From a virus, in the IMG/VR virus record IMGVR_UViG_3300027977_000099, positions 1-35,582 of that record: DNA of 35,582 nt. The stretch is one strand, 5' to 3'. Positions 1 through 35,582 of this stretch are shown here, piece after piece. The stretch's first letter is position 1. Each line of letters opens with the position of its first letter. The notes beneath the pieces were generated by a model. It had not been told where the DNA came from. It searched no databases and saw only the letters and a list, made by a program, of their open reading frames with translations. A program made the position numbers and the translations under genes.

Positions 1-1744
1 TAGGGGCAGCGCTAGAGCCTGCTGCTCCAACTGGCGATGATGCTCCAAAGTAAGTTAGTACATCTGGATTAACTGGGTTGTTCTTTCCTTGTCGTACTTC
101 GTAGTGGAGGTGAGGACCAGTCGTATTACCTGTGTTTCCTGACTTTCCAATTTTTTGTCCCTTTGTTACAAAGTCACCGAGGTTCACACTTCGCTCACTT
201 AAGTGTCCATACACTGTCTGGTACCCATTAGGATGATCGATAACGATAGCGGTTCCGTAATCTGGTCCTGGGTTAATACTGGAAACATAACCATCAAGAC
301 TTGCTGATACAGGTGATCCGATCTTCATTGGGAAATCTTGACCTGTGTGTACGTTGTTTGTTGATGCCCAAATTCCTGAGTTATCTTTAGCACCAAACCC
401 GTTTCCTGCGGCTCCGCCTCGTGGTCCGATACCAGTATTAAATCCAGCACCAAATCCAGAGGTTGCTCCACCGCCTGGTACACCCTTAGGAAGTAATGAG
501 ATTAAATCTTTTATTCCACTTAACAGCATAGTGATGCCTGTAGATAAAGCCGCTCCTACGTTAGTTCCGCCAACTCCGCCAATCAATCCCTTTAGGTATC
601 CCATTTGCTCAACGGATTTCCCTAGTACTCGGTTAAATGCTTCTACAGTATCTGCAGCATTTTCAAAACCGCGAATCATTGCGGTTTCTGCTTTCATCAT
701 TAACTCTGTTTCAGAACCGCTTAAACGACCTGCAGCAGTGAGGGCTGTGTTTGCATTCCCTCCTCCTTGATTACTTCCACGAACTGCGAGGTCTGGATTT
801 CGTCCTGCTGTAATATCAATCATTGCTTGATACAAGATCTCTTGTTGCCCTGCATCAAATCCCATAGTAGACATGTTGGCACCAAGGAAACCACGTTGAC
901 GTGATTCTTGTAATGCTTCAACACTGCTGAATCCACGACCACCAGTCATAGCACTCATTAACTGCTTTGCAATTTGCCCTGGTGTTTTTTCTTTTCCAGA
1001 AACCGCATCATAGGTACTGATACCGTACTGGTATAGGTTTGCTCCCATAGGACCTGACTGAAGTCCTGCAATTGAACTAGCCGCTGCTGCGTTATCCATT
1101 CCAAGATATTTAAACGCTCCACCAACTTGAGATACAGTCTGTAGGTAGTTAGCACTTCCTGGGGTATAGCCACGACTAGCCAGTAACGCTGCAACTGCAG
1201 CATCTGAACCACGACTAGAGAAGCCACCACCCATAGCGCTGAATGTTGCACGCTCTAACTGACCACGGTTAATTCCTGGAGATGCTAATCCTGCTTGGTA
1301 GAATCCAACTGAACGCTGCATTGTAAGAGCGAGATCAGGCATTCCTGCGTAGGCAGCAGCAACTGGTGCTAAACCTATCTTAGCCGCTCCTATAGCGCCT
1401 TGAACAAACTTGCTACGACCACCGCTACCAGGATCTAGGGGGAATCCACCGCCACCCTGTTGAGAGAACTGTCCAAGACTGTTGTTGACTTGATTAGTCC
1501 CTGGACCTGAGTAAGTCTGCTGTGGGAAACGTGCATTGTCAGCGCCCGTACCTGGCCGTGTAGTTGATGTGCCTAGGTGAGCACTACCGCCGTTATTCTT
1601 TAGAGCGCCAGTAGCGCCCTCCATAGCCGAAGTTGAAACGCTAGATACTTTTTCAAGTGACTCGTAGAGAGCATTAACTTTCTTTGTCAGTTCGTCAACA
1701 CCAGTGGTCAAAGACTTAATGTTGGCAACCATCTTGTTGGCCAT
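1..1744 (-). CDS. Tape-measure-position tail protein with M23 peptidase domain (3' end beyond window)
   Basis: An open frame of 581 codons runs from the ATG at 1744 to the left edge without a stop, so the C-terminus is missing. The N-terminus (about residues 5-35) looks like a short coiled coil, the middle is Gly/Ala-rich, and residues about 460-560 form an M23 (LytM-type) metallopeptidase. The putative zinc ligands are H466 and D470 (HTGQD) and H547, with H514 (YGHLS) and H545 (GPHLH) as catalytic residues. M23 enzymes cut peptidoglycan cross-bridges, so this domain probably helps the tail open the host wall. The gene starts 1 nt after the frameshifted chaperone frame ends, which is the usual place of the tape measure gene. 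A separate tail lysin is the alternative. Confidence 0.85.
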   Translation of the reverse strand, partial: MANKMVANIKSLTTGVDELTKKVNALYESLEKVSSVSTSAMEGATGALKNNGGSAHLGTSTTRPGTGADNARFPQQTYSGPGTNQVNNSLGQFSQQGGGGFPLDPGSGGRSKFVQGAIGAAKIGLAPVAAAYAGMPDLALTMQRSVGFYQAGLASPGINRGQLERATFSAMGGGFSSRGSDAAVAALLASRGYTPGSANYLQTVSQVGGAFKYLGMDNAAAASSIAGLQSGPMGANLYQYGISTYDAVSGKEKTPGQIAKQLMSAMTGGRGFSSVEALQESRQRGFLGANMSTMGFDAGQQEILYQAMIDITAGRNPDLAVRGSNQGGGNANTALTAAGRLSGSETELMMKAETAMIRGFENAADTVEAFNRVLGKSVEQMGYLKGLIGGVGGTNVGAALSTGITMLLSGIKDLISLLPKGVPGGGATSGFGAGFNTGIGPRGGAAGNGFGAKDNSGIWASTNNVHTGQDFPMKIGSPVSASLDGYVSSINPGPDYGTAIVIDHPNGYQTVYGHLSERSVNLGDFVTKGQKIGKSGNTGNTTGPHLHYEVRQGKNNPVNPDVLTYFGASSPVGAAGSSAAP

Positions 1745-1745
1745 G

Positions 1746-1901
1746 CTAGTCCTTTCCCTTTACGTATTTGGCTATCTGTAGCCAGTTCTTTCGTTCTCGT
1801 GGTGACAACTGCTTTATCTCTGTCAACGTCCATCCCTTAAAGGATTGAGTTAACGCTGCCCATTCAGCCACTACGTGACTGTATGGAAGAGTATTAGAAT
1901 C
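1746..1901 (-). CDS. Frameshift extension of the tail-assembly chaperone (51 aa in the +1 frame)
   Basis: This is the downstream half of a probable programmed frameshift product. It has no convincing start of its own; the nearest in-frame ATG (2033) lies deep inside the upstream gene. Read after a +1 shift at the TTT codon (1905-1903), it adds 51 residues ending KYVKGKD and makes a fusion of about 316 aa. The tail contains GWTLTEIKQLSPRERKNW, which resembles the second-frame domain of phage tail chaperones (a hydrophobic-W-EI-L-ER-W pattern). Its stop is followed after one base by the tape-measure start. It could instead be a separate overlapping gene, but placement and motif favour fusion. 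Confidence 0.7.
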   Translation of the reverse strand, partial: DSNTLPYSHVVAEWAALTQSFKGWTLTEIKQLSPRERKNWLQIAKYVKGKD

Positions 1902-2697
1902 GAAATAAGGTCCCGAAATTAACGGGAACTGGTACCTCGCTTCCAGTCTCAGGGTCAGTGACAACGATGCTGTCAAACTGCGGTCCTGGTAGTCGCTTGT
2001 TGATCTCTTCAACAATCTTTCTACGATCAGCAAGTCCTAGGTTTCGTACCTGTTGCTTGCTAACAACTGGAGAGTTATCGATCTTTAACACAGTATTCTC
2101 TAGCATGATGGTGGTCAACTCAGCGGAGGATTTATCAGAGTTGATAATCATCTCTTTCTGAGAGACACCTGTCGGTAGTGTCACTGTGTACTCGTGGTTC
2201 TTTCCCGATACTGAGAAAATACGATCATTAACTGGGTCAGTTAAAATCTTCACTTGAATATCTTTATCAAGATCAACTTCAATCTGCTTTAGTTCTGATC
2301 CAAAGTAGACGGGTACTTCTGTGGTGCGACCAAAGGTAGCCTTGAAGATTGCCAGGATAAGCATGTCTCGATCCCCTGCAAGGAGTTGATCTAACATCTT
2401 CTCATCTGCCTTCTCATTTCCAATCCGAACTGTTCCTCGTTGAAGGATAGTTAAGATTGCTCTACCGACGTTTGCTGCACGAGCAATTGCTTCTTCGTCA
2501 TTACCATTGAGTTCTCTTACCTCTGCCTCCGTAATGACTTCCCCAGCGGCGTTTATGTAGCCGCCAGGGAGAGTCACCACGTTGTCCAAAGGAGGGAGGA
2601 CCTTTACATCTATAGCCTCTGGCTTTTCAGCGATGGCTTGGTTAATGAGGTTGTTTGCCAATGCGGGATTAGCCGCTGCACTAATTGTTTTCGTCAT
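1894..2697 (-). CDS. Tail assembly chaperone, short form
   Basis: This 267-aa soluble protein starts MTKTISAAANPALANNLI and has no membrane segment. It lies between the tail tube gene and the tape-measure-position gene, where tailed phages keep the chaperone pair that coats the tape measure during tail assembly. Its end (NFGTLFRF, then TAA) overlaps an open +1 frame, as expected for a chaperone made in short and long forms. The TTT-CGA near the end is a plausible +1 slip site because tRNA-Phe can re-pair on TTC. I assign the role from position and frame architecture, not from sequence similarity of the first 260 residues. Confidence 0.7.
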   Translation of the reverse strand: MTKTISAAANPALANNLINQAIAEKPEAIDVKVLPPLDNVVTLPGGYINAAGEVITEAEVRELNGNDEEAIARAANVGRAILTILQRGTVRIGNEKADEKMLDQLLAGDRDMLILAIFKATFGRTTEVPVYFGSELKQIEVDLDKDIQVKILTDPVNDRIFSVSGKNHEYTVTLPTGVSQKEMIINSDKSSAELTTIMLENTVLKIDNSPVVSKQQVRNLGLADRRKIVEEINKRLPGPQFDSIVVTDPETGSEVPVPVNFGTLFRF

Positions 2698-2709
2698 GTT
2701 AGTCCTTTG

Positions 2710-3312
2710 TTAGTCGAGGAAGTCTGCTGCTTGTGTAGTTAAGTTAGGTGCCCAGTTAACATCAAATCCTTCGTGTACGAGTGTCATCTGCTCTACGAAT
2801 AGGGCGTTGTCACCTGCGTTGAGGTCTGAGTATGCAACTGATGTAGGCCATGCGTTGTAAACTTCAAAACGCATCGCTACGTGGTCTGTTGCAGAAGAGT
2901 TATCCTCTTCACCTGCAGAAGGAATTGGGTGTGATAGGACCTGAACTTCTAGGTTGCAACGGAAGTTCTGTGCGATAGATCGTGTTGATCCACCAGCAGC
3001 AACAGTTGCAAACATGTTACGCATCCATTCCCAGTTCTGGTTAGTACCAAGAATCACACCACGTTGTAGTGTGATAGGTGTGAAGGTTGTCTGACCAGGA
3101 ATCTGGTGGACAGTGGTGTTGTAACCACCTTCACGGTATGGGATAGAGTCTGTGGTGACCGATAGGCCAGACACAGAAGTGAACCCTAGAGTGACACCCT
3201 TGAGTGCATCTAGTGTTGGATTAGTTCCTTGGGGCTTAAACTGCACCAAGAATCTAAAGTTACGAATCGGATCGGTGATTAATGTCGACCGATTATTAAT
3301 GATTGTAGGCAT
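2710..3312 (-). CDS. Tail tube protein
   Basis: This 200-aa protein has the N-terminal pattern DPIRNFRFLVQF followed by GLSV and IPYREGG, typical of the T4 gp19-like phage tail tube family, and the length fits that family. It would form the inner tube through which DNA passes, with rings stacking inside the sheath. It sits directly downstream of the sheath gene (18-nt gap) and upstream of the chaperone, the standard order in contractile-tailed phages. A good ribosome site (GGAG) precedes the ATG. Confidence 0.88.
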   Translation of the reverse strand: MPTIINNRSTLITDPIRNFRFLVQFKPQGTNPTLDALKGVTLGFTSVSGLSVTTDSIPYREGGYNTTVHQIPGQTTFTPITLQRGVILGTNQNWEWMRNMFATVAAGGSTRSIAQNFRCNLEVQVLSHPIPSAGEEDNSSATDHVAMRFEVYNAWPTSVAYSDLNAGDNALFVEQMTLVHEGFDVNWAPNLTTQAADFLD

Positions 3313-3330
3313 TTATATTTCTCCTTCGGA

Positions 3331-4833
3331 TTAGTTCAGCGTCTTTTGGCTGAGGTCGATGACGATGAACTCTGCTGGATATTGAAGAGCCACACCAACT
3401 TGGATGTGAACTTCTCCATTTGCAATCTGCTGTGCGCTGTTGTTCTCTCCATCACACTTGATGAAGAATGCTTGAGCGTTAGTTGCTCCACGGAGACCGC
3501 CTTGGTTCTTGTACTCGTTCAAGAATGAGCCAAGAGTTGTACGAATCTGTGCCCATAGACGTTCGTCATTGTTCTCGAACAATGCGAACTCTGTAAGGTT
3601 CTGTAGATTCTTACGGATGTAGTTAAGTGAGCGGCGCATGTTGACGTACTTGTTAGCAGTGCCGTCTTGCTTGAGTGTACGAGCACCCATGACAGAAAGA
3701 CCAGCGCCAGGAATCTGACGGATTGGGTTTACTGGAGATGTGCTTGCGTTGAGTGAATCAAGTTCAGTTGAGGTAAATGTCTTTTCTACAGAAACAATTC
3801 CTTGAACAGAAGCACCGATACCTGCTGGAGCCTTGAAGACACCACGGCTTGCATCTGTTGATAGGTAGAGTCCTGCTACCGCACCTGATGGTCCGATCTT
3901 GCGTAGTGCACCAGCACCACGTCCAAGAGGATCAGAGATAAATACGTGTGGGTAGTAGACAGCGATTGCTGCTGAGTCTGTAAGAGATCCAGCAAACGAG
4001 ATTGCATTTGCGACAGTCTGGCTAGAAGCAGTCTCAGCAACTACGAATGAGTTGTTTGATTCTGACCAACTTGATGCTGCGTCATACACTTCTGCTTCAT
4101 CTGCTGACAGGCTGTGGATTCCTGGAAGGAATACGACGAGTGGACGAGCAAGAGGAGAGAAGTCTTCAAATACTGCAGATCCTGTTCCCTTGTAGTCTGT
4201 GTAGTCAGCGGCTACTGGAGTAGTTCCGTTTGATCCACCTGTCAAAGGATAGGTAGTTGATACTGGAACACCTGCAGCGCTGCTTGAGATTGTGATGTTT
4301 GGTGATACTAGGTTGACTACTGTCTCGGCAAAATCGCTAGACGCTGAGTCATCGAATACAACATTCTCATAGCGCTCAAGAAGGATGTCATCGTTAATAT
4401 CGTTTGCTACACCAGACTCCTTGTAGACAGTCAATGTGTAGGTTGAAGCAACTGATCCAGCGGTTACAACAACACGAAGGTTGTTACCATCTGCTCCAGC
4501 GTTCTTTGATGTTACAGTAGCAACAACAAGACTTCCTGATGTAAGAAGGTTTACTGTTGCTGAATCTGCATCATCTGCAAGTAGACGCTTAACAAATAGT
4601 TCACGTCCACCGTTGGCAAAGAATGACCCAACACCGAAGGTGGCTGGGTAAGAAGCGTTGTATCCACCAAAGTACTTAGTGAACTCGTACCAAGATGTAA
4701 CAAGAGTTACAGTCTCTGGGCCTTGTGCGAAAGGTGCAACAACTGCACCAGCAGAGTCTGCACTTACTCCCGCAGGGAGTGTTGCTGGTAGTAGGCGTTC
4801 ACTAATGTAAACACCTGGGCGGCTATATGCCAT
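3331..4833 (-). CDS. Contractile tail sheath protein
   Basis: This 500-aa protein begins MAYSRPGVYISERLLP, the hallmark PGVYI-E start of phage tail sheath proteins. It continues with VAPFAQGPETVTLVTSWYEF and FGVGSFFANGG, the conserved first domain. The C-terminal part (about residues 370-500, including MRRSLNYIRKNL, NDERLWAQIR and VALQYPAEFIVIDL) matches the conserved sheath C-terminal domain that links subunits into the contracting lattice. The divergent middle is usual for the family. Its presence defines the phage as a myovirus. It is followed at once by the tail tube gene. Confidence 0.95.
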   Translation of the reverse strand: MAYSRPGVYISERLLPATLPAGVSADSAGAVVAPFAQGPETVTLVTSWYEFTKYFGGYNASYPATFGVGSFFANGGRELFVKRLLADDADSATVNLLTSGSLVVATVTSKNAGADGNNLRVVVTAGSVASTYTLTVYKESGVANDINDDILLERYENVVFDDSASSDFAETVVNLVSPNITISSSAAGVPVSTTYPLTGGSNGTTPVAADYTDYKGTGSAVFEDFSPLARPLVVFLPGIHSLSADEAEVYDAASSWSESNNSFVVAETASSQTVANAISFAGSLTDSAAIAVYYPHVFISDPLGRGAGALRKIGPSGAVAGLYLSTDASRGVFKAPAGIGASVQGIVSVEKTFTSTELDSLNASTSPVNPIRQIPGAGLSVMGARTLKQDGTANKYVNMRRSLNYIRKNLQNLTEFALFENNDERLWAQIRTTLGSFLNEYKNQGGLRGATNAQAFFIKCDGENNSAQQIANGEVHIQVGVALQYPAEFIVIDLSQKTLN

Positions 4834-4864
4834 TTTTTCTCCTAACTAGTTGGGTAAGGGTTCC

Positions 4865-5542
4865 TTATGGTGTCGTTATTGTGATCGGTTCTACAGCAGT
4901 AAACTGACCACGACCAATTACTTGGCTGCCAGTTGTGCCTGTAACGTTGAGTTCTTGTACCTTGTAGAGTTTATTGAATGTGGATGGAGCGATCTCGCTA
5001 GAGACACGCACCGTGATTGCGTTTACGAATAAACGTTTTCCTTGCTCTGTAATATCTCGCTTAGAGATATCAAGAACATCCAGACGACGTGTAGTTCCGA
5101 ACTGAGTATTTTCACCCACATTCAAAACTGCAAATCGTAATGGAATCTTTGTGTACAGCAACTGCGCCAAGATCTGACGATCATGACGTGGCTGACGTGC
5201 ATAGGTTGTGATCTGGTAATCAATATTTACTGGAACAGGAAAGTCCATGTCCTTACCATGCAGGTCTGTATCCCAGTTAACACCTGTTGCCATAGTGTCT
5301 GGGTCTGCGTAATAGTTAGGATTGACTTTGCCGCGATGTGCACGATCAAACGCCTCTGCGATATCGATCATGTCAATAGTGATGTAAGGGTATGACTGGT
5401 TACGGATTTCCTGGTCAGGTTGTCCAAACCATACGCCTACCTTGCGTTGTGGGCCATCTTCAGTAACTGACTTCTGATCAGTAACAAACATGTCTTTAAG
5501 TAGGTTACGAAGTGCTTCATCTTCATCTAACAAGAAACTCAT
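4865..5542 (-). CDS. Putative neck / tail-terminator-like protein
   Basis: This 225-aa protein (MSFLLDEDEALRNLLKDMF start) lies directly upstream of the sheath gene and overlaps the preceding small gene by 4 nt. No catalytic motif or membrane segment is seen. The phrases VGVWFGQPDQEIRNQSYPYITIDMIDI and DYQITTYARQPRHDRQI resemble the small beta-barrel proteins that cap the tail or join it to the neck, but I rely mainly on position. A tail terminator is the best guess; a head-tail joining protein is the alternative. Confidence 0.5.
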   Translation of the reverse strand: MSFLLDEDEALRNLLKDMFVTDQKSVTEDGPQRKVGVWFGQPDQEIRNQSYPYITIDMIDIAEAFDRAHRGKVNPNYYADPDTMATGVNWDTDLHGKDMDFPVPVNIDYQITTYARQPRHDRQILAQLLYTKIPLRFAVLNVGENTQFGTTRRLDVLDISKRDITEQGKRLFVNAITVRVSSEIAPSTFNKLYKVQELNVTGTTGSQVIGRGQFTAVEPITITTP

Positions 5543-5856
5543 AGGTGATCCTCCAGATGCTGGAAGAGGCGATTGACTAGGAAGTTCTCTGACTCAGCGG
5601 TGCGATTTGCTGTATGGCGAATGGCTCCACTTGGTTGTCTGCTAGGAGTTCCGTACTCGTAATCGAGTGCCTCGGCATGATGCTTCTCACTGACATTAGC
5701 AGCAAAGCCGTTCTTGCTGTAGGAGACACTGGTGCTGCTCACGACGTGCGATGGCCATCCATTTGCTTTGGCTTCTGATCGCAGGTGTGCTCCTACAAGT
5801 CGAGAGGTCTCGTGGCTTGCTTTGTGAATGGAGTTAAGGACGTGGTCTTTCTTCAC
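5539..5856 (-). CDS. Putative head-tail joining protein (HK97 gp10-like)
   Basis: This 105-aa protein starts at a GTG whose GTGA overlaps the stop of the preceding gene. It has a helical charged N-terminus and a C-terminal stretch (HHAEALDYEYGTPSRQPSGAIRHT) that resembles the E-YGT-PS--IR segment of small head-tail or minor tail proteins of the HK97 gp10 type. Genes on both sides overlap by 4 nt, so translation is probably coupled. Position between the small-gene cluster and the sheath supports a neck role. Confidence 0.55.
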   Translation of the reverse strand: MKKDHVLNSIHKASHETSRLVGAHLRSEAKANGWPSHVVSSTSVSYSKNGFAANVSEKHHAEALDYEYGTPSRQPSGAIRHTANRTAESENFLVNRLFQHLEDHL

Positions 5857-6041
5857 TTCTTTTTCCTGGCCTTCGCAACGGTTTTGCCAGCAACTTTTCC
5901 ACCGACGTAGCCTGCGATAAGACCAGTAATAATTGGTTGTTTGTCTTTTGGACGATAGCCGAATGCACCACGCATAAACTCTTCGACTTCATCTTTGCCG
6001 TTCAATTCAGCGGCACGCTCATACCAAGGCTTCCAAGCCAT
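5853..6041 (-). CDS. Small basic protein with glycine-zipper-like segment
   Basis: This 62-aa protein has an acidic-aromatic N-terminus (MAWKPWYERAAELNGKDEVEEF) and a C-terminal hydrophobic, small-residue-rich segment (about residues 37-57, IITGLIAGYVGGKVAGKTVA) ending in RKKK. The G-spaced segment could pack against a membrane or another helix. It is the first gene after the terminator at 6117-6138 and has a strong ribosome site (AAAGGGG, 6 nt before the ATG), so it may head the neck-tail transcript. Function is unknown. Confidence 0.6.
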   Translation of the reverse strand: MAWKPWYERAAELNGKDEVEEFMRGAFGYRPKDKQPIITGLIAGYVGGKVAGKTVAKARKKK

Positions 6042-6078
6042 AATAAACCCCTTTATCGCAAGTAGTGGGAACTACACA

Positions 6079-6095
6079 GGCACCGCAGCGGTGGT
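6079..6095. other. Small inverted repeat in the leader of the neck-tail gene block
   Basis: Within the 103-nt gap between small genes, CACCG and CGGTG flank a three-base loop. It lies downstream of the terminator on the minus strand and upstream of the ATG at 6041. It may be a 5'-UTR structure or an operator, or chance. No convincing -35/-10 pair was found around it. Confidence 0.25.
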
Positions 6096-6116
6096 CTGAT
6101 ATTGCAATGATAAATG

Positions 6117-6138
6117 AAAAAGCCACCCGTAGGTGGCT
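6117..6138 (-). terminator. Intrinsic terminator ending the small basic gene cluster
   Basis: On the minus strand a perfect 7-bp stem (AGCCACC/GGTGGCT) with a 4-nt loop is followed by TTTTT. It begins 7 nt after the stop of the last microprotein gene. This is a textbook Rho-independent terminator and separates the microprotein chain from the neck-tail genes. Confidence 0.85.
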
Positions 6139-6144
6139 TAGTCA

Positions 6145-6318
6145 TTACTTCTTTTTAATCTTTTTAACGATCGCCACGTCCATCTTGCGGTCGTCTTCCT
6201 GAGACTTAGGCTTGCGGTGCTTCTTGTCCATCTTCTCAAACATAGCCTTCTGCTTTTTGTCTAGACCCTTAGTGGTCTTGGCATCCTGCCTCTTGTCTGA
6301 GTCTTTGGTGTATTTCAC
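6145..6318 (-). CDS. Lys-rich 57-aa protein of unknown function
   Basis: A GTG-started reading frame of 57 codons (KYTKDSDKRQDAKTTKGLDK at the start, VKKIKKK at the end). About a third of its residues are Lys or Arg, balanced partly by Asp, and it has no Cys. The GTG overlaps the TAG of the preceding gene (TAGTG), and the frame ends just before the terminator, so it is the last member of the overlapping microprotein chain. Its basic charge suggests binding to nucleic acid or to the virion interior, but no family was recognised. Confidence 0.6.
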   Translation of the reverse strand: MKYTKDSDKRQDAKTTKGLDKKQKAMFEKMDKKHRKPKSQEDDRKMDVAIVKKIKKK

Positions 6319-6458
6319 TACATGCCTTTTTTCTTGTTCATAGTCATCTTTGGCGCTTTACCTTTTTTAAGGGCTTTGAAGTCAGCGCCAGTGATCTTGT
6401 CTGTTGGCTTTGCAGCCCCAGCGATCTTCATCTGCTTAGGAGTAAGAGTCTTCTTCAT
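6318..6458 (-). CDS. Lys-rich 46-aa protein of unknown function
   Basis: A 46-aa frame starting MKKTLTPKQMKIAGAAKPTD and ending NKKKGM. The start overlaps the preceding stop as ATGA, and the stop overlaps the next start, so translation is likely coupled in the chain. The phrase LTPKQMKIAGAA followed by KITGADFKALKKGK resembles short DNA-associated phage proteins, but this is a weak impression only. No membrane segment or Cys is present. Confidence 0.6.
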   Translation of the reverse strand: MKKTLTPKQMKIAGAAKPTDKITGADFKALKKGKAPKMTMNKKKGM

Positions 6459-6583
6459 CACTTCTTGTCCTTCTTCTTCTTAGTCGGTTTACTTGTGGCT
6501 TTTGCAAACTTCTTATTAGCAGCGGCAAGAGTCTTCATGCCGTGTTTATCCTTAGGCTTCATGCAGCCACAGGTTGCACACAT
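6458..6583 (-). CDS. 41-aa protein with CxxCxC motif
   Basis: The frame reads MCATCGCMKPKDKHGMKTLA and then a Lys-rich tail ending KKKKDKK. The N-terminal Cys-x-x-Cys-x-Cys knot could bind zinc or iron. It shares the opening MCA-CGC with the gene just upstream (6583-6705), so the two look like paralogues from a duplication. Start and stop overlap the neighbours (TAATG and ATGA). Function is unknown; structural metal binding is inferred from the Cys spacing. Confidence 0.6.
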   Translation of the reverse strand: MCATCGCMKPKDKHGMKTLAAANKKFAKATSKPTKKKKDKK

Positions 6584-6705
6584 TACTTCTTCTTTGCCTT
6601 ACATGCTTTACAGGTACCGCAAGTACACTTCTTTGCTTTTGACTTTGGGCCTTTACCAAATCCTGGCTCACCCTTTTTCTTACCACATCCACATGCTGCA
6701 CACAT
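6583..6705 (-). CDS. 40-aa Cys/Lys-rich protein, putative metal binder
   Basis: The frame reads MCAACGCGKKKGEPGFGKGP and later KKCTCGTCKACKAKKK. It carries two Cys clusters (CxxCxC at residues 2-7 and CxCxxCxxC at residues 27-35), seven Cys in 40 residues, with Lys filling most of the rest. Such spacing suggests a zinc knot or metallothionein-like fold. It follows the preceding stop with no gap and overlaps the next start (TAATG). It is a likely paralogue of its downstream neighbour. Confidence 0.6.
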   Translation of the reverse strand: MCAACGCGKKKGEPGFGKGPKSKAKKCTCGTCKACKAKKK

Positions 6706-6846
6706 TTACTTGCTCACTTTCTTCTTAGGTTTGGATTTTGGAACGCCCTTTGCAGGAACGCAATTAGGAACTTTCTTGCCATTCTTCATCTTCATACCTA
6801 CCTGGGTGTAACCATCCCAGCAAGGATCTGTCTTCTTGGTTGCCAT
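6706..6846 (-). CDS. 46-aa basic protein with PCWxGYxxxGMKxKxGKxVPNC motif
   Basis: The frame begins MATKKTDPCWDGYTQVGMKM and continues KNGKKVPNCVP before a Lys-rich tail. This Cys/Trp/Gly motif recurs in small proteins or protein termini of many phages, from family memory. Two Cys 20 residues apart could form a disulfide or half a metal site. The ATG overlaps the preceding TAA (TAATG). It is probably virion-associated, but its role is unknown. Confidence 0.65.
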   Translation of the reverse strand: MATKKTDPCWDGYTQVGMKMKNGKKVPNCVPAKGVPKSKPKKKVSK

Positions 6847-7109
6847 TAGCAATCCCACTTTCGTAGTGCCAAGGCTTTACGGGTTGGCTTGCCGTTCTTT
6901 TCCATAGGACCTTCCATGCCTCCCATACGTGCACAGAAGGACTTACGTCGTGCTGCAGACTTTGGTGACTTTTTTGCTTGCTTAGCAGATACTGGAGGTT
7001 TTAAATCTGAACCAGGGTTAGCCTTCTCGTAAGACTTACGTCCCTTTTCGTTAAGGCCGCCTTTGGCGTTCTTACCTTCTTTGCGTTGCCATGCTTCTGA
7101 CTTAGCCAT
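6846..7109 (-). CDS. DUF6321-like small basic phage protein
   Basis: An 87-aa protein starting MAKSEAWQRKEGKNAKGG; I chose this ATG over an upstream one at 7151 because the upstream stretch lies inside the previous gene. The C-terminal half carries SAARRKSFCARMGGMEGPM and KPTRKALALRKWDC, the conserved segment I associate with DUF6321 phage proteins. The whole protein is strongly basic. It overlaps the preceding gene by 8 nt and the next as TAATG. No biochemical role is known for the family as far as I can say. Confidence 0.75.
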   Translation of the reverse strand: MAKSEAWQRKEGKNAKGGLNEKGRKSYEKANPGSDLKPPVSAKQAKKSPKSAARRKSFCARMGGMEGPMEKNGKPTRKALALRKWDC

Positions 7110-7332
7110 TCTTCTTGTGCCAATCTTTAGTCGCCTTAACTCCTTGGGCAATTGTCTTTGCCCCTGCCTTCTTTGTCAGGTTAATCTTGTCGTAGGCTCC
7201 ACCTCGTTTTGCGTGGTCGACGATTACATCACCCTGCTTGTTCTTTTTGATTGTGTGAACTTCACGGGCTGGCTTACCAGGAACTTTAATACCAATCTTT
7301 ACTGGCTTCTCAACTGGCTTCTTCTCAGCCAT
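7102..7332 (-). CDS. 76-aa basic protein of unknown function
   Basis: The frame begins MAEKKPVEKPVKIGIKVPGK and includes HTIKKNKQGDVIVDHAKRGG and a Lys-rich end (KATKDWHKKNG). It has no Cys and no hydrophobic segment. The phrase DHAKRGGAYDKINLTKKAGAKT looks like a short folded core with basic flanks. Its ATG overlaps the preceding TAA (TAATG). It belongs to the same coupled chain as its neighbours. Function is unknown. Confidence 0.65.
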   Translation of the reverse strand: MAEKKPVEKPVKIGIKVPGKPAREVHTIKKNKQGDVIVDHAKRGGAYDKINLTKKAGAKTIAQGVKATKDWHKKNG

Positions 7333-7499
7333 TACTTCTTCTTCTTCTTTGAAAGACCTGCTTCTGAAAGAGAAATTGCAAGGGCCTGCTTCTTTGATTT
7401 AACTATTGGGCCCTTTTTAGATCCGCTATGAAGTTTACCTTCTGAGTACTCCCGCATCACTTTCTCAACCTTGCCCTTGTTAACTTTCTTCGCTGCCAT
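7332..7499 (-). CDS. DUF6496-like small basic phage protein
   Basis: A 55-aa protein starting MAAKKVNKGKVEKVMREYSE. I chose this ATG over the one at 7514 because GGGAGG lies 7 nt before it and it overlaps the stop of the preceding gene (TAATG). The core KVMREYSEGKLHSGSKKGP followed by KSKKQALAISLSEAGLSKK fits the DUF6496 pattern of many small phage proteins. The end is poly-Lys. The role is unknown; tight coupling with the other basic genes suggests a joint late function. Confidence 0.75.
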   Translation of the reverse strand: MAAKKVNKGKVEKVMREYSEGKLHSGSKKGPIVKSKKQALAISLSEAGLSKKKKK

Positions 7500-7624
7500 T
7501 ACGAATCCTCCCAATCATCGAGGTCTTCCTCGTCTAGGGCGTGCTTGTCGTAGTCGAGGTCATCTAATTCTACCTCTTCGTCCTCAAAGAGCGAAGGGTC
7601 TAACTCTGTCTCGAAATCTTCCAT
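7499..7624 (-). CDS. 41-aa very acidic protein
   Basis: The frame starts MEDFETELDPSLFEDEEVEL and ends LDDWEDS; about half of the residues are Asp or Glu. A good ribosome site (AGGAAGG) precedes the ATG, and its TAA overlaps the next ATG. It is the first gene of a chain otherwise made mostly of Lys-rich proteins, so it could neutralise or chaperone them, but that is inference. No family was recognised. Confidence 0.6.
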   Translation of the reverse strand: MEDFETELDPSLFEDEEVELDDLDYDKHALDEEDLDDWEDS

Positions 7625-7641
7625 CACAATCCTTCCTGAAA

Positions 7642-8754
7642 TTAAGACTCAGGATAATAAGGAATTACGTACTGCACACTGTTAATGAGGACCTTTAGAT
7701 ATCCAGCAGGTGTTGCTGGTAGAGCACTTGCTGCTCCTGCACTTCCGACAGTCGTCTGTGTGTCACCTGTTGCAAAAGCGGTTGATCCACTTGTTCCTTG
7801 TGAGCCAAGTGTTCCCTGGATACCGACAGTGCCTTGTACTCCTTGTACTCCCTGTGTTCCTTCAGTGCCTTGTGTACCTGTACCAGTTGCACCCTGTAAA
7901 CCAGATGCGCCTTGTGTACCTTCAGTACCTTGGCTACCAACTGTTCCTTGAGTTCCTTGCAATCCTTGTGCGCCAAGAGTTCCTTGAGCACCTTGCGTGC
8001 CAACTGATCCTTGTGTGCCGTCAGCGCCCTGCGCTCCAACTGTGCCTTGCGTTCCTTGAATAGCAGCGCCTTGTGCTCCCTGCGTTCCAAGAGAGCCCTG
8101 TACACCCTGTGCACCAGTTGATCCCTGTGTGCCTTGTATAGATGCGCCTTGAGTTCCTTGCGTACCCTGCGCCTGTGCAAAACCTGCACCAGCAGTTCCT
8201 TGAACACCCTGTACTCCACGGAATCCCTGTACACCCTGTGTACCTTGCGCTCCTAGATCTCCGTCAACACCTTTTGCGCCTTGCGCTCCTGTTGCACCTT
8301 GCACACCGAGGTGTCCTTGTGCACCTTGTGCACCTGCAGTTCCACGAGATCCCTGTACACCTTGAATACCTTGATCGCCATCATTTGCAGCAGTACCTTG
8401 TACACCTTGTACACCTTGTGCACCACTTGCACCAGATGATCCCTGCACACCTTGTGAGCCACGAGTTCCTTGTGTTCCTTGTGTTCCGTTATCGCCATCA
8501 ATACCTTGTGCACCAGCACTACCTTGTACACCCTGCGTTCCGTTAGTTCCGTTAGAGCCACCAGTACCTTGTGCACCAGTTGCACCACGAGATCCTTGAA
8601 CACCAGTACGGCCTTGTACACCTTGCGTACCTTGTGTACCTTCAAGACCATTGTCAGTCTCGATAGACTGCACACGAGTATTAAGGTCTTGAAGAGAGGC
8701 GTTGAGAGTTGTATCCCAATTTGCTTGGCCCCTAGTAGGTAGAGTGAATGTCAT
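7642..8754 (-). CDS. Collagen-like tail fibre protein
   Basis: This 370-aa protein has a short N-terminus (MTFTLPTRGQANWDTTLNAS), used by many phage fibres as the virion-attachment part, then about 285 residues of Gly-x-y triplets (GTQ, GVQ, GAQ, GSR), and a small C-terminal domain (TTVGSAGAASALPATPAGYL). The triplets predict a homotrimeric collagen-like triple helix. Proline is nearly absent, so stability must come from other residues such as Thr, Gln and occasional Arg/Asp. An AAGG ribosome site precedes the ATG. It is probably a shaft of a fibre or capsid fibre. Confidence 0.85.
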   Translation of the reverse strand: MTFTLPTRGQANWDTTLNASLQDLNTRVQSIETDNGLEGTQGTQGVQGRTGVQGSRGATGAQGTGGSNGTNGTQGVQGSAGAQGIDGDNGTQGTQGTRGSQGVQGSSGASGAQGVQGVQGTAANDGDQGIQGVQGSRGTAGAQGAQGHLGVQGATGAQGAKGVDGDLGAQGTQGVQGFRGVQGVQGTAGAGFAQAQGTQGTQGASIQGTQGSTGAQGVQGSLGTQGAQGAAIQGTQGTVGAQGADGTQGSVGTQGAQGTLGAQGLQGTQGTVGSQGTEGTQGASGLQGATGTGTQGTEGTQGVQGVQGTVGIQGTLGSQGTSGSTAFATGDTQTTVGSAGAASALPATPAGYLKVLINSVQYVIPYYPES

Positions 8755-8769
8755 GAGAGATTACCTTTC

Positions 8770-9375
8770 TTACAAGCCATACTCGCCAGTGCCGTAACCA
8801 TCAAGACCATATGCATTATTGGTATTGATAGTTGCAGCGCTCTGGTAAGGAAGTGATTGGAATTGCGGATCATTAACAAGTTCTTCAGCATTGACCTGGT
8901 TGCAGTCAATAGTGACCACTGAGTAGCGCTCTTTGTAGAGACCACGAGGAAGGACACGGGTAGGAACGAATACGAGGTCGTGGAATACGACACGGTCTTT
9001 AATATGCTGTGCTGGATCTGTAATCATTGCTGGAAGAAGTCTGTTGATATCTGCCACAGCAACTACTAGGCGCAATGTATCTGTGGTGTAGTAACCACGT
9101 TCATTCATGATGTTAGTACCACGTAATTGTTGCGCCATAATAACGGGCAGTTTGAACGGCTCATTCCAGCGGCGACCCTTGCCATCTTCCTGGTTGGAGA
9201 CGTCATAGACTGGGTCGACAAAGGTGTCATAGTCAGCAGCAAGGGCAGCATCATCCCAGAGCCACCAGTTGACCTCTGTACCTACAGGGTCACGGAGTTC
9301 GTCAACGATGCCTTCATCCATTGACATAGTCTCATAGTCGATCTTAAATCGACCCTGTACCTTGTTACCACGCAT
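8770..9375 (-). CDS. Virion structural protein of unknown function
   Basis: A 201-aa protein beginning MRGNKVQGRFKIDYETMSMD. No enzyme motif, coiled coil or membrane segment is evident. It contains LPRGLYKERYSVVTIDCNQ and a Gly/Tyr/Asn-rich end (NNAYGLDGYGTGEYGL) like the flexible tails of structural proteins. It sits between two fibre genes and is preceded by one copy of a 29-nt repeat (9390-9418). A neck or baseplate component is possible but not supported by a motif. Confidence 0.6.
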   Translation of the reverse strand: MRGNKVQGRFKIDYETMSMDEGIVDELRDPVGTEVNWWLWDDAALAADYDTFVDPVYDVSNQEDGKGRRWNEPFKLPVIMAQQLRGTNIMNERGYYTTDTLRLVVAVADINRLLPAMITDPAQHIKDRVVFHDLVFVPTRVLPRGLYKERYSVVTIDCNQVNAEELVNDPQFQSLPYQSAATINTNNAYGLDGYGTGEYGL

Positions 9376-9389
9376 GGTTAGGATTATCC

Positions 9390-9418
9390 CCTATCGGTAC
9401 TAAGAAAAAAGTATTAAG
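9390..9418 (-). repeat. 29-nt intergenic repeat, copy A
   Basis: On the minus strand this element reads CTTAATACTTTTTTCT then AG, AC and GATAGG, and lies 15 nt before the ATG at 9375. It matches copy B (14695-14723) at 26 of 29 positions. In both copies the TAA inside it is the stop of a reading frame. The GATAGG end may serve as a ribosome site, and the T-run may be a pause or slippage signal. Confidence 0.7.
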
Positions 9419-9473
9419 GGGCGACCTCTACTTCTACCCAAGAGACCGTCTCTTCATCTTGTTTATACTTTAA
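9414..9473 (-). other. Possible -1 frame extension or gene remnant (19 codons)
   Basis: Between two genes an open frame reads LKYKQDEETVSWVEVEVAP and stops inside the 29-nt repeat. It connects to the upstream gene (9470-9790) by a -1 shift in a run of six T just before its stop. It could instead be the tail end of a lost gene like the one at 14719-15018, which also stops inside the repeat. The stretch is short enough to arise by chance. Confidence 0.25.
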
Positions 9474-9790
9474 AAAATTAAAGCGTCGACTTCTTCTTCC
9501 GTGAGTGGAGTGCCTGACATGAGTTTAGCCTTAGCACTTGCTTTTAATGCCATCAATGGAGTGATTTTAGATTCCCCTGGTAAACCTTTTCCACTAGGGG
9601 CATTGACCAAAACTGCTGGATCATGTGCAGCAATTGAAGCCTCGGCCCAAGCAGCAGCCTCTGCCTCAGAGTCAAATGGGTCGCCGTTTGGGTAATCTGG
9701 TTGGAACTGGTACGGAACATCCTCATCGCCGTTAAAGATTCGAATAGCGAACCCGTTCTCGGCAGTATCTATCTCGTAACGTTTTGTCAT
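9470..9790 (-). CDS. Fibre-associated 106-aa protein
   Basis: This protein begins MTKRYEIDTAENGFAIRIFN and ends with ALKASAKAKLMSGTPLTEEE. The C-terminal module closely matches the end of the 77-aa protein at 11358-11591 (ALKESAKAKLVAGEPLTAEE), so the two share a domain. The middle is Ala/Glu-rich and likely helical (DSEAEAAAWAEASIAAH). It follows the Fn3-propeller fibre gene by 12 nt, the position where phages often keep small fibre-assembly proteins. That role is inference. Confidence 0.65.
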   Translation of the reverse strand: MTKRYEIDTAENGFAIRIFNGDEDVPYQFQPDYPNGDPFDSEAEAAAWAEASIAAHDPAVLVNAPSGKGLPGESKITPLMALKASAKAKLMSGTPLTEEEVDALIF

Positions 9791-9802
9791 TTCATGCCTT
9801 TC

Positions 9803-11329
9803 TTATGCGTAAGTAATTGCTTCAACGGTGTTGTCTCCGCCTGTAGTCATAAACATTCCATTGCCATACGCAGTGTAATTTACTGAACCATAGTTTGTTG
9901 CGCCTGCACGTGTGCGTTCTGTCCACGTGATTGCATCTGTAGAGTTCAATGAGTTCTTGAAGTTGGTTCCAGAAAGAATCAAGAACATGGAGCCCGCAAC
10001 CCCAGGGACTCGACCCATTGCGCTAGGCGCAGTCCTTGTTACCCAAGTAATTCCGTCTGTGGTTGTCTGGTAAGTGGCACTGCCCTGATGGGGAACAAAG
10101 AACACGGAGCCGTTCCATCCGATTCCTGGTCCGACATTGCTTGCTACGTTCATAGTCCTTGCAGTCCAAGTAATTCCGTCTGGAGAAGTCTGTGCTTCGT
10201 TGGATGTATTTGACACAGAAAGAAAAATACCGTTACCCCATGCCATGCCACCCCAGCCAGCGGCTGAGGTACCAGTTCTTGCAGTCCAGTTAGTTCCGTC
10301 TGTCGAAGTCTCGATGAGAGTCGTGCCATACCCTGTTGCAGCAAAGATTGACCCGTTCCAGACCATTCCAAAACAGTTCTTGGAGCCATAGGTCCTTGCA
10401 GTCCAAGTACTTCCGTTAGATGATGTAGCGTAATCGGAACCCCCACCTGGCATGACAATAATGGTGCCATTCCCAGTAGGATTTCTCCAGGAAGTAGCAC
10501 TGGGTAAAGTCCTTGCAGTCCAAGTATTTCCATCTGTTGAAGTCTGTGCTACGTCCTCGCCGTAGTTTCCAGGAGGTGAACCTGGGACAAAGAATTGTGG
10601 AGCGATGAATACCCCATTGGCAAACCACATTGAGTAGTTTTTGCCCGAAACCATAGAAGTCTTTGAAGTCCAATTACCAAATACAGGAGCAGCAAGGGGA
10701 GTTACAGAGTTAGAAACAGAAGAAGCCGCAGATGTTCCATTGGCATTAGTTGCTGTCATAGTAAAGATATAAGCCTGACCTTGAGCAAATGTTCCAGTAA
10801 CAGTAAGAGGAGTCGAAGAGCCCGAAGTAGATAGAGAAATTGAAGGACTACTTGTTACTGTGTAAGAACTAATTGCAGAGCCACCAGTAGCACCCTCTGT
10901 AAATGGCACAGAGACAGTAGTGTTATTTGTTCTTGTAACTGTACCAATAGTAGGAGCCTGTGGAACAGTTGTGGCTGTAATGCTATTAGATGCCGCTGTT
11001 GCTGCAGATGTTCCTGTTGTGTTACCGCCTGTTACAGTAAATGTGTAAGAGGTCTGACTTGCAAGACCAGAGACAGTTACTGGAGAAGTTGCTGCAGTTC
11101 CAGTAAGTGATCCTGGGTTACTTGTTGCTGTATAGGTAGTTACTGTTCCGCCTGTTGTATTGGGCGTAAATGCAACTGTAGCGGCGCCATTATTGTATGC
11201 ACGGCTAGTGCCTACGTTAGTTGCCGTACCTATAGTGGGAGCATCAGGTACATCCATGATTTCAGAGATAGCACTAGCGCCATCGGGGGTTCCCTCGATG
11301 CGCTCATCTTGTGCTCTGCGATTACTCAC
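9803..11329 (-). CDS. Fn3-stalk adhesin with Asp-box-like propeller
   Basis: This 508-aa protein has a short N-terminus, two fibronectin type III domains (about residues 27-118 and 122-212, each starting near P-APTIG), and a C-terminal domain built of six repeats of a TSTDGNTWTART-like motif. The motif resembles the Asp-box (S-x-D-x-G-x-T-W) of sialidase-type beta-propellers but is one residue shorter. The module probably binds host-surface sugar or protein at the fibre tip. Its stalk is closely related to the one at 15651-17156, which carries a different head. No catalytic residues can be assigned. Confidence 0.8.
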   Translation of the reverse strand: MSNRRAQDERIEGTPDGASAISEIMDVPDAPTIGTATNVGTSRAYNNGAATVAFTPNTTGGTVTTYTATSNPGSLTGTAATSPVTVSGLASQTSYTFTVTGGNTTGTSAATAASNSITATTVPQAPTIGTVTRTNNTTVSVPFTEGATGGSAISSYTVTSSPSISLSTSGSSTPLTVTGTFAQGQAYIFTMTATNANGTSAASSVSNSVTPLAAPVFGNWTSKTSMVSGKNYSMWFANGVFIAPQFFVPGSPPGNYGEDVAQTSTDGNTWTARTLPSATSWRNPTGNGTIIVMPGGGSDYATSSNGSTWTARTYGSKNCFGMVWNGSIFAATGYGTTLIETSTDGTNWTARTGTSAAGWGGMAWGNGIFLSVSNTSNEAQTSPDGITWTARTMNVASNVGPGIGWNGSVFFVPHQGSATYQTTTDGITWVTRTAPSAMGRVPGVAGSMFLILSGTNFKNSLNSTDAITWTERTRAGATNYGSVNYTAYGNGMFMTTGGDNTVEAITYA

Positions 11330-11357
11330 GGCGTCTCCTTAAAACTTTGGGGCGAAA

Positions 11358-11591
11358 TTAAATGACGAGAACTGCTGCTTCTTCTGCAGTAAGAGGTTCA
11401 CCAGCGACTAACTTAGCCTTTGCTGATTCCTTCAATGCTGCCTTTGCTGCTGCTTCTGCTTCTCGTGCTGCTTCTGCTTCGGCAAATGCTGCTGCATCTG
11501 CTTCCATCTGAGCGATCTCTTCGGCTGTGAGTTCTACGATTGACTCTTCGCCTGTTGAGCAGTCTACAATGACCTTAGTTGGAACTGACAT
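11358..11591 (-). CDS. 77-aa Ala/Glu-rich fibre-associated protein
   Basis: The protein starts MSVPTKVIVDCSTGEESIVE and is followed by a helical Ala/Glu/Lys stretch (about residues 25-60) ending SAKAKLVAGEPLTAEEAAVL. The end is shared with the 106-aa protein at 9470-9790. It lies between a fibre gene and a small tail protein gene and has a GGAGAT ribosome site. A coiled-coil assembly factor for neighbouring fibres is possible; the evidence is position and composition only. Confidence 0.65.
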   Translation of the reverse strand: MSVPTKVIVDCSTGEESIVELTAEEIAQMEADAAAFAEAEAAREAEAAAKAALKESAKAKLVAGEPLTAEEAAVLVI

Positions 11592-11634
11592 GTTTATCTC
11601 CTAAACGGGTTTGAGTTGTTAGTTTATCTTACTT

Positions 11635-11919
11635 TTATTCTTCTGTGCGGAGAACCCAGCGACAAGTTTCCTCGTCAAAGGCGTAATCTGCATGTGGCTC
11701 TAGACGAGGAGCAATGAATGCATCACGAGCCTCGTCGTAGTAGTATCCAATTCCCGCAAAATTCTTACGGATGTTTCCGTTGTATGAAGTTTGAATCCAT
11801 CGTCCACCAAGACCCAGATCATCAGCCAAGAACTCTTGACCACGATGCTCCTGGGCATTAGGAACTACTAGTACCTGAACGACTTCGTTACGATCATTTA
11901 CTTCTGCAAAATGTGCCAT
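11635..11919 (-). CDS. Conserved 94-aa phage tail-associated protein
   Basis: The protein begins MAHFAEVNDRNEVVQVLVVP and has WIQTSYNGNIRKNFAGIGYYYDEARDAFIAP followed by a conserved Trp near the end. This pattern (MAHFA-, -QTSYN-, -NYAGIGYTYD-, -DAFI-P) recurs beside fibre genes in many marine and freshwater phages, as I recall it. Its role is unproven, probably structural and fibre-linked. The preceding stop and its neighbour's ATG overlap (TAATG at 11919). Confidence 0.75.
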   Translation of the reverse strand: MAHFAEVNDRNEVVQVLVVPNAQEHRGQEFLADDLGLGGRWIQTSYNGNIRKNFAGIGYYYDEARDAFIAPRLEPHADYAFDEETCRWVLRTEE

Positions 11920-13292
11920 TAGATTGGATACCTCACAATTACTAGACCTGAACCGCCGTTTTTAGGTGAAGCAGGTGCATTACCTGCACCACCGCCACCA
12001 GAACCACCACCAGTGTTTGCAACACCTGCTCCTGATTCTTGAGTTCCATCATTTGATGCACCTCTACCACCGCCACCAGAACCTGCTGCACCTGCATTTG
12101 CTGCGGTGTCATTTGTTCCACCGCCACCGCCACCAGCAATAAACCCTGATACGCCAAGCCCGACTACTGATAACCAAGATGAATAGGCGTTAGTTCCAGC
12201 GCCACCATCGCCTGCTTTAGTAGTAGTTGCAGTTCCACCAACGCCACCTGCTCCGCCACCACCGCCACCACAGTGATTAACCCAGTTGCTAGGTCCGCCA
12301 TTCCCACCATTGTTACCTTGACCTGATGTTCCTGTGCCGCCAGTTCTATTGGCGGTATTAGTACTTACAAAATCGTATGCTGCACCACCACCACCTGAAC
12401 CACCGTTTTTAGGTGGTGACGCAACGTTGTTACCAACACCACCACCACCACCAACAGCAGCAGTTAATGCACCAAATTGTGAATTTCCACCTTGAACACC
12501 GTTACTAGTGTTGTACGCACCAGCGGCACCTGCTCCAATAGTTACTGTATAACCCGTAGTTGTTAATGAGTTTGCAGTTGAATAAGCAACACCGCCAGCA
12601 CCACCACCACCTGAGTATGGCCATCCGCCTGAACCACCACCTGCTACTACAAGTACATCACAAGACAATCCCTTTGCAGGGGTAAATGTTCCTGATGATA
12701 AAAATGCGTGGTACCAGTAAGTACCGTCAGTCATAATGGTATCGCCACCTGTTGCGTATGGCACGATTGCTGGGGTTGTACCTAACTTTGCTACGCCGTA
12801 GAGGTAGAAGGTTGAGTACTGGGCAAAGTTGTTTGATTGACCTGTCAAAGTAATAGATGTAATTGCAGAAGTGGTAGACCATAAACCTGCAATTAAATCT
12901 TGATACACACCACCTGATTGATTGCCTTCGCTTACACTGTCAATACTAAAAGATTTGTAATTACTAGAAGTATAGTTAGGAATGTATACTTCATTAGATG
13001 CAAAAGTAGATGCGTAAAGCACACCAACAGAGTTCATACCTATTCCCGTAGCACCTCCATTGGCGCTTGTTGCTGTGCTATCTCCACCTTCAAGAATTTT
13101 TGAGGAGTAAGTGCTAGTGGAACCATTGACAGTCAAACTTATTCCCTGCCATACACCACCAGCAACTTGTCGTGGACTGATTTTCAATACCAAATCAGTG
13201 TACCCAGTTTGGGGTATTCCTGAGAAGGTTACTGAGGATGCTCCCGCTGCTCCGACGGTGATTTTTTCTAGCAAAACGAAATTTGCACTCAT
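11919..13292 (-). CDS. Tail adhesin with jelly-roll-like domain and Gly-rich C-terminal domain
   Basis: A 457-aa protein. Residues about 5-170 form a domain beginning LEKITVGAAGASSVTFSGIP, shared with the next two upstream genes. Residues about 180-457 are extremely Gly-rich, with runs such as GGGGAGG, GGGGGG and SGGGGRGASN separated by short turns, ending in GSGLVIVRYPI. Similar Gly-rich tips are known in phage receptor-binding proteins, including T-even gp38-type adhesins with polyglycine II helices. The domain is thus a candidate host-recognition tip. The Gly-rich segment may instead be a flexible linker. Confidence 0.75.
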   Translation of the reverse strand: MSANFVLLEKITVGAAGASSVTFSGIPQTGYTDLVLKISPRQVAGGVWQGISLTVNGSTSTYSSKILEGGDSTATSANGGATGIGMNSVGVLYASTFASNEVYIPNYTSSNYKSFSIDSVSEGNQSGGVYQDLIAGLWSTTSAITSITLTGQSNNFAQYSTFYLYGVAKLGTTPAIVPYATGGDTIMTDGTYWYHAFLSSGTFTPAKGLSCDVLVVAGGGSGGWPYSGGGGAGGVAYSTANSLTTTGYTVTIGAGAAGAYNTSNGVQGGNSQFGALTAAVGGGGGVGNNVASPPKNGGSGGGGAAYDFVSTNTANRTGGTGTSGQGNNGGNGGPSNWVNHCGGGGGGAGGVGGTATTTKAGDGGAGTNAYSSWLSVVGLGVSGFIAGGGGGGTNDTAANAGAAGSGGGGRGASNDGTQESGAGVANTGGGSGGGGAGNAPASPKNGGSGLVIVRYPI

Positions 13293-13310
13293 AATATATT
13301 TATCCTTTCG

Positions 13311-13829
13311 TTAAGCGGCTGCGATGCCATAGAGATTGAATGTGCTGCCAGTTAAAAGCGTTCCAATATAAGGATAAATATAAATGCTAGAAATAGCAGT
13401 TGTGTTAGCAAATAGATTTGACGATGCTACTGTCCAATTTGTCGCTGTTCCTGCTCGAACTAAAATAGTTTTGTATGTCGTACTGTTTGCATAATTCATA
13501 ATTTCATATTTAGCCATACCTGAAAAATCACTAGGAAAGCCAGTAGAACCGCCATAATTATCAATTAGTATTCCTGAGCCGCCTAGAGCAGTTTGATTAT
13601 ATCTGCTAGAACTTGCTGCACTTCCATTACCAAGTAACCAAGTAGTTGAATAAACGCTTGATGTGTTGTTATTTGGTCGCATATATAAAGGTGTGTTATT
13701 GCTTAATGCAGCATTTACAACCAAAACCAAATCAGTATAGGTGCTAGGGATGCTTGAGAATGTAACAGATGCCTGTGCTGATGCAAGAGTCTCTGTAGCG
13801 ATTGCCTCGTATGTATTTCCTGCGGCCAT
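13311..13829 (-). CDS. Short jelly-roll-like fibre protein
   Basis: This 172-aa protein is essentially one copy of the domain found at the N-terminus of its downstream neighbour and the C-terminus of its upstream neighbour. It starts MAAGNTYEAIATETLASAQA, has VTFSSIPSTYTDLVLVV, and ends SIYIYPYIGTLLTGSTFNLYGI. The alternating hydrophobic strands and compact size suggest a beta-sandwich that could trimerise. It may be a minimal receptor-binding protein. Only 2 nt separate it from the preceding gene's stop. Confidence 0.7.
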   Translation of the reverse strand: MAAGNTYEAIATETLASAQASVTFSSIPSTYTDLVLVVNAALSNNTPLYMRPNNNTSSVYSTTWLLGNGSAASSSRYNQTALGGSGILIDNYGGSTGFPSDFSGMAKYEIMNYANSTTYKTILVRAGTATNWTVASSNLFANTTAISSIYIYPYIGTLLTGSTFNLYGIAAA

Positions 13830-13831
13830 AG

Positions 13832-14680
13832 TTAGTTCCCCTTAATTCCGTATAGGGCGAACTGTGTGTATTGAGCAAAGTCGCCTAATTCTAAAGTAAA
13901 AGTTAAAGAAGTTACAGCAGTAGTATTCATCCATAATCCAGATTGAAAACCAATATAACCACTTCCGTTGGCATCAAAACCATTTAGAAAACGCGCAGTT
14001 TTATTTTTAGAAGTATTAGCATAATCTAAAACGTCAAGTACTAAGGATGAAAAAACTGATGCAGTTTGATTTGCCGCTGGATTATCGTAAATATGAATGT
14101 AAGTCTGTGATGTAAGTGCTAATGCACTTGCAGAACTGCCATTGCCTTCTAATCTGTGACTTGCATAATTACTTCCGCTATCGCTGTTTAACCTTAAATA
14201 AACAGCGCGTGGACCAGAAGCGGCAGTTGAACGGGCAATGCCTCTAATCTGTAAATGCTGATATGTGCTAGGAATAGAACTAAATGTAATAGATGCTGCT
14301 CCACCTGCTCCTACCGTAGTGGTAGCAATAGAGTCATAGGCACCAGTAAGGAAGGATGTAGGAGTTACTGAAGAGGATGCAGCAGATGTAGCAGATCCTG
14401 TTGCATTAGAGGCTGTCACAGTGAAGGTATAGGCAGTTCCGTCGGTAAGGCCAGTAACATTTATAGGAGATGATCCTGTTCCTGTAATTCCGCCAGGTGA
14501 AGAGGTAGCGGTAAAGGTAGTTGCAGTTCCTCCAGTAACGGCTGCTGTGTAGGCTACAGTGACTGTACCTCCAGCAGTAGTATCTGCTACAGCGCCAATG
14601 GTAGGAGCATCAGGTACGTCAGCGATCGCAACACCACTCTTAGTGATGCTGGATGCATTTGCTCTCTTGATATTAGCCAT
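13832..14680 (-). CDS. Fn3-stalk fibre protein with jelly-roll-like head
   Basis: This 282-aa protein has a short N-terminus (MANIKRANASSITKSGVAIA), one Fn3 domain (about residues 22-110, PDAPTIGAVADTTAG to SSSVTP) and a C-terminal beta-rich domain (DSIATTTVGAGGAASITFSS to FALYGIKGN). The head is shared with 13311-13829 and 11919-13292; the stalk is shared with 9803-11329 and 15651-17156. It is preceded by copy B of the 29-nt repeat. It is probably a host-binding fibre. Confidence 0.78.
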   Translation of the reverse strand: MANIKRANASSITKSGVAIADVPDAPTIGAVADTTAGGTVTVAYTAAVTGGTATTFTATSSPGGITGTGSSPINVTGLTDGTAYTFTVTASNATGSATSAASSSVTPTSFLTGAYDSIATTTVGAGGAASITFSSIPSTYQHLQIRGIARSTAASGPRAVYLRLNSDSGSNYASHRLEGNGSSASALALTSQTYIHIYDNPAANQTASVFSSLVLDVLDYANTSKNKTARFLNGFDANGSGYIGFQSGLWMNTTAVTSLTFTLELGDFAQYTQFALYGIKGN

Positions 14681-14694
14681 AAGGCTTATTGTCT

Positions 14695-14723
14695 CCTATC
14701 AGTTCTGAGAAAAAAGTATTAAG
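14695..14723 (-). repeat. 29-nt intergenic repeat, copy B
   Basis: This element overlaps the stop codon of the 14719-15018 gene and lies 14 nt before the ATG at 14680. It differs from copy A (9390-9418) at only three of 29 positions. The conserved part includes TTAATACTTTTTTCT and GATAGG on the minus strand. Its conservation outside coding sequence suggests function or recent duplication. Confidence 0.7.
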
Positions 14724-15018
14724 CAGGCAATTCAATTGGCGTAAATTTAATTAATCCATCTTCTAGGGTTGCACCAGCATCTGACTCTTGGGCAGCGGCA
14801 AGCATTGCTGCTGCTGTGGTCTCTGTTACAGACCAGGCAGTCAAAGCGCTAGGGTTAATTGAACCTCTGAGCAGGTAGCAGTAGACCAGTGTTGCTGGGT
14901 CAGATACATCACCTGTAGCAAACACTGGCTCAATACGAACCTCATCATTATTTACAGTGGATGTAGGATCAGTACCTTCACCGTTTTCCCACTTTAACTT
15001 CCATGTGTAGTACTTCAT
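14719..15018 (-). CDS. 99-aa fibre-associated protein of unknown function
   Basis: The protein starts MKYYTWKLKWENGEGTDPTS and ends LIKFTPIELPA, with aromatic residues in the N-terminal third and an Ala-rich helix near residues 67-77. The start overlaps the preceding stop (ATGA). The stop lies in the 29-nt repeat. No known domain was recognised. Neighbouring genes are fibres, so a structural or assembly role is likely. Confidence 0.65.
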   Translation of the reverse strand: MKYYTWKLKWENGEGTDPTSTVNNDEVRIEPVFATGDVSDPATLVYCYLLRGSINPSALTAWSVTETTAAAMLAAAQESDAGATLEDGLIKFTPIELPA

Positions 15019-15605
15019 GCTAACTCCTTCTGAGTTTGTCCTGTGATCTGCTGCATCTCTTGAGAGACTGCACGGATTCCGCCCTCTGGCGCCATTTCAA
15101 GAGCACCAATCTGACGAAGTGAATCTAGGTGTGCAGCCTGTGCCTGAGTGCCACCGATAGCCTCTAGTGTAGCCTGACGGCTTAATCTTTTGTTCCAATA
15201 GTCTGGCTGTGCTGCTTCAATCTCTGCACGAGTGTACTTGTGCTTGAAAGAGTTGTAGATGTTCATCAACATATCTAACTCTCTGAAGGCGCCGATCCCA
15301 ACGAGGCGAGTCTGCTCAAGACCTAATTCCTTGATCTGAGCATCAATCTCATCTACCTCATCACCTGTAGCACGAAGTTTGTTGATCTCAATCTCAGTCT
15401 TCTTCATCTCAAGGCTCACAGTCTTGATGGTGTAGTAGAGTTGTTGGAGTTCTATAACAGTCTGCTGGTAGCGCATCTCATCTGTATCGTGCTGATTCAC
15501 AACAAACTTCTCTAACTGGAAGTCAGAGCGTGACTGTTGAACTTCTGCCATCGCTAATAAAATGTCAGGCGTGAATTTTTCAGTTATGTCTGGTAGTAGT
15601 TCCAT
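15015..15605 (-). CDS. Alpha-helical coiled-coil protein of unknown function
   Basis: This 196-aa protein (MELLPDITEKFTPDILLAMA start) is rich in Glu, Gln, Leu and Ile, with long helical stretches (about residues 45-90, TVIELQQLYYTIKTVSLEMK onward) likely to form a coiled coil. The C-terminus is Gln-rich (MQQITGQTQKELA). There is no signal peptide or membrane segment. It overlaps the next gene by 4 nt (ATGA) and follows an Fn3 fibre. A fibre chaperone or minor virion protein is possible. Confidence 0.65.
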   Translation of the reverse strand: MELLPDITEKFTPDILLAMAEVQQSRSDFQLEKFVVNQHDTDEMRYQQTVIELQQLYYTIKTVSLEMKKTEIEINKLRATGDEVDEIDAQIKELGLEQTRLVGIGAFRELDMLMNIYNSFKHKYTRAEIEAAQPDYWNKRLSRQATLEAIGGTQAQAAHLDSLRQIGALEMAPEGGIRAVSQEMQQITGQTQKELA

Positions 15606-15618
15606 GTCTCCCCGCCTA

Positions 15619-15645
15619 CTTTTGCTTCAATATCTCAAGTAAAAG
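15619..15645 (-). other. Intergenic hairpin without U-tract
   Basis: CTTTTGCTT and AAGTAAAAG form a 9-bp stem with one G-U pair around a 9-nt loop, between the Fn3-kelch fibre stop and the next ATG. Because no T-run follows on the minus strand, it is more likely a processing or stability element than a terminator, or chance. Confidence 0.3.
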
Positions 15646-15650
15646 ATTCA

Positions 15651-17156
15651 TTATAGACCTGCGCTGTTAGCCGCTGCGCCGTTGGCAGAACCTACTCTAG
15701 CAGTTGATAAAGTTGCTGCTAAATTACTTCTTGTTTCATTAGAAAATGTTAACTTTTCAATCTTAGAGGTGTAGGCTCCAGTATTTCCACCAGCAAAATA
15801 AGCAGCCACGCCACTGTCGGCACAACCTGCCATATAACCAGTAGCGGCAGATAAAACTGCGCTAAGTGTTGATTTTGTTTCGCCTGAATATGCTAATTTG
15901 TCAATCCTAGTAACTGTAATTGTTGCAGCATTATAACCGCCAGCAATATACATGGCAGTTCCACTATTAGAAGCACCTGAAGGACCAAGCATAATATCAG
16001 TCAATACTGCTGCAATAACAGAGGTGGTATCTCCTGAAAAAGTTATTTTGTCTATCCTGTCTGCCCTGCCGTTTACATCGTTATCACCACCTGTGAAATA
16101 AGCCGCTGTACCACTATTCGCCGCACCTGTGAGTGCGTATCTGCCGTTGCTTAATGTAGCCGAGAGCGTAGTCTTTGTATCTGCCGAAAAAGCAACTTTA
16201 TCTATACCCGTCAGGTATGCGCCACCAGCCGTATACCCAGCAGTACCAGAGTTTGCGGCACCAGCAATAGATGAACGCGCCGTGGTTAAGGTAGCCGCTA
16301 AAGTAGACCTAGAATCTGCTAAAAAAGTTACCTTATCTATTACAGACGTGTTGGAACCCCCCGAATCTCCTCCCGCAAAATACCCAGCAACTCCACTATT
16401 TGCGTATCCTGCCAAAAAGTATCTTCCAACAGATAATGTTGCAGTCGATGTGGTCTTTGCATCTGAGGGGAAGGATATTTTGTCAATGCCAGCAATAGTC
16501 CCTGTATTGTAACCGCCAGCAAAGTAAGCATCGCGGGGTGCTACTGGGGTTACTGCACTAGAGGCAGAAGAGGCAGTGGATGAACCATTAGCATTGACTG
16601 CAACAATCTGAACTGTGTATGCCTGATTAGCAGCAAAAGTTCCTGTAACAGTTAGTGGGCTTGTAGTACCAGAAACTGACAAAGAAACAGATGGGCTAGA
16701 AGTTGCTGTGTAACTCGTAATAGCAGAACCACCAGTAGCACCAGCAGTAAACGGCACTGATAAAGTTGTTGAGTCGGTAACTGTAACCGTGCCAATAGTA
16801 GGTGCTTGCGGAACGGTAGTTGCAGTAATAGAAGATGAAGCAGCAGAGGTGAGAGTGCCGTTTGCATTAGCAGCACTTACTGTGAATGTGTAAGAAGTAG
16901 CAGACTGTAATCCAGTCACTGTAATAGGAGATGTACCTGTGCCAGTAAATGAGCCTGGTGTAGATGTGGCGGTAAATGTAGTAGCAGTTCCACCAGTTGC
17001 TGCTGCTGTGTAAGCAACAGTTGCAGAGCCATTGTTATAAGCACGGCTAGTTCCAACGTTAGTTGCTGCTCCGATGGTAGGGGCGTCTGGAACGTCGGCA
17101 ATAGGCGTGTTACCGCCCATGACGCTCTTTAATGAGACCCTGTTAGTGATAGTCAC
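15651..17156 (-). CDS. Fn3-stalk adhesin with kelch-like propeller
   Basis: A 501-aa protein with an N-terminal segment (MTITNRVSLKSVMGGNTPIA), two Fn3 domains (about residues 22-112 and 116-206) and a C-terminal array of six approximately 50-residue repeats. Each repeat has YFAGG-like and IDK(I/V/L)-x-(F/Y) signatures and an NSG/DSG turn. The array resembles a kelch-type beta-propeller. Stalks are almost interchangeable with those of 9803-11329. The product is probably a receptor-binding fibre; binding partner unknown. Confidence 0.8.
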   Translation of the reverse strand: MTITNRVSLKSVMGGNTPIADVPDAPTIGAATNVGTSRAYNNGSATVAYTAAATGGTATTFTATSTPGSFTGTGTSPITVTGLQSATSYTFTVSAANANGTLTSAASSSITATTVPQAPTIGTVTVTDSTTLSVPFTAGATGGSAITSYTATSSPSVSLSVSGTTSPLTVTGTFAANQAYTVQIVAVNANGSSTASSASSAVTPVAPRDAYFAGGYNTGTIAGIDKISFPSDAKTTSTATLSVGRYFLAGYANSGVAGYFAGGDSGGSNTSVIDKVTFLADSRSTLAATLTTARSSIAGAANSGTAGYTAGGAYLTGIDKVAFSADTKTTLSATLSNGRYALTGAANSGTAAYFTGGDNDVNGRADRIDKITFSGDTTSVIAAVLTDIMLGPSGASNSGTAMYIAGGYNAATITVTRIDKLAYSGETKSTLSAVLSAATGYMAGCADSGVAAYFAGGNTGAYTSKIEKLTFSNETRSNLAATLSTARVGSANGAAANSAGL

Positions 17157-17179
17157 TTGATATACCTCTAACTAGTTAA

Positions 17180-17509
17180 TTAGGAAATTTCGCTGCCAAA
17201 TAGTGAGAATGATAGGTTTGCAGTTGAAGCAAATACACGAACCACATCTGTAGTTGCTAGAGTCATTCCAAGTGTTAACGCTGTCGTATCAGAGGCTGCA
17301 ACTGTTGCACCGTAAACGATGTAGTGCTTGGCTTCTGCTGCCGCACCTGCTGGGCTAACCGCAATACGGTAGGTAGCAGAAGAGGCTGCCTGGTTGCAGA
17401 TGATGATCGTTGAGACCACGGCTGAGGTTGATGCTGGGACTGTGTACAGCGTAGTCAGCGTGGTTGCCGCTGGTGCTGCTTGAGCAATTGTCTTGTAAAC
17501 TGTAGGAAT
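17180..17509 (-). CDS. 109-aa fibre-associated protein with probable AUU start
   Basis: Residues 2 onward read PTVYKTIAQAAPAATTLT and VPASTSAVVSTIIICNQAAS, ending FSLFGSEIS. This fits a family of about 110-aa phage tail-associated proteins that I recall as beginning MPTVYKTLGQ. No ATG, GTG or TTG exists in frame before this motif. The codon at the Met position is ATT (17509-17507), 8 nt after a strong AGAAGGAG ribosome site. The next usable start, GTG at 17419, would cut off 30 conserved residues. Either AUU is used, as in E. coli infC, or the neighbouring HNH gene damaged the start. Confidence 0.7.
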   Translation of the reverse strand: MPTVYKTIAQAAPAATTLTTLYTVPASTSAVVSTIIICNQAASSATYRIAVSPAGAAAEAKHYIVYGATVAASDTTALTLGMTLATTDVVRVFASTANLSFSLFGSEIS

Positions 17510-17514
17510 TTTCT

Positions 17515-18147
17515 TTACTCCTTCTCTAAGATATCACGGCGTTTTAACCCCGCGACCAATTCTGACACATAACTTATGTTCAATCCGTACTTGCGAGAAA
17601 TATCTGACTGGAACATTCCCTCAGAGACCAGTTTACGTATCTCCAGAACATCTGTATCGCTTAACTTTGCATTTGGGTGGTTTTCTCCAAAGACGTGACG
17701 ACCTTTAGCAACCTTATCTTGTGCATTATCTTTAGGGGTACCAACAAAGAGGTGGTTTGGGTTTACGCAAGGAGGATTATCGCACGTATGGCAGGCATGC
17801 CATCTTTCTGGAACTGGTCTCCCATCCATCTCTAAAGACAATCTATGGGCGTATTGGAGCCCGTCATTCCACCAGATTAACCCGTAGTTGGCTGCCGTCT
17901 TGGTTCCTGTCCATTCCCAGCACTCGTCCTCAGTTTTCACATCGACGTACCCCCAGAACCGTTCTGTAAGGGTATGGCTTTTGCACAATAACGATGGAGC
18001 ATAATTCCCCACCTGTGTTTGAGCAGGCTCTCCGCACCAACATAGAGGGGTAGGAGTTCCATATTTTTTGTTAATTTTCCAATGGGTACCGCATAAGCCG
18101 ATAGAACGATATTTATTAGTACACCCTGAAACTGAGCAAGTTTTCAT
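17515..18147 (-). CDS. HNH homing endonuclease
   Basis: A 210-aa free-standing HNH nuclease. The N-terminus has a likely zinc site (C4, C9, C19, H22). The HNH core is HACHTCDNPPCVNPNHL (residues 117-133), with H120, C122, C127, N129 and H132 as probable metal and active-site residues, typical of the HNH_3 type. The C-terminus (about residues 160-200, KLSDTDVLEIRKLVSEGMFQ) is a helix-turn-helix for DNA binding. Such genes spread by cutting alleles that lack them. This one abuts the start of the small gene at 17509 and the edge of the plus-strand island. Confidence 0.9.
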   Translation of the reverse strand: MKTCSVSGCTNKYRSIGLCGTHWKINKKYGTPTPLCWCGEPAQTQVGNYAPSLLCKSHTLTERFWGYVDVKTEDECWEWTGTKTAANYGLIWWNDGLQYAHRLSLEMDGRPVPERWHACHTCDNPPCVNPNHLFVGTPKDNAQDKVAKGRHVFGENHPNAKLSDTDVLEIRKLVSEGMFQSDISRKYGLNISYVSELVAGLKRRDILEKE

Positions 18148-18184
18148 CCTAGGAGTATAGTGCTTACTGATAGGGTATACACCT
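18148..18184. promoter_or_regulatory. Divergent intergenic region between HNH gene and glycan island
   Basis: Only 37 nt separate two divergent starts. A TATACT on the minus strand lies close upstream of the HNH ATG and could be a -10 box; GGGTATACA on the plus strand lies near the island start. With so little room the promoters would overlap, or extend into the coding ends. The ribosome sites are weak. This is only a candidate. Confidence 0.3.
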
Positions 18185-19186
18185 ATGAATCTAGTACATC
18201 GGTCTATTTTAAGCGGGGGAAAATTAGCCCCATTAGTTATTCCCTTCAGTTCCTCTCAAGGATTAGGGATAATGAATCCTTCCTTAATGGTGGATTCTGA
18301 TGGTGACATTCTCGTCAACATTCGCCAGGTCAACTACACACTTTATATTGCGGAAAATGATCAAAAGTTTTTTAGTCCATGGGGACCGCTCTCTTACTTG
18401 CATCCCGAGGGAGATCAACGACTAGTTACGACCAACTACTTGTGTCGTCTTGATAAAAATCTCAACATGGTTAACTACACCAAGGTTGATTACTCCGCAC
18501 TTGATGTTCCGCCTATCTGGACCTTCGTAGGAGAGGAAGACGCCCGTGTTGTGCAGTGGGATGGTGACTACTACTTGATCGGTGTTCGTCGTGACACCAC
18601 ACCTAACGGTCAAGGTCGCATGGAGTACTCCAAGATCGAGTTGGATAAAACTAACTGGACAGCCAAAGAGGTGCAGCGAGTTCGTATGCCGTCTACTGGA
18701 GATGACACTGCATACTGTGATAAGAACTATATGCCCATCATTGATAAGCCTTATCACTTTGTGAAGTGGACAATGCCTACAGAGGTAGTTTGGTCTAACC
18801 CAAATACTCCTGAGACTAAGCAGGTGCTGGTAAAAGAAACTCCTCCTGCTCCACGAGATCAACGAGGTGGATCGCATATTGTTCCTTGGGGCGATTTCTA
18901 CATTGGTATCACTCATGAGGTTCAACTCTGGAAAAATTACTTGAATCAGAAAGATTCAATCTACCGTCATCGCTTAGTTGTTTGGGATAAAGAGTTTAAC
19001 TTCAAAGGCCTTAGTGAACCGTTTTCTTTCTTAGACGTCCGTATTGAATTTTGCGTTGGAATGGCAATATTGGGTAAAGATTTATTGATAAGTTTTGGCG
19101 CAGCAGATAACGCTGCTTTTGTATTGCAGGTTCCAAAGAAGATTGTAAATGGAATGATTACGGAGGCTTTGTCTTATGGGAATTAA
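18185..19186 (+). CDS. Five-bladed beta-propeller glycosidase/phosphorylase-like protein
   Basis: A 333-aa protein starting MNLVHRSILSGGKLAPLVIP. It has IMNPSLMVDSDGDILVNIRQ (about residues 29-48), FVGEEDARVVQWDGDYYLIG (about 114-133), and DQRGGSHIVPW (about 225-235). The WxxxGEEDAR-v-WDG-YYl pattern with a GVRR follow-up resembles the GH43/GH32/GH130 five-bladed propeller fold that acts on sugars such as mannosides. I cannot name the substrate. It overlaps the next gene by 11 nt and heads the plus-strand island. It may trim or build glycans on fibres or host surface. A non-catalytic sugar-binding propeller is also possible. Confidence 0.6.
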   Translation: MNLVHRSILSGGKLAPLVIPFSSSQGLGIMNPSLMVDSDGDILVNIRQVNYTLYIAENDQKFFSPWGPLSYLHPEGDQRLVTTNYLCRLDKNLNMVNYTKVDYSALDVPPIWTFVGEEDARVVQWDGDYYLIGVRRDTTPNGQGRMEYSKIELDKTNWTAKEVQRVRMPSTGDDTAYCDKNYMPIIDKPYHFVKWTMPTEVVWSNPNTPETKQVLVKETPPAPRDQRGGSHIVPWGDFYIGITHEVQLWKNYLNQKDSIYRHRLVVWDKEFNFKGLSEPFSFLDVRIEFCVGMAILGKDLLISFGAADNAAFVLQVPKKIVNGMITEALSYGN

Positions 19187-19736
19187 AGAACTAGCAACCA
19201 AGTTATCTGAAGATTCTTTTAACCCACAGATCAACTTTGATCTTGCACAAGCCTACGATGCACAAAAGCAGTACGCATCTGCTGCAGGCTTCTACTTACG
19301 TGCTGCAGAGTACGGCTACAAGACGCATCCACTGATTGCTTACGCATCTCTACTGAAGATGGCGTTGTGCTGGTCAGCACAGGGCGATCGCAATCGCACA
19401 GTGTTCAACAACATCTTGCAGGCTGTTGCATTCTTACCTAATCGCCCAGAGGCGTACTTCCTATTGTCTCGTATCCACGAACGCAACAAGGAGTACCAGC
19501 AGTGCTACACCTATGCAGAGATGGGTCTGCTCTATGCAACCGCTACCTTCCACAACCCTCTTCCAGCATACGTCGATTACAACGGCGCATACTGTTTGAT
19601 GTTTGAGAAGGCTGTAGCAGGCTGGTGGTTAGGCCGCAAAGAAGAAAGCAAAGTTCTATTCCAGCATCTACTCGATGATCACCAGATGGCGCCAGAGTAT
19701 GTAAGCGGTTGCCTCAATAATCTGAAATTATTCTAA
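19176..19736 (+). CDS. TPR-like repeat protein
   Basis: This 186-aa protein (MGIKELATKLSEDSFNPQIN start) shows repeated helix pairs with TPR-type spacing: residues about 17-50 (FDLAQAYDAQKQYASAAGFY), 84-110 (PEAYFLLSRIHERNKEYQQC) and 140-165. TPR proteins are protein-binding scaffolds and often accompany glycosyltransferases. It overlaps the upstream gene and is followed one base later by the methyltransferase ATG, so it belongs to one operon. Its role is probably to hold the sugar-active enzymes or target them to a substrate; that is inference. Confidence 0.6.
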   Translation: MGIKELATKLSEDSFNPQINFDLAQAYDAQKQYASAAGFYLRAAEYGYKTHPLIAYASLLKMALCWSAQGDRNRTVFNNILQAVAFLPNRPEAYFLLSRIHERNKEYQQCYTYAEMGLLYATATFHNPLPAYVDYNGAYCLMFEKAVAGWWLGRKEESKVLFQHLLDDHQMAPEYVSGCLNNLKLF

Positions 19737-19737
19737 T

Positions 19738-20268
19738 ATGTTTCCTAATTGGTTCAAGAGTGTAGAGAAGTACTTCCGTCATGTGCCAGATGTGCCACTT
19801 CGTGCATTACAGATTGGCACCTACACAGGCGATGCCACAGAGTGGTTGATCGACAACTGCGAGATCGAGTACCTCGATGACGTGGATACCTGGGAGGGAA
19901 GTGAAGAGAAGGCACATGATCAGATTGACTTTACATCTGTCGAGGATTACTACGACTCCAGGTTTAAAGACCCACGCATCACTAAGCACAAGATGACTAG
20001 TGATGAGTTCTTCAATCGCCCATCTCGTACCTATAACTTCATCTATATCGATGGCGATCACACCGCTCTACAGACAGCCTTGGATGGTCTTAACGCCTTC
20101 AAACTCCTTGAGAAGGGCGGCGTCATGGCATTTGATGATTATCTATGGAACTACAACGGAGACCGCTTCCTAGAGCCTAAGGCAGGCGTAGACGGCTTCC
20201 TAGAGGTGTGTAAAGATCAATACACCATCATTGAATCTGGCTATCAGTTGTGGATTGAGAAGTGCTAG
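19738..20268 (+). CDS. Class I SAM-dependent methyltransferase-like protein
   Basis: The 176-aa protein has LQIGTYTGDATEWLI (residues 24-38) as the SAM-binding motif I and FIYIDGDHTALQTALDGLNA (101-120) plus LLEKGGVMAFDDYLW (123-137), the D-G-D-H and GG-motif regions of Methyltransf_24-type enzymes. These often act on sugars or small hydroxyls. It starts 1 nt after the TPR gene and overlaps the GT25 gene by 7 nt. It may methylate a sugar added by that transferase to cap a glycan. The substrate cannot be told from sequence. Confidence 0.75.
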   Translation: MFPNWFKSVEKYFRHVPDVPLRALQIGTYTGDATEWLIDNCEIEYLDDVDTWEGSEEKAHDQIDFTSVEDYYDSRFKDPRITKHKMTSDEFFNRPSRTYNFIYIDGDHTALQTALDGLNAFKLLEKGGVMAFDDYLWNYNGDRFLEPKAGVDGFLEVCKDQYTIIESGYQLWIEKC

Positions 20269-20993
20269 ATAACGCCTGCTACGAGGTCTTCCATACTGAT
20301 ACTGGAAATAACTTACGTAATAAATCCTATGAAGGAATTGTAGAGGCGCTCTCTTTTCTGCCACGTCTAGGTTCGCCCACGATGTACTTGAACACAGCAG
20401 ATAAGGCTGAGGCATTCGTCAATCAGACACCTGGCTTCAAGGTCAACACCGTCCATGACTACTGCCAGCCAGGTGAGACATTCCCACCCTCTGCTGGTGT
20501 CATTGGTGTGTGGGCTAGTAACTATTTGGCTTATAAGAAGTTCCTGGAAACAGATTACGACACCCTGATCATCTTTGAAGATGACATCTTGGTGAGCAAG
20601 AACTTCAAAGAGATTGTCACCATGTACATGCAGGAGTTAATGCCCATCTGGGACTTCTTCTCATTCTTTGTTCCAGATGACTCTCTGTTTGCCTATAACG
20701 AGGCGGTGCATGATCTTGGTGAGGAATTTACTTGTCGCTCATACCAGCAGTGGTCATGTGCAGGATATGCAGTCAGTCGCAAGGGCGCCCAACGTGCAGT
20801 TGAGGATGTGGAATCACGAGGAATCAACTGCCCAGTAGATTGGTACATCTTTAACTTCCGCATGAAGCAGGAAGCAGATCAGATGCGTTTTAACACATTC
20901 ACAGTTAAGCCTGGTGTATATCGCCCAATAAAGTTCTTATTAGAGGCAGCGCAAATCAGCCAAATACATAGGGGTAGTACAGAACTGCTTTAA
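20262..20993 (+). CDS. GT25-like glycosyltransferase
   Basis: This 243-aa protein starts at GTG. It has SAGVIGVWASNYLAYKKFL (residues 77-95), TLIIFEDDI (101-109), AGYAVSRKGAQ (167-177) and PVDWYIF (191-197), the order and motifs of family 25 glycosyltransferases (LPS beta-galactosyltransferases and collagen galactosyltransferases), with the EDD metal/nucleotide-sugar site. It overlaps the methyltransferase by 7 nt. It ends 1 nt before the convergent collagen-like fibre gene on the other strand. The likely role is adding a hexose to a virion or host glycan. Confidence 0.8.
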   Translation: MLDNACYEVFHTDTGNNLRNKSYEGIVEALSFLPRLGSPTMYLNTADKAEAFVNQTPGFKVNTVHDYCQPGETFPPSAGVIGVWASNYLAYKKFLETDYDTLIIFEDDILVSKNFKEIVTMYMQELMPIWDFFSFFVPDDSLFAYNEAVHDLGEEFTCRSYQQWSCAGYAVSRKGAQRAVEDVESRGINCPVDWYIFNFRMKQEADQMRFNTFTVKPGVYRPIKFLLEAAQISQIHRGSTELL

Positions 20994-20994
20994 G

Positions 20995-22194
20995 TTACAT
21001 TCCACCGTAAAGAAGAACGGTGGTTGTTGGATCAGCAGAAACTTGTCCGATAAGTCCTTGAACACCTTGTACACCCTGTGTACCGAGAGTTCCTTGTACG
21101 CCTTGTACGCCTTGTACGCCTTGTGTTCCTTGTGTTCCCTGCGTACCTTGAGTTCCATCGGTTCCTTGAGTTCCTTGAGCACCGTTAGAACCAACAAAAC
21201 CTTCAAGTCCTTGAACACCTTGAACACCTTGGACACCTTGTAAACCTTGTACGCCTTGAGTACCCTGTAGACCTGTGTCACCCTTATCACCAGTGCGAGC
21301 AAAGGTGATTACGATGTCATCTGAGTTAGACAGTGTTCCGTTACCAGACACGTAAGAGCAATTAACTGTAAACCAGCCAGTGTTATCTGTAAGAGAACCA
21401 ATTGTGTAGAGTTTGAATATGCTGTCATCAAACTTCTTAGAGACACGGAAGTGGCCCTTGATAGTTGATGTTGAGTCATCGATTGTGTTTAAGAATGTTG
21501 AGAGATCTGTTGCAGCATCATCACTTGCATCGATGTACATAGCGGTTGCTGTTGTAGGAGAGGCATTGAAGCGAAGGTTTCCTGCACCTGGATCAGCCTC
21601 TGTTGTTGTAGTGCTGAAGGTGTAGTCAAATGAAGCGCCACCAAAGTTACCTGCAGAACCCTGTACACCTAGAAGGCCTTGTACACCTTGTGTACCTTGT
21701 GTGCCTTGTGTGCCCTGAGTTCCTTGTGTGCCCTGAGTTCCTTGGGTTCCTTGGGTTCCTTGGGTTCCTTGTGTACCTACTGTACCCTGTGCGCCAACAG
21801 TACCTTGCGAACCTACTGTGCCCTGTGCACCAGTAGTTCCTTGAACTGTCGGTACTGAGACATCAATGCCCTGTACTCCAGCGTTGTATGTGAAAGTGAT
21901 GTTATTTAATGTTCCACGATTAATGATCGTGCTAAGTTCTGCAGCAGTCAGGTACTTATTAAGAGCACCTTCTGTAAGGTCATCAGTAGTGTCTAATGCG
22001 TTGCTGCTGATGAGGCTTGCGACATCGTCTTCATCAAGGAAGTATGGAAGGTCGCTGTAGACAGTACTGCCGCCTATACCAACTTTGAACTTACCAGTGT
22101 TGGTCTCGAAACCAATTTCACCAGCAGCGAGTACTGGATCAGAAGTGCTCCATTGGGTAGCAGTTCCACGGCGTACTTGGATTCTAATTGCCAT
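20995..22194 (-). CDS. Collagen-like fibre protein with N-terminal attachment domain
   Basis: A 399-aa protein with an N-terminal domain (MAIRIQVRRGTATQWSTSDP) typical of phage fibre attachment, a DDLTEGALNKYLTAAEL linker, a collagen stretch of about 65 residues that includes nine consecutive GTQ triplets, one copy of an approximately 120-aa beta-rich module (about residues 183-304), and a second collagen stretch ending near residue 385. The C-terminus is short (TVLLYGGM). The same module occurs twice in 22461-25478. It meets the plus-strand island tail to tail with a one-base gap. Confidence 0.85.
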   Translation of the reverse strand: MAIRIQVRRGTATQWSTSDPVLAAGEIGFETNTGKFKVGIGGSTVYSDLPYFLDEDDVASLISSNALDTTDDLTEGALNKYLTAAELSTIINRGTLNNITFTYNAGVQGIDVSVPTVQGTTGAQGTVGSQGTVGAQGTVGTQGTQGTQGTQGTQGTQGTQGTQGTQGTQGVQGLLGVQGSAGNFGGASFDYTFSTTTTEADPGAGNLRFNASPTTATAMYIDASDDAATDLSTFLNTIDDSTSTIKGHFRVSKKFDDSIFKLYTIGSLTDNTGWFTVNCSYVSGNGTLSNSDDIVITFARTGDKGDTGLQGTQGVQGLQGVQGVQGVQGLEGFVGSNGAQGTQGTDGTQGTQGTQGTQGVQGVQGVQGTLGTQGVQGVQGLIGQVSADPTTTVLLYGGM

Positions 22195-22457
22195 TAAGCG
22201 TTTCCTCCATCGAAGGTTGTTTCAAAGTCAGTTGTTGCTGGTGCCCCACCATCCAGGTCATCTGGCTGTGCTGAACCAACAATTCCACCGTCTTCTGTTA
22301 CTGGTTGGGCATTCGGTAAAAACTCTAACCAACTTACTCCGTTGTAAACAAAGAAACTCTGGCTAACAGAGTTAAAGTAGACGTCACCATCGTACTGTCC
22401 AGTAGGTTCTGCACTACTAGACAGTACGTTGATAGGGACGAGTGCTTTTCTGCTCAT
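22194..22457 (-). CDS. 87-aa fibre-associated protein
   Basis: The protein starts MSRKALVPINVLSSSAEPTG and contains QYDGDVYFNSVSQSFFVYNG followed by VSW, a G-D-YF-----FFVYNG-W pattern common at fibre N-termini. Its opening (M-RK-L-PI) matches that of the large collagen fibre upstream ([11 protein letters not shown]), suggesting shared ancestry. It ends in an acidic, Gly-rich tail. It overlaps the downstream fibre start as TAATG. It may be a trimming product of fibre duplication or a small connector. Confidence 0.65.
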   Translation of the reverse strand: MSRKALVPINVLSSSAEPTGQYDGDVYFNSVSQSFFVYNGVSWLEFLPNAQPVTEDGGIVGSAQPDDLDGGAPATTDFETTFDGGNA

Positions 22458-22460
22458 GTA

Positions 22461-25400
22461 TTAGGCCTTAACTACCACTCTGTATGACTGAGTTGTAATT
22501 GGGGCTATTGCAAATCCGATTGTAACTGTGTCGTTTGTTACGTACACAATATCTGTTACAACTTCGGCCTTTGTAGAGGTATCCCATACGGTAACCATGA
22601 TGTCTGTAGTTCCTAGGCTGTGTGTGATTGTGAACTGTGTAGTTCCAGTCACACCAGCATCTGTGGAAGTTCCAGTAATTGTTTCTGCGTAAGTTCCTAG
22701 TTGACCAGAGGTACCTTGAGCACCCTGAGTTCCTTGGGCTCCAAGTGTTCCTTGAGTACCGTCAGTACCCTGAGCACCAACAGTACCCTGAGCACCTTCA
22801 GTTCCTTGAGTACCAAGAGTACCTTGGGTACCTTCGGTACCCTGAACGCCTTGTGCACCTTCAGTACCCTGGGCACCAGTTGTACCTTGTACACCAGTAG
22901 CACCATCGAGGTTAATTGTCCATGAAGAGTATTCTCCAGAACCAACTACGTCGTTAACATTTACGACGAGTGTGTTAGTTCCTGATGTGTAACTTACTAC
23001 CGTTGCAGACATGTGGTTGTTTACATCGTGTGCAACAACAACATCCTGACCTACTGAGTAAGAAAGATCTGGATCAGCCAATACAAAACTTACGTTATTT
23101 GCTACTGCAATCGAACGTGTAGTAGCAGAGGTTGTCTTGTAACGGTCTGAGTGTCCGTCAGTACCTTGAGTACCTTCTGTACCCTGGACTCCCTGAGCAC
23201 CAACAGTACCCTGAGATCCTTCAGTACCTTGCGTACCTTCAGTTCCCTGTGCACCTTCGGTTCCCTGGGCTCCTTCGGTGCCCTGGGCTCCTTCAGTACC
23301 TTGAGTTCCATCAGTACCCTGGGTTCCTTCTGTACCTTGAATTCCTTGTGCAGCAAGTAACGTCCAGAATGCTCCTTCTGAAGGAGTATTTCCAACAGTG
23401 CCACCATTAGCATCAATTCGATACCAAGTCTGACCGTTGTAAGTTGCTACATCGCCAATTGCATACGCGGTTCCTACGCCATAAGCGCCAGTAAAGTTCC
23501 ATAGTGCCGCTGTTCCTTGAGTTCCTTGAGCACCTTCAGTACCTTGAGTACCGTCTGTACCCTGGGTTCCTTGAGTTCCTTCAGAACCCTGGACTCCCTG
23601 TGTACCTTCAGACCCTTGGACTCCCTGTACACCTTCGATACCTTGAGCACCTTCGGTGCCTTGAGTTCCTTGGGCTCCGAGTGTTCCCTGAGTTCCTTGA
23701 GAACCGACAGTGCCTTGAACGCCTTGGGCGCCTTCAGTACCCTGTGTACCTTGAGCACCGACGTCGCCAGTACGAGCAAAGGTGATCAGTACAGAGTCTG
23801 CTTCTGAGAGTGAGCCTGAACCGCTGAGGTAGGTCACGTCAATGTTAAAGTATGTAGCGTTGTCAACCATTGAGTTGATTGCGTACATCGCAAATACTGC
23901 AGGGTTAGACTTTAAGGAAACTTTTACGTGTCCCTTAATTGTCGATGTTGAATCATCGATTGTCTGCAGGTAGTTTGAGATATCTGTGTTTGAAGCATCG
24001 ACGTCATCGATAAACATGTGAGTTGCACTTGCTAGTGCAGCATTAAATCTAACGACGTTATCGCCTGGATCTGATGCAGTTGTGTCAGTGTAGTAGAGAT
24101 ACTCAACAGTCACACCACCGAATGATCCAGCAGCACCAACAGTACCTTGAGATCCTTCTAGACCCTGCGCTCCTTCGGTACCCTGAGTTCCTTGGGCTCC
24201 TTCTGCTCCTTGTGTACCTTGAGTTCCCTCAGTTCCTTGAACGCCCTGTGTACCTTCAGTTCCCTGTGTACCTTGAGTTCCTTCTGAACCTTGTACGCCT
24301 TGAGTTCCGTCAGTTCCCTGTGTGCCTTGTGCACCTTCAGATCCCTGTACTCCTTGCGTACCTTCTGTACCTTGGGCTCCAAGAGTTCCTTGAGTTCCCT
24401 GCGATCCCTCTGTACCCTGTGTACCTTCAGTACCTTGAGCACCTTCTGCACCGTCGGTACCCTGCGCTCCTTCTGCACCTTGAGCGCCATCAGTACCTTG
24501 AGTTCCTTGAGTACCTTCAAGACCTTGTGCACCATCGGTACCTTGTGTACCTTGAGCACCAACATCTCCTGTACGAGCAAAAGTGAATAGTAAATCGTCT
24601 CCATCGGTAAATGACCCATTACCAGAGACATAAGCAACTTCTACATCAAACCAGTTTGCTGCTGAATCTGTAGCACTAGAGATTGTGTAAAGTGCAAATG
24701 TAGATGTGTCAAACTTCTTAGAGACTTTAACGTGACCCTTGATGGTAGATGTTGAGTCATCGATTGTTGCTAAGAAGTTAGAGACGTCGTAGTTACCATC
24801 AGCAGGATTGTCACCTAATGCAATGTGTGTAACTAGAGTTTCATCTGCGTTGTTTAGACGAGCCTTGTTGTCACCTGGGTCTGCCATTGTTGTGCTGTCG
24901 TCATAGACGTACGCAACTGTGATACCGCCAAATGAACCTTCAGCACCTTGTAAGCCTTGCTGACCTTCTAATCCTTGAGCACCTTCGGTGCCCTGTACGC
25001 CATCAGTACCCTGTGTTCCTTGGGCGCCTTCTGTACCTTGCGCTCCTTCAGTACCCTGTGAACCCTCGGTACCTTGCGTACCTTCTGTACCTTGAGCACC
25101 TTGAGCACCTTCGGTGCCCTGCGTACCGTCTGTTCCTTGTGTACCTTGAGCACCCTCTGTACCCTGGGAACCTTCAGTACCTTGAGTTCCATCAGTACCC
25201 TGGGTTCCTTCTGTACCTTGCGTACCATTAGCACCATCAAGTCCCTGTGCACCAGCAGTACCTTGCGTACCCTGTGCACCAGTAGTTCCTTGGGTTCCTT
25301 CGCTTGCGTTGATCCACGCAGTACCATTCCATGTCTTTACAACATGGTCAGTCGTGTCGTAGTAAATCTGACCTTCGACTGGGTTGGTTGGCTGGCTTAT

Positions 25401-25478
25401 TGTAGGGAGATTCTGAATACGGGCATTCAGAAGTTCTAATTTACCTAAATCAATTGGGGTTAAAAACTTACGGGCCAC
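22461..25478 (-). CDS. Giant multidomain collagen-like fibre (1005 aa)
   Basis: Starts at GTG (GGAG 9 nt upstream). Domain order by residue: 1-60 attachment-type N-terminus ([31 protein letters not shown]); 61-181 collagen; 182-305 beta-rich module 1; 306-451 collagen; 452-573 module 2; 574-656 collagen; 658-712 CBM5/12-like module (aromatic, [14 protein letters not shown]); 713-775 collagen; 778-860 a beta domain; 861-928 collagen; 930-1005 C-terminal domain. The triplets are [12 protein letters not shown] with no Pro or Lys/Arg, so the shafts are acidic and Thr-rich. It is probably a long trimeric fibre; glycosylation may stabilise it. Confidence 0.88.
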
Positions 25479-25490
25479 GGTCTATCTCCT

Positions 25491-26057
25491 TTAAGATAAG
25501 TAGGCATTACCTGAGAATGATGCTTGGAATGAGACCGTTAATGAGTTCGAATTAGTGTACGTAATTTCACCTTCAACAATGTTACCAGCAGAGTCTACAA
25601 CTGTAACGTTAGGCTTGAATCCTAAATTATGGGCAATCGTCCAGGAGTCGCTGGACGACCCCTGCATGTGCTCATATGAGACACGACTAACTGTAAAGTA
25701 TTTATTTGTCGTACCCTCAGTAAGATCATCAGTGGTACTAATATCTGAGCCGCTAACTCCAGGCTCACCTTGTGGACCTTGTGGACCTGCAACACCCTGA
25801 GTTCCTGTACCAGTTGCTCCTTGAGTACCCTGTGTTCCAGCACCAGTAGTGCCTTGAACGCCTTGGGTACCTCGTGTACCTTGGGCTCCTGTAACTCCTT
25901 GAGTTCCCTGAGCGCCAGTTACTGCTCCGCCACCAGAGCATGAACTGCAACCGCAATTTGATGCATGGACAGTTCCTTCAGGTGTTGTTATGAGTACGAC
26001 GTTGTTAACTGCAATTGGTACCGTTGCAGATCCTGGACGGGTGTACTGATTCGTCAT
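25491..26057 (-). CDS. Short collagen-like protein with Cys cluster
   Basis: The 188-aa protein has an N-terminal domain (MTNQYTRPGSATVPIAVNNV), a CGCSSCSGGG cluster at residues about 35-44, a collagen stretch (about 49-100) that includes the only Pro-containing triplets (GPQGPQGEPG), a DDLTEGTTNKYFT linker and a C-terminal beta domain (about 127-188). The Cys cluster just before the triple helix could cross-link three chains or bind a metal. The linker is shared with the fibre at 20995-22194. It overlaps the upstream gene as ATGA. Confidence 0.8.
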   Translation of the reverse strand: MTNQYTRPGSATVPIAVNNVVLITTPEGTVHASNCGCSSCSGGGAVTGAQGTQGVTGAQGTRGTQGVQGTTGAGTQGTQGATGTGTQGVAGPQGPQGEPGVSGSDISTTDDLTEGTTNKYFTVSRVSYEHMQGSSSDSWTIAHNLGFKPNVTVVDSAGNIVEGEITYTNSNSLTVSFQASFSGNAYLS

Positions 26058-27112
26058 TGGCTTACCTCTTTTGTAACGAAGATTATTCCAGAGACATAAG
26101 TATGCGTTACGCCTTCTGCATCTGTTAATTGTACGTCATAGTAGGATTTGCCAGGAAGTAAACGAGTCTGCTCACCAGTAAGTGAAAGAACCAGTGTTCG
26201 TTGGTTATCGCCATCTTCAGTAATGTTTGGTTTTGTCACAGTAAACTCAGCGAACACAACTGCTGCACCTGGAAGTGATCTGATCTCTGCCAGTGGGGTT
26301 AAGTTGTCAACTTCAAAGTCTAGACGAATAGAGAACTCATAGTCATCGCCTTCGTAGATATTCAAGTCTTGTACAACAGTCGTTGGAGTTGGCTTAACAT
26401 TTCCATAGGTAGGGATAGGTAGACGAACTCTGGTCTTAGGTGACTTGTTGTCAATTTCTTGTGGTTCAAAGACTGGCACGTATTCGTTGGTGGTCTTTGA
26501 GATACGGCGTAAGGAGAACACGTCGATCTTGTACAGACCGATACCGAGTTGAGAGCAGAGTTCCTTGTACTGATTCTTGCGAACTTCAATCATCTGCATC
26601 AATTGACGATAACGTTCAGAACGAGGAATCATCACTCCATCTGGCGCTTGGATGTCAATATCAAAAGAGGCATCGGTAGCCAGTGTGTACATGGCTAGAG
26701 TAGATGCGTAAATAATTATTGGGTACTCTTCTACCGTAGGCAAATTTGAAAGAGTCATTGTGCGGCCGTAAGAGTCTGTGTGAAAAGTAGTGTGTTGTGC
26801 AAATGCGTCGTTGATATACTGACAAACTTCAGTCTCTGTAAAGTACTTGAAGTAATTTCCAGCAACGATAACGACATCTCCTGCAGCAGGGGTTGTGTCA
26901 AAGACGATATGACCTGTTGCCTCTTCTACCTCTACATCAGTAGATACATCTGTTCCATCTACATTGATAGCCAGATATGCACCATCAAGAGGAGAATAGG
27001 GAACGAGAAAACGGTTAGTGGTGCCATCGGCAACGAATTGGTAGACGAAAGACCGACCAATGTCACCAAGTTCGTAACGTAGGCGGTTTGACATGCTGTC
27101 TACTGTAGCCAC
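26054..27112 (-). CDS. Putative virion structural protein with Ig-like C-terminal part
   Basis: A 352-aa protein starting at GTG (27112) four nt after GGAGG; the ATG just upstream is in a frame that stops at once. The N-terminal half (residues 1-190) has mixed helix and strand (YFTETEVCQYINDAFAQHTT), and the C-terminal part (about 240-350) is strand-rich (IYEGDDYEFSIRLDFEVDNL) like the Ig-type domains seen in phage connectors or baseplate proteins. It leads the fibre block after the strong terminator. The role is not defined. Confidence 0.6.
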   Translation of the reverse strand: MATVDSMSNRLRYELGDIGRSFVYQFVADGTTNRFLVPYSPLDGAYLAINVDGTDVSTDVEVEEATGHIVFDTTPAAGDVVIVAGNYFKYFTETEVCQYINDAFAQHTTFHTDSYGRTMTLSNLPTVEEYPIIIYASTLAMYTLATDASFDIDIQAPDGVMIPRSERYRQLMQMIEVRKNQYKELCSQLGIGLYKIDVFSLRRISKTTNEYVPVFEPQEIDNKSPKTRVRLPIPTYGNVKPTPTTVVQDLNIYEGDDYEFSIRLDFEVDNLTPLAEIRSLPGAAVVFAEFTVTKPNITEDGDNQRTLVLSLTGEQTRLLPGKSYYDVQLTDAEGVTHTYVSGIIFVTKEVSQ

Positions 27113-27170
27113 ATAACCTCCGTTAAATTACTGTGCCTATCATCTCGTGTAATCAAGATTTACACAGTGC

Positions 27171-27226
27171 AAAAAAGGCCCAACCCCCAACTGGGAGGAG
27201 GGCGGGAACCAGTTGAGGGTCGGACT
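27171..27226 (-). terminator. Strong intrinsic terminator between capsid and fibre genes
   Basis: The two arms (27177-27194 and 27209-27226) form an 18-position stem that is nearly continuous, with three G-U pairs and one weak end position, around a 14-nt loop. A run of six T follows on the minus strand. It lies 18 nt after the stop of the 123-aa gene, so it can end the capsid transcript before the fibre genes. Confidence 0.88.
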
Positions 27227-27244
27227 ACTTGTGACGTCTAGTGT

Positions 27245-27616
27245 TTAGTTAGGACGCCAAATATATCCAAGTTGCTCAAGGTAAGCCGCAAGACCTGATG
27301 GGACTCGATACTTAACGCCAGCCTTAAAGGTGTAAGCATTGCCTACGCCGTAAGTCATGTCTTCGATGTCAGTGATTGTACGGATGACGACCATGTCACC
27401 TGCAGTTGATACTCCGACATTTTCGATCTCGTCTAGTACGAGTGGAGCATCTGGATTCTTAGGATCAAAGACATCCTTCTCCAGACTCTCTGCCTCAAGT
27501 TGCGTAGCGATTGAGATTTCTTCTGCACGCTTCTTTAACTCTGCTGCGTTCTTCTTTGTTGCTTGCTCTTTAGCACGACCTGTTGCGTCTAAAGGACTTA
27601 CTGGTGTATTTGCCAC
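27245..27616 (-). CDS. 123-aa capsid-adjacent protein of unknown function
   Basis: The N-terminal half (about residues 1-55) is a charged helix (AKEQATKKNAAELKKRAEEI), and the C-terminal half is a small beta-rich domain (VIRTITDIEDMTYGVGNAYT, FKAGVKYRVPSGLAAYLEQL). It is placed between the major capsid gene and the terminator. Head-completion or decoration proteins are often here. No motif settles the matter. Confidence 0.7.
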   Translation of the reverse strand: MANTPVSPLDATGRAKEQATKKNAAELKKRAEEISIATQLEAESLEKDVFDPKNPDAPLVLDEIENVGVSTAGDMVVIRTITDIEDMTYGVGNAYTFKAGVKYRVPSGLAAYLEQLGYIWRPN

Positions 27617-27650
27617 GGTATGTATTCTCCTAAGTTAGTTTGATTAAAAT

Positions 27651-27687
27651 TGCCTGTGGCCCCAGGAAGGAGTAGGAGCCACAGGCA
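27651..27687 (-). terminator. Hairpin after the major capsid gene, probable weak terminator
   Basis: TGCCTGTGGC and GCCACAGGCA form a perfect 10-bp stem with a 17-nt loop, 6 nt after the capsid stop. On the minus strand it is followed by ATTTTAAT, a poor U-tract. It could partly stop transcription so that capsid message exceeds downstream message, or protect the mRNA 3' end. Confidence 0.6.
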
Positions 27688-27692
27688 GTTTA

Positions 27693-28820
27693 TTAATTTG
27701 TATAGACTTTAACGATCGCTTGATCGGTAATTACGCCTAGGCCCCAGATTGCGTACCATGCAAGAGCGTGCTCACGACCGAAGTCAAGAACTCCACCGTC
27801 ACGTAGTTCAACTGGAAGAGAGATTGCGTGACCAAATGCGTTGTCACCAATCATGATTGATTCGTAAACTTCAGCACCGTTACCAGTTGCGTTAGTTAGG
27901 TAACCCTTTTCTGCAGTGAAATCTGCAGACTCTGGGTTTCCACCTGAACCTGGGGCTGTGTTAGCCTTAACAGGGACGCTGTACTGGTCTGCTGGAACAC
28001 CAACAGATGTTGAGGTTGTGTAAGCAGCGTTGATTGCCAACTTCTTAACCTGTGTTGTTTCGATGAATACTACGTCGTATAGACGACCGATTTCACCGAG
28101 CATGAAGTTTCCTGGAGCAGCGTACTTTGTAACTTCGATGAACTCTGGGTTCGAACGAATGTCACGTGACTGCTTTGGGTGTACGAACTGTACGTATGTC
28201 TCACCTAAACGAGGGATGTTCTTACCAGCAAGGGTAAGAGCAGCATCCTTTACAGCACCTGTTGACAACTTGTAGTTACCATCAAGGTCTGAGATCTGTG
28301 TTGCTACTGTACCTTCGTTGTACCAGTCGTTAACACCTTGTACAGATGAGCGGTCGTAACCGAACACTGCTGATGTTGCTGCTGATAGTGTGTTGCGAGC
28401 CTGTACATCTAGGTACTGTGCCATGTGGCGACCTAGAAGACGTGATGCTGACGCCATAACGTCATCAAATGATGCGTTAAGAAGTAGTTCAGAAACTGCT
28501 ACTGCGTAGCCGTGTTCTGCAACTGTGATTGCGATCTGCTCTGCTGTTAGAGCGTTGGTTGTCATACGAACACCTTCAGTTAGAGGTGTTGGATCGATAC
28601 CAAAGTTCTTGTAGCGGAGGAAGTTAACACGCAGACCAGGTGCTACACCTAGTTCTGTCTTCTTAACTGCGAATTGCTCGAAGCGAAGAATTGGCATTGC
28701 CTGGAACAAAATTTCTTTTGACCAGATTGTTTGAATTGCTTGGTTCAAAGATGAGTTTGAACCTGAATAAGCGGTAGGCGCTCCTGCGAGTTGCCCAGTA
28801 CCTGTAATTGCACTTGCCAT
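27693..28820 (-). CDS. Major capsid protein, N4-gp56 family
   Basis: This 375-aa protein carries IWSKEILFQAMPILRFEQFA (about residues 33-52), then LTEGVRMTTNALTAEQIAIT and HGYAVAVSELLLNASFDD, the conserved early part of the N4-gp56 type of HK97-fold capsid protein. GETYVQFVHPKQSRDIR and a Gly-rich loop (GNFMLGEIGRLYDVVFIET) follow, then ALAWYAIWGLGVITDQAIVK at the end. It builds the icosahedral shell. It lies just downstream of the scaffold gene. Length and order fit the family. Confidence 0.9.
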   Translation of the reverse strand: MASAITGTGQLAGAPTAYSGSNSSLNQAIQTIWSKEILFQAMPILRFEQFAVKKTELGVAPGLRVNFLRYKNFGIDPTPLTEGVRMTTNALTAEQIAITVAEHGYAVAVSELLLNASFDDVMASASRLLGRHMAQYLDVQARNTLSAATSAVFGYDRSSVQGVNDWYNEGTVATQISDLDGNYKLSTGAVKDAALTLAGKNIPRLGETYVQFVHPKQSRDIRSNPEFIEVTKYAAPGNFMLGEIGRLYDVVFIETTQVKKLAINAAYTTSTSVGVPADQYSVPVKANTAPGSGGNPESADFTAEKGYLTNATGNGAEVYESIMIGDNAFGHAISLPVELRDGGVLDFGREHALAWYAIWGLGVITDQAIVKVYTN

Positions 28821-28859
28821 TTAGGTCAAGTCCTTTCTTAATGGGTTAGTTGGAAGGGA

Positions 28860-29633
28860 TTACTGATCGAACAGTCCCTGACCACGATTGCTGGCGGCAG
28901 TGCCAAGTAACTTGGCTCTTTGTTTCGCATAGTCGGCCATTGTCATGTCCCGAATTGCATCGGGTGTATACGATTGTTGTGACGAGTCATTATCGAGGGG
29001 TCCTGAGGCAGGTGCGGTAATTCGAGTACCTGCCATTTGTTGCTTCGCATTCTGCATGGCTGCTTGTGCAGACTGCAAGATGCTTGAAGACTTGTCTTTG
29101 AGAATAGCGATGCTGCTCTCAATTTCATCGGGAGTATTACCTTGGATCAAATCGATTAGTTCAGGAACAATACTGTCACGCTCTTGTTCCAGACGATCTT
29201 GACGGTAATTCATTAGTTCTTGGAACCTGCGCTCTTGCTCTAGTAGAGCAAATGCACGTTCTCTTTCAAGACGCTCGTTCTCAAGTTGAGAACTAAATTC
29301 TTGCTCCTTCTTTGCGAGGAGTTCTTTGAACGATAGTTCACTTTCTTCTTCTTGCTTACGCTTTGCCTCTGCCTCTTTTTCAAGAGCAAGACGAAGGTTT
29401 TCACGTTCTGCTTCTTTGGCTGCGGCTTCTTCAGCACGCAACTTTGCAGCCGCAAGTTCTTCTTTCATCTTTTCCATCTGAGGGTATAACTTTGCTTTTT
29501 CTTGCTCACGAGCCTTAGCAATGTCATCTGCGGTATACACAGAACTCACCTCATTCTGAAAAACTTCTTGTGCTGTCACTGCTTCCGCTAATTGCGGAGA
29601 CAATAAGTCAGCGGTTTCTACTTGGTTTTCCAT
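28860..29633 (-). CDS. Capsid scaffolding protein (coiled coil)
   Basis: A 257-aa protein if begun at MENQVETADLLSPQLAEAVT; AGGTGAT just before this ATG favours it over the GTG at 29642. Residues about 40-160 are a long charged coiled coil rich in Glu, Lys, Ala and Arg (KEEREN-type repeats), followed by a Gln-rich helical C-terminus (LQSAQAAMQNAKQQMAG). Position between portal and capsid genes is the standard place of scaffolds that guide prohead assembly. No protease motif was seen here. Confidence 0.82.
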   Translation of the reverse strand: MENQVETADLLSPQLAEAVTAQEVFQNEVSSVYTADDIAKAREQEKAKLYPQMEKMKEELAAAKLRAEEAAAKEAERENLRLALEKEAEAKRKQEEESELSFKELLAKKEQEFSSQLENERLERERAFALLEQERRFQELMNYRQDRLEQERDSIVPELIDLIQGNTPDEIESSIAILKDKSSSILQSAQAAMQNAKQQMAGTRITAPASGPLDNDSSQQSYTPDAIRDMTMADYAKQRAKLLGTAASNRGQGLFDQ

Positions 29634-29642
29634 AGTAATCAC

Positions 29643-29763
29643 CTATATTTTCTATGTCTTTGTCCGAATGCCTTTCGGCGTGCCACTGGGTTTTGTTACG
29701 AGATAATTGCATTACATTTCAACACAAATGTCTCGTTATACTCTGATTTTTTATCAGAATCTT
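29643..29763. other. 121-nt intergenic region with small inverted repeats
   Basis: Between the portal stop and the scaffold start there are three short inverted repeats on the minus strand: TCTGAT/ATCAGA around an A-run, ACGAGA/TCTCGT about 35 nt apart, and GCC-GAAA-GGC with a GNRA-type loop. No long T-run follows them, so they look like mRNA structure or a promoter region for the scaffold-capsid message. No clear sigma70 boxes were identified. Confidence 0.4.
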
Positions 29764-31500
29764 CTATTCCTTATCGACCGTTCTGCGCTGTGGGATTTTA
29801 GTTCCGTAGGCATCGGTGACAAGTTTATTTCGTAACTCAGCCTCAGCCTGGACTTCGATTCCCTTAGTCTCTTGGCTTGCTGGGTTCTGTGGGTTGGCTG
29901 GATCTTGTGGGCCCATCATGCCGTCACCCATAACGTCGCCATCGCCTAATTGCATTGGTTGCATTGGGATAGCAGAGTTTCCATCAGGTCCTGGCATCAT
30001 GCCAGTCATGTCCATGATCTGCTTCTGAATCTGGATCTTTACAAGTTGTAGAGCGCCATCTGCCTCAGCATCAGAGATCAACTCTTGACGAATCTCCTCT
30101 AACTTCTCTTCTGGGAATTCCTCACCAAGAGTACGAAGTGCACCTTCCTTAGACTCAAGACCCATACCCAACTTAGTCTGGATTTCGTTGAGAGCAATCA
30201 ACTTGTCGAGAGGAAGTGGCTGTGGGAAGTGAGCGTAGTTTAGGTATGAGATCGGATCATTAGGGTCAAGTTGCGGTAACTGACCAGGCTTGATTGGCCC
30301 ATCAAAGTCTGGGTTGTACAACATAGTCTCTGGCTCTTTGAGGTAGAGAGTACGAAGTGCTAACTCATTAATTCTTTCAATGCCTTTACCGTACTGTGCT
30401 ACTTTCTGTGAGTAGCGATTCATCAAAGGCTGGAACTGGATAGAGAGTGCAACACCTGAAGTGTTAGAGATTGCTTGAACTTGTCCCAGTGCGGTTTCTG
30501 GGATGTTCATGACTTCGTGCATTGAGCGCTTTAGAAGTTCGAGATACTTCAAAGCACCATCAATACCTTGGGCGCCGCCTTCAAGATTGAAAACCTGGGC
30601 ATCTTTTGGAAGACCGCCCCAAACTTTCTTAGCACCCTTTTCCAAGTTAGAGGCTTTAGCACCCACGATCACCGTTACTGGTGATGCGTGGTAGTTAATG
30701 ATGTCAGCGACATCAGTGCTAATTTCGTTGTATGCACGGTTGATAGTGATGATGTCGTGTGCGTCCGAGAGACCCCACGGCGATCCTGAAACAGGAACAT
30801 TAGGTATGTGTACCACTGGAATTAGTCCAAGTGGATTTGGACGAGAGTCAATCAACTCGTCGTTAACGTATTCTTCAATAACGTCATCAGTCAAAATTTC
30901 AGTGTAGGTGAACACTTGACGTGTACCTTCTAGTGATGTTCCCCAGAAACGATACTTCTGCTTGAAACGCAATAGGCGTGTGCGATCGTGTGGGTGGAAC
31001 TCAGGGAAGCAGAATGAAGAGTTCATGGGTAGTAGACGAACACGACCAGGATGGAAGTGTCCAGCAGAGTCAGTCCATGGCTCTTCGTAAGCGACCTTAA
31101 CAAAGCAATCGCCTGTAATTCCGCCTTGCTGACCAATCTCAAGTAGAACACGCATCTTGTCGTTGTCTACTTCCCAGATACGCTCTAAGCGGTCTGGAAC
31201 AATTGCTTCTGTTGCTTTAGGAGAACGGAAGTGTATTCCGTTACCAAATGTAAAACGTGAAAGGTAGTCATTGAATGCACGGTAGTAATTAACTGCAATC
31301 TGCATCTCACCTTGCTCACGGCGGTAACCCCAGTGATGACCAAGGTACATCGCCCAGTTGAGTGAGTAGCGATTGAGGCGGGGACCATGTACTTCAAATT
31401 CTTCGTCAGCAAGTTCCACCAAACCAAGTGGTGAAATAGAGATTGTTAAATCGCTAGACGCTGCTCTATACGACGGGGGACTAAAGTCAAGAAACGACAT
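29764..31500 (-). CDS. Portal protein
   Basis: A 578-aa protein, within the size range of phage portals. It starts MSFLDFSPPSYRAASSDLTI, has WAMYLGHHWGYRREQGEMQI and AFNDYLSRFTFGNGIHF early, PVVHIPNVPVSGSPWGLSDA in the centre (about residues 224-243), and VALSIQFQPLMNRYSQKVAQ (about 352-371), a helical segment typical of portal cores. The C-terminus is Met/Gln-rich. The dodecameric portal forms the DNA entry ring and binds terminase. It lies between terminase and scaffold. Its start overlaps the preceding stop (TAATG). Confidence 0.88.
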   Translation of the reverse strand: MSFLDFSPPSYRAASSDLTISISPLGLVELADEEFEVHGPRLNRYSLNWAMYLGHHWGYRREQGEMQIAVNYYRAFNDYLSRFTFGNGIHFRSPKATEAIVPDRLERIWEVDNDKMRVLLEIGQQGGITGDCFVKVAYEEPWTDSAGHFHPGRVRLLPMNSSFCFPEFHPHDRTRLLRFKQKYRFWGTSLEGTRQVFTYTEILTDDVIEEYVNDELIDSRPNPLGLIPVVHIPNVPVSGSPWGLSDAHDIITINRAYNEISTDVADIINYHASPVTVIVGAKASNLEKGAKKVWGGLPKDAQVFNLEGGAQGIDGALKYLELLKRSMHEVMNIPETALGQVQAISNTSGVALSIQFQPLMNRYSQKVAQYGKGIERINELALRTLYLKEPETMLYNPDFDGPIKPGQLPQLDPNDPISYLNYAHFPQPLPLDKLIALNEIQTKLGMGLESKEGALRTLGEEFPEEKLEEIRQELISDAEADGALQLVKIQIQKQIMDMTGMMPGPDGNSAIPMQPMQLGDGDVMGDGMMGPQDPANPQNPASQETKGIEVQAEAELRNKLVTDAYGTKIPQRRTVDKE

Positions 31501-31745
31501 TACTTCTTCTTATCTTTCTTGGTTTCTTTTTTCTCTTCTAAATGCTTAGATTTTTCTTTGTCTTCTTTTTTCTTAGCCATTGCAACTTTACGTGTGGCTT
31601 CAGTGGTCTCAATAAACTGTCCACCAGATTGAATGTACTTCTTGTGAACCCACGCTGATGCACCAGGATTTGGATATGACGAATACTTAGCACGAGCCAT
31701 AGCAACGATCGTTGCATACAACTTTGGGTTTGCGGGTTTTCTCAT
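31500..31745 (-). CDS. Small basic protein, DUF5872-like
   Basis: This 81-aa protein starts MRKPANPKLYATIVAMARAK and has YPNPGASAWVHKKYIQSGGQ (about residues 24-43), which resembles the P-LYE---A-AK-KY--YPSAYASAWLVK-YK--GG motif of DUF5872 proteins. The C-terminal 30 residues are Lys/Glu-rich. Its TAA overlaps the portal ATG, so the two are probably translated together. Function is unknown, possibly DNA or virion binding. Confidence 0.65.
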   Translation of the reverse strand: MRKPANPKLYATIVAMARAKYSSYPNPGASAWVHKKYIQSGGQFIETTEATRKVAMAKKKEDKEKSKHLEEKKETKKDKKK

Positions 31746-31767
31746 ATCTCCTCCAAGGATAGCCTAA

Positions 31768-31793
31768 CCACCCTCACACTAGTGCAAGGGTGG
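31768..31793. other. Near-perfect 26-bp palindromic hairpin
   Basis: CCACCCT and AGGGTGG flank a partly self-complementary loop around CACTAGTG in the 69-nt gap between the 131-aa gene and the DUF5872-like gene. No T-run follows on either strand. It may be an mRNA stabiliser, processing site or protein-binding operator, rather than a terminator. Confidence 0.5.
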
Positions 31794-31814
31794 CTCGGCG
31801 TACTTATTAAACTA

Positions 31815-32210
31815 TTAGTCGTTTACGACTGTTGGTGACATACGCTGTGTGCGTCCACCTGAACGAACTGCAGTCTCAATCTGAGCGCCTGAGTAGTCGT
31901 TCATTGTTCCATGTGCAAATTCACCAAGGTATGTTGGTGCTTCTACCCATGATGCTGATCCAACGTGTGCACGCTCTGAAAGAGTTTCAGCAGCAGTCTT
32001 CTGCCACACTGGTGCGTTACGGTTTGGACGGCCAGGTGCTGTTGCAGAACCTGACATCATTCCTGTCTGGAAATCTGCTGGCACGTCTGTGTCAGTTGCA
32101 ATTCCTTCTTCAAAGCGTAGTGGTCCACGGCGAGTTGCGTTACCTGCGCCCTTCATTTCGTAGACTTGAGGTGCACGCTCTGGAAAGCGAGGTGCTGGTG
32201 AGATTGTCAT
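31815..32210 (-). CDS. 131-aa virion-associated protein of unknown function
   Basis: It starts MTISPAPRFPERAPQVYEMK with an AAGGAG ribosome site close before the ATG. The protein is Pro/Thr/Gly/Arg-rich with low hydrophobicity (ATAPGRPNRNAPVWQKTAAE, EFAHGTMNDYSGAQIETAVR), suggesting an extended or partly disordered structural protein. It sits between terminase and portal-side genes. No domain was recognised. Confidence 0.65.
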   Translation of the reverse strand: MTISPAPRFPERAPQVYEMKGAGNATRRGPLRFEEGIATDTDVPADFQTGMMSGSATAPGRPNRNAPVWQKTAAETLSERAHVGSASWVEAPTYLGEFAHGTMNDYSGAQIETAVRSGGRTQRMSPTVVND

Positions 32211-32290
32211 ATTTACTCCTTAAGGATGTATTGGAAAGGCCTTTTCCTAGTACATAGTTTCCACCTTTTTGAGCGGTCTATGTTGTTTAA

Positions 32291-33871
32291 CTAGAAAAAA
32301 GGATTACTTGATGCAACAACTTCTGGCATTACCAAATCCTTAGTTAAGGAGCAGGCAATAGCCAGAGAATCCACAAAGTCATCATGTGCATAGGATTCGT
32401 CAGGGGCGGCTACAAGGAAATTAGGACCCTTGTACTGTACCTCTGCATCCACCATCTGTTGATAAAAACGCTTCCATGTTCGTAAACGCCGAGTTTTTGC
32501 ATGGGCTGGCCATGCGAGCATCTTGCGTTGGATGAGTGCCTGTAGATGTTTCCAACGACCAGATTGCTCACTAGGACTAGACGTCAAAGACATAACCTCT
32601 GCCCTAGGAATCAATAGTTTAAGACGCTGTGCTACAGCATCGCCTACACCGTTAGCGTCCACACCAATAGCAAGGACGTCGTAGTTACTGAGGAAGTTTA
32701 CGATCTGGAAATATTGCTCTTCCCAATCGTCTCCCTGCATCTCTAACCAGTTAAGGACTCTGTGATCAAAATAACCAAACTCATCAGGACGATCCCAATC
32801 AACCCAAACCACAGTAACAACTGTAGAGTCAGTTTTACGAGCAGGGTCGATGCCGACAACGACTGGGGTTTTATGCCATACCTTAACCAGTTCTTGAGAA
32901 GTGTCCCCCAAGTCGTCCATAATGTTCGAAGTAACAAACATGCCTCGCTCAAGAAGCCATTTGCAGTTGTACGACATTTGAAATTCATCTGATTCCTCAC
33001 CAATTCGTAGCATTTCTTTTCTAATAAATTTCTCATAGTTATCATTAAACTTTGCAACATCTTTCCAGTCCCATTGGAAATGGTTCTGTCTATTACCACG
33101 AGTCGTCTGACGACGTCGGTTCATCTGGATTGCTTTGTAGAAGTTGTTCTTACTTGTTGTAGGTGTTCCAGTCTTGACCATTGTTCCTGCGTAGTAGGCA
33201 AGCATTGGAGAGATTGACTTTGATACAACAAAGTCATCAGCCTCTTGGCACTCATCGATAACAATTAAGTGGAAAGACTTAGACTCAATCTTTGCACGAG
33301 GGTTTGCAGTCATCATCGTGATTGTAGAGCCTGACTTCTTTAGTTTAATCTGACGTGTTACGCCTCCCACACGAGCAGTCTGGTCATCAATCTCAGGATC
33401 ACCAAGAATCTCTAGTGCACGCTCTGATGTAAGGCGTGTGACTGTTCTACCGAATAATGTTTCAGCCTGTCCTTCAGTAGGTGCAAATAGTCCCACCCAC
33501 AATCCATCTTTAAACTTACCAAGTAAGTCTGGGTATAACTTTGCAAGTCTAGGAAGTAGCACCATAAGTGTGGCTACTGTGTCAGCAACAGTCTCTGATT
33601 TTCCTGACTGACGTGAAGCAAGTGCTGTGATTTCTTCGCCATCGTTAATGATGACGGATTCAATAATGCGTCGTGCTAATGGTTTCTGGTACGGGTGCAG
33701 ATCATGGCCAACAAGGACCTTAAGAAAGTCCATGATCTTTTCAACAAGTTTGTCAACAAACTGCTGGGACAGTTCATCTAACTGTTCATCTAGAGGTTCG
33801 TTCTCACCCTGTTCTTCTGCTTGATAGAACTCAGGGGTGATCTCTTCAAACTTGTCTTGATCTACGGTCAT
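32291..33871 (-). CDS. terL: Terminase large subunit
   Basis: A 526-aa two-domain DNA-packaging motor. Walker A is at about residues 85-92 (SRQSGKSE), Walker B at 203-208 (LIVIDE), and the coupling motif at 234-240 (TGTPTTS). The RNase H-like nuclease domain has the acidic residues D342 (VVVGIDPARKTDST), D405 (AIGVDANGVGD) and D497/D498/D501 (AHDDFVDSLA). The enzyme cuts concatemeric DNA and pumps it through the portal. It starts with an ATGA overlap with the small gene upstream. Length and motifs are those of a T4-type terminase. No small terminase was recognised in the window. Confidence 0.95.
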   Translation of the reverse strand: MTVDQDKFEEITPEFYQAEEQGENEPLDEQLDELSQQFVDKLVEKIMDFLKVLVGHDLHPYQKPLARRIIESVIINDGEEITALASRQSGKSETVADTVATLMVLLPRLAKLYPDLLGKFKDGLWVGLFAPTEGQAETLFGRTVTRLTSERALEILGDPEIDDQTARVGGVTRQIKLKKSGSTITMMTANPRAKIESKSFHLIVIDECQEADDFVVSKSISPMLAYYAGTMVKTGTPTTSKNNFYKAIQMNRRRQTTRGNRQNHFQWDWKDVAKFNDNYEKFIRKEMLRIGEESDEFQMSYNCKWLLERGMFVTSNIMDDLGDTSQELVKVWHKTPVVVGIDPARKTDSTVVTVVWVDWDRPDEFGYFDHRVLNWLEMQGDDWEEQYFQIVNFLSNYDVLAIGVDANGVGDAVAQRLKLLIPRAEVMSLTSSPSEQSGRWKHLQALIQRKMLAWPAHAKTRRLRTWKRFYQQMVDAEVQYKGPNFLVAAPDESYAHDDFVDSLAIACSLTKDLVMPEVVASSNPFF

Positions 33872-34005
33872 ATGGAACTCTGTGTGCGTCGCTTTAACTC
33901 TTTGGCAATAGCGTGGAAGGCCTCAGCGCCCATCACTACCTCGTCGAGGTCAGCCTCGCTCTGGTGCCTCTGCCATGTGGAGATGTTTTTGCCGATCGTA
34001 TACAT
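33868..34005 (-). CDS. 45-aa protein overlapping the terminase start
   Basis: The frame starts MYTIGKNISTWQRHQSEADL (GGAG 6 nt upstream) and ends with a charged helix (AFHAIAKELKRRTQSSI). An open frame continues upstream to 34110, but there it lies inside the previous gene, so I prefer the short start. The stop overlaps the terminase ATG (ATGA), indicating translational coupling. Its first 56 bp overlap the 3' end of the 133-aa gene. It could be a small packaging factor, but it is shorter than a usual small terminase. Confidence 0.5.
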   Translation of the reverse strand: MYTIGKNISTWQRHQSEADLDEVVMGAEAFHAIAKELKRRTQSSI

Positions 34006-34351
34006 TGATTGCTCCATCCATAAGATCAAATCTGGAGTAGAGACCGTCGACACTCGTTTCTCGATTCGACTCTGTGGCTGGTGTCCAGCCTGCTTCTTCC
34101 GTAAAATCATCGTATGTAACTTCCCGTCTTGCTAGTGCGCCGCTTAATGCTTCTTCTTCTTCTTTCATGGCTCCCCATTTACCTAAGACTAATCCATGGT
34201 ACTTGGGTAATCGTACTATGAACGGAGTAGCAGTTCTGTACGGTTCTTCTATTTCTTGACTCCAGCCACGAACAACAAGTTTATTACCCCACTCATAGGG
34301 GAATCGAGTAACTTGAACAAATAGTGATCCGACATTGTGTACCTTTGGCAT
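33950..34351 (-). CDS. 133-aa protein of unknown function
   Basis: This protein starts MPKVHNVGSLFVQVTRFPYE and has a beta-rich first half (LVVRGWSQEIEEPYRTATPF, IVRLPKYHGLVLGKW) and an acidic second half (KEEEEALSGALARREVTYDD). No enzyme motif is seen. Its ATG immediately follows the stop of the KTSC-domain gene with no gap. It may be a packaging-associated or structural protein. Confidence 0.65.
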   Translation of the reverse strand: MPKVHNVGSLFVQVTRFPYEWGNKLVVRGWSQEIEEPYRTATPFIVRLPKYHGLVLGKWGAMKEEEEALSGALARREVTYDDFTEEAGWTPATESNRETSVDGLYSRFDLMDGAINVYDRQKHLHMAEAPERG

Positions 34352-35065
34352 TTACTTCTTTCTGGATGAGGTGCTGTACTGCTTTCCACGACTGCTTGTC
34401 TGGGAGAGACGAGCATAACGGTAGAACTCTTTACGCACACCTGCTGGGATAGAGCGAACATTAGCAGGTCCACGAGGTTTAAAGTCTAAGTACTTATAGA
34501 TGTACTGGCCCTTTGAAACACGCTTCTTGAAGTTCTGCCACTCAGATGGGGTTACTTCGTAGTAGTTGTAGAAAGTTCCATCACGGAATACCACAGTCAG
34601 AACGCCTCTTACCCTATCGTAACCTGCGGCTACTGTTCGGGGCCGTTCTGGGTTGGTACTGGAAGTTGGGACAACAGTAAGTGGCGCAGCAGCGGTACCT
34701 TCATCTGCTTGAGGGCCTTTGTAACCAGGGACAATTAGTTCACCTGTGTCATCGTCTTCATCGTAAGATTGACGGTAAGAAGAGCGATCAACGTAATTTC
34801 CGTCTGAGTCAATGTAATACGCATCTGCATCAATGCTCTGTGCTAATGCATCGCCAGCCTGATTGCGGCGGTTTGCTTCTCCAAAAGATTGTGGCTTGTA
34901 GTACTTATCAATTTCACCAAGGAACTCAATACCACCGAACTCTCCAGAGGAGGCTGCTGTTGGTAGAGCAGTGAAGGTTTTAGAGACCTGACCAAGAAGT
35001 TCGCCAGAAGACGGTATAGCAGTGCGTTGATTGCTCACTGCTCTACCGCCTACTGGACGTACCAT
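34352..35065 (-). CDS. KTSC-domain protein
   Basis: A 237-aa protein. The N-terminal approximately 130 residues are Ser/Gly/Asp-rich and look flexible. Residues about 137-205 (TVAAGYDRVRGVLTVVFRDG, TFYNYYEVTPSEWQNFKK, SKGQYIYKYLD) fit the KTSC fold, a small domain with a sequence like I--aGYD---L-V-F--G--Y-Y--VP-------. KTSC domains are found in phages and bacteria, sometimes fused to nucleic-acid enzymes. The role here is unknown. It lies between the partial virion gene and the 133-aa gene. Confidence 0.72.
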   Translation of the reverse strand: MVRPVGGRAVSNQRTAIPSSGELLGQVSKTFTALPTAASSGEFGGIEFLGEIDKYYKPQSFGEANRRNQAGDALAQSIDADAYYIDSDGNYVDRSSYRQSYDEDDDTGELIVPGYKGPQADEGTAAAPLTVVPTSSTNPERPRTVAAGYDRVRGVLTVVFRDGTFYNYYEVTPSEWQNFKKRVSKGQYIYKYLDFKPRGPANVRSIPAGVRKEFYRYARLSQTSSRGKQYSTSSRKK

Positions 35066-35082
35066 GTGTTTATCCTAACAGA

Positions 35083-35582
35083 TTAGGATGCTGCTGCCCA
35101 AGGAGTAATCGTTACTGCTGCACCTGGTGTTATTGTGTTTGCTCCTGCTGCAAGTGATTGTGCCTTGATTGTTCCAGCAACGGCAACTACTGCACCTGTA
35201 ATGCTTGTAAGAGCAAGTAGGGTTGTAGCAGTTGTTGTGACTGTGAAGGTGTTGTCTGTAAGGCGTGTAACTGTGTAAGTACCGTTAACTGTCGCATCAA
35301 CAGATGAGATTGTTACCTTGTTACCTGTAACAAAACCGTGTGCTGAGTCAGTGATTGTTGTAACGCCTGAGCCTGCTGTACGTGACGCTGCTGTTACGAC
35401 ACCTGCTGCGTTTGTTGCTGCTGCTGCAGTTGTAGGAACGAGTGATGCGTCCTTCATTGCGTCAGTTGCAAGTGCTGTTGTAAGACCGAGTACGTTAGGT
35501 ACGAGTACGTAGTCAGTTGCTCCTGCTACATCTTCACCGTATGAACCTGGGTTGTACAATGGGAACCCGTTCCATCCTGAAA
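35083..35582 (-). CDS. Partial virion protein with PASTA-like motif (5' end beyond window)
   Basis: The reading frame is open to the right edge. At the edge it reads SGWNGFPLYNPGSYGEDVAG and then VPNVLGLTTALATDAMKDAS (about 30 codons in), a PASTA-type motif, followed by Ala/Thr-rich beta-strand repeats (TNAAGVVTAASRTAGSGVTT, TVSGTYTVTRLTDNTFTV-like) and the end AVTITPWAAAS. PASTA domains bind peptidoglycan or act as linkers. It is likely a surface or tail-linked virion protein. A TTG at 35559 might start it, but the upstream frame is open and its sequence looks genuine. Confidence 0.6.
   Translation of the reverse strand, partial: SGWNGFPLYNPGSYGEDVAGATDYVLVPNVLGLTTALATDAMKDASLVPTTAAAATNAAGVVTAASRTAGSGVTTITDSAHGFVTGNKVTISSVDATVNGTYTVTRLTDNTFTVTTTATTLLALTSITGAVVAVAGTIKAQSLAAGANTITPGAAVTITPWAAAS

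Follow-up and report, generated by a model that had tools for sequence, protein, structure and literature searches.

A phage gene island with a predicted GH130/GT108-fold enzyme and a TPR protein is associated with proline-poor collagen fibres

A four-gene island next to proline-free collagen fibres

The window, by which we mean the whole stretch of DNA analysed, is a 35,582-bp IMG/VR virus record from a freshwater phage. It holds structural genes of a contractile-tailed phage, including a sheath and a T4-type tube, and its terminase is 53% identical to that of Streptomyces phage BRock. Nearly every gene lies on the minus strand. Four genes, here called P1 to P4, form a plus-strand island at 18185–20993 within the minus-strand fibre region, and their coordinates and strands agree with an earlier note on this DNA. 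P1 and P2 overlap by 11 nt and P3 and P4 by 7 nt; P2 and P3 are separated by 1 nt, so that the note's "four overlapping genes" describes the first and last junctions only. On the right, the 1-nt gap reported between the end of P4 and a minus-strand collagen-fibre gene (20995–22194) is real, and the two genes are convergent. The gene directly left of the island (17515–18147, minus strand) encodes an HNH endonuclease, not a fibre.

Compared with four relatives, every island gene showed a dN/dS of 0.03–0.14, pointing to purifying selection, and relatives were numerous among viral contigs (111 for P4 and 70 for P1). On these sequence grounds, we conclude that the island genes are genuine.

The convergent neighbour at 20995–22194 encodes a 399-aa collagen fibre (Pfam Collagen, 1.3e-22) with an Mtd_N N-terminal domain (4.4e-13) and proline-free Gly-X-Gln repeats: across 50 triplets there are 0 Pro, the fraction of Thr at X is 0.46 and that of Gln at Y is 0.68. 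The next fibre (22461–25478, minus strand, 1005 aa; Pfam Collagen 1.7e-68) is built of GTQ, GTE and GTD triplets, 166 in all, with 0 Pro, Thr at 0.55 of X and Gln at 0.55 of Y. Both are likely substrates, and they bear out the earlier description of the neighbouring collagens as Thr-rich and almost free of proline. Two further minus-strand products are possible substrates, namely a 188-aa protein with a short tract of 16 triplets (25491–26057; Pfam Collagen 2.3e-5, under cut-off) and a 370-aa proline-free fibre with 89 triplets and 0 Pro (7642–8754; Pfam Collagen 4.8e-39). Collagen tracts in the window contain 0–1 Lys.

Predicted identity of the island proteins

P1 (18185–19186, plus strand, 333 aa) had been described as a propeller-type sugar-active protein. 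Pfam alone did not settle its identity, giving a sub-threshold match to GH130 (PF04041; E=0.018, 14.4 bits against a curated cut-off of 26), and the fold was resolved by structure prediction. A profile search of the PDB returned propeller lectins as best matches, on short repeats, and was uninformative beyond the EDPR and Asp stretches described below. The AF2 model of P1 (pLDDT 86.9) found a 1,2-beta-oligomannan phosphorylase as its best Foldseek match (E 9e-9), and structural alignment with VIA-align gave Z scores of 23.7 to RaMP1 (280 residues) and 23.3 to MGP. The best 21 fold matches were GH130 phosphorylases and related glycosidases (Z 20.6–23.7), followed by GH43 enzymes at 18.4 or less; the GT108 enzyme MPT-2 of Leishmania scored 17.9. 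The predicted fold is clearly that of a five-bladed GH130-like propeller, in agreement with the earlier description. Because the PF04041 score is under the cut-off, we name P1 a GH130/GT108-fold protein (mannosyl phosphorylase/transferase-like) and not a member of GH130. The modelled fold alone would fit phosphorolysis or GDP-Man-dependent transfer.

Part of the mannose site is conserved. The mannose subsite -1 of Teth514_1788 consists of Asn28, Asp92 and Asp281 (PMC4264767). In profile alignments, the P1 stretch E118-D119-x-R121 pairs with the EDPR site of GH130, and D119 and D308 align with the mannose-recognising Asp pair of Teth514_1788, so that two of the three known mannose-site residues are matched. 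N31 is invariant across the aligned P1 proteins and is not among the site residues paired by alignment. E118, D119 and D308 are kept in 51/51 aligned P1 proteins and R121 in all except one outlier (L146, 24% identity). A GVRRDT-type motif is common to P1 proteins of very different phages and missing in that same outlier, and many further polar residues are conserved across very different phages. In one lineage, a mannose-6-phosphate isomerase gene adjoins P1. The link to mannose was absent from the earlier note, as was the P1–P2 core described below.

P2 (19176–19736, plus strand, 186 aa) was correctly recognised as TPR-like, since it exceeds the Pfam cut-offs for TPR_17 (4.5e-6; 27 against 24.4 bits) and TPR_19 (25.7 against 25 bits). 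P3 (19738–20268, plus strand, 176 aa) also fits its first reading as a class I methyltransferase, matching Methyltransf_24 (PF13578; 2.1e-12, 48.3 bits against a cut-off of 26.3) with a dN/dS of 0.04–0.12; we predict it to be a sugar O-methyltransferase.

P4 (20262–20993, plus strand, 243 aa) had been assigned to GT25, and its match to that family (PF01755; 3.6e-11) lies above the curated cut-off (43.8 against 24 bits). Its acidic motif for metal/UDP-sugar, E106-D107-D108, is invariant in 31 aligned rows. Profile matches include the GT25 structure 8xlz (1.3e-6), COLGALT1 (1.2e-3) and mimivirus R655 (0.014). At a pLDDT of 74.8 the model is moderately reliable, and its best fold match is human COLGALT1 (Foldseek E 6.6e-10; Z 17.0 over 213 residues), followed by mimivirus R655 (Z 13.5) and a bacterial GT25 (Z 11.7); because few GT25 structures exist, the choice of those solved so far may have shaped this ranking in part. 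By profile and by model, P4 is a GT25 enzyme with a GT-A fold. Structure prediction, which the earlier note had proposed for each enzyme, yielded a GH130-like propeller for P1 and COLGALT1 as the closest solved structure to P4. We found lysine unconvincing as an acceptor for the GT25 enzyme: a single GDK is found capping many of the tracts in collagens adjacent to P4, 52/72 of which contain Lys, but it also turns up in 42/105 others.

GT25-like genes of Streptomyces phages sit among DNA-replication genes, away from fibres, and no fibre link was found in their neighbourhoods, so the argument from GT25 alone is weak. Their position would agree with glycosylation of phage DNA by the island enzymes. 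We regard this as scarcely credible here, given that the island sits among fibres, that no base-modification genes were recognised in the 35.6 kb and that DNA as target would not explain why P1 tracks the type of collagen, as reported below.

A conserved P1–P2 core with exchangeable partners

In 65 of the 68 distinct loci, P1 is followed immediately by P2. This core occurs in about 70 phage contigs, in the Synechococcus phages DSL-LC02 and S-SCSM2R, and in jumbo phages. P1 is nearly absent from cellular genomes: a pattern-limited scan of 84,980 of them returned 4 contigs, 1 of which has collagen genes. The partners of the core vary, P3 and P4 being missing or swapped at other loci for other modifying enzymes, among them FkbM methyltransferases, DUF6445 proteins, 2OG-Fe(II) oxygenases, and GT2- and GT4-type enzymes. 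In other phages, P2 is itself fused to such enzymes, as TPR-FkbM, TPR-Methyltransf_24 (the family of P3; locus L151), TPR-FkbM-radical SAM and TPR with DUF6445. Since P2 is joined to several modification enzymes, these architectures suggest that the TPR protein may bring varied chemistries to one common substrate.

Two readings of the core have to be weighed at this point. P1–P2 might serve proline-poor collagen as a chaperone or a structural component, with the propeller binding sugar or collagen without enzymatic activity and P3–P4 as separate passengers; such a module would be in keeping with a conserved core whose other genes come and go, and would fit the association with collagen type equally well. 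It sits poorly with the retention of E118, D119, D308 and many polar residues across very different phages and with the fusion of P2 to methyltransferase, radical-SAM and DUF6445 domains, and we hold it to be quite unlikely. P1 might otherwise be an auxiliary metabolic gene that degrades or salvages a host or environmental beta-mannoside, as its fold and partial mannose site would allow; in S-SCSM2R, P1 is annotated "MGP" and lies near nrdA/nrdB. We judge salvage to be very improbable, as it leaves the close pairing with P2 and the collagen-type association aside, and no transporter or catabolic genes were found nearby in the loci inspected.

Position relative to collagen genes

P4 has a collagen gene no more than 18 nt away in 109 cases. 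Five loci with room for collagen (L007, L008, L009, L018 and L045) have Fn3 or other genes after P4 instead, and the adjacency could come from simple descent. The position of P1 is more telling: all four possible orientations of P1 and collagen are represented among pairs no more than 4 kb apart, and in cyanophage DSL-LC02 P1 lies between collagen and tail-fibre genes. Of the records with P1 from an independent sample (see below), 6/11 had P1 within 2 kb of collagen, where about 2.5 would be expected (p=0.015, a rough value based on approximate collagen spans). It is distant from collagen in the large phages G032, G034, G038, G048 and G049 and in S-SCSM2R (L144).

The earlier note held that island homologues occurring without collagen fibres would speak against a role in fibre modification. 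Collagen is present in 23 of 25 P1-bearing records, and of the two exceptions one has P1 about 1.3 kb from the record end and the other is a 34-kb fragment. The four-gene set, for which the note proposed a search beside collagen fibres in related phages, was recovered as the P1–P2 core near collagen, with P3–P4 variable.

P1 tracks the type of collagen

Collagens of P1-bearing phages are of a proline-poor Gly-X-Gln type (GXQ), with about 0–2% Pro in most and Gln at about 50–80% of Y. Capsid-related phages that lack P1 carry instead a Gly-Pro-Thr collagen (GPT) with 15–26% Pro. Among phages sharing the capsid protein of the window, 19/19 with P1 and collagen have the GXQ type, and 5/5 with collagen and no P1 have the GPT type. 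On the capsid-protein tree, P1 is fully concordant with collagen type wherever P1 is known, with at least 2 switches; just two events might suffice to explain this covariation. Within the capsid family, base composition was rejected as an explanation for the scarcity of proline, since the GC contents of the two types overlap (0.43–0.51 in GPT types; 0.45–0.46 in P1-bearing relatives such as L012, L151, L181 and L197). Beside the GPT collagens of two relatives without P1 (L487 and L488), no Pfam match to an enzyme was found.

Viral contigs of 20 kb or more were then picked as an independent sample, by their collagen DNA patterns alone, with composition thresholds for the GXQ (proline-poor) and GPT types fixed before the search for P1. 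P1 was present in 11/28 GXQ contigs (12/29 including one already known) against 1/34 GPT contigs (Fisher p=6e-4), the sole GPT match being weak and partial. Among contigs of 40 kb or more, the counts were 9/17 against 0/15 (p=1e-3). These p-values are approximate, since the GXQ contigs have a somewhat greater length and a lower GC, and related contigs were kept in the sample. GXQ loci have a GC of 0.40 against 0.48 for GPT loci, and GC bias may contribute in this broad sample. P1 was missing from 17/29 GXQ contigs, some of which may be incomplete, so GXQ collagen may not depend on P1. Thr at X had a median of 0.25 in collagens of P1-bearing phages against 0.12 (p=0.016, one of six uncorrected tests). 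Gln at Y varies less and is shared by GXQ collagens with and without P1.

Modification genes are thus linked to a candidate fibre substrate across independent phages, by collagen type and by four orientations. The main rival to a fibre target is that the island alters host surface glycans, blocking competing phages or the re-adsorption of progeny, and that the fibre locus is a host-recognition cluster. Glycosyltransferases in host-recognition regions of pelagimyophages have been read in this way (PMC7029224), GT25 includes bacterial beta-1,4-galactosyltransferases, and GH130/GT108 enzymes act on mannans. Surface modification does not predict that P1 tracks GXQ rather than GPT collagen, however, and the rarity of P1 in the pattern scan of cellular genomes and the preference of the P4 fold for COLGALT1 over bacterial GT25 also speak against it. 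We consider it unlikely, if less so than the other alternatives.

Proposed function

We propose that the island probably serves to modify the collagen tail fibres of the phage itself. The earlier suggestion that it glycosylates the neighbouring collagen is favoured by the covariation with collagen type, the four orientations, the diversity of the phages and the COLGALT1-like fold; the Thr acceptor on which it relied proved only modestly enriched. In animal prolyl 4-hydroxylase, a TPR-type peptide-binding domain holds the collagen chain, and by analogy P2 would hold the unfolded Gly-X-Gln chain. P1 would transfer or remodel mannose on it, mannose being the likely first sugar; P4, as a relative of galactosyltransferases, may add or extend a hexose, and P3 may cap the sugar by O-methylation. 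Thr at X is a plausible acceptor, with Gln at Y as another candidate; acceptor and order of steps are guesses. GH130 enzymes can break down mannosides as well as build them, which is a point against this reading.

The glycan might stand in for proline as a stabilising and hydrating element and decorate the fibre; the phage could gain fibre stability of the kind that proline would otherwise give, hydration, or more varied antigenicity and adsorption. Taken further, phages may make stable collagen without proline, as a TPR-recognised, mannosylated Gly-X-Gln chain on which exchangeable enzymes build a phage-specific fibre coat; we put this forward tentatively, as something we would sooner doubt than assume. 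The exchangeable enzymes would comprise GT25, methyltransferases, radical SAM enzymes and 2OG oxygenases. If true, this would be a prokaryotic-virus route to glycosylated collagen; it would matter for how phages adsorb and how stable their fibres are, and it would supply enzymes for recombinant bacterial collagen. The Synechococcus phages DSL-LC02 and S-SCSM2R are sequenced carriers of both P1–P2 and GXQ collagen.

Comparison with known systems

Our literature searches returned nothing specific on phage collagen glycosylation, no phage cassette with a GH130-fold enzyme tied to proline-poor collagen, and no paper describing the stabilisation or modification of proline-free phage collagen. The closest enzyme to P4 is the collagen beta-galactosyltransferase COLGALT1 (GLT25D1), which shares the GT25 family, the EDD motif and the best fold match but is only about 15% identical and has a second GT domain. 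COLGALT1 uses hydroxylysine, and phage collagens are almost without lysine; COLGALT1-like chemistry therefore counts against a fibre target. Mimivirus offers the nearest arrangement, in that its genome holds collagen genes together with genes for collagen glycosyltransferases, with R655 as the second fold match to P4 and L230 as a collagen-modifying enzyme. It differs in being a eukaryotic giant virus with hydroxylysine chemistry, and we know of no GH130-type enzyme or TPR core in its collagen modification. P1 resembles GH130 mannoside phosphorylases and the GT108 MPTs of Leishmania in fold, EDxR catalytic site and third mannose-site Asp; the likeness is one of fold and residues only, at 10–16% identity, and the GVRRDT motif is specific to phages.

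In collagen of the BclA type the triplet is Gly-Pro-Thr and Thr occupies Y, whereas the window collagens have Thr at X and lack proline. On BclA of Bacillus, a bacterial collagen, the sugars are thought to aid hydration and stability (PMC8968730). Mycobacteriophage virion proteins likewise carry sugars (Freeman et al. 2023, cited in PMC12619734), the sites named there being capsid and tail-tube C-termini, not collagen fibres. Viral collagen glycosylation is already known from mimivirus, and phage virion glycosylation from mycobacteriophages. Collagen-like fibres are themselves widespread in phages, and the island is a specific enzyme set whose presence can be predicted from the type of collagen.

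Immediately left of P1, the propeller gene of the GH130/GT108 fold, the window carries an HNH endonuclease gene (17515-18147, minus strand). An HNH endonuclease gene is present at the equivalent position in two related loci, L116 and L117, and none was detected there in most relatives; the gene is therefore probably a mobile insertion.

Fibronectin type III (Fn3) domains occur in three fibre proteins encoded on the minus strand (9803-11329, 13832-14680 and 15651-17156); in two of these proteins the Fn3 domains are followed by repeats of propeller-like appearance. Another adhesin type in this fibre cluster is a protein with a glycine-rich C-terminal domain (Gly_rich_2, PF21722; 11919-13292, minus strand). 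In L007, Fn3-like genes separate P4, the GT25 glycosyltransferase gene, from collagen.

In cyanophage DSL-LC02, P1 is immediately followed by a 717-aa protein combining TPR, FkbM methyltransferase and radical SAM/SPASM (L145:12935-15088), and L480 encodes a similar fusion. A methyltransferase resembling P3 and adjoining P4 appears to be joined to a small tail protein (MAHFAELDE...; L009:2369-3193, minus strand). P1 and the TPR gene P2 occur twice per contig in L127 and L129, the copies lying ~6 kb apart on opposite strands.

Of the sampled contigs with Gly-Pro-Thr collagen, only L486 has a P1-like match; this partial, weak match (E 9e-19), to a GT2-TPR protein (89-2104), may mark a distant related family.

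2OG-Fe(II) oxygenases (PF13640, PF13759; L018:3279-3914 and L477:8053-9262) adjoin P4 or lie between a very long GTQ-type collagen and P1. They could possibly modify the fibre further; theirs is the classic chemistry of collagen hydroxylases.
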